A DNA stretch of 64,000 nucleotides from Prauserella salsuginis (GTDB taxonomy: Bacteria > Actinomycetota > Actinomycetes > Mycobacteriales > Pseudonocardiaceae). The DNA is taken from positions 806,001-870,000 of the forward strand of contig NZ_JANBBF010000009.1 of NCBI RefSeq assembly GCF_024648885.1, read 5' to 3'. This document shows positions 1 through 64,000 of the stretch, in pieces. How positions within the stretch are numbered: the stretch's first letter is position 1; each line of letters begins with the position of its first letter. The position numbers were made by a program, and so were the translations under genes. The notes beneath the pieces were generated by a model. It worked only from the letters and a program-made list of their open reading frames with translations. It made no database searches and had not been told where the DNA came from.

Positions 1-290
<290 letters not shown>

Positions 291-447
291 TCACCCGGAC
301 CAGGGACCGCTGCGACGTTGGATAGGGTCGGTCTCTCACGAGTCGGCGGCCGGGCCGGGTAACCCGAGCACGGGAACCGGCCCCGGACCGCCGGCTCGTC
401 GGCACGCCCATCTGCAGGAATGGAAGGCCTCACAGAGCGGAGTCCCC

Positions 448-3400
448 GTGGTTGCCACTGAGTCGGCCGGTACGCACGCGGTCAACGGCCGCGACACCGC
501 GGTTCCTCGTGGTGTGCACCGAGACGACGTCACGGCGGGCGGCGTCGGCGACCTGTCCGCAGTGGAGCAGCTCCTGGATCGCGCCGACACGATGGAGTGG
601 CGGGCGCCCGAGCTCGCCGCGATTCTCGGTGAACGGGCGGCGAGCCTGGCGGAGGCCTCCGGCGCGAACGCGCTGTGGGTGCGGGCCGAGGCCACGGTCG
701 TTCACGCACACGTCCTGCTCGGGCATCGGGCCTCCACTGTCGGGCGGGCGGTCGCGGCCCTGCGCGCGGCGGAGGACGCCGAACTCCCGGTGATCGCCGC
801 GCAGGTCCGTACCGACCTGGCCGTGTGCGCGCGCAGTGTCGGTGCGCCCCTCACCGGACTGGCCATCCTGCGGCCGGTGCTCACCGTGAGCGGCCTGTCG
901 ACAGTGCGGCGCGCGACCGCGCTGTGTCACCTCGTGGGCTGCCTTGGCACGCTGGGACGCAAGGCCGAGCTCGATCGGGTGCTCCTCGAAGGCGACCGTC
1001 TCGTGGCCGCCGACGCCACACTCGACGAGGACGACAAGCTCATGGCGCGCGGCATGATCAGGCTCGGGGTGTCGGCGCACCGCAGGCGCCACGGCGACAC
1101 GATGGGCGCCGCCGATGCAGCCCGCACGGGCATCGGCTTCCTCGATCGGATGGCCGACCCGTCCCGGGACGGCGGGGTCGCCAGGGTCCGACTCGTCCTG
1201 GAGCTCGTGTGCTCGCTGCTGGACCGCGGGGACGGTGAGCCCGCGTTGGAAGCGGCGCAGTCACTGTTCGACGAACCGGAGCGTGCCGCGGCCGTCGCGC
1301 CGACCGCGTGGCTCCGTGCCGCGCTGGCCACGCGCGTCCTGCTGAGCAACGGCGCGGCCGAATCCGCCGCCACGATGCTGCGTGACGCGCTGTACGGCGT
1401 GGTGCGCCACGACCTCGACGCCGTGGTCGCGCGGCTCTGGCTGGAACTGGCGAACGTCGAGGAACGCATCGGCAATCCCGCCGAAGCCGTCACGTGTCTG
1501 CACAACGCCCGGGCAGCCGAGCAGCGGTACGCGCGTGCTCGCAGTCAGGCGCGTGCCGTCCTGCACGGTGAATTCGGTTCGGGTGAGCAGGCGCCGGTGG
1601 ATCTGGCCGAGATCGTCACCTCGGCGCGTCCGCAGCAGTCGGTCCCGGCTCCGGCCGCGGGGGTGCCCTCGGCCGTCGGACCGGCGTCCGCGCATCCCGC
1701 CGCATCACAGGTCGCGGCCGATGCCCAGCGTGCCGGAGCGGTCAACGGAGCCCCCGCGGGCGGCAGGTCCCCGAAGAGCGACGTCTCCACCCGCGCCGAC
1801 AGTGCGGCCGTGAACGGGCATCAGCCGGTCAACGGCCACGGCCCGCAGGCCCGGAACGGAGCAACCGTCGCCGGTGGCGCGTCGTCGGCAGCGGGCAGTG
1901 AGACGTCCCGGTCGAGCGATGCGACTACCGCTGCGGCCGACCGGGCCTCCACGAACGAACCGGCTGAGGCGGCAGCCGAAGCCACCATGGTGATGCCCGC
2001 GATACCGCGCGCAGACGGTCCACCGGCGGACCGGTCCACGACCGCGGAGTCGAACGCTCCGGCGACCGCGGTGTCGACCACGGACACCGGCGACGCGGAC
2101 ACCGCACCGAGCGCCACCGAACGGAGCGCTACCGAGCAGAGCGCCACGGAACAGGCGGCCCCGGAACAGACGGAAACAGCCCAGCGGGCCGCGGAACAGC
2201 GGGCGTCGGAACAGCGGGCCCCGGAACAGCGGGCCCCGGAACAGCGGGCCCCGGAACAGCGGGCCCCGGAACAGCGGGCCCCGGAACAGCGGGCCCCGGA
2301 ACAGCGGGCGTCGGAACAGCGGGCCCCGGAACAGCGGGCCCCGGAACAGCGGGCCCCGGAACAGCGGGCCCCGGAACAGCGGGCCCCGGAACAGCGGGCC
2401 CCGGAACAACGGGCCCCGGTACGACCGGCCACGGTGCACAGGGCCACCGACCACCCGGCTGCCGACCGTGAGTCGGACGCCGCCGCCGTCTCGCACGGGG
2501 CCGCGGAAACCTCGACGGCGGACCTTCGGGTGATCGGCGCAGCCGGGACAGCCTTCTCATCGGCCGATGGCACGGGGACGACCGCCGCCTCAGGAATTTC
2601 GGACACCCCGGCCGCGGACACCCCGGCCGTGGACGCTCCGGCCGCTGACGCCGCGGAGTCCGACCAGGCGGCGCCGAGGCGGGCCCACACGTCGGCAGGA
2701 GAGACCGATTCCGTGGCAGACGCGGTCGCATCGGGCGGATCGAATGCCGGCGATGCCGATACCTCGTCCGAACATTCGTCCGAACCGGCCACGCCGCGGA
2801 AGCGCCGCCGCCGCGATGTGGATCACGGCTCGGTCACCGCACGCTCGGTGCTGGACCGGCTGGGCATCTCGCCGTCGCGCGGCGGCCGCCGCCACGCAGC
2901 CTCATCCGACTCTCCCGATGCCGACAACGGTGGCGAGGCAGCGTCCTCGCACCGGGCCGCGGATGCGGGCTCGTCGTCGCCCGCGTCGCCGTCATCGGAG
3001 TTCTCGTCATCGGAGGCTTCGTCGTCCGCGTCGCCGTCGACGGTCGATACCCGTGCCGGGGCGACCAGGCCGGCGGGGGCCGACGACCCTGCGAGGTCCC
3101 GCTCCACGGAGTCGGCGGCGGCGGACGTGCTGGACTCCGGGACGGCGGGAGCCAGCGTCGAGCCGATCCTCGCGGCAGCGACGGCGTCTGCGCCCCAGGT
3201 CGACGACTCGACGGCGATCCTTCCCGCGATCACCGACGAGCCCACGATCGGCCCGGCGGCCACACAAACCGGAACCACCGGTACCGGCAACGACACTGCG
3301 GACTTCGGTGCGGACGCTCGCTGGGCAGTTGACCACGGCGCCGGCGATCACAGCGGCGACCGCGGCGCCGTCGATCACGGCACCACGGATTTCAGCACCA

Positions 3401-4428
3401 CGGACTTCGGCACCACCGACTTCAGCCCTGCCGCCGATCACAGTGCCGGTGTGGGCGCAGAGGTCGGTGACGGCGGGTTCGACCCCGGAATTACCGAGAC
3501 CGGCAGTTCCGGCAGTGGCATCGGCGCTGCGAGTGAGTCGGTGGCAGACCCGTGGCTGCCGCGGGTCAAGTTGCCGCCGCCGTTGCTGCCGATGGAAGCG
3601 CTCGCGCCGGAAGGGGAACCGGGCTCAGGGGGCGACGCCGCGGGGGCCGAATCGGACCGGACGACCACACGCGGTGGGGGTGCGCACCTGTCGGCCACTC
3701 ACGCGCTGTCCGGTCACGAACCGGTCGCCGACTCCTCGACAGGAGCTTCGGGGGCGAGCGTTACTCCGGCCAGGCCCACCGACATCGCGCCGAGTAGCGA
3801 TGCCGGACGACATACCGAATCCGCCACGTTCCCGGATTCGGCGTTCTACGACCCCAGGGACGACAGAACGACCGCGACGGAGCCCAGCGCCTCGGATTCC
3901 GTCCCCTCGGAGCATGAGGCTTCCGGATCCACCGTTCCCGAACCCGCCGCTCCGGAACCCACTGTTTGGCAACCCGCTGCTTGGCAAGCCACTTCTTGGC
4001 AAACCACGGCATCCGACCCCAGCGCCCCGAACTTCGACACCGCGAACTCCGACACCGCGGACCCCAGCACGTCGGCCTCCGACACCGCGGGTTCTGGCAC
4101 CTCGGAGCCCGGACCGTCGGAGCCCGGACCGTCGGAATCCGCCCGCCCGGAATCGGGCGTCGACGAACCGGCCGTGTCCGATACCGGCGTGCCCGACCTG
4201 CCACGCCACGAGCTTCCGCTCGACGAACCGCCGGAGGACGCCGGGTTGGCGGAGCTGCTCGCGCGTGCACTCGCGGAGCACCAGGTCGCGTCGGGTGCGG
4301 CCCTTGCATCGACGCCGGGTGGCGACGACCGTGACGGCCACGCCGTCGGCAGTGGGGCGGGCGTGAACGGCCGTCGCCGTAACGGCAGCGCGCACGCTCG
4401 GGGACAAGGCGGCCGCCACGATCGTTAG
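448..4428 (+). CDS. Large TPR-like helical protein with long disordered, repeat-rich tail
   Basis: 1326 residues from GTG at 448, with GGAG at 439-442. Residues about 25-375 are an all-helical, Ala/Leu/Arg-rich domain of the TPR/SARP-TPR style ([20 protein letters not shown], then repeated helix pairs such as [21 protein letters not shown]). From about residue 380 on, the chain is low-complexity Ala/Ser/Thr/Pro/Asp, with fifteen xEQRA pentapeptides at residues 582-656 and shorter runs ([22 protein letters not shown]). A short helical motif near the C-terminus ([14 protein letters not shown]) looks more constrained, followed by a basic Gly/Arg tail. No signal peptide or membrane segment. It lies just ahead of the glutamate dehydrogenase, about 100 bp apart. 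No enzymatic motif is seen; a scaffold role is only a guess. Length should vary between strains because of the repeats. Confidence 0.8.
2191..2415 (+). repeat. 15-bp tandem repeat, 15 copies, coding for xEQRA
   Basis: Fifteen head-to-tail copies of a 15-bp unit of the form CCGGAACAGCGGGCC lie in frame inside the large protein. Twelve copies encode PEQRA, two SEQRA and one AEQRA; a degenerate partial copy follows. Most units are identical at the DNA level, which points to recent expansion by slippage. Because 15 is a multiple of three, copy-number change keeps the frame open, and all six frames stay open here, which produces long false antisense reading frames. Confidence 0.97.
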
Positions 4429-4526
4429 GACCGCGCCATCCGGCAACCCGGAGGGCAGCGTCCCGATACAGTGGCGACGACCGAACGGCACGTCCGAGCT
4501 GTCATCGCCAGAGTTGGAGAGTTGCG

Positions 4527-7500
4527 TTGCCCGACATGAGCTCGACCGGTGTCCAGTCCCGTTCGCAGAACGCGGACCGGGAAGGCCCCACGCCCAGCCG
4601 GCGGAGCCCGGAACAACTCCGGGACGACCTGATCGCCGCTGCGGCGGCACAGGCCCCGGACATCGCCGACCTCATCGGTCACTACTACCGCCTGATCCCC
4701 GCCGAGGAGATCATCGGTGAGAGCCCGGACGACCTCGTCGGCGCCGTGCGGTCGCACCTGGAGCTGGCACGCAACCGGGTGCCGGGCAGGCCCGCACTCC
4801 GTCTGTTCAACCCGACGACCGCCGAGGACGGCTGGTCGAGCGAATCGACCGTCATCCAGGTCGTCACCGACGACATGCCGTATCTGGTCGACTCGGTCGT
4901 GGCAGAGCTGGCGCGCGGTGGTGTGCACGTGCAGCGCATCGTCCACCCGATCATGCTGGTCACGCGGGACATGTCCGGCGGTCTGCAGCAGCTCCACCCG
5001 GGCGGGGACGTCGAACAGCCGCCGGCGGGCGCGACGGTCGAGTCGTGGATGTACCTGGAGATCGACTCGATCACCGATGTGGATCGCGCACGCGAGTGCG
5101 ACCACCGGCTGCTGGCTGTGCTCGAGGACGTCCGGGAGGTCGTCGAGGACACCGACCGCATGGCCGCCGCCGCGCTCTCCCTGGCCGACGAACTCGACAA
5201 CACGCCGCCGCCGCTGTCCGAGCAGGAGGTCCGCGACGGTGCGGAGCTGCTGCGCTGGCTGGCGGACGGTCACCTGACGTTCCTCGGTTACCGGCACTAC
5301 GAGGTGATCGACGACGGCGGCGAGGCCGCGCTGCGTGCGGTGCTGGCGTCGGGGCTCGGTGTGCTGCGGCAAGACAGCCTCGCCGCCCGCAACCTCACCG
5401 CCGGACCGGATTCGACAGCTCAGGCGCTGAAGCCGGAGCTGTTGGTGCTCACGCAGGCGGGTGCGCCGTCGACGGTGCACCGCCCGATCTACCCGTACTA
5501 CGTCGGTGTGAAGACCTTCGACGCCGACGGCAACGTCACCGGCGAGCACCGGTTCCTCGGCATGTTCACCACGACGGCCCTGCACGAGGACGTACTCGAC
5601 ATCCCGGTTGTGGAACGCCGCGTGCGGGAGGTCATCCACCGCGCCGGGTTCCCGATGCAGTCCTACTCCGGCCAGCGGATGCTGGAGGTGCTGCAGAACT
5701 GGCCGCGGGCTGACCTGTTCTCGGCCGATCCGGATTCGCTGTACGCCACGGCCACGGGTGCGATCACGCTGGCCGATCGGCGCAGGTTGCGGCTGTTCCT
5801 GCGCCGCGACACGTACGGCCGGTTCTACTCGTGCCTGGTGTTCCTGCCGCGCGACCGGTACACGACACGGTCGCGGCTGGCGATGCAGCAGGTGCTGCTG
5901 GACGAACTCGAGGGCACGCACCTGGAGTACGCGACGCGGCTGGGCGAGACGCAGCTCGCTCAGGTGCATTTCACCGTCCACACCGATCCCGGTGCGACCG
6001 TCGAACCCGACACGTTGCGGATCCAGGAGCGGCTGGCCGAGGCCATGCGCAGCTGGGACGACCTGATGGTGGAGGCGATCCTCGCCGAACGGAGGGAGCG
6101 CGCGGGCGACGGCAAGGCCGTGACGTTCGCCGGCGAGGAATCGGCCACCGAGCAGGCACAGCGCTACGCGACGGTGTTCCCCGAGGCCTACAAGGAGGAC
6201 TTCGACGCCGAGTCGGCGTTGCGCGACCTGCGCATGCTCGAATCCCTCGAGGGGCGAGCCGACGTGCGCATGTCGTTCTACCTGCCTGACGGTGCGGCGC
6301 CGGGGGAGCGCCGGTTCAAGCTCTACACCCAGGGCGACGGCGTGACACTGTCGACGATGCTGCCGTTGTTGCAGCGTATGGGCGTCGAGGTGGTCGACGA
6401 GCGGCCGTACGAACTCTCGCGGGAGGACGGTGCCCGCCTGTGGATCTACGACTTCGGCCTGCGTATCGACCCGGGCGTGATGGCCGCGGTGGAGGCCGAG
6501 AAGGACCTCCAGGTGCGCTTCCAGGACGCCTTCGCCGCCGAGTGGCGGGGCGATGCCGAGGTCGACGGGTTCAACGCTCTCGTACTGCGTGCCGGACTCG
6601 ACTGGCGGCAGGTGGCGGTGCTGCGCGCGTACGCCCGCTACCTGCGGCAGGCTGGCTCGCCGTACTCGCAGGACTACATCGAGACGACGCTGCTCGCGCA
6701 CACCGACATCGCGACGGCGCTGGTGCGGCTGTTCGAAACCCGCTTCGGCCCGGACGACGCGCAGCGCGAGGACCGTTCGAACGAGCAGGTCGACGAGATC
6801 AGCTCGATGATCGACGAGGTCACGAGCCTGGACCAGGACCGGATCCTGCGCAGGCTGCTGTCGGTCATCGTGGCGACGTTGCGCACCAACTACCGGGTGA
6901 CCGACACCGACGGCAACCCTCGCCCGTACCTCGCGTTCAAGCTCGATCCGCAGCAGGTGCCCGACCTGCCCGAGCCGCGTCCGGCCTACGAGATCTTCGT
7001 GTGCTCGCCGCGCGTGGAAGGTGTCCACCTGCGTTTCGGCTCGGTCGCCAGGGGCGGGCTGCGTTGGTCCGACCGCCGCGAGGATTTCCGCACCGAGGTG
7101 CTGGGCCTGGTGAAGGCGCAGGCGGTCAAGAACGCGGTCATCGTGCCGGTCGGAGCCAAGGGCGGGTTCGTCGTCAAGCGTCCGCCGGCGGCCACGGGCG
7201 ACCCGGGCATCGACCGCGAGGCGCAGCACGCCGAGGGCGTCGCCTGCTACCGCATGTTCATTTCCGGCCTGCTGGATCTCACCGACAACCTCGTCGACGG
7301 TGTCACGGTGCCCGCCCGCGACGTCGTCCGCTACGACGGTGACGACAACTACCTGGTCGTCGCCGCGGACAAGGGCACCGCGACGTTCTCCGACCTCGCC
7401 AACGAGGTCGCCAAGAGTTACGGCTTCTGGCTGGGTGATGCGTTCGCCTCCGGCGGATCGGTCGGCTACGACCACAAGGACATGGGCATCACCGCGAAGG

Positions 7501-9473
7501 GTGCGTGGGAGAGCGTCAAGCGGCATTTCCGCGAGCTCGGCGTCGACACGCAGAGCCAGGACTTCACGGTCGTCGGCATCGGCGACATGGGCGGCGACGT
7601 GTTCGGCAACGGCATGCTGCTGTCGGAGCACATCCGTCTCGTGGCCGCGTTCAACCACCTGCACATCTTCCTCGACCCGAACCCCGACGCGGCGAGTGCG
7701 TTCGCCGAGCGCACACGGCTGTTCGAGTTGCCGCGTTCGACGTGGGACGACTACGACCGCTCGCTCATCAGCGAGGGCGGCGGGATCTACCCGCGTAGCG
7801 CGAAGACCATCCCGATCACGCCGCAGGTGGCCGAGGCGCTCGGCATCGACGGGGTCGACAGCATGTCGCCGGCCGAGCTGGTCCACGCGATCCTGCAGGC
7901 GCCGGTCGACCTGCTGTGGAACGGCGGTATCGGCACCTACGTGAAGGCCACCGGCGAACGGCACGCCGACGCGGGCGACAAGGCCAACGACGCCGTGCGC
8001 GTCAACGGCAGCCAGGTGCGTGCGAAGGTCATCGGCGAAGGCGGCAACCTCGGTCTCACCCAGCGCGGGCGGATCGAGTTCGCCCGGCACGGCGGCAAGG
8101 TCAACACCGACGCGCTCGACAACTCGGCGGGGGTCGACTGCTCCGACCACGAGGTCAACATCAAGATCCTGCTCGACAAGCTCGTCGAGACGGCAGAGCT
8201 GGAGGTCTCCGAGCGCAACCAGCTGCTCGAGGTGATGACCGACGAGGTCGGTGAGCTGGTGCTGCGGGACAACTACACGCAGAACGCGGTGCTGGGCGTC
8301 GCGCGTCATCACACGGACGCGATGGTGTCGGTGCACCGCAGGCTCGTCGGCGCGCTCGAGGCCAAGGGTGCGCTGGACCGGCACCTCGAGGCGCTGCCCG
8401 TCGACTCCGGGTTCAGCGAGCTCGAGCACGCCGGTCAGGGATTGACGTCGCCCGAACTGGCGACTGTGCTGGCGCACGTCAAGCTGGACCTGAAGGACGA
8501 GATCCTCGCCAGCGAACTGCCCGACGCCGAGGTGTTCAGCCGTCGCGCCGCCGAGTACTTCCCGACACCGCTGCGCAACCGATTCGGCGCGTCGGTGGCC
8601 AAGCACCCGCTGCTGCGCCAGATCACGACGACCTGGCTGGTCAACGAGGTGGTCGACGGTGCAGGCCTGACGTACGCGTTCCGCCTCTCCGAGGAGCTCA
8701 ACGCCACGGCGACCGATGCGGTGCGGGCGTACTCGGTCGTCACGAACGTCTACGGCCTTTCCGAGGTGTGGCAGGCGATCGCGGAGCTGGACACCGTTGT
8801 GGCGACCGACATCGCCGACGAGATGGTGCTGGAGACCCGCAGGCTCCTCGACCGGGCGTCCCGGTGGTTCCTGACGAACCGTCCGCAGCCGCTGGCCGTC
8901 GGTGCCGAGATCAACCGGTTCGGTGAGCCGGTGCGGGCGCTGACCGGCCGGCTGGGCAAGCTGGTGCGCGGGCGTGAGGCCGAGAAGGTGCGTGCCGAGG
9001 TTGGCAGGCTGACCGCGGCGGGCGTGCCCACGGAGCTCGCGGAGCGCGTCAGTGAGCTGTTGCTCGGGTATGCGCTGCTGGACATCACGGAGGTCGCCGA
9101 GGTGGCCGAGCCGGACGGCGAGGGCACCCCGGTGGACATCGCCGAACTGTATCTCGCGCTGTCGGACCACCTGGGTTTCGATCACATGCTCGCGTCGGTG
9201 AACCAGCTCGAGCGTGACAACCGGTGGCACGCGCTGGCCAGGCTCGCGTTGCGGGACGACCTGTACGGTTCGCTGCGGGCCATCACGCGTGACGCCCTGC
9301 GGCACAGCGATCCGGGCGACTCGGTCGACGAAAAGATCGCCAAGTGGGAGCAGGCGAATGCTTCCCGGCTGGCCCGTTCCCGGGTGACGCTCGACGAGAT
9401 CTCGCGGTCCGGGCGGATCGACCTCGCGACGCTGTCGGTCGCCGCGCGGCAGATCCGGAGCACGGTCGGATGA
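4527..9473 (+). CDS. gdh: NAD-specific glutamate dehydrogenase, large (180-kDa class) type
   Basis: 1648 residues, the normal size for the large bacterial NAD-dependent enzyme (Streptomyces clavuligerus/M. tuberculosis Rv2476c class). It oxidises glutamate to 2-oxoglutarate and ammonium with NAD+, in the cytoplasm. A long N-terminal regulatory region is followed by the catalytic core: ARGGLRWSDRREDFRTEVLG near residue 845, the lysine segment KNAVIVPVGAKGGF near 870, the nucleotide-binding stretch VVGIGDMGGDVFGNGM near 1015 and KVIGEGGNLGLTQRG near 1170. TTG 4527 is chosen because TTGGAGAG sits 6 bp upstream; ATG 4536 is an alternative. The stop overlaps the thioesterase start (ATGA), so the two are coupled. 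In mycobacteria this enzyme is held in check by the FHA protein GarA; no garA is in this window. Confidence 0.96.
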   Translation: MPDMSSTGVQSRSQNADREGPTPSRRSPEQLRDDLIAAAAAQAPDIADLIGHYYRLIPAEEIIGESPDDLVGAVRSHLELARNRVPGRPALRLFNPTTAEDGWSSESTVIQVVTDDMPYLVDSVVAELARGGVHVQRIVHPIMLVTRDMSGGLQQLHPGGDVEQPPAGATVESWMYLEIDSITDVDRARECDHRLLAVLEDVREVVEDTDRMAAAALSLADELDNTPPPLSEQEVRDGAELLRWLADGHLTFLGYRHYEVIDDGGEAALRAVLASGLGVLRQDSLAARNLTAGPDSTAQALKPELLVLTQAGAPSTVHRPIYPYYVGVKTFDADGNVTGEHRFLGMFTTTALHEDVLDIPVVERRVREVIHRAGFPMQSYSGQRMLEVLQNWPRADLFSADPDSLYATATGAITLADRRRLRLFLRRDTYGRFYSCLVFLPRDRYTTRSRLAMQQVLLDELEGTHLEYATRLGETQLAQVHFTVHTDPGATVEPDTLRIQERLAEAMRSWDDLMVEAILAERRERAGDGKAVTFAGEESATEQAQRYATVFPEAYKEDFDAESALRDLRMLESLEGRADVRMSFYLPDGAAPGERRFKLYTQGDGVTLSTMLPLLQRMGVEVVDERPYELSREDGARLWIYDFGLRIDPGVMAAVEAEKDLQVRFQDAFAAEWRGDAEVDGFNALVLRAGLDWRQVAVLRAYARYLRQAGSPYSQDYIETTLLAHTDIATALVRLFETRFGPDDAQREDRSNEQVDEISSMIDEVTSLDQDRILRRLLSVIVATLRTNYRVTDTDGNPRPYLAFKLDPQQVPDLPEPRPAYEIFVCSPRVEGVHLRFGSVARGGLRWSDRREDFRTEVLGLVKAQAVKNAVIVPVGAKGGFVVKRPPAATGDPGIDREAQHAEGVACYRMFISGLLDLTDNLVDGVTVPARDVVRYDGDDNYLVVAADKGTATFSDLANEVAKSYGFWLGDAFASGGSVGYDHKDMGITAKGAWESVKRHFRELGVDTQSQDFTVVGIGDMGGDVFGNGMLLSEHIRLVAAFNHLHIFLDPNPDAASAFAERTRLFELPRSTWDDYDRSLISEGGGIYPRSAKTIPITPQVAEALGIDGVDSMSPAELVHAILQAPVDLLWNGGIGTYVKATGERHADAGDKANDAVRVNGSQVRAKVIGEGGNLGLTQRGRIEFARHGGKVNTDALDNSAGVDCSDHEVNIKILLDKLVETAELEVSERNQLLEVMTDEVGELVLRDNYTQNAVLGVARHHTDAMVSVHRRLVGALEAKGALDRHLEALPVDSGFSELEHAGQGLTSPELATVLAHVKLDLKDEILASELPDAEVFSRRAAEYFPTPLRNRFGASVAKHPLLRQITTTWLVNEVVDGAGLTYAFRLSEELNATATDAVRAYSVVTNVYGLSEVWQAIAELDTVVATDIADEMVLETRRLLDRASRWFLTNRPQPLAVGAEINRFGEPVRALTGRLGKLVRGREAEKVRAEVGRLTAAGVPTELAERVSELLLGYALLDITEVAEVAEPDGEGTPVDIAELYLALSDHLGFDHMLASVNQLERDNRWHALARLALRDDLYGSLRAITRDALRHSDPGDSVDEKIAKWEQANASRLARSRVTLDEISRSGRIDLATLSVAARQIRSTVG

Positions 9474-9907
9474 GTGTCGGCGAGTACGTCACGCATGTCC
9501 GGCCGCGCTGGTCCGATATGGACGCGTTCGGCCACGTCAACCATGCGCGCATGGTGACGTTGCTGGAGGAGGCGCGGGTGCCGCTGCTGTTCGACGACGC
9601 GACCGCTCAGGGTCTCGGCGAGTTCGCGAAGGGTACGGTCGTGGTGAAGCTCGGGGTCGACTACAAGGAGCCGGTGATCGTCGACGGCAAACAACTGCGG
9701 GTGGGTATCACCATGACCCGATTGCAGCAGGCGTCGTTCACACTCGCCTATCGTGTCCACAACGGACCGTCCGAATCGGACCCGGTGGCCGTGACGGCGT
9801 GGACGCTGCTTGCGCCGTACGACGTCGGAGCCGCGCGTCCCCGCAGGCTCGCCGCGCAGGAGCGTGCCTTCCTGACGGACCACATCCCGGAGGCGGACCG
9901 TGCCTGA
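9470..9907 (+). CDS. Acyl-CoA thioesterase, 4HBT hotdog fold
   Basis: 145 residues from ATG 9470, whose ATGA overlaps the stop of the glutamate dehydrogenase; the frame is open further upstream but the coupled ATG is the sensible start. The hotdog-fold signature is clear: PRWSDMDAFGHVNHARMV, with the catalytic Asp of the 4-hydroxybenzoyl-CoA thioesterase class, followed by a long helix (LLEEARVPLL) and VKLGVDYKEPV. Predicted to hydrolyse an acyl-CoA or other acyl thioester in the cytoplasm; substrate unknown. The equivalent place in M. tuberculosis is Rv2475c. It overlaps the next gene by 8 bp, so gdh, thioesterase and hypothetical probably form one operon. Confidence 0.88.
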   Translation: MSVGEYVTHVRPRWSDMDAFGHVNHARMVTLLEEARVPLLFDDATAQGLGEFAKGTVVVKLGVDYKEPVIVDGKQLRVGITMTRLQQASFTLAYRVHNGPSESDPVAVTAWTLLAPYDVGAARPRRLAAQERAFLTDHIPEADRA

Positions 9908-10538
9908 GCTGCGAATCCCCGACCCGGCCGACCGCGAGTCGCTGGGTGCGTTCATAGCCAGGGCGGTCCGCCTCGACGGGCAGGCGGTCGTGCGGCTGCG
10001 CATGCGCAGGCCCGGCGTGCTGGAAGCATGGGCGAGTACCCCGTTCGAGGTGCTCGTGACGCGTGCCGTGGAGGGCGAGATCGAGCCGGGCGACGTGACC
10101 GTGTCGGGCTCGGAGCTGCTCGCGGCACTGACCGTCGCGCCGGGCGAGCGGATGGACCCGGGTCCGTCGCGCGATCTGCTGTGGCGTTCCGAACTACCGT
10201 CGGGTGCGGGGTGGCGACAGGTCGACACGCTGCCTGCGGCCATCGTCGCCGACCTCGCCGATCGTGGGGTCGCCGTGGCCAGGGAGAACGTCGGACCGCA
10301 GGGCACGCCTCCCGCGTCGCTCATGGATCAGACCGTGCTCACCGTGTCCGGCGACGACAACACCGAGCTCGAGGTGCCGATGCGGTGCCTGTTCGCGATG
10401 TCCGGCATGGGGTTCGTCGACTCCTCCGTCGCCGATGACGTCGTGCGGGTCACGGCCACCGACGCGTGGCTGCGGCTCGACGGCCGGTACGGCGCGGTCG
10501 TCCGCCGCAGGCACGCGCTGCTGCCGCTGCTGTTCTGA
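9900..10538 (+). CDS. Conserved hypothetical protein (Rv2474c-like position)
   Basis: 212 residues from GTG 9900, overlapping the thioesterase end by 8 bp. No signal peptide or membrane segment; mixed alpha/beta composition with a central MDPGPSRDLLWRSELPSGAGW and a C-terminal VRRRHALLPLLF. I recognise no catalytic motif. The tight coupling to glutamate dehydrogenase and thioesterase, and the same order in mycobacteria, suggest a conserved but uncharacterised partner of the operon. Function not assignable from sequence alone. Confidence 0.8.
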   Translation: MPELRIPDPADRESLGAFIARAVRLDGQAVVRLRMRRPGVLEAWASTPFEVLVTRAVEGEIEPGDVTVSGSELLAALTVAPGERMDPGPSRDLLWRSELPSGAGWRQVDTLPAAIVADLADRGVAVARENVGPQGTPPASLMDQTVLTVSGDDNTELEVPMRCLFAMSGMGFVDSSVADDVVRVTATDAWLRLDGRYGAVVRRRHALLPLLF

Positions 10539-10617
10539 AACCGCACAGCTGCGGGTGACCTGCGGCGATCGCAGCGAATCAGTGGCCGCGGTCCGTCGCG
10601 GGTGTCATAGTTGGCCG

Positions 10618-10938
10618 ATGAGCGAGGAGTCGCGACGCGCCGACGACGATCGGGCCGACGAACCTGCCGATCCGACCGCCGAGTTCCTGGCGGACGTCCG
10701 TCCCGAGGAGACACCGTGGCGGACCGAACGGCCGCCCGCCGAGCAAGCCGGGTCACCGATTCCCGACGCCAACGAGCGGACCCGATTCCAACGGGTCGCC
10801 GGCGCTGTCGGCGGCGCGGCGCCGTATCTGGCTGCCGGCGGCGCGGCGGGCTGGGTGAGCGCCCAGGCCTACGACGAGTACGCCGACGAGGCCGGCGGTC
10901 ATGGCGGGATGGAAGACATGGGTATGGGCGAAGGCTGA
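10618..10938 (+). CDS. Small acidic protein with one hydrophobic segment
   Basis: 106 residues from ATG 10618. The first 60 residues are hydrophilic and acidic (ADDDRADEPADPTAEFLADV), then one Gly/Ala hydrophobic stretch (VAGAVGGAAPYLAAGGAAGW, about residues 62-82), then an acidic, Met/Gly-rich end (GGHGGMEDMGMGEG). There is no clear ribosome binding site; CATAGT lies at -12 to -7 relative to the ATG, consistent with leaderless transcription. Probably a small membrane-associated protein of unknown role. The codon use is typical of its neighbours. Confidence 0.6.
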   Translation: MSEESRRADDDRADEPADPTAEFLADVRPEETPWRTERPPAEQAGSPIPDANERTRFQRVAGAVGGAAPYLAAGGAAGWVSAQAYDEYADEAGGHGGMEDMGMGEG

Positions 10939-10959
10939 TCACGCCCACGCCACACTGCC

Positions 10960-11007
10960 GTCAACCCAGTGTTGACGACTTGGAGAAGGTCAACCTATGG
11001 TTGACGC
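10960..11007 (+). promoter_or_regulatory. Leaderless promoter carrying two GTCAAC-N5-GTTGAC operators
   Basis: Two 17-bp inverted repeats of the form GTCAAC-N5-GTTGAC lie at 10960-10976 and 10989-11005, with centres 29 bp apart. TTGACG (10972-10977) and TATGGT (10996-11001), 18 bp apart, make a good -35/-10 pair, and 6 bp after the -10 comes the ATG at 11008, so the mRNA would be leaderless. One operator covers the -35 and the other the -10, the geometry of a repressor or autoregulator. The purine-rich GGAGAAGG at 10982-10989 is too far from the ATG to be its ribosome binding site. Confidence 0.75.
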
Positions 11008-11754
11008 ATGACCGAAACACCGCAACCGCGCGTCATCGCGCACCCGGTCAGGCTCGACGACCTGATCGACGCCATCAAAACCGCACGCACCGACGTGCTC
11101 GACCAGCTCTCCGACGCCGTCCTCGCCGGACAGCACCTCGGCGAGATCGCCGACCATCTGATCGGGCACTTCGTCGACCAGGCCCGTCGCGCAGGCGCCT
11201 CGTGGACCGACATCGGCCAGAGCATGGGTGTCAGCAAACAGGCCGCCCAGAAGCGATTCGTCGCGAAGGGGGACGAGGTGCTCGACCCCAACGAAGGCTT
11301 CTCGCGATTCACCCCGCGTGCCAGGAACGCCGTCATGGCGGCCGGTGACGTTGCCCGCGAGCACCGCCACTCCGTGATCACACCCGTCCATCTCGTGCTC
11401 GGCCTGCTCACCGAACCGGAGGCGCTGGCCGCGAAGGCGATCGCCGATCAGGGGGTGACCGACCGGTCCTTGCGGGCGGCCGCCATCGCCGCGCTGCCAG
11501 AGGACGGCGAATCCGATGACGCTCCGGACCTGCCGCCGTTCTCGGCGGAGGCGAAGAAGGCGCTCGAGCTGACCTACCGGGAAGCGCTGCGCCTCGGGCA
11601 CAACTACATCGGAACCGAGCACGTGCTGCTGGCACTGCTCGAACACGAGGGCGACGACGGCGTCCTGACCACTGCCGGCGTCGCCAAAGCCGATGTCGAA
11701 GCATTCGTCCATGCCGCGCTGGCCGTGCTCGTCGGCCAGCGGGACGGCGCGTGA
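11008..11754 (+). CDS. HTH plus double Clp-N domain protein
   Basis: 248 residues from ATG 11008. The first 90 residues hold a helix-turn-helix-like segment (GASWTDIGQSMGVSKQAAQK) in which the recognition helix is of the type found before Clp-N domains in actinobacterial proteins. Residues about 95-240 carry a Clp-N repeat pair: FTPRARNAVMAAGDVAREHR followed by ITPVHLVLGLLTE, and SAEAKKALELTYREALRLG followed by IGTEHVLLALLEHEGD. There is no AAA+ module, so it is not ClpC itself. Likely a DNA-binding protein that senses Clp clients or adaptors; that role is inference. The promoter holds two copies of a perfect inverted repeat, so autoregulation is plausible. It converges on glbO across a strong terminator. 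Confidence 0.85.
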   Translation: MTETPQPRVIAHPVRLDDLIDAIKTARTDVLDQLSDAVLAGQHLGEIADHLIGHFVDQARRAGASWTDIGQSMGVSKQAAQKRFVAKGDEVLDPNEGFSRFTPRARNAVMAAGDVAREHRHSVITPVHLVLGLLTEPEALAAKAIADQGVTDRSLRAAAIAALPEDGESDDAPDLPPFSAEAKKALELTYREALRLGHNYIGTEHVLLALLEHEGDDGVLTTAGVAKADVEAFVHAALAVLVGQRDGA

Positions 11755-11791
11755 CTCGGCCGCGCGTGACTCGGCCGCCCGAGGACGGCCG

Positions 11792-11839
11792 CTACGGGGA
11801 GGGCGCTGTGATCGCGTGATCACAGCGCCCTCCCCGTAG
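11792..11839. terminator. Bidirectional terminator, 22-bp perfect stem
   Basis: Arms at 11792-11813 and 11818-11839 are perfect reverse complements with a GCGT loop. It sits between the converging Clp-N/HTH gene and glbO, so it can serve both strands. There is no long T-run, as is common in actinobacteria. Confidence 0.93.
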
Positions 11840-11853
11840 TCGTCGGCCGACCG

Positions 11854-12267
11854 TCAGACCCAGCTGTTCATCATCGACTGGGCCGCCATCTCGAGGTAGT
11901 CCCACAGCTTCGTCCGGTACGGCTCGGGAATACCGGTCTCGTCGACGGCGATGCGCATCGCCCGCAGCCACGCGTCCCGTTCGATCGGGCCGATCTTGTA
12001 CGGCGCGTGCCGCATCCGCAGCCGCGGGTGGCCGCGCTGCTCGGAATAGGTCTGCGGACCGCCCCAGTACTGCATGAGGAACAGTCGCAGCCGGTCCTCG
12101 GCCGGGCCGAGGTCCTCCTCGGGATACAGCGGTCGCAACACCTCGTCGTCGGCGACCTCGGCGTAGAACCGCGCCACGAGTTTCCGGAACGTCTCCTCAC
12201 CGCCCACCGCGTCGTAGAACGTGCGCGGGTCGGCGGTTCCGCCGCTGGCCTCAGACACTTCGGGCAC
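11854..12267 (-). CDS. glbO: Truncated haemoglobin, group II (trHbO)
   Basis: 137 residues from ATG 12267. Haem-globin features of the group II family are visible: the B10 tyrosine in VARFYAEV, the [14 protein letters not shown] stretch, the proximal histidine in [10 protein letters not shown] (His87) and the G8 tryptophan in RDAWLRAM (Trp100). Group II globins bind O2 tightly and take part in O2/NO chemistry or peroxide handling, often near the membrane. The first 12 residues look disordered. The gene is in the glbO (Rv2470) place of the mycobacterial order. It converges with the Clp-N/HTH gene across a shared hairpin; upstream lies the MscS gene on the same strand, 50 bp away. Confidence 0.94.
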
Positions 12268-12317
12268 CTCGGATATCTCGAACGATGGTCGGGCTGGTCT
12301 TCATTGTCCCGGTGACG

Positions 12318-13301
12318 TCACGCGTTGTTGTTGCCGTTCTGGAACAGCCGCCGCAACGGCGGCTGGAAGCCTGCGCGCTCGAACGCGGCCATCGCGTCGG
12401 CGCGCAGCGCACGCTGGATTGCCCACTGCTTGCCGGGACGCACCTTCACGGTCAGACGCAGGAGTACTGCCTCGGGGGTCACGCTCTCGACGCCCAGCAC
12501 CGTCGGGGTCTCCAAGATGTCGGGCGCGAGGTCTTCACGTTCGGCCGACGTGGCCAGGACCTCCTTGAGCAGCGATGTGGCACGGTCCAGATCGGCGTCG
12601 TAGGCCACCGGGATGTCGACGACACCGACGGCGAAGCCCTGGCTGAAGTTGCCGACCCGGAGCACCTCGCCGTTGCGGACGTACCAGACGGTCCCGTTCA
12701 GGTCGCGCAACGTCGTGATGCGCAGCCCCACGGCCTCGACGGTGCCGACAGCCTCGCCGACATCCACGACATCGCCCACGCCGTACTGGTCCTCCATCAT
12801 CATGAAGATGCCGGACAAGAAGTCCCGGACGAGGTTCTGTGCGCCGAAACCGACGGCCACACCGACGATGCCCGCGGAGGCGATGATCGGGGCGAGGTTG
12901 ATGCCCAGCTCGCCGAGGATGAGCACGAAGGCGATCGTGTAGACGACGACCGTCGTGATCGACTTCAGCACCGAGCCGATGGTCCTGGCCCGCTGCCTGC
13001 GGCGTTCGAGGATGCCGGGGCCGATGAGGTCGGGGGCCTTCTCCTTCAGCGGCTTCAGCAGCGCCGGGACCTTGTCCTTGGCGCCGTCCTCGGGAGTGCG
13101 GGTCATTCGCTCGATGAGCCTGCGGATGACCAGGCGCACGAAGAACGCGATGATGGCGATGAGCAGGATGGTCAGCGGCTTGGCGATCAGCCAGTTCGCC
13201 GAACCGGCCAGCCATTCGTTGCCGGTGAGTTGCCAGATCTGCTGGCACCAGGTGCCCGCCTCCTGAATGCAGGACGGGGGTTCGCTGAGCAACTGGTCCA
13301 C
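12318..13301 (-). CDS. MscS-family mechanosensitive ion channel
   Basis: 327 residues from GTG 13301, chosen because GGAAGGA lies about a dozen bases upstream and homologues start close to SEPPSCIQEAGTWCQQIW; the frame stays open to 13445. There are about three membrane segments: WLIAKPLTILLIAIIAFFV, a middle one (TTVVVYTIAFVLILGELG) and the pore-lining TM3 with its Gly/Ala pattern (IASAGIVGVAVGFGAQNLV). TM3 leads into the MscS beta domain DFLSGIFMMMEDQYGVGDVV. It opens under membrane tension to release solutes at hypo-osmotic shock. The C-terminal alpha/beta domain ends in FQNGNNNA. It may share a transcript with glbO downstream (50 bp gap). Confidence 0.93.
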   Translation of the reverse strand: MDQLLSEPPSCIQEAGTWCQQIWQLTGNEWLAGSANWLIAKPLTILLIAIIAFFVRLVIRRLIERMTRTPEDGAKDKVPALLKPLKEKAPDLIGPGILERRRQRARTIGSVLKSITTVVVYTIAFVLILGELGINLAPIIASAGIVGVAVGFGAQNLVRDFLSGIFMMMEDQYGVGDVVDVGEAVGTVEAVGLRITTLRDLNGTVWYVRNGEVLRVGNFSQGFAVGVVDIPVAYDADLDRATSLLKEVLATSAEREDLAPDILETPTVLGVESVTPEAVLLRLTVKVRPGKQWAIQRALRADAMAAFERAGFQPPLRRLFQNGNNNA

Positions 13302-13503
13302 GGGGCGTGTTTTTCCTTCCGTTGCATGATCGAGGGAATGTGTGACGCCGCCCACTTCACTGATCCTGCCCGGGCGCAGGTGAGGCATGTTGACCACGTC
13401 GAATTCCACAGCCACGGTACTCGGGGCGGACACGTGCATTAACACACGTGCGTTTCAGGGGCGATGTGTGGTCGACTAGGGCAGCACCGGTGGAGGTGGT
13501 CGC

Positions 13504-14238
13504 GTGCCAGACCGACAACCGAGCCCTCACGGCGCTCACCCCCGGCAGCCGGCCGGGACGGCGTCGGAGGTCATGCTGTGCGCGCCGGCATCCGGCGTGA
13601 ACCGCGGTGGAACGGCTCCGACGGGGCCGCATCCCACCGGCCCGCCGCGCGCGGGCAGGGTTCCCCGAACGCCCGGGGCGTGGCGCTCCCGTGAGGCTGG
13701 CTCCGGTTCGTCAGGCCCCGGCTGGGGAAAGCGCCGGGTCCTGCTGCTGAACGCGACGTTCGAACCGCTGACGGCACTGCCGTTGCGCAGGGCGATCGTC
13801 CTGCTCGTCTGCGGCAAGGCCGAAGTCGTGCACGAGGATCCGTCGGGGCTCACGCTGCATGCCGCGACGATGACCGTGGACGTGCCGTCGGTGATCCGGT
13901 TGTCGAACTACGTGTGCGTTCCCTATCGCGCGCAGGTGCCGCTCACGCGTGCCGGTCTGATGCACCGAGACCGCTTCCGTTGCGCCTACTGCGGCGGCCG
14001 TGCCGAGACGATCGACCACGTCCAGCCGCGAAGCCGGGGCGGCGAACACTCGTGGGAGAACTGCGTCGCCTGCTGCGCCAAGTGCAACCATCGCAAGGCC
14101 GACAAGCTGCTCTCGGAACTCGGCTGGACCATGCGGACCATTCCCCGCGCGCCGCACGGGCCGCACTGGCGGCTGCTCGCACACGCGAAGGAAACCGACC
14201 CGCTGTGGCGGCAGTACCTCGGAGCGCCCGCAGCCTAG
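13504..14238 (+). CDS. HNH endonuclease family protein (Rv2469c type)
   Basis: 244 residues from GTG 13504. The first 75 residues are a disordered Pro/Gly/Arg-rich extension; the conserved part starts at RRVLLLNATFEPLTALPLRR. An HNH zinc/metal finger is at about residues 158-200: FRCAYCGGRAETIDHVQPRS, then ENCVACCAKCNHRKADKLL, giving two CxxC pairs and the catalytic DH. This family is widespread in actinobacteria as a stand-alone gene, and its cellular target is not known. The true start could be further downstream because the N-terminal extension is poorly constrained. It has no restriction partner here. Confidence 0.87.
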   Translation: MPDRQPSPHGAHPRQPAGTASEVMLCAPASGVNRGGTAPTGPHPTGPPRAGRVPRTPGAWRSREAGSGSSGPGWGKRRVLLLNATFEPLTALPLRRAIVLLVCGKAEVVHEDPSGLTLHAATMTVDVPSVIRLSNYVCVPYRAQVPLTRAGLMHRDRFRCAYCGGRAETIDHVQPRSRGGEHSWENCVACCAKCNHRKADKLLSELGWTMRTIPRAPHGPHWRLLAHAKETDPLWRQYLGAPAA

Positions 14239-14732
14239 CGCGTTCCGCCACCACGCGTCCGCATCCGCAATGGCGCGGTCTGCAACGGCGCGCGTGGCAG
14301 CACCTCACCGGCCCTCGTTCCGAGGTCGGTCGACTCTCGCGGCCGGTCCACCACGGCGGAGCGCTGCGGACGACGGTGTCCGAGCGCGACATGCAGCCGT
14401 GATGCTCCGGCCGAGTGTTGTCGGGCGTCCGGCCTCGGGCACCCGTGGGCACCGGGACGACCTTCACTGCCGAGTCGTGCCCGCCGGACAACGCACGCCG
14501 GCGGAACCGAACTCGCCGCGCAGGCATGCCAGCCTTCCGGCCGCACGTGACGTCCTTACCTGCGGAACAGCCCCGAGGAAACAGCGCCCGCGGAACGGCG
14601 CTCTTGAGACGTCGCCCAGGAGAACGCCGCTCGCGGAGGCGTGGACGGTCACGGGTGTCGGTAGCCGATGGAACTTTCGTCGGGAGCGTCGCCGGAAACG
14701 GAACGCCGAGGCGGTGTTCCGGGTCGTACCGA
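14239..14732. other. Gene-poor interval, 494 bp
   Basis: Open frames here have no ribosome binding site, no recognisable family and overlap each other on both strands. I see no gene, RNA or repeat that I can support. It separates the HNH gene from the 3' end of the hexapeptide-repeat gene, so it may hold termination signals for both. Confidence 0.5.
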
Positions 14733-15206
14733 TCAGACGGTGACGCGGGTGCCCATGGTGGCGTCGGTGTCCATCGTCACCCGGGTGCCACGGGTGACGC
14801 GCGTGCCCATGGTGACGCGGGTGCCGGAGGTGACCCGGGTGCCACGGGTGACGCGGGTGCCCATGGTGGCGTCGGTGTCCATCGTGACCCGGGTACCGCG
14901 GGTGACGCGCGTGCCCATGGTGACGCGGGTGCCGGAGGTGACCCGGGTGCCACGGGTGACGCGGGTGCCCATGGTGGCGTCGGTGTCCATCGTGACCCGA
15001 GTACCCCGAGTCACACGCGTGCCCATCGTGACGCGCGTGCCGCGGGTCACTCGTGTACCGCGCGTGACGCGCGTGCCTGCCGTCACTCGGGTGCCACAGG
15101 TGACGCGGGTACCGCGCGTGACTCGCGTTCCGAGCTCTGCGGGGCGGGCGGCGTCGGACGACGTCGCGTTGTCGCTCGTCGCGGCGGGGCTCAGGACGTG
15201 AAGCAT
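14733..15206 (-). CDS. GTRVTx hexapeptide-repeat protein, unknown function
   Basis: 157 residues from ATG 15206, with AGGAGG six bases upstream of the start and a good promoter further up. A 25-residue N-terminal segment (MLHVLSPAATSDNATSSDAA then RPAEL) is followed by 22 uninterrupted hexapeptides: nineteen GTRVTx, where x is R, M, S, C, A or V, and three DTDATM. The pattern of Thr at positions 2 and 5, Val at 4 and a Gly turn every six residues is what a beta-solenoid or amyloid-like fibre would show; this is inference. The protein is strongly basic with no signal peptide or membrane segment. The opposite strand is also open (VTRVPx repeats) but lacks a ribosome binding site. I know no family that matches. 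Confidence 0.7.
   Translation of the reverse strand: MLHVLSPAATSDNATSSDAARPAELGTRVTRGTRVTCGTRVTAGTRVTRGTRVTRGTRVTMGTRVTRGTRVTMDTDATMGTRVTRGTRVTSGTRVTMGTRVTRGTRVTMDTDATMGTRVTRGTRVTSGTRVTMGTRVTRGTRVTMDTDATMGTRVTV
14736..15131 (-). repeat. 18-bp tandem repeat (22 units) in 108-bp higher-order blocks
   Basis: Twenty-two 18-bp units read as GTRVTx on the minus strand. On top of this there is a 108-bp period (six units): near-identical blocks begin at 14740, 14848 and 14956, each with the same odd DTDATM unit. The part nearest the start codon (about 15020-15131) is more diverged. This shows growth by block duplication from the 3' end of the gene. There are no unique spacers, so it is not a CRISPR array. 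Confidence 0.95.
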
Positions 15207-15265
15207 GTGGGCCTCCTGTGACAGGCGGAAGTCAGTGGGGTTGGGAACGTCGGGGCGCAAGAACC

Positions 15266-15307
15266 CGTACGTGTGAAAAACGTACGAGGGTCCCTGACCC
15301 CTGACAA
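15266..15307 (-). promoter_or_regulatory. Promoter and possible operators of the hexapeptide-repeat gene
   Basis: Reading the minus strand, TTGTCA (15307-15302) and TACGTT (15284-15279) are 17 bp apart, a good sigma-A-type pair about 65-70 bp upstream of the ATG. Two CGTACG palindromes (15281-15286 and 15266-15271) overlap and follow the -10, and a GGGTC-CCT-GACCC inverted repeat (15288-15300) lies between -35 and -10. These are placed where a repressor would act. Confidence 0.6.
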
Positions 15308-15500
15308 GCACGATGCGCCCGGTGAGTCCGGGTGTACGTCGAGTTGCAACCGTCTGCCAGTGGCGCTTCGGCTCAACGTGCCATTACGTCTCCGGCAAGC
15401 GGCGGACGGTGGTTGAGATGCGGCGAGCGGCACAGGTCAGTGCGGCGTGGCGGAGGCTCCAGGTGGTCGCACCTGCGGGCCGGTCGGATACCCTGCGCTC

Positions 15501-15722
15501 GTGAGCATCCTCGAGACGACCCTGGTCTTCGTGGTGATCCCGCTCGCCATCTGCGGCGTATTCGCCCTGGTCACCCTGCGTTCGAAGTTCGCAGGGCGGC
15601 CACGGTATCGCCCGGGGCAGGAATGGGACCACCCTGCGACATGGTGGAGTGCCAACCCGGTCAGCGCCGGTACGTCCGGCAAACCCTCGACGGACCGAGG
15701 AGGTGCCCGTGGGAACTGGTGA
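15501..15722 (+). CDS. ctaJ: CtaJ-like subunit of the aa3 cytochrome oxidase supercomplex
   Basis: 73 residues from GTG 15501. One N-terminal membrane helix (ILETTLVFVVIPLAICGVFA, about residues 3-25) is followed by the short conserved motif RPRYRPGQEWDHPATWWSANP. This layout and the YRPGQEW motif match the small actinobacterial subunit CtaJ found in the mycobacterial III2IV2 respiratory supercomplex, as I remember it. The last 20 residues look disordered. The gene overlaps the DUF5130 gene by 14 bp, so the two are co-transcribed and probably translationally coupled. It sits beside pepN, as in Mycobacterium. The assignment rests on the short motif and gene order. Confidence 0.65.
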   Translation: MSILETTLVFVVIPLAICGVFALVTLRSKFAGRPRYRPGQEWDHPATWWSANPVSAGTSGKPSTDRGGARGNW

Positions 15723-16209
15723 ACTGGTCCACGACCGTGACGCCGCCGCGGTCGACCCGGCCGAGTTGCCGTACGGCGCCGCTGTTACGGAAAGCGGGCG
15801 TATCTCGCGCGCCCAGGAGTACGTACCCGCTGCTCCGAACGGCCCATTCACGACACAACAGCTGAGCCGTATCGACGAGGCGCTCGCGCTGGCGACGCGT
15901 GACACGGGTATCGACTTCAGCATCTACCTCGGCTCACTGGGCGCCGAGGACTCGCGCGCGGCCGCCGAGCAGCTGCACGACCGGCTCGGCACGCGGGGCG
16001 ACGACGCCGTGCTGATCGCCGTGTCGCCGGGTGAACGGGTCGTCGAGATCGTCACGGGCGCGAACACGACGCAGCGCGTGCCCGATCGTGCCGTGAAGCT
16101 GGCCGTCATGAGCATGGTCGCCTCGTTCAAGGAAGGCGATCTGACCGGCGGCTTCGTCAGCGGCCTGCGCATGATGGCCGACCAGGCGGGTAGCCGCCCC
16201 ACCCACTGA
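15709..16209 (+). CDS. DUF5130 (TPM-like) domain protein
   Basis: 166 residues from GTG 15709, chosen because GAGGAGG at 15697-15703 is spaced 5 bases upstream. The first 45 residues are hydrophilic, then comes a TPM/DUF5130-like alpha/beta fold: FTTQQLSRIDEALALATRDT, FSIYLGSLGAEDSRAAAEQL, DAVLIAVSPGERVVEIVTG and a helical end rich in Met. No signal peptide. The family is actinobacterial with no proven biochemical role; TPM relatives are linked to respiratory complex assembly and photosystem repair. That fits the overlap with the oxidase subunit gene just upstream. Converges with pepN across a strong hairpin. Confidence 0.78.
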   Translation: MGTGELVHDRDAAAVDPAELPYGAAVTESGRISRAQEYVPAAPNGPFTTQQLSRIDEALALATRDTGIDFSIYLGSLGAEDSRAAAEQLHDRLGTRGDDAVLIAVSPGERVVEIVTGANTTQRVPDRAVKLAVMSMVASFKEGDLTGGFVSGLRMMADQAGSRPTH

Positions 16210-16267
16210 CGGCCGACGCCGGAGGGCGACACCGCGCGCGGTGTTGACCACTCAGCACAGCCAAACC

Positions 16268-16306
16268 CAACGCCCCGGCACCGATCAGTTCGGTGCCGGG
16301 GCGTTG
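16268..16306. terminator. Bidirectional terminator between DUF5130 gene and pepN
   Basis: Perfect 17-bp arms at 16268-16284 and 16290-16306 around a TCAGT loop. Located between two converging genes, so it can end both transcripts. Confidence 0.93.
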
Positions 16307-16375
16307 TGCTGGGAGGATCCGCGTCCTGTTGCCCGACGCGTCGTGGTGTCGGGGCGTCGTGGTGTCGGGCCGGCC

Positions 16376-18952
16376 TCAGCTCTCGTCGAACTCCCGGGCC
16401 GCGAGCGCGCGCACGACCCCGGCGCGGCCCTCGGAGACGAGCCTGCGCAGCGCGGGCGAGTGCTCGCCCTCCAGCCACGCGTCGGCCGCGGCGATGCACT
16501 CGCGCGTGACCGACCACGACGGATACAGGCCCACCACCGTCGGCTGAGCGGCCTCACTGGAACGGCGCGTCCACACGTCGTCGATCGTGGCGAAATACGT
16601 GTCGACGTAGCCCTCGAGCAGATGCTTCTGTCCCGGGTGGGAGAAGCCGGTGATGATGGCCTCGTTGACCGCGTTGGGCAGCTCGTCGTCGTGGACCGCG
16701 CGCTCCCAGGCCTCCGCCTTGGCCTCGGCCGTCGGCCGCAGCGCACGGGCACGCTCGGCGTGGCGGCGGCCCGTCGCGGTGTCGTCCCGCTCGTGTTCGG
16801 CCGCGATCTCCGCTTCGTCCGCCCGGCCGTGGGCGACCAGCGCGTGCAACAGCCGCCACCGCAGGTCGGTGTCGACGACCAGGCCTTCCAGGGTCGCCGA
16901 GCCGTCGAACCAGCCCGCCAGTACCGACAGGGTCTGTTCGTCGAGCACGGCCGCGGTCAGCGCGTTGACGAACGCCAGCTGATGATCTGACCCCGCCTCG
17001 GCGGTGCGTGCCAGTTCGAGCAGCCGTGCGGTGAACGCGGGCCAGCCCTCCTGCTGCGCCCACGTGGGTTCGGCGTAGGAGTTCAGCGCCGTCTGGGCCT
17101 GCATCAGCAGTCGCTGGACGACGCCGACCTCGGTCTCCGCGCCGATACCGCGCTGCACGAGCGTGACGAAGTCGCGGGCCTTGAGCTCGGCCTCCCGCGT
17201 CATCTCCCACGCGGCCGACCAGCACAGCGTTCGGGGGAGCGGGTCGGTGATCTCGCCGATCCGGTCGATCAGCGTCACCAGCGACTCGTTGTCCAGCCGC
17301 ATCGTGCAGTAGGTGAGGTCGTCGTCGTTGACCAGCACGAGCTTGCCGCGGTCGGCGCCCACCAGGTCGGGCACCTCCGTGCGGTCGCCGTCGATGTCGA
17401 GTTCGACGCGCTTGGTGCGCACCAGCTTGCCGTCGACGTCGTCGTAGATGCCGACGGCGGCGCGGTGGGTCCGCAACTCTCCTGCACCCGGTTTGGCTCC
17501 GCCCTGCAGGACGGCGAAGGAGGTGAACCTGCCGTCGGCGCCGGTTTCGAACGCCGGGCGGAGCGAGTTCAGCCCCGTTGTCTCGAGCCACTGGGCGCTC
17601 CACCACGACAGGTCGCGGCCGGACGCCTCCTCGAGGGCGGCGAGCAGGTCGGCCAGCGTCGCGTTGCCCCACGCGTGACGGTCGAAGTACACCTTCAACC
17701 CCGACAAGAAGTTGTCCTGCCCGACGTAGGCGACGAGCTGCTTGAGCACGCTCGCGCCCTTGGCGTAGGTGATGCCGTCGAAGTTCACCTCGACCGCCTG
17801 CAGGTCGACCATGTCGGCGGCGATCGGGTGCGTGGAGGGAAGCTGGTCCTGCCGGTAGGCCCACGACTTCTCGATGTTGGCGAAGCTCGTCCACGCGCCG
17901 GTGTACTCGGTCGCTTCGGCCTGTGCGAGGACACTGGCGAACGTCGCGAACGACTCGTTCAGCCACAGGTCGTCCCACCAGCGCATGGTGACGAGATCGC
18001 CGAACCACATGTGCGCCATCTCGTGCAGCAGCGTCTCGGCGCGACGCTCGTAGGAATAGCGGGTGACGCGGCTACGGAAGACGTAGTCCTCCCGGAACGT
18101 CACCGCGCCCGCGTTCTCCATCGCACCCGCGTTGAACTCCGGCACGAACAGCTGGTCGTACTTCGAGAACGGGTAGGCCACACCGAAGTTGCGGTGGTAG
18201 AAGCCGAAGCCCTGTTTCGTCTCGCTGAAGAGTCGGTCGGCGTCCATGTACTCGGCCAGCGAGGCGCGGCAGTAGATGCCGAGCGGAATGGTGCCGTTCT
18301 CGTCGCGGTACTCGTCGCGCCACTCGGCGTACGGGCCTGCCACGAGCGCCACCAGGTACGTCGAGATGCGCTCGGACTCGGCGAACACGAGCCGCACCGC
18401 ACCCTCGGGTGTCTCCGACTCGGATTCGACGCGCGCGTTGGAGACGACCTTCCAGCCCTTCGGGGCGATCACGGTGAGCCGGTACGTCGCCTTGAGGTCC
18501 GGCTGGTCGAAGCACGCGAACATGCGCTTGGCGTCGGCCGTCTCGAACTGTGAGTACAGGTACACCGACTCGTCCACCGGGTCGACGAAGCGGTGCAGCC
18601 CTTCACCGGTGTTCATGTACCGGCAGTCGGCCTCGATCGTGAGCTCGTTCGTCTCCGCGAGGTCCGGAAGGGCGAGGCCGTCGTCCTCGACGTACCCGTC
18701 GACCGGGAGCGGCGTGCCGTTGAGCGTCGCGGAACGCACACCCTCGGCGACGATGTCCACCCAGGACTCCGCCCCGGGAGTGGCGGCGGCGAAGGTGATC
18801 GTGGTCCTGGAGTCGAACGTCTTCTCGCCGGGGCGGCCCTGGCCGTCGGTGAGGTCGAGAAGGATGTCGTAGGACTGGACGTCGAGCAGGTCGGCGCGCT
18901 GCTGGGCAGCGTCCCGAGTCAGGTTGGGGGCGGGCACGGACACCTCGGTCAT
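16376..18952 (-). CDS. pepN: Aminopeptidase N (M1 zinc metallopeptidase)
   Basis: 858 residues from ATG 18952, usual length for actinobacterial PepN. The M1 signatures are present: the exopeptidase motif [12 protein letters not shown] near residue 272, the zinc motif [13 protein letters not shown] near residue 308 with the second Glu in LWLNESFA, and the catalytic tyrosine region after it. The C-terminal half is the helical ERAP1-like domain. It removes N-terminal residues from peptides in the cytoplasm and would act downstream of Clp proteolysis. Its start lies about 275 bp from the divergent DsbA-like gene. Same place as Rv2467 in M. tuberculosis. Confidence 0.96.
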
Positions 18953-19227
18953 CGATCGTGGGCGGACAACAGGACGTTCGCCGATCCAATCATGGCCACT
19001 GCTCCGCCCGCACGGGGAATCGCCTCACTCGGCGCCCAGGGCGGTGTCCCCGCACGGGGAGACGCGGCGGACCGGCGCCTCGGCGGCCGCCTCCTGTGCC
19101 GCGCGTACCTGCCCGTACGGAACGGTTCGGTCAGGCCGTGGGAACGATCCGCCGGCCGGGGAACAACATCCGTGCCGGCGGTGTTGGCCGGGATAGATCC
19201 GACCAGGCCGAGCGAGGAGCAACGTTC

Positions 19228-19839
19228 ATGACCGAGTCCCGCACCCGCGTCGACTTCTACTTCGACCCGATCTGCCCGTTCGCGTGGATCACCTCGCGCT
19301 GGATTCTCGAGGTCGAGAAGCACCGGGACATCGACCTCAACTTCCGCGTGATGAGCCTGGCCCTGCTGAACTCCGGGCGCGAGCTGGGCGACGAGTACGT
19401 CGAGCTGATGAAGAAGGCGTGGGGCCCGGTGCGCGTTGCCGTCGCACTCGCCCAGCAGCAGGGTGAACAGGTGCTGCGCGACTACTACTCGGCCTTCGGC
19501 ACGCGTTACCACAACCAGGACAACAAGGACATCGACCTGGTGCTGAAGGAGGCGCTCGCCGAGGTGTCGGCACCGGCCGAGCTGCTGGACGCGGCCACGT
19601 CGACCGACTACGACGAGGCGTTGCGCAAGAGTCATCACGAGGGCATGGACCCGGTGGGCATGGATGTCGGCACGCCGACGCTGCACGTGGACGGCGTCGC
19701 GTTCTTCGGCCCGGTGCTCTCCTCCATTCCGCGTGGCGAGGACGCGGTGAAGCTGTTCGACGGCGCCGTCGCGATGGCGAGCTACCCGGACTTCTACGAA
19801 CTCAAGCGCACCCGCACCGGTGAGCTGAACTTCGACTGA
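19228..19839 (+). CDS. DsbA-family oxidoreductase, Rv2466c-like, with single-cysteine active site
   Basis: 203 residues from ATG 19228, with AGCGAGGAG upstream. Thioredoxin-like DsbA fold with helical insert: [18 protein letters not shown] at the N-terminus, [16 protein letters not shown], then the conserved [20 protein letters not shown] containing the cis-Pro loop, and a [12 protein letters not shown] end. The family member Rv2466c is a mycothiol-dependent reductase with CPWC at the active site. Here the motif is CPFA: Cys16 is kept and the resolving cysteine is Ala19. It should work through a mixed disulfide with mycothiol rather than an internal disulfide. Cytoplasmic (no signal peptide). 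Gene order pepN - DsbA-like - rpiB - nei is conserved. Confidence 0.9.
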
Positions 19840-19846
19840 CACCTGG

Positions 19847-19885
19847 CGTGGAGTGCCCCCGAGGGCACCTTGTGGGCACTCCACG
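19847..19885 (+). terminator. Terminator of the DsbA-like gene
   Basis: Twelve-bp perfect arms at 19847-19858 and 19874-19885, starting 8 bp after the stop codon at 19839. The loop is 15 nt. Confidence 0.85.
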
Positions 19886-20008
19886 TCCCGAATCTTCCCC
19901 TCGCGTCGCTTCCCACCCGCGCCTTCTTTTCCGGTGGGGGCTGCACCAGCGGGATCCGGGGGCGCGCGGGATGTCCGCGCGAGGGTGGTGCGGGACAGGG
20001 TTGAGGGC

Positions 20009-21094
20009 ATGACGCCCACCCCGGCCGACACGGCCGCCGCAGCCGACGTATCCGAACCGTCCGAGACCAGGCAGGGCAGCGACTTCGCCGTGCTGTCCCG
20101 CCGCATCGCCGATGCAGGCCTGTTCGCCCGCCGCCCCGGTTACTACGCCGCTCGCATCGGCATCGTCGCCGCTCTGTACGGCGCCGGTATCGCCGCGTTC
20201 CTCTGGTTCGGCGACACCTGGTGGCAGCTGTTCGTCGCCGCGTTCTTCGCGGTCGTGTTCGCACAGGTCGCACTGGTGTCGCACGATCTGGCACACCGGC
20301 AGGTGCTGCGCACCCGGCGGGCCGGCAAGATCGCGGGACTCATCGCGGGCAACCTCGGTATCGGGATGAGCTACGGCTGGTGGATGGACAAGCACACCCG
20401 GCATCACGCCAACCCGAACCACGAGGAACACGATCCGGACGTGATCCCGGACATCCTGGTGTGGTCCCGGCAGCAGGCGCTCGCCAGCAGGGGGCTGCCA
20501 CGTCTCATCGGGCGCAGGCAGGCGCTGTGGTTCTTCCCCCTGCTCACTCTGGAGGGTTTCAACCTGCACTTTTCCAGCGTGCGGGCGGTGATCGGCCGGA
20601 ACGCGAACCCGCGCATCAAGAGTCGGGGTGTGGAGGCGGCGCTGCTCGCCGCCCACATCGCCGGATACCTCGGCGCGCTGCTGCTCGTCCTCTCGCCGGG
20701 GAAGGCGCTCGCGTTCCTGCTGGTTCATCAGGCGCTCTGGGGTGTCTACATGGGATCGGTGTTCGCGCCGGGACACAAGGGAATGCCGACGCTGCAGGCG
20801 GGCGAGAAGCTCGACTTCCTCCGCAAGCAGGTACTGACGACCCGTAACGTCCGCGGTGGTCCGGTGGTCGACACCCTGATGGGCGGGTTGAACTACCAGA
20901 TCGAGCACCACCTGTTCCCGCATCTGCCGATGCCGCACCTGCGGAAGGCGCAGCCGATCGTGCGGCGGTACTGCGCGGAGATCGGTGTGCCGTACCACGA
21001 GACGGGGCTGCTGAGCTCGTGGGCCGAAGCGCTCGGCCATCTGCACCGCGTCGGCGAGCCGCTTCGCCATGGTGAGACCGGCCGAGGGTCGTGA
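20009..21094 (+). CDS. Membrane fatty acid desaturase
   Basis: 361 residues from ATG 20009 (GAGGG a few bases upstream); the frame is open further upstream but codes for nothing family-like. The three histidine boxes of acyl-lipid desaturases are present: SHDLAHRQ near residue 90, DKHTRHHANPNHEEHD near 128, and QIEHHLFPHLP near 297. They bind the di-iron centre. Membrane segments lie around them (YYAARIGIVAALYGAGIAAF, LFVAAFFAVVFAQVALV). It introduces a double bond into membrane acyl chains using O2 and an electron donor; the donor gene is not in the window. Resembles the actinobacterial DesA3/linoleoyl-desaturase branch. It interrupts the otherwise conserved order between the DsbA-like gene and rpiB. 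Confidence 0.92.
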   Translation: MTPTPADTAAAADVSEPSETRQGSDFAVLSRRIADAGLFARRPGYYAARIGIVAALYGAGIAAFLWFGDTWWQLFVAAFFAVVFAQVALVSHDLAHRQVLRTRRAGKIAGLIAGNLGIGMSYGWWMDKHTRHHANPNHEEHDPDVIPDILVWSRQQALASRGLPRLIGRRQALWFFPLLTLEGFNLHFSSVRAVIGRNANPRIKSRGVEAALLAAHIAGYLGALLLVLSPGKALAFLLVHQALWGVYMGSVFAPGHKGMPTLQAGEKLDFLRKQVLTTRNVRGGPVVDTLMGGLNYQIEHHLFPHLPMPHLRKAQPIVRRYCAEIGVPYHETGLLSSWAEALGHLHRVGEPLRHGETGRGS

Positions 21095-21101
21095 CGGGAG
21101 G

Positions 21102-21185
21102 CCACACCGTCGCGACCGGAGACCACAGCGTCGCGACCGGAGACCACAGCGTCGCGGCCGGACAGCACAGCGCCATGGCGAGACA
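21102..21185 (+). repeat. Imperfect 21-bp tandem repeat, four units
   Basis: Four successive 21-bp units of the type CCACAGCGTCGCGACCGGAGA begin 8 bp after the desaturase stop; units 1-3 differ by one to a few bases and the fourth is more diverged. It lies between the converging desaturase and MBL genes. No function is evident. Confidence 0.8.
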
Positions 21186-21262
21186 GCACTCAGCGCCCCG
21201 GCGGGACCGGACCGCTGCCAGCGCCACAGTGGGACGTGGCCGCCGATCCCGCTGAGCGCGGT

Positions 21263-22060
21263 TCACGACAGCGCGGCCCGGCAGACCTCCGGCGGCAGGG
21301 GAGCGGCGTCGACGGCCGCGGTGACGGTGAGCGTGCCCGCGCGGACTCCGGTTCGCAGATCCGCCAGCGCGTGCAGGTCCGCCCGCGCCCGTGCGACGAA
21401 CGCGGCGTCGACGGGCTCGCCGTGGCCGGGAACGACCACCCGCGGCCGGTGTCCGAGTACCTGGTCCAGGGCGGCGGGCCACGCCGCGAGGTGCGTGTCG
21501 GGCCCGAAGGACTCCTCGGTGAACGATCCGCCCGGTGCGTGCTCGACGAGATCGCCGGCGAACACGACGTCACCGGCGACGGCGATCACGTCGTGGTCGG
21601 TGTGTCCGGGACCCGGGTGGACGAGCTCGACCGTGCGGCCGCCGAGGTCGAGCCGCGCTGCGCGGTCGAAGGTCCGCGTCGGTGCGGCGATCGGCGTCGC
21701 CGCGAGGTCGTCAGCCAGCGCGTGCCTGCCCTCGGCCCGGTATCGATCCATCCATTCCCGACGGTCGGTCTCGGCGTGTTCCGCCAGTGCGCCCCGGCAT
21801 CCGGTGTGTGCCCATATCGGACGGTCGCCGAACGCTGCGGCACCGAAGGAATGGTCGAAGTGCGCGTGCGTCAGCACGATCACCGGTGGCGCCGACGTCA
21901 CCTCGCGGACCGCCGCCGCCAGCTCCTCGCCCTGCCCGCGGGAGCCGCGGGTGTCGATCACCAGGCACCGCTCGGACCCGACGACGAGCCCGACGGTCAG
22001 GTCCAGTTCGGCGTAGCGGCGCGAGTACACGCCCGGTTCCTGCTCGGACCAGTCAGGCAC
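21263..22060 (-). CDS. Metallo-beta-lactamase-fold hydrolase
   Basis: 265 residues from ATG 22060. The di-zinc site of the fold is complete: THAHFDH (HxHxDH) near residue 64, the second-shell histidine in PGPGHTDHD near 151, the bridging Asp in VVFAGDLVEH near 166, and the last histidine in VVPGHGEP near 212. Cytoplasmic, no signal peptide. The substrate cannot be told from the sequence; the Ala-rich C-terminal tail is not informative. The start overlaps the end of the upstream phosphatase gene by 8 bp, so the two are coupled. Confidence 0.9.
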   Translation of the reverse strand: MPDWSEQEPGVYSRRYAELDLTVGLVVGSERCLVIDTRGSRGQGEELAAAVREVTSAPPVIVLTHAHFDHSFGAAAFGDRPIWAHTGCRGALAEHAETDRREWMDRYRAEGRHALADDLAATPIAAPTRTFDRAARLDLGGRTVELVHPGPGHTDHDVIAVAGDVVFAGDLVEHAPGGSFTEESFGPDTHLAAWPAALDQVLGHRPRVVVPGHGEPVDAAFVARARADLHALADLRTGVRAGTLTVTAAVDAAPLPPEVCRAALS

Positions 22061-22793
22061 CGGTCAGCACCCCGTCGGTGCCCAGTATCGGCACACCCGC
22101 GGACATGCCGACCTCGACGGCCCGTTCGACGATCTCGCCGTCGCCGTGTGCGGTCAGTTCGCGGCCCGAGGCCGAGCCGCTCACCGCCGCGGGCACGTCG
22201 GCCACGGCGAACGCCTGCGCCGCCACGACCGCCTCGGGGGAGACGTCGCCGTAGGACTGCAGGCCCGCGACGACGGCCCCTGCGCCGAGCTGGTCCTCGA
22301 CGCACGGCCGCAACGGTCCGTCGGATCCCGGCGCCGCGCCGGCCGCCACGCCCCACCGTTCTCCCGCGGCCAGCACGCCGATCGGTTCGCCCGCCGCCAG
22401 GTCCGCGGCGTGCTTCGCCACTGCGTCGGCGTTGCGCAGACAGGCCGTGAGCACGTGCGCACCCGTCGTGGCGGCGTCGGCCGTCAGTGTCGCCCCGTTC
22501 GGCGACTGCACCGGCTCTGCCCCGACGGCGGGCGCCTCGGTAACGGTGTCCGTCCATCGCACCGGCTGCACCGCGGTGCCCTCCGCGAGCAACAGGTCCA
22601 CCCGCGTGGAGAACGACAGGACGTCCACGATCACCAGTACCGCGCACCGGCCGCCCAGTGCGGCCAGCCCGGACGCGCCCCAGTCGAGCCGCACGTCGTG
22701 GCCGTCCTGGGCCAGCAGCGCCGGGGTCTGCGTGGTCGCGGGGTTCGTCCCGGGTGTCGTCGGAGTCGAGTTCGCCGGCATCGCATCCGTCAT
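22053..22793 (-). CDS. 2-phosphosulfolactate phosphatase family (ComB-like)
   Basis: 246 residues from ATG 22793. The ComB hallmarks are present: VIVDVLSFSTRVDLLLAEG near residue 55, QSPNGATLTADA near 95, NADAVAKHAADL and an IGVLAAGERW loop. ComB removes phosphate from 2-phosphosulfolactate in coenzyme M synthesis in methanogens; in actinobacteria the true substrate is unknown. A 25-residue disordered Thr/Pro lead precedes the fold. It is divergent from rpiB with about 60 bp between the starts, and overlaps the MBL hydrolase downstream by 8 bp. Confidence 0.85.
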   Translation of the reverse strand: MTDAMPANSTPTTPGTNPATTQTPALLAQDGHDVRLDWGASGLAALGGRCAVLVIVDVLSFSTRVDLLLAEGTAVQPVRWTDTVTEAPAVGAEPVQSPNGATLTADAATTGAHVLTACLRNADAVAKHAADLAAGEPIGVLAAGERWGVAAGAAPGSDGPLRPCVEDQLGAGAVVAGLQSYGDVSPEAVVAAQAFAVADVPAAVSGSASGRELTAHGDGEIVERAVEVGMSAGVPILGTDGVLTGA

Positions 22794-22852
22794 GGCTCAC
22801 ACCCTGCCGGGTGGCCCGAGGCCATATGCAGCGGGGATGGCACACTGCCGCT

Positions 22853-23326
22853 GTGCGTGTCTATCTGGGATCCGACCATGCCGGCTTCGAGCTGAAGAAT
22901 CACCTCGTCGCCCATCTGGAGAAGCAGGGCCACGACGTCACCGACGTCGGCCCGCACGTCTACGACGCCGCCGACGACTACCCGCCGTTCTGCATCGAGA
23001 CCGCGCGGCGCGTCGTCGCCGACGAGGGCAGCCTCGGTGTCGTCATCGGCGGGTCCGGCAACGGCGAGCAGATCGCCGCCAACAAGGTGCCGGGCTGCCG
23101 GGCCGGCCTGGGCTGGAGCGTGGAGACCGCCCAGCTCACGCGGCAGCACAACCACGCCCAGGTCATCGGCGTCGGCGCGCGGATGCACAGCGTCGAGGAG
23201 GCCACCGGGATCGTCGAGGCGTTCCTGGACACGCGGGTGGACGACGACCCGCGGCACACGCGCCGGGTGCAGCAGCTGACCGACTTCGAACAGACCGGCG
23301 ACGCCCCCGCTCTGCCGGAGGCCTGA
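22853..23326 (+). CDS. rpiB: Ribose-5-phosphate isomerase B
   Basis: 157 residues from GTG 22853. It interconverts ribose 5-phosphate and ribulose 5-phosphate in the pentose phosphate pathway. The N-terminal VYLGSDHAGFELKNHL is the RpiB phosphate-binding motif, and GVVIGGSGNGEQIAANKVPG carries Ser and Glu in place of the catalytic Cys of the E. coli type, which is the mycobacterial subclass. HNHAQVIGVGARMH follows. No strong ribosome binding site is seen. Its stop overlaps the start of nei (TGATG). The position matches Rv2465c. Confidence 0.95.
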   Translation: MRVYLGSDHAGFELKNHLVAHLEKQGHDVTDVGPHVYDAADDYPPFCIETARRVVADEGSLGVVIGGSGNGEQIAANKVPGCRAGLGWSVETAQLTRQHNHAQVIGVGARMHSVEEATGIVEAFLDTRVDDDPRHTRRVQQLTDFEQTGDAPALPEA

Positions 23327-24135
23327 TGCCCGAAGGGCACACCCTGCACCGGCTCGCCCGGCTGCATCAGCGGCGCTACGCGGGTGCGCCGGTGCGGGTG
23401 AGCAGCCCCCAGGGCAGGTTCGCCGCCGAGGCCGCGCTGCTCGACGGTGCGACCTTCGTGCGGGCCGATGCACACGGCAAGCACCTGTTCCACGACTACG
23501 GTCCGCTCGGCGTCGTCCACGTCCACCTCGGGCTGTACGGCGCGTTCGCCGAGGCTGCGCTCCCCGAGGCGGACCCCGTCGGCCAGGTGCGGATGCGACT
23601 GTCCGGCCGGACACATTGGACTGACCTGCGTGGCCCGACCCGGTGTGAACTGCTCACCGAGCCCGAGGCCGACGCCATCGTCGCGCGGCTCGGCCCCGAC
23701 CCGCTGCGCCGCGATGCCCGGCCGGAGCTCGCCTGGCAACGCATCACGCGGTCGCGGACCTCGATCGCGGCGCTGCTGATGGACCAGAAGGTGCTGTCCG
23801 GGGTCGGGAACGTCTACCGCGCCGAGGTGCTGTTCCGCCACGGCGTCACCCCGATGCTCGCCGGCCGCGACCTCGACGAGACGGCGTGGAAGGCGATGTG
23901 GGACGACCTCGTCACGCTCATGCGCGCGGGGGTGCGCAGCGGGCGGATCGACACGGTCGCCGACGAACACCTGCCCGAGATCACGGGCCGCGCGCCGCGG
24001 CAGGACCGGCACGGTGGCGAGGTGTACGTCTACCGGCGGGCAGGGCAGCCCTGCCTGGTCTGCGCCGCGCCGGTCGCCCACACCGAACTGGCGGGCAGAC
24101 ACCTCTACTGGTGTCCGTCCTGCCAGCCCGCGTGA
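23326..24135 (+). CDS. nei: Fpg/Nei family DNA glycosylase/AP lyase
   Basis: 269 residues from ATG 23326, overlapping the rpiB stop by one base. The N-terminal Pro-Glu (MPEGHTLHRLARLHQ) is the catalytic nucleophile pair; HGKHLFHDYG carries the conserved lysine; the helix-two-turn-helix is at LLMDQKVLSGVGNVYRAE; the C-terminal zinc finger is CLVCAAPVAHTELAGRHLYW followed by CPSCQ. Removes oxidised bases and cuts the abasic site during base excision repair. The HTLHRL start is more like Nei2 than Fpg/MutM. Position matches Rv2464c. Confidence 0.93.
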   Translation: MPEGHTLHRLARLHQRRYAGAPVRVSSPQGRFAAEAALLDGATFVRADAHGKHLFHDYGPLGVVHVHLGLYGAFAEAALPEADPVGQVRMRLSGRTHWTDLRGPTRCELLTEPEADAIVARLGPDPLRRDARPELAWQRITRSRTSIAALLMDQKVLSGVGNVYRAEVLFRHGVTPMLAGRDLDETAWKAMWDDLVTLMRAGVRSGRIDTVADEHLPEITGRAPRQDRHGGEVYVYRRAGQPCLVCAAPVAHTELAGRHLYWCPSCQPA

Positions 24136-24153
24136 CGTGACGGACCGGGGCGG

Positions 24154-24948
24154 TCAGAACCCGAAGTCGAACCCGCCCATGTCACCCATGTCGCCGCCAC
24201 CGAAGTCGCCGCCCATGTCACCGCCGGCGTCTCCGCCCATGTCGCCGCCGCCGTCACCGGCATCGCCGCCACCGCCGTCGCCGCCCTCGCTCATGGCGTC
24301 CTCCTGGCCCGCGCTGTAGCCGTCGGCCCAGGCCTCGCCGCTGGGGACACCCGCCATGCCGGCGAACATGGTGCTGAACAGCATCATCGAGCCCAGGCCC
24401 CACGCGCCGGCGACCAGTGCGGGTTTCCACCACGGCTCGCTGTACCAGCCCTGCGGCACCGGCCTGCCTGCGACACGGCCGCCGGGGTAGTAGTGCGGGG
24501 TGTCGGAGCTCGGCTGCGGCGAGGCCTCGTAGTGCTTGCCCTCGACGTCGACCGAGCGGTGCTCGGTGACCTTGCCCGCGGCCTGCCGCTCGCGGTCCTC
24601 CGGCAGTGCGGGTCCCGGGTCGAGGCCCATCGCCTCCCGCGCGGCGCGGACGTAGTAGAGCCCTTCGAGCGCGGTCTCCTTGACGAGTTTCGCCTGCTCT
24701 TCGGTCTGGGCCTGTTCCATCTGCGAGCCTGCCGCGTTGTAGCGCTCCGACGCGTCGGCGATCGCCTGCTGTGAGGCCGTGTCGGTGCCGGTCAGGTTGA
24801 GCACCTGGCCGCCGAGTCGTTCCAGCCAGCGGCGTGCCTCGGCTTTCGCATCCTCCAGCCGGCTGCGTTTCGCCTGCTGGTTCGACTGGATCAGGTAGTA
24901 CCCGCCACCGACGATGATCAGTACGAGGACGACGAGGACGAGCTCCAT
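24154..24948 (-). CDS. Membrane-anchored protein with Gly/Asp/Met-rich tail
   Basis: 264 residues from ATG 24948. An N-terminal membrane anchor (ELVLVVLVLIIVGGGYYLI, residues 2-20) is followed by a charged helical region (KRSRLEDAKAEARRWLERLG, then NAAGSQMEQAQTEEQAKLVK) that could form a coiled coil. A second hydrophobic segment lies near residue 185 (WWKPALVAGAWGLGSMMLF) and the end is a Gly/Asp/Met-rich low-complexity tail finishing in GGFDFGF. I do not recognise a named family. The RBS/start region is duplicated in tandem. It converges with nei. Confidence 0.78.
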   Translation of the reverse strand: MELVLVVLVLIIVGGGYYLIQSNQQAKRSRLEDAKAEARRWLERLGGQVLNLTGTDTASQQAIADASERYNAAGSQMEQAQTEEQAKLVKETALEGLYYVRAAREAMGLDPGPALPEDRERQAAGKVTEHRSVDVEGKHYEASPQPSSDTPHYYPGGRVAGRPVPQGWYSEPWWKPALVAGAWGLGSMMLFSTMFAGMAGVPSGEAWADGYSAGQEDAMSEGGDGGGGDAGDGGGDMGGDAGGDMGGDFGGGDMGDMGGFDFGF

Positions 24949-25068
24949 GAGGTACTCCGCTCCATGAGGTGCTCCAGGGGCGTACGCGTTGCGGGGAGGC
25001 TGCCGGCTGACCGGACAGACTCCTTCGAACCGGACAACGCCCGCGGCGCCTCGATAGTTCCCACGTGA

Positions 25069-25845
25069 TCACCAGGCGCGGCCCGTGTAGTACGCGTCCG
25101 TCCAGATCCGCTGCTTGCGGATGACGTCACCGCTCTCGGGTGCGGCCCAGACGTGGTTGCCGCCCGCGTAGATGCCGACGTGGTAGACGGAGCCTCCCTC
25201 GTGGAAGAACACCAGGTCACCCGGCACCTTCGCGTGGTTGGCGACGGCTCGCACGGCCCGGTGCTGCTCACTCGACGTGCGAGGCAGCCGGATCCCGACC
25301 TGCCCGTGGACGAACTGGGCGAACCCGGAACAGTCGAACCGCTGTGGTCCCGCGGCACCGTACGCGTACGGTTTGCCGGCCTGGGCCGCCGCGACGTCCA
25401 CGAGCTGTCTGCCGATCGGTTTCGTGGGCCGCTCCGGTGCCGGTGGTGGCGGAGGAGGCAGGCGCACCTCGACCCGCTGGGGTGAGGAGGCAGCCGGGTC
25501 GAGGAACGTGCTGCCGTCGTAGGTGAGCCGCCACTCGGCGGTGCGGTCCGGGGTGCGGTGGAACGTGGCGTTGCCGTCGTCGCCCGTGGTTGTGGTGTCG
25601 ACGGCCTGCCACCGGCCGTCGGCGGCCCGGCGTTCGAGGGCGACCTGCTCACCGCTGACCGGGCGGTCCCGCAGCCCGGTCAGGGTGCCCGACAGCGTCA
25701 CCCGTGTGCCCTTCTCCACGGTGTTCGGTACGTCGTGCAGGGACTGCTCGCTCGGTACGACGGCTGCCGCGTTGCCCGCGAAGGCGACGAGAGCCGTGCC
25801 ACCGACCAGTCCGATGACCGTTGTGCGCTTCCACGGTGTGGACAC
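25069..25845 (-). CDS. Secreted NlpC/P60 peptidoglycan hydrolase with Ig-like N-terminal domain
   Basis: 258 residues from GTG 25845 with GGAGGA upstream. Signal peptide (TTVIGLVGGTALVAFAGNAA), cleavage probably near residue 28. A beta-sandwich segment (GTRVTLSGTLTGLRDRPVSG to WRLTYDGSTFLDPA) is followed by a Pro-rich linker and then the NlpC/P60 domain from about residue 150. The catalytic Cys is in RFDCSGFAQFVHGQVG, the His in GSVYHVGIYAGGNHVW. Cuts stem peptides of peptidoglycan outside the membrane, between D-Glu and the diamino acid in characterised members. The beta domain may bind the cell wall. Stands alone, between two promoters. Confidence 0.92.
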   Translation of the reverse strand: MSTPWKRTTVIGLVGGTALVAFAGNAAAVVPSEQSLHDVPNTVEKGTRVTLSGTLTGLRDRPVSGEQVALERRAADGRWQAVDTTTTGDDGNATFHRTPDRTAEWRLTYDGSTFLDPAASSPQRVEVRLPPPPPPAPERPTKPIGRQLVDVAAAQAGKPYAYGAAGPQRFDCSGFAQFVHGQVGIRLPRTSSEQHRAVRAVANHAKVPGDLVFFHEGGSVYHVGIYAGGNHVWAAPESGDVIRKQRIWTDAYYTGRAW

Positions 25846-26052
25846 GCCGATCCTCCAACAGGAACGTCACACGTCATGGTCCCCCGACCTCGCCGAGGCC
25901 GTCGTGGCATCGGCACCGTGCTGGGCCGATGGGGTGAACCACCGGCCGGGACGACCGTAAACACGGGTTCCGCGGTGGTCGCGAGTCGAGAGCACCCACA
26001 CCGGTGAAGCTGCGTATGGCCCCGGATCGCCGTCGACTCTGGCGCAGCGAAC

Positions 26053-26066
26053 TAGAACACGTTACT
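26053..26066 (+). promoter_or_regulatory. KstR-like operator upstream of the LLM oxidoreductase
   Basis: TAGAACACGTTACT fits the core of the KstR consensus (TNNAACNNGTTNNA) at all but the last base. It lies 10 bp upstream of the ATG at 26077 and overlaps a -10-like TACTGT (26063-26068), so transcription would start at or near the ATG. Confidence 0.5.
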
Positions 26067-26076
26067 GTTTTGCGGC

Positions 26077-26946
26077 ATGAGGTTCACACTGTCGGTGGCC
26101 CTGACCCCGCTGGATCAACTGACCGAACTGGCCGTCACGGCGGAGGAGTGCGGGTTCTCCTCGATCGCCCTTCCCGACTCGCTTTTCTATTCTGAGCAGG
26201 TATCCGCGGACTATCCGTACACTCCGGACGGAAGTCGGTTCTGGGACGAGAACACGCCGTGGGTCGACCCGCTGATCGCCGCGGCGTCGATGGGTGCGGC
26301 CACGGACAGGATCACGTTCTACACATCCGTGCTGAAACTCGGTTCGCGGAATCCGGTGCTCTTGGCCCGTCAGGTGGGTTCGGTCGCGAACCTCACGGGC
26401 GACCGGTTCGGATTGGGGCTCGGTGTGGGTTGGGCTCCGGAGGAGTTCGAATGGTGCGGGGTGCCGTACCGGCGGCGCGGCAAGCGGGTCGACGAGGCCA
26501 TCGACGTGCTCCGGCTGATCCTCGGTGGCGGGATGGTGGAGTACCACGGCGAGTTCTTCGACTTCGACAAGCTGTGCATGAGTCCCGCGCCGAAGCGGCA
26601 CGTGCCGTTCTACATCGGCGGGCACAGCGAACCGGCGCTACGCCGCGCCGCCCGCGTCGGTGACGGCTGGTCGTCGGCGATGATGAAACTCGACGACCTG
26701 CGCGACACGATCGCCCGGCTGAACACGCTGCGCGCCGAGTACGGCCGCGCCGACGAGCCCTTCGAGTTCCAGGCGGTGTGCATCGACCGGTTCGGCCTCG
26801 ACGGCTACCGCGAGCAGGCCGACGTCGGCGTCACCGACGTGATCACCGTGCCCTGGGTGTTCGACGGTCTCGGGTTCGACGCCCCGGTCGAGCAGAAGAA
26901 GGACTCGATCAAGAAGTTCGCCGACGAGATCATCGAGCGGTTCTGA
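26077..26946 (+). CDS. LLM-class (F420-dependent type) oxidoreductase
   Basis: 289 residues from ATG 26077. Luciferase-like monooxygenase fold: ELAVTAEECGFSSIALPDSL, TDRITFYTSVLKLGSRNPVL, LLARQVGSVANLTGDRFGLG, GVGWAPEEFEWCGVPYRRRG and PFYIGGHSEPALRRAARVGD. The pattern is that of the F420-dependent actinobacterial branch, with no flavin reductase partner. Substrate unknown. It forms a two-gene unit with the SnoaL-like gene, 13 bp downstream. A KstR-like site before the gene hints at lipid or sterol breakdown, which would agree with the usual surroundings of this class in mycobacteria; that link is inference. Confidence 0.9.
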   Translation: MRFTLSVALTPLDQLTELAVTAEECGFSSIALPDSLFYSEQVSADYPYTPDGSRFWDENTPWVDPLIAAASMGAATDRITFYTSVLKLGSRNPVLLARQVGSVANLTGDRFGLGLGVGWAPEEFEWCGVPYRRRGKRVDEAIDVLRLILGGGMVEYHGEFFDFDKLCMSPAPKRHVPFYIGGHSEPALRRAARVGDGWSSAMMKLDDLRDTIARLNTLRAEYGRADEPFEFQAVCIDRFGLDGYREQADVGVTDVITVPWVFDGLGFDAPVEQKKDSIKKFADEIIERF

Positions 26947-26959
26947 GGAGGTCCGGCGT

Positions 26960-27418
26960 ATGGGTGTCACGGTGTGCTGGGATGTCGACTCCGAACAGCC
27001 GCCCGCGCGCGTCGCGGCGTTGCGGTCCATGGAGGCCGTCGCGGCGGGGAACAAGCAGCGCTGGCTGAGCCTGTTCGACCCGGCGGCGGTGATCGAGGAT
27101 CCGGTCGGGCCGTCGCCGTTCGACGAGGAGGGCAAGGGCCACCACGGCGCGGAGGGCATCTCGGCGTTCTGGGACCTGACGATCGCGCACGTGCAGCGGT
27201 TCGAGTTCGTCGTCCGCGATTCGCACGCAGGAGGCGACGAGGTGGCGAACGTTGCCACGATCACCACGTTCTTCGACGGCGGCTACCGTGTCGACACCGA
27301 CTGCGTGATCGTCTACCGGGCCGGCTCCGACGGGCGGCTCCTGTCGGTCAGAGCGTTCTGGGAGACCGACCGTGCGGCGGCCACGGCACGGCAGGTGGAT
27401 GACGACACGTCCCTGTGA
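26960..27418 (+). CDS. SnoaL/NTF2-like protein (ketosteroid isomerase fold)
   Basis: 152 residues from ATG 26960, with GAGGAGG upstream. Cone-shaped alpha+beta barrel features: a helix RVAALRSMEAVAAGNKQRWL, the segment LFDPAAVIEDPVGPSPFDEE, HGAEGISAFWDLTIA, and alternating strands such as EVANVATITTFFDGGYRVDT. The IEDP segment resembles the SnoaL family, which isomerises, hydrates or cyclises lipid or polyketide substrates. No catalytic pair can be assigned with certainty. Thirteen bases after the LLM oxidoreductase, so likely in the same pathway. Confidence 0.82.
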   Translation: MGVTVCWDVDSEQPPARVAALRSMEAVAAGNKQRWLSLFDPAAVIEDPVGPSPFDEEGKGHHGAEGISAFWDLTIAHVQRFEFVVRDSHAGGDEVANVATITTFFDGGYRVDTDCVIVYRAGSDGRLLSVRAFWETDRAAATARQVDDDTSL

Positions 27419-27515
27419 CCCGCGCCGACATGGGCTGGACGGCCCGCCGCGGGAGTGATCTCCTTCCGGATACACCCCGGTCGTGAGCGGCCGGTGCCGG
27501 GCATTCGGAGGTCTC

Positions 27516-28249
27516 GTGTCGCCGCACGTGTACGACCGCATCGGTACCGATTACGCCCGTGGCCGGCGCACCGATCGCCGGTGGATGTCGCGCATCTCCC
27601 GGGCCGTGGACGACGGCGCCGTCGTCGATGTCGGTGCCGGTCGGGCTCGTACGAGCCCGACCGGTCGACCGTGCTGGCGGTGGAACCGTCACGTCGCATG
27701 CTCGCGCAACGGGCCGGCGCGGTCCCCGCCGTGCAGGCTGTGGCAGAGCAGCTGCCGCTGCGCGACCGGGCTGCCGACGTTACGTTGGCCGTGCTCACGG
27801 TGCATCACTGGCGCGACTGGCGCCGTGGCCTCGCGGAACTGCGGCGCACTTCCCACCGTCAGGTGATCGTGGCCTATGAGACCCGCCTGCACGCCGAGTT
27901 CTGGCTGACGCGCGAATACATCCCCGAGATCGCACGACTGGAGGCCTCGCGTCCGTCCGCAACCGACATCGCCGACGAGCTCGGCGCCGACGATGTGACA
28001 GCGTCGCCCGTCCCGTGGGACTTCGCCGACGGGGTCTTTCCGGCGCACTGGCGGCGCCCTGAGGCCTATCTCGATGCCCGGGTCCGGCGGAACTGTTCCG
28101 CTCTGGCCCAGACCGACGAGGCGGCGGTGTCGCGGGGCATCGAGCGGTTACGAGAGGATCTTGCCTCCGGTCGTTGGCATGAACGGCACCGCGACCTGCT
28201 GGGCCGCGACGAACTGGATGTCGGCTTCCGGCTCGTGACGCGCGGTTGA
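27516..28249 (+). pseudogene. Class I SAM methyltransferase, frameshifted
   Basis: From GTG 27516 (GGAGG upstream) the protein begins SPHVYDRIGTDYARGRRTDR and reaches VVDVGAG in one frame, then the rest of a methyltransferase continues in another frame as GSYEPDRSTVLAVEPSRRML to the stop at 28249. One missing G at about 27640 would restore GAGSGSYEP, the SAM-binding motif I, so a single 1-base deletion explains everything. The whole downstream part (about 200 codons) is intact: VTLAVLTVHHWRDWRRGLAE. The break lies inside a 28-bp perfect palindrome (27637-27664), so a sequencing compression is as likely as a real mutation. It contains one rare TTA codon (28148). Confidence 0.8.
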
Positions 28250-28274
28250 TGAGGGTGAGTGGATGGAGGCGCGC

Positions 28275-28730
28275 ATGGAGATCGTGGTCGACGATCTGTC
28301 CGGTCCGCGGATCGCGGAGTTCCTGGCCGAGCACCTGCGGCAGCTGCGGGCCACGTCGCCGCCCGAGAGCAAGCACGCCCTCGATCTCGAGGACCTGCGC
28401 AAGCCGGACGTGACGTTCTGGTCGGTGCGCAGCGGCGAGTCCGTCGTCGGCTGCGGCGCGATCAAGCGTCTCGACCTCGAACACGGCGAGCTCAAGTCGA
28501 TGCGCACCTCGCCCGACCACGCACGCGGTGGCATCGCGTCCGGACTGCTGGAGCACATCCTGGCCGAGGCGCGGCGCATGGGGCTGACGCGGCTGAGCCT
28601 GGAAACCGGTTCGGACGAATTCTTCCTCCCGGCGCGGAGACTGTACGAGAAGTTCGGGTTCTCCTACTGCGAGCCGTTCGCCGACTACCGGCCCGATCCG
28701 AACAGTGTCTTCATGACGAGGACGCTCTGA
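28275..28730 (+). CDS. GNAT family N-acetyltransferase
   Basis: 151 residues from ATG 28275, with GGAGG six bases upstream; ATG 28263 is an alternative four codons longer. GNAT fold: ESVVGCGAIKRLDLEHGELK and the acetyl-CoA pyrophosphate loop in TSPDHARGGIASGLLEHILA, then GLTRLSLETGSDEFFLPARR and YEKFGFSYCEPFADYRPDPN. The SVFMTRTL end is typical of the PhnO/YsnE-like small-molecule or peptide acetyltransferases. Substrate unknown. It lies directly after the broken methyltransferase, on the same strand with about 25 bp between. Confidence 0.88.
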   Translation: MEIVVDDLSGPRIAEFLAEHLRQLRATSPPESKHALDLEDLRKPDVTFWSVRSGESVVGCGAIKRLDLEHGELKSMRTSPDHARGGIASGLLEHILAEARRMGLTRLSLETGSDEFFLPARRLYEKFGFSYCEPFADYRPDPNSVFMTRTL

Positions 28731-28799
28731 CGGGTCGGGCCGGCCACGCCGCTCGCGGGATCGTGCCTTGATGCTCGGGCACAAGCTCAGGCGAGGTGC

Positions 28800-29315
28800 T
28801 CATTGTGCGTGTGCCTTGGTTGACTCAAGGACGGGAGGATTACGCGGGAGGATAGGGCTGGAGACGCTGATCGTGCTGGTTGTTTGGCCGTGCAGTAGGA
28901 AACGGTCGAGTATGTGCTCCAAGCTGCTCAGCGACGGTGCGTGCACGTGGAGCAGGAAGCAGTCGTCGCCGGTGACGCGATGGCACTCGCTGATCTCGGG
29001 AGTGCGCTCGGCGAGTTCGACGACCTTGGCAAGCTGCCCGGGTCCAGGCCGTACCCGAACCCACGCGGAGATCAGGTAGCCCAAAGCGGCAGGATCGAGA
29101 TCAAGACGGTATCCGCGGATCACTCCGAGGCGTTCGAGTCGGGCGATCCGGCTGGAGACCGTAGGGGTGGATAACCCAGCTCGACGAGCCAGCGCAGACT
29201 TCGATTGCCGCGGGTCCTCGTTGAGGGCGACGAGGAGCCTGCGATCGACATCGTCGACAACGCTGTTTGCCGAAATGTTCTCGATCGCTGCTCCCGACTT
29301 CGGATCCGTAAACAT
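28800..29315 (-). CDS. Lrp/AsnC-family transcriptional regulator
   Basis: 171 residues from ATG 29315. The N-terminal winged HTH is at about residues 24-73 (DVDRRLLVALNEDPRQSKSA, then LARRAGLSTPTVSSRIARLE), followed by the RAM/AsnC ligand-binding sandwich (YLISAWVRVRPGPGQLAKVV to ECHRVTGDDCFLLHVHAPSL). Such proteins bind amino acids or related effectors as octamers or dimers of dimers. Divergent from an aminotransferase gene, which is the most likely target, with a compact shared promoter region. The last 20 residues look disordered. Confidence 0.92.
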   Translation of the reverse strand: MFTDPKSGAAIENISANSVVDDVDRRLLVALNEDPRQSKSALARRAGLSTPTVSSRIARLERLGVIRGYRLDLDPAALGYLISAWVRVRPGPGQLAKVVELAERTPEISECHRVTGDDCFLLHVHAPSLSSLEHILDRFLLHGQTTSTISVSSPILPRNPPVLESTKAHAQ

Positions 29316-29377
29316 TTATGGCTCCGATCGCTCTGATTGGTAAAGCCCGGTCGGTGGAAATGATGCAGTCTGGAATC

Positions 29378-30631
29378 ATGAACGGATCCCCAGTGGCCCG
29401 AACGGCAAACCGCGCCCCACGGGAGCCTGGCGAGGGCGATGTGGCAACGCCCGTTAATACGCCCGTGGACACCGTGCGCGCATCAACGGGCATGGGCCTG
29501 TCAGGGCAGCGAGCAGCGTTCGAGATGCCATGCGAGGTGGCTTACTTCAACACCGCGAACCTCTCTCCGCTGCTGCACTCGGTGCGTGTCGCGGGCGAGG
29601 AGGCTCTGCAGCGCCGCGCGCGACCGTGGACGATCACGGCGCAGGATTGGTTCGCGGACGTGGAACGGCTCCGATCGTTGTTCGCCGCTTTGATCGGCAG
29701 TTGTGCGGACGGCGTCGCGTTGATCCCCGCCACCAGCTACGGGTTTGCGGTGGCTGCGAACAATATCGCCCTCCGAGCCGGACAGCGCGTGCTGGTGCTG
29801 GCTGAGGACTACCCGTCGGGCGTGTACACATGGCAGGCCGCAACGCGTGCGGCGGGCGCCGAGATGCTCACCGTGCACCGAGCTCCTGGACAGAGCTGGA
29901 CTGAGGCTGTGTTGGACGGTCTCGACGAGCGAGTCGCCGTGGTCTCGGTTCCGCAGGTGCATTGGACTGATGGTGCGCTGGTGGATGTGGTCGCGGTCGG
30001 CGCACGGGCACGCGAGGTCGGCGCTTGCCTGGTCATCGACGGTAGCCAGTCGATCGGCGCGCTACCGTTCGATGTCGCCGCCATCCGGCCCGACTATGTC
30101 GTCAGTGTGGGTTACAAATGGTTGCTCGGGCCGTTCGGAGTTGGGTATCTCTACGTTGCGGAAGAGCACCGCTCGGGCCGGCCGATCGAGCACAACTGGA
30201 TCCTGCGCGATGGTGCGGAGGATTTCGCGCGCCTGGTCGACTACCGTGACGAGTATCAGCCCGGGGCGCGCCGGTTCGATGTCGGCGAGCGGACCAAGTT
30301 CGAGTTACTGCCGATGGCTGTCGCCGCCCTCGAGCAGCTCCACGCATGGGGAATCGACGAAGTCGTGGCAGCGTTGTCCGCGATCACAGGCCAGATCGCC
30401 ACACGGGTCAGCAAACTGGGTCTGGACCCGTCGTCGACCGATCAGCGCGGTGGGCACATGCTCGGCGTAGCGCTACCCGACACGATCCTGGCTGACGTCT
30501 TGCCCGCGCTGGCCGCAGCCGACTGTTACGCCTCGGTCCGGGGCCGATCGTTGCGGCTGGCGCCCCACCTGCACGTCACCGACGCCGATATCGATCAGCT
30601 GCTCGACGCTCTCGCGAGAATCGTGCGATGA
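29378..30631 (+). CDS. Class V aminotransferase (PLP), Lrp-linked
   Basis: 417 residues if ATG 29378 is used; the frame is open to 29318, and ATG 29492 (MGLSGQRAAFEMPCEVAYFN) is an equally possible start nearer to the conserved part. PLP-enzyme landmarks: ACLVIDGSQSIGALPFDVA with the cofactor Asp, and the Schiff-base lysine in YVVSVGYKWLLGPFGVGYLY. This is the isopenicillin-N-epimerase/cysteine-desulfurase-like branch of fold type I; substrate unknown. It is divergent from the Lrp regulator, which suggests control by an amino-acid signal. It contains a rare TTA leucine codon at 30305, unlike the high-GC3 neighbours, a mark of accessory or bldA-controlled genes in actinomycetes. Confidence 0.82.
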   Translation: MNGSPVARTANRAPREPGEGDVATPVNTPVDTVRASTGMGLSGQRAAFEMPCEVAYFNTANLSPLLHSVRVAGEEALQRRARPWTITAQDWFADVERLRSLFAALIGSCADGVALIPATSYGFAVAANNIALRAGQRVLVLAEDYPSGVYTWQAATRAAGAEMLTVHRAPGQSWTEAVLDGLDERVAVVSVPQVHWTDGALVDVVAVGARAREVGACLVIDGSQSIGALPFDVAAIRPDYVVSVGYKWLLGPFGVGYLYVAEEHRSGRPIEHNWILRDGAEDFARLVDYRDEYQPGARRFDVGERTKFELLPMAVAALEQLHAWGIDEVVAALSAITGQIATRVSKLGLDPSSTDQRGGHMLGVALPDTILADVLPALAAADCYASVRGRSLRLAPHLHVTDADIDQLLDALARIVR

Positions 30632-30667
30632 GGGTAGCCGTGCCATGACCGCAGCGCACGGCGGTTC

Positions 30668-31369
30668 CTACGGGGCCACCGCGGCGATCGAGTCGAGCAG
30701 CGTGTCGGCGATCGTGGCCGGCTCGGTCATGGGGGCCAGGTGGTGGGTATCGACCCGGTGGACCGGCCAGCCGCGTTGCGCGGCTCGTGCGGAGGCTGTT
30801 GCGTAGGGTCGGCTGAGCTGGATGTAGTCGGCTGGCCCGGCCCAGTCCGCTTCCGGTCGTGGCTCGGCCAGGAACGCGGCCGCCACCTCGGGTTCCTCGT
30901 CGATCAGGGTTGTGCGTAGTGCGTCGTCGGGTACCAGGCCGGCCAATAGGTCGGCGTCGAACCATCGGTGCCACGGAGGCAACCGTGAGTCCCGCACCTG
31001 TGACCGCAGCTCATCGACCAGCGCGGCGGGTGCGGTTTCCTCCCAGCTGTGCCCAGGCGTGGGTAGTTCAGCGTCCAGATAGGTCAGTGCGGCCACCGGA
31101 TGATCGGCCGACTCGGCGAAAGCCGGCAGCAGTGGTCCGGCGCCGCTGTGTCCGACCAGCACCAGTGAGGTTGTCGTGGGTGCGCTGGGCACGGCACTGG
31201 CGAACTCGGAGACCAACCGTTGATGCACTGGTGGATCGGTCACCGCGCGGCGTAGGTCGGGTACGAGTGCCGTGACGCCGCGGGCGTTCAATTGGTCGGC
31301 CAGCGGCTTCAGGCTCGCCGGCCCCAGAAACGGGCTGTGTGCAAGTACGACGTTGTGTGTGTTCGTCAT
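30668..31369 (-). CDS. Alpha/beta hydrolase
   Basis: 233 residues from ATG 31369 with GAGGATC upstream. Alpha/beta-hydrolase signs: VVLAHSPFLGPASLKPLADQ at the N-terminus, the nucleophile elbow SLVLVGHSGAGPLLPAFAES near residue 78, acid residue region near LTYLDAELP and a late His in VHRVDTHHLAPMTEP. No signal peptide. Small soluble esterase or hydrolase; substrate unknown. It is the downstream gene of a minus-strand group with an epimerase and a small membrane protein, about 70 bp from the epimerase stop. Confidence 0.84.
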   Translation of the reverse strand: MTNTHNVVLAHSPFLGPASLKPLADQLNARGVTALVPDLRRAVTDPPVHQRLVSEFASAVPSAPTTTSLVLVGHSGAGPLLPAFAESADHPVAALTYLDAELPTPGHSWEETAPAALVDELRSQVRDSRLPPWHRWFDADLLAGLVPDDALRTTLIDEEPEVAAAFLAEPRPEADWAGPADYIQLSRPYATASARAAQRGWPVHRVDTHHLAPMTEPATIADTLLDSIAAVAP

Positions 31370-31437
31370 GGGTGATCCTCCCTGCCTCGTGTCACCGGCG
31401 TCGGTCGCATGGCCCGCCTGACCGGCTGTCGGAGCGG

Positions 31438-32382
31438 TCATCGCCGATCCCTGTCGTCGAAGTGCAGCGCACCTAGTCCTTCCCGGTACGACGGGTAGTG
31501 GGGTGTCCAGCCGAGTTCGCGCTTGGCCTTGGCGTTCGACAGGCCGATTCGCGTGGCGACCATGAGCGCGCGCATGTAGGGCACTGGCATGAGCAGCCAC
31601 CCCGGGATCTGCGGTGGCGCGGGCGCGTGGACGTGGTCGGCGATTGCGGCGACGTAGTGGGCGAAGTCCACCGGTCGATCGTCGACGACGTTGTATGCCT
31701 CTCCGGCGTGCCCGCGTTCGAGCGCGGCGACTGTCGCCGATGCAGCGTCGTCGATGTGGATCAGGGAGGTGGTGCCCGAGGGGAGGGGTACCGGCAGCCT
31801 TCGCCGAGCGACGAGGGTTGCCATCCGCCAAGTGGCTGGTTCCGGCCCGTAGAACATGCCGTAGCGCAGTGCAATGCCGTCGATGCCGGCGGTGTTGAGT
31901 GCCTGATGCTCGTTCGAGCGCATCGAGTCCATGTGCTGGTCGAATGCTCGGTGCCCGGTCGCTTCGGCGAACGGGCTGTCCTCAGTGATCAGATCGTCGC
32001 CGTGGTCGCGGTAGCCGTAGCCGAGGAAGAACGACTGGGTGAGGAATCGGTGGGCACCGACCAGCTCGGCGGCGCGCAGCAGGTTCGTCGTGCCGCGATC
32101 GCGCAGCCTGTCGGTGGCGTGAAGGTCACGGTGCCGCAGCGGTACCCCCTCGATTGCTGTGGCCTGATGGATCACGGCGTCGGCGTGGCATCCCGCCAAC
32201 GCTGCCAGCAGTCCTTCGCCGTCGAGTACATCGGCGCGTACCGCGTCGGCGCCGGCTGCTCCGAGCTGTGTGGCGCCGTGCGCGCAACGGGTGAGTCCGA
32301 GCACGCTGTGGCCCGCGGCGAGTAGCTGGGGTACCAAGCGGCGGCCGATGGCGCCGGTGGCACCGGCAAGGAGAATCCTCAC
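31438..32382 (-). CDS. NAD(P)-dependent epimerase/dehydratase (extended SDR)
   Basis: 314 residues from GTG 32382. The Rossmann motif is at the start (RILLAGATGAIGRRLVPQLL, GxxGxxG form). The SDR core follows: AVIHQATAIEGVPL, a RYGMFYGPEPATWRMATLVA segment and the C-terminal AYNVVDDRPVDFAHYVAAIA. The usual YxxxK catalytic pair is not evident, so it may be an atypical SDR that modifies lipid or sugar-like groups. Its GTG overlaps the stop of the small membrane protein upstream by 4 bp (GTGA). Confidence 0.83.
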   Translation of the reverse strand: MRILLAGATGAIGRRLVPQLLAAGHSVLGLTRCAHGATQLGAAGADAVRADVLDGEGLLAALAGCHADAVIHQATAIEGVPLRHRDLHATDRLRDRGTTNLLRAAELVGAHRFLTQSFFLGYGYRDHGDDLITEDSPFAEATGHRAFDQHMDSMRSNEHQALNTAGIDGIALRYGMFYGPEPATWRMATLVARRRLPVPLPSGTTSLIHIDDAASATVAALERGHAGEAYNVVDDRPVDFAHYVAAIADHVHAPAPPQIPGWLLMPVPYMRALMVATRIGLSNAKAKRELGWTPHYPSYREGLGALHFDDRDRR

Positions 32383-32789
32383 TGTCGGCCCCCTCCCGTC
32401 GTCTCCTGCATCCGACCTCGCCGGCCGAGTTGGCGGACGCGCAGCACGAATCCGACCGCGCCCACGGCGGACAGTGCCAACAGCAGCCAGGGGTCGGCGG
32501 CGTTGCCTCCGCGATGCAGATCCAGCACGTGGTTGACGGCGTGGAAGGTGTTGGTCACCACGAATCCGGCCAGCACGACGGCGATCGTGTCCCGCCAGAA
32601 CAGCGCCGCCAGCATCGTCAATCCGATGCCGATCTGGAACACCCCTGCATCGTGCAGGAAGTGCACGTGGTGCGGCCAGCTGGCGAAATCGGCGAACCCG
32701 ACGGGGTCCCAACGTGCCCATATGCCGAAGGCCAACATCGATGACGCCGTCACGACCACGGTCGCGCGGACGACCCAGGAACTGCGCAC
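32379..32789 (-). CDS. Small four-helix membrane protein (DoxX-like)
   Basis: 136 residues from GTG 32789. About four membrane segments: VVRATVVVTASSMLAFGIW, VFQIGIGLTMLAALFW, TIAVVLAGFVVTNTFHAVNH and DPWLLLALSAVGAVGFVLRV. The loop WARWDPVGFADFASWPHHVH is rich in aromatics. The layout is DoxX-like but I cannot name the family. First gene of the minus-strand group; its stop overlaps the epimerase start by 4 bp. It is divergent from the TetR gene. Confidence 0.72.
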   Translation of the reverse strand: MRSSWVVRATVVVTASSMLAFGIWARWDPVGFADFASWPHHVHFLHDAGVFQIGIGLTMLAALFWRDTIAVVLAGFVVTNTFHAVNHVLDLHRGGNAADPWLLLALSAVGAVGFVLRVRQLGRRGRMQETTGGGRQ

Positions 32790-33128
32790 TGTCCATCACC
32801 CTCCCGCTCGGATGCGTCCTTACGACGGGGCGGCAGCGACGCGTGTGACAAGCTTGTGTGGCCGGTCACATGTGTCACATCGGTGTGGTGCTCCTTCTCC
32901 TGTGCGCGTGGGTCCAGGTCGGGTAGACCGGCCGACGGTTGTCGACGAGTACAGAACCGGTTGTCCGCGCGGTAGCCGACGTGTGCGGCAGCGTTTTCGT
33001 GCCGAGGGTCTGGTATGCGACACCTGGCTGCGATCAGCGACAGCGCGGCTGCTCAGGAGTGACCACCGCCGGTGGCCGGAAGCGTGCCGGCTTGCGCACC
33101 TGCGCACCGGCACAGCAGGTTGATCGTC
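32790..33128. promoter_or_regulatory. Divergent promoter region of the TetR and membrane-protein genes
   Basis: 339 bp with no gene between two divergent starts. At 32844-32879 there are TGTGACA and TGTCACA arms 22 bp apart, which with the internal GTGTGG/GTCACA elements look like an operator cluster. The TetR regulator is the natural candidate to bind here. Confidence 0.45.
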
Positions 33129-33734
33129 ATGCAGATGGTCGGAGGGGGCCGCACTCCCAGACAGCGGCGCGTCACGGACGCAGCAATCGAGATCATCGCC
33201 ACGGACGGTTTGCGAGGGCTGACCCATCGGGCGGTGGATATGGAAGCGGGTTTGCCCGCCGGAAGCACCAGCAGTTGCTTCCGGACGCGGCTCGCACTTC
33301 TCGGTGGAGTGCTCGACCGGCTCGTGGAACTCGATGAAGCGGTGCTCGAGCAGCTGCCGACCACCGGCTGGGACAGCCGTTCGATCGAACATCGGGAGCG
33401 GCTGGTCGAACTGCTGGCTGAGCTGCTCACCTACTGGCTCGGGCCAGCGCGCTCACGTACCCGCGCTCGGCTGGAGCTGTACTTGGACGCGGCCCGGCGC
33501 CCGGAGCTGGCCGACGCGCTCCACGCGGCCAACCGGCGCTTCCTTGATCGCGCGAGCGCGGCGATGGGCGCCTCCGGCGTTCCCGTACCCGAAGAAACGG
33601 CCCGGTTGCTGCTCGCTGGGCTCGACGGCGTGCTCTACGACGCCCTCGCTCGTCCGTTTCTCGGCGGTGACCACCCGGCCAGGCTGAGGCGGGCCGTTCA
33701 GGCCGCGGTGGACGGTGCCGTTCCCCGGACCTGA
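33129..33734 (+). CDS. TetR-family transcriptional regulator
   Basis: 201 residues from ATG 33129. The N-terminal HTH is at residues about 10-55 (RVTDAAIEIIATDGLRGLTH, then RAVDMEAGLPAGSTSSCFRT). The C-terminal all-helical ligand domain includes RARLELYLDAARRPELADAL and ARLLLAGLDGVLYDALARPF. Start choice is weak because there is no clear ribosome binding site. It lies directly upstream of the P450 gene on the same strand and is divergent from the membrane-protein/epimerase/hydrolase group, so it may control both. Confidence 0.87.
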   Translation: MQMVGGGRTPRQRRVTDAAIEIIATDGLRGLTHRAVDMEAGLPAGSTSSCFRTRLALLGGVLDRLVELDEAVLEQLPTTGWDSRSIEHRERLVELLAELLTYWLGPARSRTRARLELYLDAARRPELADALHAANRRFLDRASAAMGASGVPVPEETARLLLAGLDGVLYDALARPFLGGDHPARLRRAVQAAVDGAVPRT

Positions 33735-33741
33735 AGAATCG

Positions 33742-33753
33742 CTACAGGTGTAG
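33742..33753. promoter_or_regulatory. CTACA-GG-TGTAG inverted repeat before the P450 gene
   Basis: A 12-bp inverted repeat (5-bp arms, 2-bp spacer) lies 8 bp after the TetR stop and 29 bp before the P450 ATG. It has the size and place of a small TetR operator. Too short to be sure. Confidence 0.35.
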
Positions 33754-33782
33754 TACGTTGCCGTTGTCGTCGATGGGGGTGT

Positions 33783-35105
33783 ATGGATTTCATGCCCGAG
33801 AGCTCCCATGCTGCGCGTGCTGTCCCGCAGTGGCGTGGCCACACGTTGTCGTACCTGCCTGGTGAGGTCCTGCTGTCCGCGTATCGACGGCGAGGGCCGG
33901 TGACGGGTATCGGCCGCTACGTGTATCTGCTCGGTCCCGAGGCCAACCGGTTCGTCTTCGCGTACTCCGAGTTGTTTCGTTGGCGCGAGGCCTTCGAGGG
34001 CTTGATCCCTGTGGACGGGTCGACGTCGCTGATCGTCAGCGACGGCACTGCGCACCGGCGCCGACGGCGGCTGGTCCAACCAGCGCTGCACCACCGGCAG
34101 ATCGAGAACTATCTGGACATCATGGCCGACAACGCCGACGCCACCGTCGATGAGTGGCGGCCGGGGCAGCGCGTCGATCTCTACCAACAGTTCCGCTCTG
34201 CGATCCGGCGCAGCACGATCGAGTCGTTGTTCGGCAGACGCCTGGCCGCGGAGTCGGTGTTCTTCGGGACGCAGCTACAGGTGCTGCTCGACCTGGTCGA
34301 CCATCTGCCGCAGGCCGTGACCTGGCAGTGTCGGTTGCGCACACCGCAGTGGCGGCGCGCGATGAGGGCCCGTGCCCGGGTCGACGACCGGATCGCCGGC
34401 GAGATCGCGCGAGCGCGCAGCGGCTCGATCGATGACGACGACCACGTTCTGGCCTCGCTCGTGCACGGTCGCGACGAGACCGGCGACGGCCTGAGTGACG
34501 AGGAGGTCCGCGATCAGGTGGTGACGCTCATCGCTGCGGGCTTCGAGACCACTAGCGCGGCGGCGGCCTGGGCGGTCTACGCCATGCTCACCACGCCCGG
34601 GGTGTGGGACTGCGCCGCCGCCGAGGTGAGTGAGGTGCTCGGCGACCGACGGCCCGGTCGTCAGGATCTGGCACGGCTCACCTATCTGGACGGTGTCGTC
34701 CGCGAGACGTTGCGGCTGTACCCACCGGCGGTGGTCTCCGCGCGCAAGGTCGCGAACGGGTTCGAGTTCGCGGGGCGGGAGGTTCGGGCCGGAAGCATGC
34801 TGCTCTACAGCCCGTACGTGACGCACCGACTTCCCGAACTGTGGTCCGAGCCCCTGCGTTTCCGACCGGAACGGTGGATAGCGACCGAACCCGACCACCG
34901 GAAACCGGCCCCGCACGAGTACCTGCCGTTCTCCGCAGGCCCCCACCGGTGCATCGGCGCGACGCTGGCCACGACCGAGCTCACCGTGATGCTTGCCCGG
35001 CTTCTTGCCCGGAGGGTCCTCCACCTCCCCGAACAAAACATCCGACCGACCAGCTTCGCGGCCATGCGGCCGAAACACGGTCTGCTCGTCGACATCCGCG
35101 AGTAG
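33783..35105 (+). CDS. Cytochrome P450
   Basis: 440 residues from ATG 33783. All P450 signs are present: the I-helix oxygen motif AAGFETTSAAAAWAVYAM near residue 252, the ExxR motif in VRETLRLYPPAVVSARKV near 307, the RFRPERW region near 362, and the haem loop FSAGPHRCIGATLATTELTV with Cys390. Bacterial soluble type, needing separate ferredoxin partners that are not nearby. The N-terminal part (VPQWRGHTLSYLPGEVLLSA) resembles the longer lipid/sterol-type P450s rather than the macrolide-type ones. Controlled probably by the TetR gene just upstream. Substrate not predictable. Confidence 0.95.
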   Translation: MDFMPESSHAARAVPQWRGHTLSYLPGEVLLSAYRRRGPVTGIGRYVYLLGPEANRFVFAYSELFRWREAFEGLIPVDGSTSLIVSDGTAHRRRRRLVQPALHHRQIENYLDIMADNADATVDEWRPGQRVDLYQQFRSAIRRSTIESLFGRRLAAESVFFGTQLQVLLDLVDHLPQAVTWQCRLRTPQWRRAMRARARVDDRIAGEIARARSGSIDDDDHVLASLVHGRDETGDGLSDEEVRDQVVTLIAAGFETTSAAAAWAVYAMLTTPGVWDCAAAEVSEVLGDRRPGRQDLARLTYLDGVVRETLRLYPPAVVSARKVANGFEFAGREVRAGSMLLYSPYVTHRLPELWSEPLRFRPERWIATEPDHRKPAPHEYLPFSAGPHRCIGATLATTELTVMLARLLARRVLHLPEQNIRPTSFAAMRPKHGLLVDIRE

Positions 35106-35233
35106 GTACGGCTGATCGGGCTTCGGGTAAACGCTGCGCAGGCCGCGGCCGTGCGGCAACCATCTGCGCTCATCGGGCCGGCGTTCGCAACGTTCCTGCC
35201 CAGCCTGCCCACTCGCCCGTGACATAAGCGCCC

Positions 35234-35485
35234 ATGGACAACGACGGATGCGGCGACGGCGAGAACGTCCGGATGCGCGAAGCGATCAACCGCGCCGACG
35301 ACGAAGCACAGCTGGCGCAGGTCGGATGCTCCGCTCGACCGGACTACCCGACGAGCACACCCGAACGTATGCACCGCATGCGCCACGGGTCGATACCTGC
35401 AGCGTTGATCTACCGGCCCGCGACGATCGGGCGGGACCGGGCCGTCACTGAGCGGCTCGACAAGGTCGTCCAGGGGCGACGTTGA
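35234..35485 (+). CDS. Possible small protein, uncharacterised
   Basis: 83 codons from ATG 35234 (DNDGCGDGENVRMREAINRA to RDRAVTERLDKVVQGRR). No ribosome binding site and no family is seen. Third-position GC bias is fair in the first half and weaker in the second. It is the only reading frame worth noting in the 500 bp between the P450 gene and the tRNA-Gly terminator; the rest of that stretch shows nothing. Confidence 0.3.
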   Translation: MDNDGCGDGENVRMREAINRADDEAQLAQVGCSARPDYPTSTPERMHRMRHGSIPAALIYRPATIGRDRAVTERLDKVVQGRR

Positions 35486-35586
35486 TGACGGCCAGTTGCT
35501 CGGCCGTGGCATGCAGGGCGAACGGCGCGCCGCTCATGATCGGGAGTGGGCGCTCGTTCCGGCGGGACATACGCACGGCCGGAACA

Positions 35587-35626
35587 CACGAAACCCCAGG
35601 CCAGGGCCCTGGCCTGGGGTTTCGTG
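35587..35626. terminator. 40-bp perfect palindrome, bidirectional terminator
   Basis: Perfect 20-bp arms at 35587-35606 and 35607-35626 without a loop gap, with short A and T runs in the stem. It is 5 bp beyond the 3' end of tRNA-Gly (minus strand), so it probably ends that transcript and any from the left. Confidence 0.88.
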
Positions 35627-35631
35627 CTCTG

Positions 35632-35702
35632 AGCGGGCGACGGGAATCGAACCCGCACCACCAGTTTGGAAGACTGGGGCTCTACCATTGAGCTACGCCC
35701 GC
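35632..35702 (-). tRNA. tRNA-Gly (TCC)
   Basis: On the minus strand the sequence starts GCGGGCGTAGCTCAATGGTA and folds into a 71-nt cloverleaf: 7-bp acceptor (GCGGGCG with CGCCCGC), D arm, anticodon stem CCAGT/ACTGG around loop CTTCCAA (anticodon TCC), and T arm with GGTTCGATTCC. CCA is not encoded. Divergent from tRNA-Pro. Confidence 0.96.
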
Positions 35703-35777
35703 ATGCCGCCGGTGACCGGCTGCGTGGGCAGTCTACCGGTAGCGCTATGGTGTATTCACACCACCCCGCGTGGTGGC

Positions 35778-35853
<76 letters not shown>

Positions 35854-35860
35854 GTCGGAG

Positions 35861-35901
35861 GTCGCCTCTGACCTGCAGGAACGCTGCGGGTCAGAGGCGA
35901 C
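35861..35901. terminator. Terminator of tRNA-Pro
   Basis: Thirteen-bp perfect arms at 35861-35873 and 35889-35901, beginning 9 bp after the tRNA end. It also lies downstream of the minus-strand lamin-tail gene and may serve it. Confidence 0.88.
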
Positions 35902-35999
35902 TTCGTCGTTACTGGGGGCTGGGCCGCCCGGTCCGGTCGCATGCAGCGCGCGACCGCGCCACCGCCCGTCGTCGACACGAGGTATGTCGCGGACCGAGC

Positions 36000-36446
36000 T
36001 CAGCACCTGACCCAGCCGCGGCCGTTGCCCCAGCCGCACCCGTCGAGCCATCGGCCGTGGGCGTCGCGCAGCGTGGCGCCGTCGCCGGTGTTGTTCCAGA
36101 CGTACGACGTGCGGCCCCAGTAGCGGTGCCACGGATTGTTCTTCCCTCGGCCGGTGTGCACCGTGATCTCCTTGCCGGGCATCACGGTCGTCTGCGGGAA
36201 GCGGTACGTGTGTCCTTGGCGGTCGTGCACTCGGAAACGAGTGATGTTGATGGGCACCCGGGACGTGTTCCGCAGTTTGACCCACTCGGCGTTGAGGCTG
36301 CTGTTACTGCCTCGGTCCGTGCCGGGGGAGTCGTATTGGACGGCGGCGATCTGCATCCGCGCCGCGGCTTCCGCGGGAAGCGCGGTGACGAGGCCGAGTG
36401 TCAGCATGCCGACGGTGAGCAGGACTGTGGCGAGGGATCTTCGCAT
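36000..36446 (-). CDS. Secreted lamin-tail-domain protein
   Basis: 148 residues from ATG 36446 with GGAAGG upstream. Signal peptide (RSLATVLLTVGMLTLGLVTA), cleavage likely after PAEAAA near residue 28. The rest is one lamin-tail (LTD) Ig-like beta domain: SLNAEWVKLRNTSRVPINIT, FRVHDRQGHTYRFPQ and the WNNTGDGATLRDAHGRWLDG end. LTD domains in actinobacterial secreted proteins are exported adhesive or structural domains; no enzymatic site. The C-terminus is WGNGRGWVRC. It stands alone. Confidence 0.86.
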   Translation of the reverse strand: MRRSLATVLLTVGMLTLGLVTALPAEAAARMQIAAVQYDSPGTDRGSNSSLNAEWVKLRNTSRVPINITRFRVHDRQGHTYRFPQTTVMPGKEITVHTGRGKNNPWHRYWGRTSYVWNNTGDGATLRDAHGRWLDGCGWGNGRGWVRC

Positions 36447-36638
36447 GGCGAACCTTCCGGGAACGCGGCCCGGCTGCACCGCGAGCGGCCGATGGATGTG
36501 CCTTGACGTCGGACCACGAGGCGCTGCCGTTACAGGCCCCGATGTTCGGGAGTACGCGCCGGTCGTCGACCGTGCTCCGTGGCTCACCGAGACACCCCCG
36601 AGTGGCGCCGGCGATGGTGCTCCTCGGCCACCGGCGGG

Positions 36639-37856
36639 TCAGTCCGCCGTCGCGATGTCCTCGACCGCGGTCACGAGCTGCTGCACCTCGGATTCGGTGG
36701 TGTACGGAGCGATCCCGGCGCGGACGGCGCCCGTGTCGCCGAGGCCGAGGCGGCGGGAGCATTCCAGCGCGTAGAACGTGCCCGCCGGTGCGTTCACCCC
36801 GCGCTCGGCCAGTCGGGCGTAGACGTCCGCCGGGGCGAGGCCGTCCACCGAGAACAGCACCGTCGGCGTGCGCCGCCGCATCCGCGAGCCGTGCAGCGTG
36901 ACGCGGCCGGTCGCAGCCAGGCCGTCCTCCAGGTTCGCCATGAGGGCGTCCTCGTGCCGCGCCACGGCGTCGAACGCGGCCGCGAGCGCGTCCCGTCGCG
37001 ACACCGTGGGCCCGCCCGCCCCGATGCCGGCGAGGAAGTCGACCGCGGCCGTCGTGCCGGCCAGGAGCTCGTACGGCAGAGTGCCGAGCTCGAATCGCTC
37101 CGGCACGGCGTCGGTGGAGGGAGCGAGCTTGTCCGGCGTCAGCGTCTCCAACAGCTCCGGCCGCGCGGCGACGAACCCGAGGTGCGGCCCGAAGAACTTG
37201 TACGGCGAGCACGCGTAGAAGTCCGCGCCGAGCGCCTCGACGTCGATCAGCGCATGCGGCGTGAGATGCACGCCATCCACATAGGACAGCGCACCCGCCT
37301 CGCGGGCGGCGGCGGTGATCGCGGAGATGTCCGGTCGCGTGCCGAGCAGGTTCGACGCCGCGGTCACGGCGACCACCCGCGTGCGCTCGGACAGCAGCTC
37401 GGTCACCGCGGCGACGTCGAGCTCGCCGGTGACGGCCTCGAACTCGGCCCATCGGACGGTCGCCCCGCGGGCCTCTGCCGCTTGCACCCATGGCCGGATG
37501 TTCGCGTCATGGTCGAGCGTGGTCACGACCACCTCGTCGCCGGGGCCCCATCCTTTCGCGAGCGTGCGCGCGAGGTCGTAGGTCAGTTGCGTCATGCTGC
37601 GCCCGAACACGATTCCGCCGGGCGCGGCGCCCACGAGGTCGGCCGCGGCGCGGCGCGCGTCGAGCACGATCGCGTCGGCCCGCCGCTCGGCGGCCGTGTT
37701 CGCGCCGCGGTTCGCCACGGCAGAGCAGAGCGTGTCCGCCACGGCCGAGGCGACCGGCCGCGGCACTTGGGAACCGCCGGGCCCGTCGAAGTGCGCGGCG
37801 CCATCGGCGAGCGCGGGGAACTGGGAACGGAACTGGGTGACGTCGAAACCGGCCAT
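36639..37856 (-). CDS. Cysteine-desulfurase-like class V aminotransferase
   Basis: 405 residues from ATG 37856. Fold type I PLP enzyme of the cysteine-desulfurase-like protein family: FPALADGAAHFDGPGGSQVP, VTTLDHDANIRPWVQAAEAR, ALSYVDGVHLTPHALIDVEA with the cofactor Asp, and the Schiff-base lysine in YACSPYKFFGPHLGFVAARP. The C-terminal AGTFYALECSRRLGLGDTGA matches this subfamily, whose natural substrate is not known; it is not the SufS/IscS housekeeping enzyme, and no suf genes are near. Separated from actP by a strong hairpin, so independently transcribed. Confidence 0.85.
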   Translation of the reverse strand: MAGFDVTQFRSQFPALADGAAHFDGPGGSQVPRPVASAVADTLCSAVANRGANTAAERRADAIVLDARRAAADLVGAAPGGIVFGRSMTQLTYDLARTLAKGWGPGDEVVVTTLDHDANIRPWVQAAEARGATVRWAEFEAVTGELDVAAVTELLSERTRVVAVTAASNLLGTRPDISAITAAAREAGALSYVDGVHLTPHALIDVEALGADFYACSPYKFFGPHLGFVAARPELLETLTPDKLAPSTDAVPERFELGTLPYELLAGTTAAVDFLAGIGAGGPTVSRRDALAAAFDAVARHEDALMANLEDGLAATGRVTLHGSRMRRRTPTVLFSVDGLAPADVYARLAERGVNAPAGTFYALECSRRLGLGDTGAVRAGIAPYTTESEVQQLVTAVEDIATAD

Positions 37857-37884
37857 GCCCCGAGTATGGACCAGTCCACGCGAG

Positions 37885-37917
37885 GGGCCGCCCGGCGCAA
37901 CACGCGCCGGGCGGCCC
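37885..37917 (-). terminator. Terminator of the acetate-type symporter operon
   Basis: Fourteen-bp perfect arms at 37885-37898 and 37904-37917 around an AACAC loop, 24 bp past the end of the symporter gene on the minus strand and upstream of the next gene's start. Confidence 0.9.
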
Positions 37918-37940
37918 TTCATGCGGTGCGGGACTGCTCG

Positions 37941-39551
37941 TTAGTGCGCGCTCGCCTTCTCGGCGCCTGCGCCCGTCAGCGAGCGGACCTCCATCTCCTT
38001 GTGCTTCTCCTCGAGGTGTTCCTTCGACGTGAGCGTGCCGATGATGCCGAGCAGGAACGACAACGGGATCGAGACGATGCCCGGGTTCGACAGCGGGAAC
38101 CACGCGAAGTCCGCACCCGGGATCATCGCGTCCTCGCTGCCCGACACGGCGGGGGAGAACACGATCAGCACGAGTGTGGTCGTCAGACCGCCGTAGATCG
38201 ACCACAGCGCGCCGCGGGTGTTGAACCGCTTCCAGAACAGCGAGTACAGGATCGTCGGCAGGTTCGCCGACGCCGCGACGGCGAACGCGAGCGCCACCAG
38301 GAACGCCACGTTCTGGTCCTTCGCGAGGATGCCGCCGATGATCGCGACGGCGCCGATCACGCACGCGGTGATCCGGGCGACCTTCACCTCGGTGGTCTTG
38401 CTGTCGACCTTGCCCTTCTTGATCACGTTGGCGTAGACGTCGTGTGCGAACGACGCCGAGGCGGTGATCGTCAGACCGGCGACGACCGCGAGGATCGTCG
38501 CGAACGCCACGGCGGCGATGAAGCCGAGCAGTACCGGTCCGCCGAGTTCGAGTGCCAGCAGCGGAGCCGCCGCGTTCTCGCCGCCCGGTGCGTTGGTGAT
38601 CGTGTCGGTGCCGACCAGCGCCGCGGCGCCGTAGCCGAGCACCAGCGTGAACAGGTAGAACAGGCCGATCCACGAGATCGCCCACACCACGCTGCGCCGC
38701 GCCTCCTTCGATGTCGGCACCGTGTAGAAGCGCATCAGCACGTGCGGCAGGCCCGCCGTACCGAGGACCAGCGCGATACCGAGTGACAGGAAGTCGAGCT
38801 GCGTCGTGCCGCTCTCGCCGTACTGCTCACCCGGGTTCAGCAGCGCGTCGCCGCCGCCTGCGGCCTGAGACGCCGAGCCGAGCAGCTCCGACAGGTTCAG
38901 GCCGTACTTGCCGAGCACCCACACGGTCATCACGGCCGTACCGGCGATCAGCAGGCCCGCCTTGATGATCTGCACCCAGGTCGTGCCCTTCATACCGCCG
39001 ACCAGCACGTAGATGATCATCACGATGCCGACGACGGCGATGACGACGCCCTGTCCGACGTCGCCCTCCACGCCGAGCAGCAGCGACACCAGGCCGCCCG
39101 CACCGGCCATCTGCGCGAGCAGGTAGAAGAACGACACGGCCAGCGTCGACGTGGCGGCCGCCGCACGCACCGGACGCTGCCGCATCCGGAACGCCAGTAC
39201 GTCGCCCATCGTGAACTTGCCCGTGTTGCGCAGCAGCTCCGCGACGAGCAACAGCGCCACCAGCCAGGCGACGAGGAAGCCGATCGAATACAGGAAGCCG
39301 TCGTAGCCGTAGACGGCGATGGCGCCGGCGATGCCGAGGAACGACGCCGCCGACAGGTAGTCACCGGCGATCGCGGTGCCGTTCTGCGGTCCGGAGAACG
39401 ACCGGCCCGCCGCGTAGTAGTCGGACGCGGTCTTCGTGTTCCGGGAGGCGCGGAAGACGATCACCAGCGTGACGATCACGAAGAGGGCGAAGATGCCGAT
39501 GTTGACCAGCGGGTTGCCGCCCTCGACGCTGCCCTGAGCGAGTGTGCTCAC
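37941..39551 (-). CDS. actP: Sodium/solute symporter, ActP-type (acetate-like)
   Basis: 536 residues from GTG 39551. SSS-family transporter with about 13 membrane segments; sodium-site region AGRSFSGPQNGTAIAGDYLS, SAASFLGIAGAIAVYGYDGF, LVGGMKGTTWVQIIKAGLLI and a GLPHVLMRFYTVPTSKEARR segment typical of ActP/MctC monocarboxylate symporters. Substrate probably acetate, pyruvate or a similar short acid. Its GTG overlaps the stop of the DUF485 gene by 4 bp, the usual small-partner/ActP order (as in E. coli yjcH-actP). Ends at a strong hairpin. Confidence 0.92.
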   Translation of the reverse strand: MSTLAQGSVEGGNPLVNIGIFALFVIVTLVIVFRASRNTKTASDYYAAGRSFSGPQNGTAIAGDYLSAASFLGIAGAIAVYGYDGFLYSIGFLVAWLVALLLVAELLRNTGKFTMGDVLAFRMRQRPVRAAAATSTLAVSFFYLLAQMAGAGGLVSLLLGVEGDVGQGVVIAVVGIVMIIYVLVGGMKGTTWVQIIKAGLLIAGTAVMTVWVLGKYGLNLSELLGSASQAAGGGDALLNPGEQYGESGTTQLDFLSLGIALVLGTAGLPHVLMRFYTVPTSKEARRSVVWAISWIGLFYLFTLVLGYGAAALVGTDTITNAPGGENAAAPLLALELGGPVLLGFIAAVAFATILAVVAGLTITASASFAHDVYANVIKKGKVDSKTTEVKVARITACVIGAVAIIGGILAKDQNVAFLVALAFAVAASANLPTILYSLFWKRFNTRGALWSIYGGLTTTLVLIVFSPAVSGSEDAMIPGADFAWFPLSNPGIVSIPLSFLLGIIGTLTSKEHLEEKHKEMEVRSLTGAGAEKASAH

Positions 39552-39889
39552 TGCTTGTCACCACCTTCGACCTCGGCCCGGATGCTCTCGGCGATCGGGT
39601 CCAGCTTGCGGTTCGCGTAGCGCACGTAGAGCCCGGTGATCACGAACGTCGACACGAACTGCAGCAGACCGAGGATCAGGCCCAGGTTGATGTTGCCCAC
39701 GACCTTGATCGACATGAAGCCGTGCGCGTAGTCGGCCAGCAGTACGTAGGTCAGGTACCAGACCAGAAACAGCGCGGTCATGGGGAACACGAAGTTCCGC
39801 AGCCTTCTGCGCAGCCGCTGGAAATCCTCGCTCGCGTGGACTCGCGCCCACGTTTCCGCCTCAGGTGGCTGAGGCTCGGTGGAATTCAC
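39548..39889 (-). CDS. DUF485 membrane protein, ActP partner
   Basis: 113 residues from GTG 39889, with AGGAGG upstream; the frame is open further upstream but this start has the only good ribosome binding site. Two membrane helices of the DUF485 family (NFVFPMTALFLVWYLTYVLL and NLGLILGLLQFVSTFVITGL), with the conserved basic stretch FQRLRRRLRN before the first and VRYANRKLDPIAE after the second. It is translationally coupled to the symporter (4-bp overlap). Thought to be an accessory subunit or assembly partner, like YjcH with ActP; biochemical role unproven. Confidence 0.9.
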   Translation of the reverse strand: MNSTEPQPPEAETWARVHASEDFQRLRRRLRNFVFPMTALFLVWYLTYVLLADYAHGFMSIKVVGNINLGLILGLLQFVSTFVITGLYVRYANRKLDPIAESIRAEVEGGDKQ

Positions 39890-39983
39890 GGTGACCTCCT
39901 TGTCACGGTGCACGCCTCGGAAAAGGCACGGGGAGTGTGCTGTGCGCGACACCGTAAGCGCGGGCCGGATCCGGGTGAACCGG

Positions 39984-41768
39984 TCAGCGGCCCAACCGGC
40001 GTGTGATGCGACGAACGGCCGACGAGCGGCGTGCGGGCCACGACGAGTGGCCCAAGTCACGCGCGGCACCGTCGCTCTGAGTGCGGGACACGAACGGCGA
40101 GAGACGGTGTTCGTGCAGGTGCAGTCGCAGCATCGCGGCTGTCGCCCACGGGGCAGGCCGGCCCAGCCGCGACACGACGATCATGGTGAGGAACGCGAGC
40201 GGGACGGTCCACGGTGCCGGCTGGGCGACCAGGATCGCCACCCAACCGTCCAGATCCGGCCCGCCGACGTTGACCAGGAACGAGCCGATCGTGGACACCA
40301 GACCTGCGGCGACGCCGGTGATCGCGCCTACGGCCGTGAGCCGGCGCCACCAGATGCCCAGCACCAGCAGCGGGCAGAACGTCGAAGCCGCGACCGTGAA
40401 TCCCCAGGTGACCAGTGTTCCGGCGTCGAAAGCGGCTGCGGGCAGGGCGAGCAGCACGATCACCGCCGCCGCGCCGACGACCGCCAGACGCAGCTGTCTC
40501 AGCCCGCCGGGGACCAGGTCGTGGGAGATGGCCCCGGACACCACGAGCAGCAGTCCCAGCGACGTGGCGAGGAACGCCGCGAACGCGCCGGCGGTGAGCA
40601 GTCCGGTGAACACCGTTCCCGCCGTGCCGTCGTCGACCTGTGCGGGCAATGCGACGACGGCACTGTCCGTGGCACCGGTGAGGTACAGATGGGGCACGAG
40701 TACCCGGCCGAGCACGCCGTAGATGCCGGGGAACAGGTAGAACACGCTCAGCAGGGCGACGGTGAACGCGGCCGTGCGGCGTGCGGCGCGGCCGTCGGGA
40801 CTGGTGTGGAACCGCATGATCACGTGCGGCAGCCCCATCGTGCCGAGCATCGTCGCGATCAGCACGGCCCACGTGCCCAGTAGCGGATACCCCTCGTCGT
40901 CGAAATCGAGCAGGGGCCGCTCCCAGCCGTCGGCCCCGGGCACGGCTTCACCGCGGACCTCGGGTACCGGGGTGCCGTCGGCGAAGGTGACGGTCGTTCC
41001 GGGCGGCACCTCCCACGGGCCCGGCTCCAGTTCGCGCAGACCGCCGTCGCGGCCGACGACCTCGACACCGGTCGGGACGTCGAGCGTCGCGCCGACGCGG
41101 AAGGAGACCGTCGTGTCGTCGCGGAAGTGCGTGAACTCGGTCGGTTGTGTCGCCTCGGTGCGCACGTCCGGTCCCGCCTGGATGAGCAGCCACATCGCGG
41201 GCACGATGAACATCATCAGCTTGAACACGAACTGGAACGCCTGGACGTACGTCGCCGCCCGCATTCCGCCGAGCGCGAGGGTGGCGCTGACGACCCCGCC
41301 CGCCAGGACCACGCCCACCCAGTAGGGCGTCTCGGTCACGACGCTGAGGACGAGTCCGGCCGTGCGGAACTGCGGCACCAGGTACAGCACACCGATCACG
41401 AGGACGACCACCGCTGCGAGCCTGCGCAGCGTGGCCGAGCCGAGCCGCGCCTCGGCGAAGTCCGGCACGGTGAGCGCTCCCGACCGGCGCATGGGGGCGG
41501 CCACGAGGGCGAGCATCGCGATGTATCCGGCCGTGAAGCCGACCGGATACCAGAGGGAGCCGATGCCGTCCTTGACGACCAGCCCCGCGACACCGAGGAA
41601 CGAGGCCGCCGACAGGTACTCGCCGGACACCGCCGCGGAGTTCAACAACGGCGACACGCGGCGGGAGGCGACGAGGAAGTCCGAGGTGGTGCGCATCGCT
41701 GCGACACCGCGCAGGCCGATCAGCATCGTCACCAGCACGACCGGCGCGACCGCGAGGGCGACGATCAC
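39984..41768 (-). CDS. Sodium/solute symporter with large extramembrane insert
   Basis: 594 residues from GTG 41768. Second SSS transporter, diverged from the first: FLVASRRVSPLLNSAAVSGE, YLSAASFLGVAGLVVKDGIG, LGGMRAATYVQAFQFVFKLM and GLPHVIMRFHTSPDGRAARR. Between membrane segments, at residues about 203-294, there is a hydrophilic insert (DTTVSFRVGATLDVPTGVEV, then WEVPPGTTVTFADGTPVPE) that reads as a small beta domain outside the membrane. The gene overlaps its upstream small membrane partner by 4 bp, and that partner overlaps lytT, so one operon. Substrate unknown; monocarboxylate is likely. Confidence 0.9.
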   Translation of the reverse strand: MIVALAVAPVVLVTMLIGLRGVAAMRTTSDFLVASRRVSPLLNSAAVSGEYLSAASFLGVAGLVVKDGIGSLWYPVGFTAGYIAMLALVAAPMRRSGALTVPDFAEARLGSATLRRLAAVVVLVIGVLYLVPQFRTAGLVLSVVTETPYWVGVVLAGGVVSATLALGGMRAATYVQAFQFVFKLMMFIVPAMWLLIQAGPDVRTEATQPTEFTHFRDDTTVSFRVGATLDVPTGVEVVGRDGGLRELEPGPWEVPPGTTVTFADGTPVPEVRGEAVPGADGWERPLLDFDDEGYPLLGTWAVLIATMLGTMGLPHVIMRFHTSPDGRAARRTAAFTVALLSVFYLFPGIYGVLGRVLVPHLYLTGATDSAVVALPAQVDDGTAGTVFTGLLTAGAFAAFLATSLGLLLVVSGAISHDLVPGGLRQLRLAVVGAAAVIVLLALPAAAFDAGTLVTWGFTVAASTFCPLLVLGIWWRRLTAVGAITGVAAGLVSTIGSFLVNVGGPDLDGWVAILVAQPAPWTVPLAFLTMIVVSRLGRPAPWATAAMLRLHLHEHRLSPFVSRTQSDGAARDLGHSSWPARRSSAVRRITRRLGR

Positions 41769-42202
41769 GAGGCGCCCTCGCGCGCCGGTTGTCCGGGGCC
41801 GGCGCTCGGGTCACCGTGGCCGCCGTCGTCGGAGCCGGCGGGCGCCTCCGGGTCGAGCAGGTCGCGCTCCGCCCGCTCGGCGCGGCGCAACTGCCAGAAC
41901 GCCATCGCGACCATCGCCGGGAACGGCACCAGCACGATCGCGGCCCACGACACCGGCACGCCCGCCACGCGCATGTCGTCCAGCGCGGGCCACAGTGACA
42001 GTGCGAACGGCAATCCGAAGATCAGCGCCCCGAGCGCCGCCAGTGCAGCGATCGCACGGCGGCGGCCGGCGCGGTACAGCGCGATCGCACGCGGCATCTC
42101 GGCCGGATCGAGCGTCGTCGGCCGCCACGGCCCGCGATAGCGCCTGCGGGCGTGCGCGAGCCGGGTCTGCGGACTGGTGACGGCGACACGGCGACCGGTC
42201 AT
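41765..42202 (-). CDS. Small two-helix membrane protein, symporter partner
   Basis: 145 residues from ATG 42202, overlapping the lytT stop by 4 bp (ATGA). Two membrane helices (RAIAALAALGALIFGLPFAL and AAIVLVPFPAMVAMAFWQLR) flanked by basic ends and a disordered acidic C-terminus (PEAPAGSDDGGHGDPSAGPG). Size, topology and place mimic the DUF485 partner of the other symporter, but the sequence is too different to call DUF485. Its stop overlaps the symporter start by 4 bp. Confidence 0.8.
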   Translation of the reverse strand: MTGRRVAVTSPQTRLAHARRRYRGPWRPTTLDPAEMPRAIALYRAGRRRAIAALAALGALIFGLPFALSLWPALDDMRVAGVPVSWAAIVLVPFPAMVAMAFWQLRRAERAERDLLDPEAPAGSDDGGHGDPSAGPGQPAREGAS

Positions 42203-43014
42203 GTCGGCCGTTCGAACTCGCCCTGCTGCGCGGCTTTGAGCAACCGCTCCCTGAGCTGCCGGGCATGCCGCCTGCTGACCGGAACGTCGCCCAGGTCGGT
42301 ATGGGCCAGTACGCCGCCGACCGAATCGCTCCGCAGCTCCCGCACCGCCGACAGCGCCACGAGGAACCCTCGGTGCGTCCGGACGAACCCGGCGCCCTCC
42401 CAGTACTCCTCCAACCGCGAGATCGGCATGCGCACCAGGTGCACGCCCGACGGCGCGTGCAGTCGGACGTAGTCACCGTGCGCCTCGGCGAAGCGCACCT
42501 CGCTGCGCTGCACGTACCGCGTCCTGCCCGCGACCTCGACGGGCAGCGCGGCCATGGCGTCGGGCACCGGCGCGTCCGCCGCCTGCCGTGCCGGCTGCTC
42601 ATCGGCGCCCGCCATCCGGGCGACCCGGCCGAGCGCATCCGCGAGCCGTTCCGCGCGCACCGGCTTGAGCAGGTAGTCGACCGCGCCGATGCCGAACGCG
42701 GCGATCGCGTGCTCGTCGTAGGCCGTCACGAAGACGATCACGGGTGGCGTCGCGAGCTTGCTCAGCAGTTCGCCCAGCTCGATCCCGTCGAGCCCGGGCA
42801 TCGCGATGTCCAGGAACACCGCGTCGTACTCGCCGCCCCGGATGGAGCGCAGGGCGTCGAGCGGATCGGCCGCTGCGGTCACCGACGCGACCTCGGGTGC
42901 CTCCCGCAGCAGGCTGCAGAGGTCGTCCAGTGCGGCGGGTACGTCGTCGACCGCCAGCACCCGGAGCCCGGGCGCCGAGGTGTGCAGCGGCTGCGGGGTC
43001 TCCTGCACCGTCAC
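42199..43014 (-). CDS. LytTR-type response regulator
   Basis: 271 residues from GTG 43014. Receiver domain at residues about 17-135: RVLAVDDVPAALDDLCSLLR, the phospho-Asp in YDAVFLDIAMPGLDGIELGE, and VIVFVTAYDEHAIAAFGIG, DYLLKPVRAERLADAL. The C-terminal LytTR DNA-binding domain is at about residues 165-265: VRFAEAHGDYVRLHAPSGVH, FVRTHRGFLVALSAVRELRS and VPVSRRHARQLRERLLKA. LytTR proteins bind direct repeats, and such repeats are present upstream of the kinase gene. Coupled to both neighbours by 4-bp overlaps. Confidence 0.93.
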   Translation of the reverse strand: MTVQETPQPLHTSAPGLRVLAVDDVPAALDDLCSLLREAPEVASVTAAADPLDALRSIRGGEYDAVFLDIAMPGLDGIELGELLSKLATPPVIVFVTAYDEHAIAAFGIGAVDYLLKPVRAERLADALGRVARMAGADEQPARQAADAPVPDAMAALPVEVAGRTRYVQRSEVRFAEAHGDYVRLHAPSGVHLVRMPISRLEEYWEGAGFVRTHRGFLVALSAVRELRSDSVGGVLAHTDLGDVPVSRRHARQLRERLLKAAQQGEFERPT

Positions 43015-44093
43015 GGCACGACCCCCGGTTGGAACCGGGGCACCCGCACCACGACGCGGGTGCCCTCGCCCTCGGCCGTTTCCACCACGAGCCCGAACCA
43101 CGGCCCGTACACGTTGCGCAGTCTCCGGTCCACGTTGGCCAGTCCCATGCCTCCGGTATCCCGTGTGTCGGCGCCGCCCGCCGCCAGCAGACGTTCGGCG
43201 TCGCGAGGGTCCATGCCGGCGCCGTCGTCCTCGACGGTGATGACGCAGTCCGATCCTTCCGCCTCGCCCAACACCTGGACGGCCCCACCCCCGGTGCGGC
43301 GTTCGATGCCGTGGCGTACGGCGTTCTCGACCAGCGGTTGCAACACGAGGTACGGGATCGCGACGGCCAGTACCTCCGGTGCGACCCGGACCTGCACCTT
43401 CAGCCGGTCGCCGAGGACTGCGCGCTGCAACGCCAGATACGTCTCGATCGCGTGGAACTCGTCCGCCACGGTCGTGTACTCACCGTGGCCGGCGAGGCTG
43501 TAGCGGATGTAGTCGGCGAAATCGAGCAGCAGTTCGCGGGAGCGGGCCGGATCGGGGCGCACCAGCCCGGCGACGACGGTGAGCGCGTTGTAGACGAAGT
43601 GCGGCGAGATCTCTGCCCGCAACGCCCGTAGCTCGGCCTCGGCCGCCTCTTCCGCGGACGCCTCCAGCCTGCCGCGCTCCAGGGCGGCGACCAGGACGCC
43701 GCTCACCTCGCGCAAGGCCGACACCCGCGTCGTACCCGCGACGACCAGCACACCGGCCAGCTCGTCGTGGACGACGAGCGGCTCGGCGACGACCTCGGCC
43801 CGGCGGCGGCGGTGTTCGCTGTGCAGGACGTCGTCGACGAGCGCCGCGACGTCCACGTCCCGGGGGAGCGCCCCCGCGACGGTGAGCTCACCGGACAGGT
43901 CCGACAGAGCCACGCCGTCGGATGCGAGGAGCCGCCGGATGCCGCGGGCCGCGGATCGGACACGCGGCCCGCTGAGCCCGTCGACCAGGTCGTCGGCGAT
44001 GTGCCGGGCCGTCCGCAGGATCGCCGCCGGGTCGCGCAGCCTGCGCGGCCACGCGAGCCCGCCCACGGGCTCGTGCTGCGCTGGCACGGACAT
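43011..44093 (-). CDS. LytS-type sensor histidine kinase, soluble, GAF-like sensor
   Basis: 360 residues from ATG 44093 (GGGAG upstream). No membrane segment, so a cytoplasmic sensor. The region up to about 160 looks like a GAF domain (DVDVAALVDDVLHSEHRRRR, then AEPLVVHDELAGVLVVAGTT). The His_kinase phospho-acceptor is in RAEISPHFVYNALTVVAGLV near residue 178; the ATPase N-box is LQPLVENAVRHGI and the G-box VEDDGAGMDPRDAERLLAAG. Related to the BtsS/YpdA class that senses pyruvate, but those carry membrane sensor domains. The four genes kinase, regulator, small protein and symporter are joined by three 4-bp overlaps. Confidence 0.92.
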   Translation of the reverse strand: MSVPAQHEPVGGLAWPRRLRDPAAILRTARHIADDLVDGLSGPRVRSAARGIRRLLASDGVALSDLSGELTVAGALPRDVDVAALVDDVLHSEHRRRRAEVVAEPLVVHDELAGVLVVAGTTRVSALREVSGVLVAALERGRLEASAEEAAEAELRALRAEISPHFVYNALTVVAGLVRPDPARSRELLLDFADYIRYSLAGHGEYTTVADEFHAIETYLALQRAVLGDRLKVQVRVAPEVLAVAIPYLVLQPLVENAVRHGIERRTGGGAVQVLGEAEGSDCVITVEDDGAGMDPRDAERLLAAGGADTRDTGGMGLANVDRRLRNVYGPWFGLVVETAEGEGTRVVVRVPRFQPGVVP

Positions 44094-44164
44094 GCGAACT
44101 CCCGGTAGCGCCGACGACTGCGTCCTACGTCCTGGGCGGTTCACCGTTGCGGGTCACCGACGGT

Positions 44165-44208
44165 GTGAATCTAGCGTGAATCTAGCCGCCCGGCGTACCC
44201 AGCGTGAA
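44165..44208 (-). promoter_or_regulatory. Promoter with tandem 11-bp direct repeats, lytS operon
   Basis: GTGAATCTAGC occurs twice head to tail at 44165-44175 and 44176-44186. On the minus strand TTCACG (44208-44203) and TAGATT (44184-44179), 18 bp apart, form a -35/-10 pair about 75-95 bp upstream of the kinase ATG at 44093. The repeats overlap the -10. LytTR regulators bind direct repeats, so autoregulation by the LytT of this operon is plausible. Confidence 0.5.
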
Positions 44209-44407
44209 GGCCCGTGCACCTGGCGGGCCGACCGGGTGCCCCAGGCGGAGCGGCACCCGCAGGCGCGGCCGCGACCAGCGAATGGCCGCGACCCATGTGA
44301 GTACCGGCGGCGGAGCGGACACCCGTATCGGACCGGATCGAAATCGATACCGGTTGGGACTGTCCGTAACGGTCGCGCTGATCCATAATCGAAGGTGGTG
44401 ATGCCGT

Positions 44408-44866
44408 ATGGGCCTGCGTGACGAGGAACGGCGACAGCTCGCCGAGATCGAACGCCGCCTGGGCGAGGACGACCCACGTCTGGCCCAGCGCCTGGCCACT
44501 CTGCGGCCCGGCACCTCACGGATGCTGTGGATCGGCGCGGGCCTGGTCGCCCTCTTCATCGTCGGCGGCGTCGTGATCGCGCTCGGTGCGGGCGCAGGCG
44601 CGCCCGTCGTGGTGGCGCTCGGAGTCATCATCGCCGCCGGGGTGCCGACCGCGGTCATCTGGCGGGTGTGGCTGCGCAAACTGGACACCGGTGGCCGTGA
44701 CGGACAGGATGACGGCTCCGTGCAGGGCGGCGCGTCCGGCAAACGTTCCGCCGAGGGCCACGGCAACGGCCACGGATTCGGCCACGGATTCGGGTTCGGC
44801 AAGCGCAAGGGCGGCGCCGGCGGCACCGGTGACGGCCCGGATGCCGGCTCCGGCTCCACCGACTGA
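44408..44866 (+). CDS. DUF3040 membrane protein
   Basis: 152 residues from ATG 44408. The DUF3040 N-terminal motif is plain: LRDEERRQLAEIERRLGEDD then PRLAQRLATLRPGTSR. Two membrane helices follow (MLWIGAGLVALFIVGGVVIA and VVVALGVIIAAGVPTAVIW), then a low-complexity Gly/His tail (AEGHGNGHGFGHGFGFGKRK). The tail is unusually His/Gly-rich and could bind metals, which is a guess. The family is actinobacterial with no known function. The 314-bp interval upstream holds the lytS promoter and an imperfect ACCGGATCGA/TCGATACCGGT inverted repeat at about 44332-44355. Confidence 0.87.
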   Translation: MGLRDEERRQLAEIERRLGEDDPRLAQRLATLRPGTSRMLWIGAGLVALFIVGGVVIALGAGAGAPVVVALGVIIAAGVPTAVIWRVWLRKLDTGGRDGQDDGSVQGGASGKRSAEGHGNGHGFGHGFGFGKRKGGAGGTGDGPDAGSGSTD

Positions 44867-45089
44867 CGACCCGTCGCGCGCCGGCCCGCGTACGGTCCGT
44901 GAGGGGCGGCCCCGCCTCCGGAGGTCCGCTGACTTAGACTCGGACATCGGTTCCCCATCGTCACCTGCGGTGCCCGTGGGCGAGCCCGTGAACCATACGC
45001 ACGCCTGCGCGCCCACGCGGCGTGGACCTGCGCGTGCGACATGAGTCCGAAATACCGACCGATACCACTGTCCCGGCTAGGAGAAAACG

Positions 45090-46505
45090 TTGAAGAGCAC
45101 CGTCGAGCAGCTGAGCCCGACGCGCGTGAAGATCAATGTCGAGGTGCCGTTCGACGAGCTCAAACCGAACTTCGACCGCGCCTACAGCAAGATCGCTCAG
45201 CAGGTCCGGATCCCCGGCTTCCGCCCCGGCAAGGCACCGGCGCCCGTCCTCGAGAGCAGGATCGGCCGTGCCCCCGTGCTCGACGAGGTCGTCAACGAGG
45301 CCATTCCGGCGAAGTACATGGAGGCCGTGCAGACCGGTGACGTCCGCACGCTCGGCCAGCCCGAGTTCGAGATCACGAAACTCGAGGACCGCGACGTCCT
45401 CGAGTTCACGGCCGAGGTCGACGTCCGTCCCGAGATCACGATCCCGGACCTGGACGACCTGTCGGTGACCGTGTCCGACGTGGAGGTCACCGACGAGGAG
45501 GTCGGCGAGGAGCTCGACAATCTCCGCGCGCGGTTCGGCACGCTGGCCGGTGTCGACCGGCCCGCCGCCCACGGCGACTTCACCTCGATCGACCTGTCCG
45601 CGACCGTCGACGGCCAGGAGGTCTCCGAGGCCTCGACGTCCGGCCTGTCGTACGAGATCGGCTCCGGGCAGCTCATCGACGGCATCGACGACGCGTTGGT
45701 CGGCCTGTCCGAGGGCGAGTCGGCCACGTTCACCACGAATCTCCTCGCCGGTGAGTACGCGGGCAAGGAGGCCGAGGTCACGGTCACGCTCGGCAGCGTC
45801 AAGGTGCGGGAGCTGCCGGAGGCCGACGACGAGTTCGCCCAGCTGGCCAGCGAGTTCGACACGATCGACGAGCTGAAGGCCGACCTGCGCGAGCGTCTCG
45901 GACGTTCGAAGCGCATGCAGCAGGGCGTCGAGGCGCGCGACAAGGTGCTCGAGCAGCTGCTCGAGCGCGTCGACGTGCCCGTGCCGGAGAAGGTGCTGCA
46001 GGGCGAGATCGACAACGCCAAGCACGAGGCGATCCACCCGTACGACCACGACGAGGAGGCCTACAAGAAGGCCCTCGAAGCCCAGGGCGGCGACCCGGAG
46101 GCGTGGGAGAACGAGGTTCGCACCGAGGCCGAGAAGTCGGTTCGCACGCAGCTGCTGCTGGACACGCTTGCCGACGAGAAGGACGTCCAGGTCGGCGACC
46201 AGGAGCTGACCGAGCGGATCATCTACCAGGCCCAGCGTTTCGGCGTCAGCCCGGACGAGTACATCCAGCGCGCCCAGCAGTCGGGCCAGCTGGGCGCGAT
46301 CTTCGCCGACGTCCGCCGTGGCAAGGCGCTGGCGGTCGTCGTGCGCGGCGCCACGGTGACCGACGAGTCGGGTGAGGCGCTCGACCTGGCCGAGCTGTTC
46401 GGTGAGGACGAGTCGGAGGCCGAGGCCGACGACGCGGCGACCGGTGCGGACGAGGCGCAGGAGGACACCGAGGCCGGGGAGCAGGACACGTCCTCGGACA
46501 AGTGA
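45090..46505 (+). CDS. tig: Trigger factor (ribosome-bound peptidyl-prolyl isomerase chaperone)
   Basis: 471 residues from TTG 45090, with TAGGAG upstream. Domain order of trigger factor is visible: the ribosome-binding tail domain with the signature [20 protein letters not shown] near residue 45, the FKBP-like PPIase domain at about 150-245 (ISTLRA-type strand [20 protein letters not shown], then [19 protein letters not shown]), the long helical arms and a C-terminal acidic tail ([20 protein letters not shown]) that is longer than in E. coli. It folds nascent chains at the exit tunnel. It precedes clpP1P2 and clpX, the conserved proteostasis block, but is separated from clpP1 by a hairpin. 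Confidence 0.97.
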
Positions 46506-46524
46506 TTTCTCTTCATGCTCTGAG

Positions 46525-46566
46525 CGAACTCGGGCGGTGTCAGGACTTCTGCGCCGCCCGAGTTCG
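46525..46566 (+). terminator. Terminator of tig
   Basis: Thirteen-bp perfect arms at 46525-46537 and 46554-46566 with a 16-nt loop, 20 bp after the tig stop. It makes clpP1P2 a separate transcript, at least partly; a TAGGGT -10-like element follows. Confidence 0.85.
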
Positions 46567-46613
46567 TTAGGGTCGGTTGCAAGATCTGAGACTTCGAAAA
46601 AAGGCAGGCAGAC

Positions 46614-47225
46614 GTGACGCAGCACATGCCCGAGGGGCGCACCAGCACCGCGGGACTGAACCTGACCGACTCGGTGTACGAGCGGCTGCTCCAGGAACGC
46701 ATCGTGGTGCTGGGCTCCGAGGTCAATGACGAGGTCGCCAACCGCATCACGGCGCAGCTGTTGCTGCTGTCGGCGGAGGACTCGCAGTCCGACATCCGCT
46801 TCTACATCAACTCGCCGGGTGGCTCGGTCACGGCCGGTTTCGCCATCTACGACACGATGCAGCTCATCGAGCCGAACGTGGCGACGTACGCGATGGGCAT
46901 GGCCGCCTCGATGGGCCAGTTCCTCCTGTCGTCGGGTACGCCCGGCAAGCGCTACGCGCTGGAGCACGCGCGCATCCTCATGCACCAGCCGTCGGCCGGT
47001 GTCGGCGGTACGGCGTCGGACATCGCCATCCAGGCCGAGGTCTTCGGCAAGTGGAAGCAGGAGCTGGCGCGCATCACGGCCGACCAGACGGGCCAGACGG
47101 TCGACCAGGTCCTGGCCGACGGTGACCGCGACCGCTGGTTCACCGCACAGGAAGCCCTGGACTACGGCTTCGTCGACCAGGTGCTGACGCGTGAGAACCC
47201 CGCGCCGGGCTCGAACTCGAACTGA
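46614..47225 (+). CDS. clpP1: ATP-dependent Clp protease proteolytic subunit 1
   Basis: 203 residues from GTG 46614. ClpP serine protease: nucleophile in YAMGMAASMGQFLLSSGTPG (Ser99), His in RILMHQPSAG (His124) and the later Asp in ADGDRDRWFTAQEALDYGFV. FYINSPGGSVTAGFAIYDTM is the substrate-strand motif. In actinobacteria ClpP1 and ClpP2 form a mixed 14-mer that works with ClpX or ClpC1. It is followed by clpP2 25 bp downstream, one operon. Confidence 0.97.
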   Translation: MTQHMPEGRTSTAGLNLTDSVYERLLQERIVVLGSEVNDEVANRITAQLLLLSAEDSQSDIRFYINSPGGSVTAGFAIYDTMQLIEPNVATYAMGMAASMGQFLLSSGTPGKRYALEHARILMHQPSAGVGGTASDIAIQAEVFGKWKQELARITADQTGQTVDQVLADGDRDRWFTAQEALDYGFVDQVLTRENPAPGSNSN

Positions 47226-47250
47226 CCGGGACCCGAGAAGGAGACCATCG

Positions 47251-47880
47251 ATGAGCAACTTCCAGCTTCCTCAGTCCCGGTACGTGATGCCCTCCTACGT
47301 GGAGCGCACCAGCTACGGGATCAAGGAGTCGAACCCGTACAACAAGCTCTACGAAGAGCGCCAGATCATGCTGGGTGTGCAGGTGGACGACGCGTCGGCC
47401 AACGACGTGATGGCCCAGCTGCTCCACCTCGAGCACGAGGACCCGGACCGGGACATCATGATCTACATCAACTCGCCGGGTGGCTCGTTCACCGCGTTGA
47501 TGGCGATCTACGACACGATGCAGTTCGTACGCCCCGACATCGCCACGGTGTGCCTCGGCCAGGCTGCTTCGGCCGCGGCCGTGCTGCTGGCGGCGGGCAC
47601 GAAGGGCAAGCGGTACGCACTGCCGAACGCCCGGGTGCTGATCCACCAGCCCGCCACCGAGGGCACCTACGGCCAGGTGTCCGACCTGGAGATCCAGGCC
47701 GCCGAGATCCAGCGGATCCGCCGGCTCATGGAGACGACGCTGGCCCAGCACACGGACAAGAGCGAAGAAGAGGTCCGCCGGGACGTCGAACGTGACAAGA
47801 TCCTGACGGCCGCGGAGGCCAAGGAGTACGGGATCATCGACGAGGTGCTGCCGTACCGCAAGGGCACCGGCTCGAACTGA
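47251..47880 (+). CDS. clpP2: ATP-dependent Clp protease proteolytic subunit 2
   Basis: 209 residues from ATG 47251, with GAGAAGGAG upstream. Catalytic Ser in VCLGQAASAAAVLLAAGTKG (Ser107) and His in VLIHQPATEG (His132). The actinobacterial ClpP2 marks are the N-terminal RYVMPSYVERTSYGIKESNP and the Ala-rich QAASAAA. It forms the second ring of the mixed protease. Ends in front of a hairpin that separates it from clpX. Confidence 0.97.
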   Translation: MSNFQLPQSRYVMPSYVERTSYGIKESNPYNKLYEERQIMLGVQVDDASANDVMAQLLHLEHEDPDRDIMIYINSPGGSFTALMAIYDTMQFVRPDIATVCLGQAASAAAVLLAAGTKGKRYALPNARVLIHQPATEGTYGQVSDLEIQAAEIQRIRRLMETTLAQHTDKSEEEVRRDVERDKILTAAEAKEYGIIDEVLPYRKGTGSN

Positions 47881-47888
47881 TCGACCCG

Positions 47889-47935
47889 CCGCCGGGCGGG
47901 AGCGTGTCGTCACCCGACAGGTTCCCGCCCGGCGG
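47889..47935 (+). terminator. Terminator of clpP1-clpP2
   Basis: Thirteen-bp perfect arms at 47889-47901 and 47923-47935 with a 21-nt loop, 9 bp after the clpP2 stop. Confidence 0.85.
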
Positions 47936-48123
47936 GCTATGGTGTCGGGAAGGCCGTCGAGCGTTCCTCACGTGAGTGGGGACGATCCGGCGGACTCCCA
48001 TCGGTCCCGCCCGGCGGGTACCGTCAAGAGACAGCGCGTGGCGCCTGTTCACTGTGTCCACCAGGCGGCACCGAGAACGAGTCAGGTGCGCCTGACGCAC
48101 CGGAGGGGACGAGGTCAGCGGCC

Positions 48124-49419
<1,296 letters not shown>

Positions 49420-49499
49420 CCGGGCGGGCGCCGCTGATGAAGACGTCGCACCGCTCGCCCACTCGGGGGTTGCCGACGCTGCAGCGGACAGCTGGGGAC

Positions 49500-49805
49500 A
49501 TGGTGAACGAATCCGATGACGTGGCGGCACGTCTGGTCGCGGCCCTGCGCCTGCGGCAGCCGCGGGTGCAGGTGGCGATCGCCGGCTTTCTGGTCGTTTT
49601 CATGGTGGTGTGCGTGATCGCGACGATCACGCGCCTGTCGCTGCTGCCGTTGTTGCCGCTGCTGTCGTTCGCGGGGGCGTCGGCCGCGGCGTGGCGGGCG
49701 CGGACCGCCGCGGACGACCGCCACGCGGTCGCGTGGACGACGGTCGTGGCTGGTGGGGTGGCGCTCGGGTTCTGGCTGCTCGGCATGATCAACCGGGTCT
49801 GGTGA
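49500..49805 (+). CDS. Small membrane protein
   Basis: 101 residues from ATG 49500 (GGGGA upstream), although the frame is open from 49437. Residues about 1-25 are acidic then basic ([20 protein letters not shown]), followed by two or three membrane helices ([59 protein letters not shown]). Unknown function; no family recognised. About 80 bp after clpX on the same strand. Confidence 0.68.
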
Positions 49806-49919
49806 ACCCCGGGCGATGTGAACTCCGGGCGACGATGCGTCCACGCGGAGGTTTCGCGAATCCGTGTCGTGGCTAACCTCTCCCGGTAGGGTGTGCCGAC
49901 GCGAAGAGGACGCCACGCT

Positions 49920-50858
49920 GTGACCATGATGGGCGAGCTCGCCACCGGCGAGTTCTCACACGAGGCTTTGCTCTACCGCGACGAGAACGCCTACGTGAAG
50001 GCGATCACGGCGTTCGTCGCGAATGGCATTCACAACGAGGAGCCGGTCGCACTCGCGTTGCCCACCGACAAGCTGGCGACGGTGGAGCAGGCCCTCGGTG
50101 ACACCGCCGCCGACGTCGTGTTCATCGACATGGCTGAAGCCGGTCGCAATCCGGCGGCGGTCCTCAGTGGGGTGCTCCACTCATTCGCCGACAGTCACCA
50201 TGGAAGGGTGCGGATCGTGGGCGAACCGATCTGGCCGGAGCGTTCCGCGGCCGAGTACACCGCCGCGGTCGAACACGAGGCGCTGATCAACGAGGCCTTC
50301 GCGGGCACGCCGGCGGTCATCCTCTGTCCCTATGACGCGTCCCGGCTGGGGCGAACGGTGCTCGACGACGTCCTGGCGACCCATCCGGATCTGGTCGATG
50401 AGACGGGCAGGCACGCGAGTGACGCCTACGATCCGAACGCCGTGATCGATGACTGCAATCGGCCGCTGCCTGTGCCGTCGTCGGTGTCGGCGCTCCGATT
50501 CGACGTGCACACGCTCGCCGAAGCACGGCGCTTCGCCGTCGCGCACGCGGAATGCCACGGCGTGGATCGCGACCGGCTGCCCGACATCGCGCTCGTCATC
50601 GGCGAGCTCGCCGCGAACAGCGTGCAGCACGGGGGCGGCTCGGGAACGCTGGGTGTGTGGCAGGACGCCCCGACCGGAGCGGTCGTGTGCCAGGTCGACG
50701 ACGCGGGCAGCCACACCGACCCGTTCGCCGGCCGGCTCCCCGTGCCTGCCGAGCAGCTCGGCGGGCGGGGGCTGTTGCTGGTGAACCGGCTCGCCGATCT
50801 CGTGCGGACCTACCGCGGCGCGGGCCACACCGCCACGCGCGTGTGGTTCGACCGGTAG
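49920..50858 (+). CDS. MEDS plus HATPase anti-sigma-type sensor protein
   Basis: 312 residues from GTG 49920; ATG 49926 and 49929 are alternatives. The N-terminal half is a MEDS (DcmR sensory) domain: [40 protein letters not shown] and [20 protein letters not shown]. The C-terminal half is an RsbW-like HATPase: [36 protein letters not shown] and [20 protein letters not shown]-HATPase proteins act as anti-sigma or partner-switch regulators in actinobacteria, tuning stress sigma factors; no sigma or anti-anti-sigma gene is nearby. Stands alone. Confidence 0.88.
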
Positions 50859-50862
50859 CGCC

Positions 50863-51729
50863 TCAGACGCGGGGCTCGGCCTGCCCGGGAGCGTATCTGC
50901 CGAGGAACGAGACGAGCCCGGGCACGGCCGAGGTGTAGAAGTTCCCGGTGTGGCCGCCGTCGCTGAAGTGCGCGACCTCGGGGTGCACACGCCGCACGAA
51001 CCGGCGGGTCCCGGCCACGAACGGATCCGACGTGCCGCACCACACACCGAGCGGTGTGTCACCGAGCGAGTCGGGGTGCCGCAGCGGATCGAGTGCCGCC
51101 CATGCCCGGCGGTCGCGGAACGCCTCGCGTTCGCTCATCTCGTCCCACTCGGTCAGCAGCGCCGGGGCGATCACACCGGTCGCGGCGAGCGGGTCACCGC
51201 GTTCGCGGCGCCTGCGGGTGTACACGAGTGCGCCGAACCCGCCCATCGACGTCCCGGCCGCCGCGAACGGCCGTCCGGACGGGCCGCCGAGGCCGCGAGC
51301 GGCGAGCCAGACGGGCAGCTCGTCGAGCAGCATCGTCATGGGGTCGTCGCCAGGGGTGGACTCGTGCCAGTAGGCGTACGGGCCGCCGTCGACCGCCGCC
51401 AGGCCGAACGGGGGCACGTCGCCCACCGCGACGGCTTGCGCGAGGTACCGCACCATCCCGTTCGGGGTGGCCGCGCGCGCCGTGCCACCCCGGGCATGCA
51501 GCACCGCCACCATCGGCAGCCCGCGGTCAGGGAGCCGGCCCGGCAGCATGAGCACGAGGTTGACCGGCTGCCCGCGGGCTCGGGAGAACACCACTTCGGA
51601 GCGGATGTCGGGGGCGGTCGCGGTCGCCGACCGGCGGGCCGTCGATGACCCCGTGAGCGCCGCGAGCCCTGCCGTGGCCAGGACCGCGGTGCCGCCGAGC
51701 ACCACCGAGCGGCGGTCAGGTCTCGGCAA
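50863..51729 (-). CDS. Secreted esterase family protein (alpha/beta hydrolase)
   Basis: 288 residues from TTG 51729. Twin-arginine-like signal ([20 protein letters not shown], with RR in the n-region). Esterase-D/mycolyltransferase-like fold: [20 protein letters not shown], the nucleophile in [20 protein letters not shown] near residue 160, the Asp region in [16 protein letters not shown] and the His in [20 protein letters not shown]. Probably a secreted acyl hydrolase. It overlaps the end of fdhD by 14 bp, a close spacing that suggests shared transcription, although a functional link is not clear. Confidence 0.85.
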
Positions 51730-52543
51730 CGCGATCGCCCCCGGTGTAGACGTTCATGCTGGATCCCCGCAGGAAGCCGACGAGTGTCATGCCCTGTTCG
51801 GCGGCCAGCTCCACGGCCAGCGAGGACGGAGCGGAGACGGCGGCCAACAGGGGGATACCCGCCATCGCGGCCTTCTGCACCAACTCGAACGAGGCACGCC
51901 CGGACACGAGCAGGCCCCGGTCGGCGGCGGGAATGGATCCGTCGAGCAGCGCCTTGCCGAGGACCTTGTCGACGGCGTTGTGCCTGCCGACGTCCTCCCG
52001 CACGTCAAGCAGCGTCCCGTCGGCGGTGAACAGCGCCGCGGCGTGCAGCCCGCCGGTGCTGGCGAAGACCTTCTGCCGCTCCCGCAGCGCGTCGGGCAGT
52101 GCCGACAGCATCTCCGGCGTGACGGGGAAATCGGCCTCGGCGGGGGAGAACCGCGTACTGAGTCGCACGGCGTCGAGCGCTGCCTTGCCGCACACCCCGC
52201 ACGACGACGTCGTGTAGAAGTTGCGCTCCACACCGGGGTCGGGCCCGGGGACACCGGGGGAGAGCGCGACGTCGAGGACGTTGTAGGTGTTGCGGCCGTC
52301 GTCGTCGGTTCCCGCGCAGTACCGGGCGGTCAGGACGTCCTCACGGTCGCCGATGACGCCTTCGGACAGCAGGAACCCGTGTGCCAGTTCGACGTCGTTG
52401 CCGGGCGTGCGCATGGTGACGGCGAGGGGAGCGCCCGCCACGCGCAGTTCAAGGGGTTCCTCGGCAGCGAGCGCGTCCGGGCGCGTGCGCTCGCCGTTCG
52501 AGGTGAGCATGCGTACCGGCCTGCGTACCGTCACTCGGCCCAT
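51716..52543 (-). CDS. fdhD: FdhD, sulfurtransferase for formate dehydrogenase maturation
   Basis: 275 residues from ATG 52543. The active-site loop with its cysteines is [20 protein letters not shown] near residue 118, and the FdhD marks RFNTEE-like [20 protein letters not shown] and [17 protein letters not shown] then [16 protein letters not shown] are all present. FdhD carries sulfur from IscS-type desulfurase to the molybdenum cofactor of formate dehydrogenases. No fdh structural gene is in the window. Divergent from the OFA transporter, with about 110 bp between starts, consistent with a shared formate/oxalate role. Confidence 0.95.
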
Positions 52544-52651
52544 CGGTGCGTCCACTCCAGACGTGGTTTCGGTGGTTCGGGGGTGCCGCGTCGCGGCCGG
52601 GTGGCCTACGGTGACGCGAGCACCGTGACTCCAGAGTAGGAGAGTGAGCGA

Positions 52652-54019
52652 GTGGCCCTCAGCTTTCTCGACCGTTCGCGGACCGTCGCACCGCCGGACT
52701 GGAGCCGCTGGCTCGTCCCGCCCGCGGCCCTGGCGGTGCATCTGGCGATCGGGCAAGTCTACGCGTGGAGCGTGTTCAAGCCGCCGCTCGAGGGGTCCCT
52801 GGGGCTGAGCGGCACGCAGAGCGCGCTGCCGTTCCAGCTGGCCATCGTGATGCTGGGGCTGTCGGCGGCGTTCGGCGGCACGCTCGTCGAGCGCAACGGG
52901 CCGCGCTGGGCGATGTTCGTCTCGATGACGTGCTTCTCCTCGGGTTTTTTGATCTCGGCGCTCGGCGTGGCCACGGAGCAGTTCTGGCTGGTCGTGCTGG
53001 GGTACGGCGTCGTCGGTGGTGTCGGCCTGGGTATCGGGTACATCTCGCCGGTGTCGACTCTGATCAAGTGGTTCCCGGACCGGCCGGGCATGGCGACCGG
53101 CATCGCGATCATGGGCTTCGGCGGGGGCGCACTGATCGCGTCGCCGTGGTCGGCCCAGATGCTGGAATGGTTCGGCACGGGCAGCGGCGGTATCGCGACC
53201 ACGATGCTGGTGCACGGCGTCGTCTATTTCGGATTCATGGGTCTCGGGGTCGTTCTGGTGCGGGTACCGGCACCGGACTGGACCCCACCGGGGACCCCGG
53301 TGGAGCAGGCCGGTGGCCGCACGATCGCGGTGTCGGCCAACAACGCGCTGCGCACGCCGCAGTTCTGGCTGCTCTGGCTCATCCTCTGTCTCAACGTGAC
53401 CGCGGGCATCGGCATCCTCGAGAAGGCCTCGCCCATGATCACCGAGTTCTTCCGCGACACGGCGATGCCGGTGAGCGCGGCGGCTGCGGCCGGGTTCGTC
53501 GGGCTGCTTTCGCTGACGAACATGCTCGGCCGCTTCGTGTGGTCTTCCACATCGGACGTCGTGGGCCGCAAGAACATCTACCGGATGTACCTGGGCGTCG
53601 GTGCGCTGCTGTACCTGGCGATCGCGTTGACGACGAACTCCTCGACGCTGGTGTTCGTGCTGTGCGCGGCACTCATCCTGTCGTTCTACGGCGGCGGGTT
53701 CGCCACCATCCCGGCGTACCTGAAGGACCTGTTCGGTACCTACGAGGTCGGTGCGATCCACGGCAGACTGCTGACGGCGTGGTCGACGGCGGGCGTGCTC
53801 GGCCCGCTGATCGTCAACGCCATCGCCGACAGCCAGGAGGCCGCGGGCAAGCAGGGGCCGGACCTGTACGGCATGTCGCTGCTGATCATGATGGGCCTGC
53901 TGATCGTCGGGTTCGTGGCGAACGAGTTCGTCCGGCCGGTGCATCCCCGGTTCCATGAACCGGGCGTCGGTGGATCCGAGGGGGCCACGGCCGGCGATCC
54001 CGCGAAGGAGGGGCGATGA
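52652..54019 (+). CDS. OFA-family MFS transporter (oxalate/formate antiporter type)
   Basis: 455 residues from GTG 52652 with AGGAGAG upstream. Twelve membrane segments; the OFA marks are [20 protein letters not shown] near residue 25, [60 protein letters not shown] and [20 protein letters not shown]. The substrate is likely a small monocarboxylate or dicarboxylate; the family includes OxlT. Its stop overlaps the start of a 53-residue small membrane protein (ATGA). Confidence 0.93.
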
Positions 54020-54177
54020 CAGAACAGCGGAGCGAGGAACCGGGCGGCAGCGCGACGAGTCCCGTGGCCGAGCGCCGCAGGGGGCTGCTGGTGCTCGCGT
54101 GGCTGTGGGTCGGGCTGCCGTTCGCGTACGGCGCCTTCGAACTGGCGCGGAAACTGGTGCAGCTCTTCGGCGCTTGA
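54016..54177 (+). CDS. MFS transporter small subunit, 53 residues
   Basis: Starts at ATG 54016 inside the stop of the OFA transporter (4-bp overlap) and ends at TGA 54177. An Arg/Glu-rich lead ([20 protein letters not shown]) precedes one membrane helix ([20 protein letters not shown]) and an amphipathic end ([10 protein letters not shown]). Short single-helix proteins directly after OFA transporters are known as MFS transporter small subunits. The tight coupling is the main evidence. Confidence 0.78.
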
Positions 54178-54323
54178 CGGGAGTGTTCGGCCGCGGGTGT
54201 CCGATTACAGCGGCCGGGTGGTTTTACGTCCGCGTTACCCGCTGCGTCTTGCGGCGATCGTTAGCCGTGCGAAAGGCTGGGCAGCCGATCCCGACAGGGA
54301 GCAGCTGCCGACCGGAGGTTCTC

Positions 54324-56864
54324 GTGGCCGTATCCCGATCCGTCCGCCGCGGACTCGCCGCACTCGCCGTCCTGGTGACGTTGCCCGCGCTGACCACACC
54401 GGTGAGCGCGCAGGAGTGGAGCGATCCGGGCGCATCCGGGGGCGGTGCCCACCGCGAATCCGGGCAGCTGGCGCGCAGTGGCGCCACCCCCGCGGCTACT
54501 CGGCTCGCGACATCGGACGAGAACCGGCAGGCCGGGGATCAGACCGGCTACCCACGGCAGACCAGGCTGCGGGAGTTCCCCGAGAACCCCGACGACAAGG
54601 CCATCAAGCTCGGACTGACGCCGTATCACGACATCGCACCGCAGCTGAACGAGCTGCAGGAGCGCAGCGACCGCGTCTCGGCGGAGGTCGTCGGGCGGAG
54701 CACCCAGGGCCGAGACCTCTACCTGGTCACGCTCACCGCTCCCGAATCGCCCGCCGAGGCGGCGCGGCAGGCGCGCTGGCGAGAGCTGATCGAGGACGAT
54801 CCGTCGGCTGCCGCGGGCAACGAGCGGCTGGCTCGGGAGTACAAGGCACCGGTGTGGATCAACGCCAACATCCACGGTGACGAGTGGGAGGGCACCGACG
54901 GTGCGCTGGACGTCATCGAACGCCTCGCCACCAGCACCGACGAGGCCGATTCCGACCTGCTCGAATCCACCCGGATCTACCTGACCGTCACCAACAATCC
55001 CGACGGCCGTGTCGCGGGCACGCGTGCGAACGCCGCGGGATTCGATGTCAACCGTGACCACATCAGCTCGACACAGCCGGAATCCCGCGCGGTGCGGGAC
55101 GTGCTGATCGAGACCCAGCCGCTCGTGATGATCGACGAGCACGGCTACACGGGCACGACACTCATCGAGCCGGGAACGCCGCCGCACGGCCGGGACTACG
55201 AGTACGACCTCTACATCAAGCACGCCTACGAGAACGCACTCGGCATGGAACGTGCCATCGGGAAGCTGGGCCACGACGAGACGGAGCGGGCGGACATCCC
55301 GTTCCGCGACTTCGAGCCGGGTGAGTGGGACGACTGGCCGCCCATCTTCACGCCGATGTACTCGATTTATCACGGCGCGGTGGGGCACACGGTCGAGGTG
55401 CCGCTCCGGGTGAACCGCGGCGAGTACGAGCAGCTGCCGGTCGAGGAGCTGCGGCGGCGTTCGGACATCAACCGTGACGTGGCGGGCGCGACGATCACGT
55501 CGGCCATCGACTACGCCGAGAGCAACCGGGCCGAGCTGATCGACGACCAGATCGAGACGTTCCGCCGTGGCTGGGCCGGCGAGCCGCAGCGCGAGATCCC
55601 CGACGGATACGTTCCCGGTTTCGGCGAGGAAGACCGCTACTCGGCGGAGTTCCCGCGGGCCTACGTCATCCCCGCCGGCGATGACCAGCGGTCGGCGTCC
55701 GCCGCGGCACGGCTCGTCGACCACCTGGTTGCGCACGACGTGCGGGTCTCGCGTGCGGAGCACACGTTCCACCTCGACGGGCAGCGCTACCCGAAGGGCT
55801 CGTACGTGGTCGACATGCACCAGCCCAAGCGCGGCCTGGCCAACGCCATGCTCTCGGCAGGCCAGGACATCTCCGGTGACGTCCCGCGGATGTACGACAT
55901 CTCCGGCTGGAGTCTCGGGCTGCTGTGGGGCGCCACGGTCGACGTCTCGGCCGACGAGGCGCCCGCGGTGCGCACGTCGCCGGTCGCGGCGGCCGGGCCG
56001 ACGGGGTCGCTTCCGCCGCCGGCGAAGGCCGACCTCGAGCTCGCGCTCACCGACGGTGCCGACGTGCAGGCCGTGACCTACCTGCTCGATCGCGGGGTCG
56101 AGGTGACCCGTGGCGACGACGGCACGCTCGTCGTCCCCGCGTCGGCGCGCAGCGAAGCGGCGACGGCGGCCGACCGGTTCGGCGTGACCTTCACCAAGGC
56201 CGGGAGAGGCCCGGCCGGAACTGCGCTGGCAGCGCCGGTGATCGCCGCCGCGGCGTCCGCCGACGAGCTCGCCGTGTTGCGCGGCCTCGGGTTCGAGGTC
56301 CGCCCGGTCTCGACCGCGGTGCTCAACGAGGGCTTCGAGTTCGACGACGTCAGCGCGCTGCTGGTCTCCACCGGTCTCGACCACGACGCGTTGACGGCCG
56401 AGGCGAAGCGGCGGTTGCAGGCGTTCCTCGACGACGGTGGCGGGGTCATCACCCGCGGCGGCGGTGGCGCGGCGTTCAACGAGGCGGCCGGGCTGTTGCC
56501 GGTCACCGCGGTCGAAGGACGGGGAGACGCCAACGGCGTCGTGTCCGTGACCGACGGTGAGGGCGGCGTGCTCGACCGCGCGCCCGCGCACTCGTTCGTC
56601 TACTCGCCGGTGTGGTTCACCGGTCTCGCCGACTCCGTGACGGCCGAACAGCGCTACGCCCGCGATCCACTCGTCGCGGGGCACTGGCTGCCGGGCGAGG
56701 CCGCGGGCGGTCCTGCCGAGGCCGCGGGGGAGGCGTCGGTCGTCTCGGGCGTCTCGGCCGGGGGGACGCGGACGGTGCTGTTCGGCACCGAGCCGATGTT
56801 CCGTGACCATCCGAAGGGGCTGTACGCGCAGGTCGCGGACGCGGTGTTCTGGGCGACGTCGTAG
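54324..56864 (+). CDS. Secreted M14-family zinc carboxypeptidase
   Basis: 846 residues from GTG 54324 with GGAGG upstream; the frame runs open from 53955 without a better start. Signal peptide (RSVRRGLAALAVLVTLPALT, cleavage after VSAQ). M14 zinc motif HxxE in NANIHGDEWEGTDGALDVIE near residue 187, then RIYLTVTNNPDGRVAGTRAN, FDVNRDHISSTQPESRAVRD with the substrate-binding Asn-Arg, the third ligand region in MIDEHGYTGT, and a C-terminal half of about 400 residues with a glutamine-amidotransferase-like look (FEFDDVSALLVSTGLDHDAL, VITRGGGGAAFNEAAGLLP). A secreted or wall-bound peptidase acting on peptides or peptidoglycan stems. Much longer than classical M14 enzymes. Confidence 0.9.
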   Translation: MAVSRSVRRGLAALAVLVTLPALTTPVSAQEWSDPGASGGGAHRESGQLARSGATPAATRLATSDENRQAGDQTGYPRQTRLREFPENPDDKAIKLGLTPYHDIAPQLNELQERSDRVSAEVVGRSTQGRDLYLVTLTAPESPAEAARQARWRELIEDDPSAAAGNERLAREYKAPVWINANIHGDEWEGTDGALDVIERLATSTDEADSDLLESTRIYLTVTNNPDGRVAGTRANAAGFDVNRDHISSTQPESRAVRDVLIETQPLVMIDEHGYTGTTLIEPGTPPHGRDYEYDLYIKHAYENALGMERAIGKLGHDETERADIPFRDFEPGEWDDWPPIFTPMYSIYHGAVGHTVEVPLRVNRGEYEQLPVEELRRRSDINRDVAGATITSAIDYAESNRAELIDDQIETFRRGWAGEPQREIPDGYVPGFGEEDRYSAEFPRAYVIPAGDDQRSASAAARLVDHLVAHDVRVSRAEHTFHLDGQRYPKGSYVVDMHQPKRGLANAMLSAGQDISGDVPRMYDISGWSLGLLWGATVDVSADEAPAVRTSPVAAAGPTGSLPPPAKADLELALTDGADVQAVTYLLDRGVEVTRGDDGTLVVPASARSEAATAADRFGVTFTKAGRGPAGTALAAPVIAAAASADELAVLRGLGFEVRPVSTAVLNEGFEFDDVSALLVSTGLDHDALTAEAKRRLQAFLDDGGGVITRGGGGAAFNEAAGLLPVTAVEGRGDANGVVSVTDGEGGVLDRAPAHSFVYSPVWFTGLADSVTAEQRYARDPLVAGHWLPGEAAGGPAEAAGEASVVSGVSAGGTRTVLFGTEPMFRDHPKGLYAQVADAVFWATS

Positions 56865-56921
56865 CGCCGGAGCTGCGGCGAACCGGTGGTGGACACCGGC
56901 GGCTGCGGCTAGGGTGCGGCC

Positions 56922-57590
56922 ATGCTCATCGCGGAGGACCTGCTGCTCCTGGCGTTCGACGACACCGAGGGCAAACCCGTTTCGGGCGTCCACAACCTCG
57001 ACCAGGCCGTGGCCGGGGCACTCCTGCTCGAACTGACTCTGCGCGGCAGGGTGGACGTCACCGGAGAGGCGGACGAGGGCCGGGCCGGCCGCATCGTGCT
57101 GCGCGACGCCACTCCCGTGGGCGAGGCCGAACTGGACGGGGCGCTCGAGGCGCTCGCCGAGAAGGAGGGGGCGAAGCCGAAGGACGCCGTCAACCGGTTG
57201 GCCAAGGACGGTCCCGTCGACCGGCTGCTGTCCGGACTGGCCGACCGCGGTGTGCTGAAGCGGGAGGACAGGAAGGTACTCAAGCTGTTCCCCGTCACCC
57301 GCTGGCCCGCGGCCGATTGCCGGCACGAGGAACAGCTCCGCACCGAGCTGCACCGCGTGCTCGTCGAGGAGGCCGAGCCGGACGAGCGCACCGCCGCGGT
57401 GGTCGCCCTGCTCGTCGCCACCAAGTCGGTCCGGCACGCGTTCCCGACCGACGACCCGCAGCTGACGCAGAAACGGGCCGAGCAGGTCGCCGAGGGCAAC
57501 TGGGGCAGTGACGCCGTGCGCAAGGCCATCGACGAGGTGACGGCCGCCGTGATGGTCGCGGTGATGGCGGCCGTCGTCACCACCTCGTAG
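56922..57590 (+). CDS. GPP34 (GOLPH3-like) family phosphoprotein
   Basis: 222 residues from ATG 56922. The GPP34 core is seen: LIAEDLLLLAFDDTEGKPVS, HNLDQAVAGALLLELTLRGR and VDRLLSGLADRGVLKREDRK with PVTRWPAADCRHEEQLRTEL. In eukaryotes the family binds phosphatidylinositol-4-phosphate at the Golgi; in actinobacteria it is common and of unknown role, often near the membrane. TAGGGT at 56910-56915 ends 6 bases before the ATG, so the mRNA may be leaderless. The short C-terminal hydrophobic end is VMVAVMAAVVTTS. Confidence 0.9.
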   Translation: MLIAEDLLLLAFDDTEGKPVSGVHNLDQAVAGALLLELTLRGRVDVTGEADEGRAGRIVLRDATPVGEAELDGALEALAEKEGAKPKDAVNRLAKDGPVDRLLSGLADRGVLKREDRKVLKLFPVTRWPAADCRHEEQLRTELHRVLVEEAEPDERTAAVVALLVATKSVRHAFPTDDPQLTQKRAEQVAEGNWGSDAVRKAIDEVTAAVMVAVMAAVVTTS

Positions 57591-57671
57591 CCGGCGCCTT
57601 CGCAGGCGGGGCCGCGAGTAGGGCCACGCCGGTGACGAACCGCCGCAAGCGGGTTCGTAGACTTACCGGCT

Positions 57672-60314
57672 GTGACGGAGAACGCGAACCAGCAGCACAC
57701 GGACCTTCCCACCGCCTGGAACCCGGCCGACGAAGAGGCCGCCCTGTACCAGCGCTGGGTAGACGCGGGCTACTTCACCGCCGACGCGTCGTCTGACAGG
57801 CCGCCGTTCTCCATCGTACTGCCGCCGCCGAACGTCACCGGCACCCTGCACATGGGCCACGCGCTGAACCACACGCTCATGGACGCCATGAGCAGGCGCA
57901 GGCGGATGCAGGGCTACGAGGTCCTGTGGCTGCCGGGCATGGACCACGCCGGTATCGCCACGCAGAACGTCGTCGAACGGGACCTGGCCAAGGAGGGCGT
58001 CTCCCGCCACGACCTCGGCCGCGAGAAGTTCGTCGAGCGCGTCTGGGAGTGGAAGAACGAGTACGGGGGCAAGATCCTCGACCAGATGAAGCGGCTCGGC
58101 GAGAGCATCGACTGGTCCCGTGAACGCTTCACGATGGACGACGGCCTCTCGCGCGCCGTGCAGACGATGTTCAAGCTCCTCTACGACGAGGGACTGATCT
58201 ACCAGGCCGAACGCATCATCAACTGGTGTCCGCGGTGCATGACGGCGCTGTCGGACATCGAGGTCGACCACTCCGACGACGACGGCGAACTGGTGTCCAT
58301 CCGCTACGGCGAGGGCGAGGCGTCGGTCGTCGTCGCCACGACGCGTGCCGAGACGATGCTCGGTGACACGGCCGTCGCGGTGCACCCCGACGACGAGCGC
58401 TACCGGCACCTGGTCGGGACCGAGGTCGAGTTGCCGCTCACCGGCAGGCGCATCCCGATCGTGGCCGATGAGCACGTAGACCCCGAGTTCGGCACCGGTG
58501 CGGTCAAGGTGACGCCCGCGCACGACCCGAACGACTTCGAGATCGGCCGGCGCCACGACCTGCCCATGCCGTCGATCATGGACGAGCGCGGGGTGGTCAC
58601 CGCGTCGGGTCCGTTCGAAGGCATGGACCGGTTCGAGGCACGCCCCGCGATCGTGGCCGCGCTGCGGGAGGACGGCCGGATCGTCGCGGAGAAGCGGCCG
58701 TACGTCCACGCCGTCGGTCACTGCTCGCGCTGCGACACGGTCATCGAGCCGCGGCTGTCGCTGCAGTGGTGGGTCAGGGTCGGCCCGCTCGCCGAGGCCG
58801 CGGGCGACGCCGTGCGTGACGGCCGGGTGCAGATCCACCCGCCGGAGCTGGCGAAGCGCTACTTCGACTGGGTCGACAACATGCACGACTGGACGATCTC
58901 CCGCCAACTGTGGTGGGGGCACCGGATTCCGGTCTGGTACGGCCCGAACGGCGAGCAGGTCTGCGTCGGCCCGGACGAAGAGCCGCCGTCCGGAGAGGGT
59001 TGGTACCAGGATTCCGACGTGCTCGACACGTGGTTCTCGTCTGGCCTGTGGCCGTTCTCCACGATGGGCTGGCCCGACGACACCGCCGACCTGGCGAAGT
59101 TCTATCCGACGACCGTGCTGTCCACCGGCTACGACATCCTGTTCTTCTGGGTCGCGCGGATGATGATGTTCGGCCTGCACGGCATGCGGGAACGCGGCGC
59201 CGAGCAGTCCGTGCCGTTCCAGCACATCTATCTGCACGGCCTGATCCGTGATCAGTACGGCAAGAAGATGTCGAAGTCGAAGGGCAACGTTCTCGACCCG
59301 ATCGACTGGATGGACAACTACGGCGCCGACGCCACGCGCTTCACGCTCGCCCGCGGCGCCAACCCCGGCACGGACATGGCCCTGGCCGAGGACTGGGCGG
59401 CCGGGTCACGCAACTTCTGCACCAAGCTGTGGAACGCGGCGCGGTTCGCGATCATGAACGGTGCGACGACCGCGCGCCCGCTTCCCGCGGTCGAGGACAT
59501 GACCGAGGCGGACCGTTGGATCCTGGGCCGGCTGTCCACGGTTCTGTCCGAAGTGGATGAACTGCTCGAGGATTTCCAGTTCGCCAAGGCCACGAACACG
59601 CTCTACCACTTCACGTGGGGTGAGCTGTGCGACTGGTACATCGAGCTGGCCAAGGTGCAGCTGTCGGGCGAGAGGGCCGACGACACCCGTGCCGTCCTCG
59701 GGCACGCGCTGGACACGGTGCTGCGCCTGCTGCACCCGTTCGTCCCGTTCGTGACCGAGCGGCTGTGGACGACGTTGACCGGGAGGAAGTCCCTGGTCGT
59801 GGCCGACTGGCCGACGGGCGAGCTGCTGCCGGCTGCCGACCCGACCGCGGAGGGCAGGATCGGTGATGTGCAGAAGCTCGTCACCGAGGTGCGCCGGTTC
59901 CGTTCCGATCAGGGCCTCAAGCCGGGCCAGAAGGTGGCCACGCGGTTGACCGGCGCCGGTTTCGAGGCCATTGCCGCCCACGAGCAGGCCGTCCGCTCGC
60001 TGGCCAAGCTGACCGAACCCGGCGACGAGTTCACGGCCACGGCGTCGATCGAGGTCGCGCTCGCCGACGGCACCGCCGCGGTCGAGGTCGACACGTCGGG
60101 CACGATCGATGTGGTCGCCGAGCGCAAGCGGCTCGAGAAGGACCTGTCGGCAGCGGAGAAGGAGCTGAAGCAGACCGAGGGCAAACTCGGCAACCAGGCG
60201 TTCCTCGACAAGGCGCCCGCCGACGTGGTCGACAAGATCCGCGTACGCCGTGACACGGCGGCCGCCGACATCGAGCGCATCACCGCGCGGCTGGAGTCGC
60301 TGCCCGCGTCCTGA
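57672..60314 (+). CDS. valS: Valyl-tRNA synthetase
   Basis: 880 residues from GTG 57672. Class I synthetase: HIGH-type motif in [20 protein letters not shown] near residue 55 and KMSKS in [20 protein letters not shown] near 532. The CP1 editing domain is present ([20 protein letters not shown]) and the C-terminal coiled coil used for tRNA binding ends the chain ([20 protein letters not shown]). Charges tRNA-Val. No T-box leader is visible upstream. Terminated by a strong hairpin. Confidence 0.98.
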
Positions 60315-60335
60315 CCCTCAGGTGCCGTTCCTGCC

Positions 60336-60374
60336 GTGGCCCGCGACTCCGCGTCCAGCGGAGGAGCGGGCCAC
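60336..60374 (+). terminator. Terminator of valS
   Basis: Outer stem GTGGCCCGC/GCGGGCCAC (60336-60344 and 60366-60374), a GA/GA internal loop, inner stem CTCCGC/GCGGAG, and a GTCCA loop, starting 22 bp after the valS stop. Confidence 0.85.
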
Positions 60375-60431
60375 GGGTGTTCCGGTTCGAGGGTTCGAGG
60401 TGGGCTCCGCCCCGGGTTCGGGACGCCGGTG

Positions 60432-61433
60432 TCAGGACATCGCGTCCAGGGTCCGTCGGATCTCCGTGGCGATGCCGTACATGCCTGCGGCGTTCGGGTG
60501 GTACGACATCGCGACCAGAGGATTGGTGTCCTTGCCCTGGATCCACGCCTGGAGCCCCGCGCACGCGTCGTGGCCGTAGGACGCCGGGTACATGTCCACA
60601 AAGGATGCGCCGTGGTGCTCGGCCGCCGTCCGGAGTGCGTCGTTCAGCGCCATCTCGATCTCGTCAGCCCACGCGAGGTCGCCGTCGGCGAACGGCAGGA
60701 CGTCCGGACAGGTGACACCGGTTTCGGGGCCGGGGACGATCCGCGGATAGCCCACGACGAGCACCGTGGCGTGCGGGGAACGAGCCGTGATCTCCTCCAG
60801 TACCGCGGCGACCCGGCTCCCGGTGCGAGCCACGGCCTCGGCCAGGGTGTCGGTGCCGGCCTCGGTGAAGTGCTCCCGGCAGGGGCTTCCGGAGGGGTTC
60901 TCGTCCCGGAGCTTGGGGCAGGTGCCGATGATGTCGCCGAAGACGCCCTCGTCGTTGCCGCCGATGCCGAGCGTGACGAGGTCGGTGTCGGGCCGCAAGG
61001 ACTCGAGTTGGGGCGAGTTGGTGCCGAGCGGGGTGTGCTGCGGTTCGGTCATGTGACCGGTGGTCGCGCCGCCGCAGCTCACGTCGTGGAACGTGTCGGC
61101 CCGCGTCTGAACGGCGAGCACGGTCGGGTAGTTCGTCGTCGATCGGGCGCAGCCGAGCGGTGGGGTCGGTTTGGGCAGCGGGATCAACGGGCCCGAGGTG
61201 TAGGAGTCGCCGAGGGCGACGTAGTGCTCGAACCGCGGTTGCCACGCGGTGGCAGACGCCGACGGGGTGGCCGTGAGCGTCATGGCCAGCGCGAGAGCGA
61301 GTGTGCCGAGTGCGGTCACAACCCGTGCCGTCGGCCGGGCGCCGCGCGCGGTGACGGCGTGGGGGAGCCGATGGTGCCGTCGACGGTGTGACGGGTGGTG
61401 GGTGTCGGTGTGGTCGGATCGCTGTGCCGGCAT
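60432..61433 (-). CDS. Secreted SGNH/GDSL hydrolase
   Basis: 333 residues from ATG 61433; the start is uncertain because the His/Arg-rich first 35 residues are unusual for a signal peptide. A hydrophobic signal core follows (ARVVTALGTLALALAMTLTA), with cleavage after ASA. SGNH blocks: YVALGDSYTSGPLIPLPKPT (Ser, block I), GGATTGHMTEPQHTPLGTNS (block II region), TLGIGGNDEGVFGDIIGTC (block III Asn) and SYHPNAAGMYGIATEIRRTL (block V His). A secreted lipase or esterase. Confidence 0.9.
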   Translation of the reverse strand: MPAQRSDHTDTHHPSHRRRHHRLPHAVTARGARPTARVVTALGTLALALAMTLTATPSASATAWQPRFEHYVALGDSYTSGPLIPLPKPTPPLGCARSTTNYPTVLAVQTRADTFHDVSCGGATTGHMTEPQHTPLGTNSPQLESLRPDTDLVTLGIGGNDEGVFGDIIGTCPKLRDENPSGSPCREHFTEAGTDTLAEAVARTGSRVAAVLEEITARSPHATVLVVGYPRIVPGPETGVTCPDVLPFADGDLAWADEIEMALNDALRTAAEHHGASFVDMYPASYGHDACAGLQAWIQGKDTNPLVAMSYHPNAAGMYGIATEIRRTLDAMS

Positions 61434-61781
61434 GTGTCCCCGATCGCCGTCGAACAGGCCTGTTATGTCCTATCCGTCGGCGGATGCCGGTGACCAGACG
61501 GCGAACGTGTAGACACCATCGCCCGACCTGCTGATGCCGCGATCACGACCGGTGACCGGTGCGCGGAACTTCGCGTGAACGCAGGAAACCGCCTACCGCG
61601 GGTCTGCCTGCATCCCGGTCACCGAGAGCCCCACTGGGCGCACTGAGACCGTGCCGTCCCGCATACGAGGCGAGGCCCGGTTGCCGCCGGTCGTCCAGCA
61701 GCGCGGGGCCTGGTCGTGATCGGCCAATGTTGTGGGACGTGACCGTCAGCAGCGTGGCTGCGCTGGTGCGGCCGGGGCCAC
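61434..61781. other. Gene-poor interval, 348 bp
   Basis: No supported gene. The reading frames here lack ribosome binding sites and families. It lies past the 3' end of the truncated MFS gene and upstream of the SGNH hydrolase start, so it may carry that gene's promoter. Confidence 0.5.
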
Positions 61782-62165
61782 CTAGGAACCGGGTCGAGCG
61801 GCCGCGTCGGGGGCTCGCTCGGCCGGTGTGCCGGCGGTACGGAGCGGCGACAGCACGAGCAGCACCGCGGCGCCGAGGGTGATGCCCGCGAACACCCACA
61901 CGGTCGCACGAAGCCCGATCGTTTCGCCGAGGACGCCCCCGCCCAGCGCTCCCACGGGTGCCGTGCCCCATGCCAGGAACCGGATCCCGGCGGTCACGCG
62001 GCCGAGTAGCCGGTCGGGACAGATCGCCTGCCGGTAACTGACCTGGACGATGTTGTACACGGTCATACCGTGACCGAGGGCTGCCAGCGCACCGCCGACG
62101 AACCAGGCTCCGGCGCCCGGCTGTGCGAGCCCACCCACAATCGGCGGAAATCCGGCTGCCGCCAC
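61782..62165 (-). pseudogene. MFS transporter remnant, C-terminal third only
   Basis: 127 codons that read as the last four helices of an MFS exporter: GAGAWFVGGALAALGHGMTV, YRQAICPDRLLGRVTAGIRF (the conserved loop between helices 8 and 9 or thereabouts), LAWGTAPVGALGGGVLGETI and LRATVWVFAGITLGAAVLLV, then a hydrophilic tail. The N-terminal two thirds are missing; upstream bases in any frame show no helices. It sits divergent to an ArsR-type regulator, the usual pairing for such exporters, so an originally intact pair has decayed. Confidence 0.75.
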
Positions 62166-62227
62166 GGCGATTCCTGTCGCATCCGGCGAGTGTTCCGAAC
62201 TGATTGGAAAGCGTCAATCATTCCCGT

Positions 62228-62776
62228 ATGTCAGCCACGTATGCTGGGCGGATGGGAGCGGGGCGACGGACAGCGACCGAGGCCGAGGCGAATGCACTCG
62301 CCTCGGGAATACGCCTGCGCATCATCCGGTTGACCTATCACGAGGCACTGACCAACAAGGAGATCGCTCGGCGGCTCGACCGGGATCCGGCAACGACGCT
62401 GTATCACGTGCGCAAACTCGTTGCCACGGGCTTCCTCGTCACCGACGTGGAACGCCGGGGGGCGCGTGGTGCGAAAGAGATTCCGTACCGGTCGACCGGC
62501 TTGTCGTGGCGGCTGAGTGGCCCGTGGAACGCGCCGGTGGAAGACGCGATGCTCGAGGCGTTTCTGACCGAGATCGCGGACCTCGAACCGGCAGCGCTGC
62601 ACCAGACGCGTGCGGTCGCCCGGTTGCCGGAAGCCCGCATCGCCGAGTTCCGCGGCCGGCTGGCCGAGCTGATTGACGAGTTCGCAGCCGGTGACGAGGA
62701 GGACGCGCCACCCGAGTCTGCCGCCGAGCAGCCGGGTGCGACCGCGATCTACCTGGCTCTGTACCCGAGCGGGTAA
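62228..62776 (+). CDS. ArsR-type winged-helix transcriptional regulator
   Basis: 182 residues from ATG 62228; ATG 62204 and 62252 are alternatives. The winged HTH occupies about residues 18-80: ALASGIRLRIIRLTYHEALT, then NKEIARRLDRDPATTLYHVR and KLVATGFLVTDVERRGARGA. The remainder (YRSTGLSWRLSGPWNAPVED to the Glu-rich AAGDEEDAPPESAAEQPG) is of the helical dimerisation type found in the MFS-linked members. It has probably lost its target, since the divergent MFS gene is truncated. May also act on hflX or itself. Confidence 0.85.
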   Translation: MSATYAGRMGAGRRTATEAEANALASGIRLRIIRLTYHEALTNKEIARRLDRDPATTLYHVRKLVATGFLVTDVERRGARGAKEIPYRSTGLSWRLSGPWNAPVEDAMLEAFLTEIADLEPAALHQTRAVARLPEARIAEFRGRLAELIDEFAAGDEEDAPPESAAEQPGATAIYLALYPSG

Positions 62777-62859
62777 ACGGGTCGGAGAATTCGACGGAAC
62801 GTGGGATGATGGACCCGGAGGAGCCGCATACGCGGTGACGACATTCGACATGGAGGCTT

Positions 62860-64000
<1,141 letters not shown>

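Follow-up and report, generated by a model that had tools for sequence, protein, structure and literature searches.

Arrays of a lineage-specific pentapeptide at one conserved chromosomal place in Prauserella and its relatives

Introduction

Pentapeptide-repeat proteins of the MfpA/Qnr type are built on the consensus A[DN]LxX, and multi-copy peptide precursors are represented, for example, by yeast alpha-factor and the fungal dikaritins. Near-perfect repeat proteins usually reflect recent DNA duplication. Here we describe an array gene from a 64,000-nucleotide stretch of the Prauserella salsuginis genome (the window, to which all coordinates refer). In this gene, silent sites have become scrambled around a word that is fixed copy by copy, yet differs between genera. 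It belongs to a family of arrays of one lineage-specific pentapeptide with short linkers, a variable lead and one conserved chromosomal place. We know of no described system that combines such fixed words with a single element per genome whose distance from the start codon hardly varies.

The family is almost certainly undescribed. The window protein has no match over the curated cut-offs of Pfam or NCBIfam, in agreement with the initial annotation, made from the sequence alone, that no known family fits. Family libraries, fold searches, and phage and plasmid collections returned nothing that explains the array protein. Full-text literature searches (at title and abstract level, with preprints and subscription journals outside their scope) gave no paper explaining the motif strings or the element. 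PMC13123833 deals with a different solenoid, found in Brevundimonas.

Results

A minus-strand gene with 22 hexapeptides

The gene lies on the minus strand between an ATG at 15206 and a stop at 14733 (14733..15206, 157 aa plus stop). It consists of a 25-residue lead (15132..15206, minus strand) and an array of 22 hexapeptides (14736..15131, minus strand). The array had been described as 22 uninterrupted hexapeptides; for frame and spacing this was borne out, for the motif it was not, as 19 units read GTRVTx and three of the 22 read DTDATM. The proposed 108-bp higher-order blocks were recovered by Tandem Repeats Finder as a period of 108 at 14739-15077 (3.1 copies, 91 % matches), and periods of 54, 36 and 18 span a larger part of the array. 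The C-terminal residue is V, so the window protein has no LAA tail. Other tandem repeats were also seen in the window. A 15-base repeat of 18.5 copies at 2143-2419, within a plus-strand ORF of 1326 residues (448-4428), encodes repeated APEQR pentapeptides, and more short repeats of 21 to 36 bases lie at 24173-24290 and 21088-21207.

The plus strand is also open at 14668-15201 (177 aa, VTRVPx), because both frames share wobble positions, and conservation of G, T, R, V and T at wobble-free positions alone therefore cannot discriminate between the strands. Codon usage was examined in 1028 GTRVT units from 66 loci. A sixth codon beginning with AT always continued with G (69 of 69; Met, never Ile), and after TG the third base was C or T in 67 of 67, giving Cys and neither Trp nor a stop. 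The codon AGG was used for Arg 124 times. The sixth codon and the Arg AGG codons mark the minus strand as the coding strand, and a plus-strand gene was rejected on this evidence. The alternative that there is no gene on the minus strand, with either the plus strand coding or the repeat functional in itself as DNA or RNA, could draw on the open plus frame with its shared wobble positions, on the lack of synonymous bias in the lead (see below) and on a strict sigma-70 scan that found no promoter at the window locus on either strand. However, besides the codon evidence, the ATG, the ribosome binding site and the promoter region are kept on the minus strand in relatives, and the silent sites that would belong to a DNA repeat are not conserved, so that we give this alternative hardly any credence. 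The minus-strand gene, already proposed from the letters of the window, and the family it belongs to are near certain.

Upstream region

The ribosome binding site AGGAGG (15212..15217, minus strand), earlier called perfect, is read in the window as described; among 126 catalogued genes it is matched at six of six positions in 64 and at five of six in 52. A -10-like hexamer TACGTT (15279..15284, minus strand) and, 17 bases from it, a -35-like hexamer TTGTCA (15302..15307, minus strand) were read by eye, and TAnnTT and TTGT are conserved in relatives. The good promoter that had been claimed is thus supported by this comparison but was not recovered by the strict sigma-70 scan.

Alignment of the sequences 5′ of the start codon in relatives shows the -35-like TTGT, the -10-like TAGnTT and then a 22-base element, TTTCACCTGTACGGNCCTTGCG. 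The window form (15256..15278, minus strand) is one base longer and has two further differences. With one mismatch allowed, the 22-mer occurs a single time in each of 120 of the 297 genomes of the taxonomic family, and its reversed control in none of the 297; all seven Prauserella genomes carry a variant that the search pattern misses. Over 60 non-redundant elements, identity reaches 88-100 % in 19 of the 22 columns, some of them being fixed by the search expression itself. The element was recognised at the right distance in 109 of the 126 genes (not, for instance, in L161 and L162), and the distance from its CAC to the ATG is 70 bases in 63 of these 109 and 67-72 bases in 108. A structured leader was considered but is not supported, as 66 non-redundant leaders gave a consensus fold energy near zero and a mean z of 0.00 against mononucleotide shuffles, and the element region showed no conserved RNA structure in this set.

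Two further features were noticed in this region. Many relatives (e.g. L056, L059, L083) share another conserved stretch, GCGAAAGGTTGCAACTC, about 40 bases upstream of the -35. In the window, the minus strand at 15267-15287 reads CGTACG, nine bases and CGTACG again around the -10 and the element, a pair that might represent an operator in Prauserella.

Pentapeptide classes, linkers and silent sites

The consensus unit across the family is [GS][TVI]R[VI]x, with Arg central in every class. The 126 distinct genes (PENTAPEPTIDE) comprise GTRVT (83), SVRIT (21), GVRIS (9), GTRIT (3), GVRIH, GVRVT and GIRVN (2 each), and GVRVN, GVRIE, GIRVT and GVRIN (one each), counts that were steered by GTRVT searches and are not natural frequencies. 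Arrays hold 2 to 51 copies with a median of 14 (125 genes, the broken and mis-assigned L008 being left out). In the 83 GTRVT proteins we counted 1472 GTRVT words, and the nine variants shown occur at most five times each, in a count that excluded more degenerate words such as DTDAT. Linkers in GTRVT arrays are one residue long in 1070 of 1389 cases, with R, A, C, M and S among these residues, while SVRIT and GVRIS linkers mostly have 3 or 4 residues, the longest exceptions reaching 35.

When units of the same array were compared, wobble identity was 0.48 in the 83 GTRVT arrays, where class composition predicts 0.46, and 0.57 in 19 SVRIT arrays, where it predicts 0.57. The smaller classes show the same agreement, with an expectation drawn largely from the same few arrays. 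Ser in SVRIT and GVRIS is encoded by both TCN and AGY codons. The units are thus old at their silent sites, and since the peptide is unchanged despite this scrambling, selection keeps the word copy by copy.

In a tree of HNH and DUF5130 (90 loci, duplicates included), members of a class broadly cluster together; several nodes are weak. Two genera hold more than one class: g21 has L063 with GTRVT and L184 with GVRVT, and g20 has GIRVN and GVRVN arrays. It is possible, if doubtful, that the pentapeptides form a lineage-specific peptide code, with up to tens of copies in one chromosomal array that would have to match a co-evolving receptor or be released as an intracellular peptide. Whole arrays would then have switched their code word between genera and kept the same promoter element, which we regard as equally tentative.

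The array and its lead within Prauserella

The array was matched in all seven genomes examined for the genus, and a scan of named genomes gave six loci, five of them in Prauserella species and one in Saccharomonospora sp. CUA-673. In six of the seven members the number of hexapeptides is 22, 28, 18, 17, 17 and 15; copy number, whose variation the initial annotation had proposed to check, thus differs between species. The seventh (G006, Saccharomonospora sp. CUA-673) was left out because of a frame break inside the array; this mid-array change of reading frame (L008/L055) is either genuine or due to faulty assembly.

All seven members have a similar lead, but its codon differences within the genus (46 synonymous, 86 nonsynonymous) show no silent bias when compared with another minus-strand frame (53 silent, 83 not), and outside the genus the lead is highly variable. 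For want of a silent bias the lead is no evidence for the frame. The idea of a conserved lead serving as a recognition sequence is unsupported for the same two reasons, its variability beyond the genus and the missing synonymous bias. A Cys linker after the second GTRVT unit (RCARR...) is common to many GTRVT arrays (e.g. L002-L007, L056-L061) and is kept in all seven genus members.

Chromosomal place and distribution

In the window, the array gene is convergent with an HNH endonuclease gene (13504..14238, plus strand, start coordinate provisional; Pfam HNH) and divergent from the gene for CtaJ, an aa3-type oxidase subunit (15501..15722, plus strand; NF050118, 89.1 bits), which is followed by a DUF5130 gene (15649..16209, plus strand, start coordinate provisional; PF17174). 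A profile built from the lead and six repeats matched 116 of the 297 family genomes, spread over 23 of the 46 sampled genera. Among 60 regions of about 6 kb from profile-matched genomes, CtaJ and DUF5130 were neighbours in 60 of 60 and HNH in 58 of 60. PepN and MscS are also among the neighbours, although not every neighbour is present in each region.

We then used the HNH neighbour as an anchor, mostly in genomes without a profile match (in two of the first 28, G035 and G038, the element had been seen before). Arrays of at least 2 units were found at the same place in 21 of 28 genomes, nearly always with another pentapeptide, and arrays were found in 12 of 20 further genomes. Altogether, at least one examined genome in 39 of the 46 sampled genera has an array between the HNH and CtaJ/DUF5130 genes. 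No array was found in g3, g4, g29, g36 and g37, whose recognised HNH and CtaJ parts are separated by 45 to 130 bases. None was found in g5 and g42 either; there, the HNH match had no recognised CtaJ next to it.

Within the genomes sampled, the family is confined to the taxonomic family of Prauserella, the Pseudonocardiaceae. In 19 genomes outside it, no array was found within 1.5 kb of the best HNH match, CtaJ/DUF5130 being recognised beside only 4 of the 19. A search of 394 genomes of the class for the 22-base element with two mismatches matched two genomes, G050 from the family and G565 from outside it; the latter match is at chance level, since the reversed control matched three genomes. 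The lead-plus-array profile gave 26 matches in the same 394 genomes, three to family members and 23 weak ones to others (E 1e-7 or worse; three of the 23 were glanced at by regular expression), and there was no convincing match by either search in the 391 class genomes outside the family. Weak second matches in the window genome (L018, E 4e-4) and at a contig end of G050 (E 1.4e-4) mean that a single array locus per genome is not proven. A phage or plasmid origin was rejected after searches of phages and plasmids without a match, although low-complexity filtering may hide some matches in the plasmid search and in one of the phage searches; the 43 pattern matches in viral contigs gave none that was confirmed.

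C-terminus, export and charge

LAA or LAG ends the protein in 35 of 126 cases and AA in 57 of 126, with examples such as TCQSDYALAA and GARGDFALAA. All 18 genomes with a full-length tmRNA that was read have tags ending in LAA, and the members with such an ssrA-like LAA or LAG tail are predicted ClpXP-type substrates. The first 40 residues contain no strong hydrophobic segment (largest 15-residue mean 1.60, median 0.38), and the product probably has no recognisable export signal.

The arrays could be multi-copy precursors cut into many copies of one short peptide, as a signal or a modified product, an option that the initial annotation had also named. The units are identical, their linkers and number vary, the word is lineage-specific, and the LAA end of some lineages would feed the protein to a protease. 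However, there is no common cleavage site (the one-residue linkers of GTRVT arrays are R, A, C, M or S), the lead varies, and the surrounding genes are of the housekeeping kind, with no modification enzyme or exporter among them; no adjacent modification, protease or export gene was found in the 60 neighbour regions. We consider a precursor unlikely.

The mean net charge per residue is 0.164 in GTRVT proteins, which would suit a basic protein binding nucleic acid or another polyanion; from the basic charge, the initial annotation had drawn a possible binding of nucleic acid, cell wall or ice-like surfaces. In the SVRIT relatives, however, the mean is 0.010, and some are negative (range -0.068 to 0.117). 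As charge is not conserved between GTRVT and SVRIT proteins, we dropped charge-based binding as the function of the family, and a polyanion-binding protein seems very improbable.

Structure

The residues of the one-residue linkers in GTRVT arrays are not in random order but follow an R-R-A rule, with a lag-3 agreement of z=9.5 (60 runs). With one array per genus from 15 genera, runs of at least three R-linkers occurred once against 11 expected, and none of 1000 shuffles was as low. Such a period of three is what would be expected of a self-assembling beta-solenoid or amyloid-like fibre with a structural role, in which each pentapeptide would be a strand, three GTRVT hexapeptides would form a coil with R, R and A at its corners, and identical residues would stack into ladders. 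AlphaFold2 predictions point in the same direction for an SVRIT relative (mean pLDDT 76.9, 85-96 over most of the array) but not for the window protein (mean pLDDT 57.4). PMC11795689 reports that AlphaFold2 builds confident but unrealistic solenoids from perfect repeats.

Weak sequence matches in the PDB led from GTRVT to left-handed beta-helix proteins and from SVRIT, in two of three, to VgrG. However, order-permuted controls scored as well or better, partly with other folds (one control hit BclA with 9e-6 and LpxD with 7e-4, the other 5vj4 with 3e-4), and this similarity was therefore discarded as a proof of the fold. The fold search had no match at E 0.001, and the linker lengths of the family vary widely. 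A beta-solenoid, which the initial annotation had suggested along with a fibre, is possible but unproven, and self-assembly into one is in our opinion rather doubtful, if less so than a precursor.

Discussion

Our preferred, still tentative, explanation is multivalent docking, in which identical strands centred on Arg would bind one putative lineage-matched partner, or each other. We infer that docking is favoured, with self-assembly and then a peptide precursor close behind. A beta-branched residue, Arg, and then Val or Ile are kept across classes in many copies. The units are kept copy by copy and changed wholesale between lineages, which suggests a matching surface, either on a partner or on neighbouring strands. 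The free variation of linker length and copy number is what autonomous docking units would show. We also count in favour of docking that the word differs between lineages with Arg central in every class, that the promoter region and leader length are conserved, that LAA or LAG ends are present in 35 of the 126 proteins, and that a strong N-terminal hydrophobic segment is absent.

In the docking model, each pentapeptide would be an extended, beta-prone strand, with residues 2 and 4 facing one side and Arg3 and residue 5 the other. Every strand would dock the same kind of surface, belonging either to one partner protein, different in each lineage, or to the neighbouring strands of the array itself. 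The array might thereby act as a sponge or scaffold with a capacity following its copy number. How much of the protein is present would depend on its dedicated promoter with the 22-base element and, where a lineage has LAA tails, also on ClpXP-type degradation. Three observations count against docking. The R-R-A linker rule indicates a geometric, solenoid-like constraint rather than independent motifs; three of the 22 window units are DTDAT, so the fixity of the word is not absolute; and the window protein has no LAA tail. Since nature provides arrays with different words, exchanging them would be a direct way to look for a matching partner, and the family may serve as a natural test set for solenoid prediction in near-perfect repeats.

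Compared with known systems, the arrays resemble the left-handed beta-helix hexapeptide proteins (LpxD, DapD, GlmU) in their six-residue period with aliphatic and small residues, and DapD (3fsx) even has the string GTRVTM in the aligned stretch. They differ in that the window protein stays below the cut-off (LpxD, 26.0 bits against 242.5) and the units of relatives have 7-9 and more residues; in addition, the permuted controls match the PDB equally well. As to a coil of three hexapeptides, the observations are the period-3 linker rule of the GTRVT arrays, a pLDDT of 57.4 for the window model and longer units in other classes.

A scan for DUF2345, the C-terminal beta-helix of VgrG, in the window protein, one SVRIT and one other GTRVT relative matched the SVRIT relative with 49.0 bits (cut-off 30.7), whereas both GTRVT members had no match. 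Unlike VgrG, that relative is a short array of one motif with a lead and a tail; it has no VgrG core domain, its other Pfam rows are below the cut-offs, and the array neighbours are HNH, CtaJ and DUF5130, with no fusion to a VgrG core. In the fold search with the SVRIT model, the functional amyloids FapC (E 0.039, TM 0.12) and CsgA (E 0.22) ranked high, neither of them significantly; unlike FapC and CsgA, the array proteins lack a recognisable export signal and have shorter units.

Multi-copy peptide precursors share with the arrays many identical units, in variable number and with variable linkers, but the array genes showed neither an export signal nor a common cleavage site, and no processing gene was found. 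The Pfam pentapeptide profile gave no match at E 0.1 in the three proteins scanned, the window protein and a relative each from SVRIT and GTRVT. Like the pentapeptide-repeat proteins, the arrays are made of many copies of a five-residue motif, but theirs is a different motif and its units are split by linkers.
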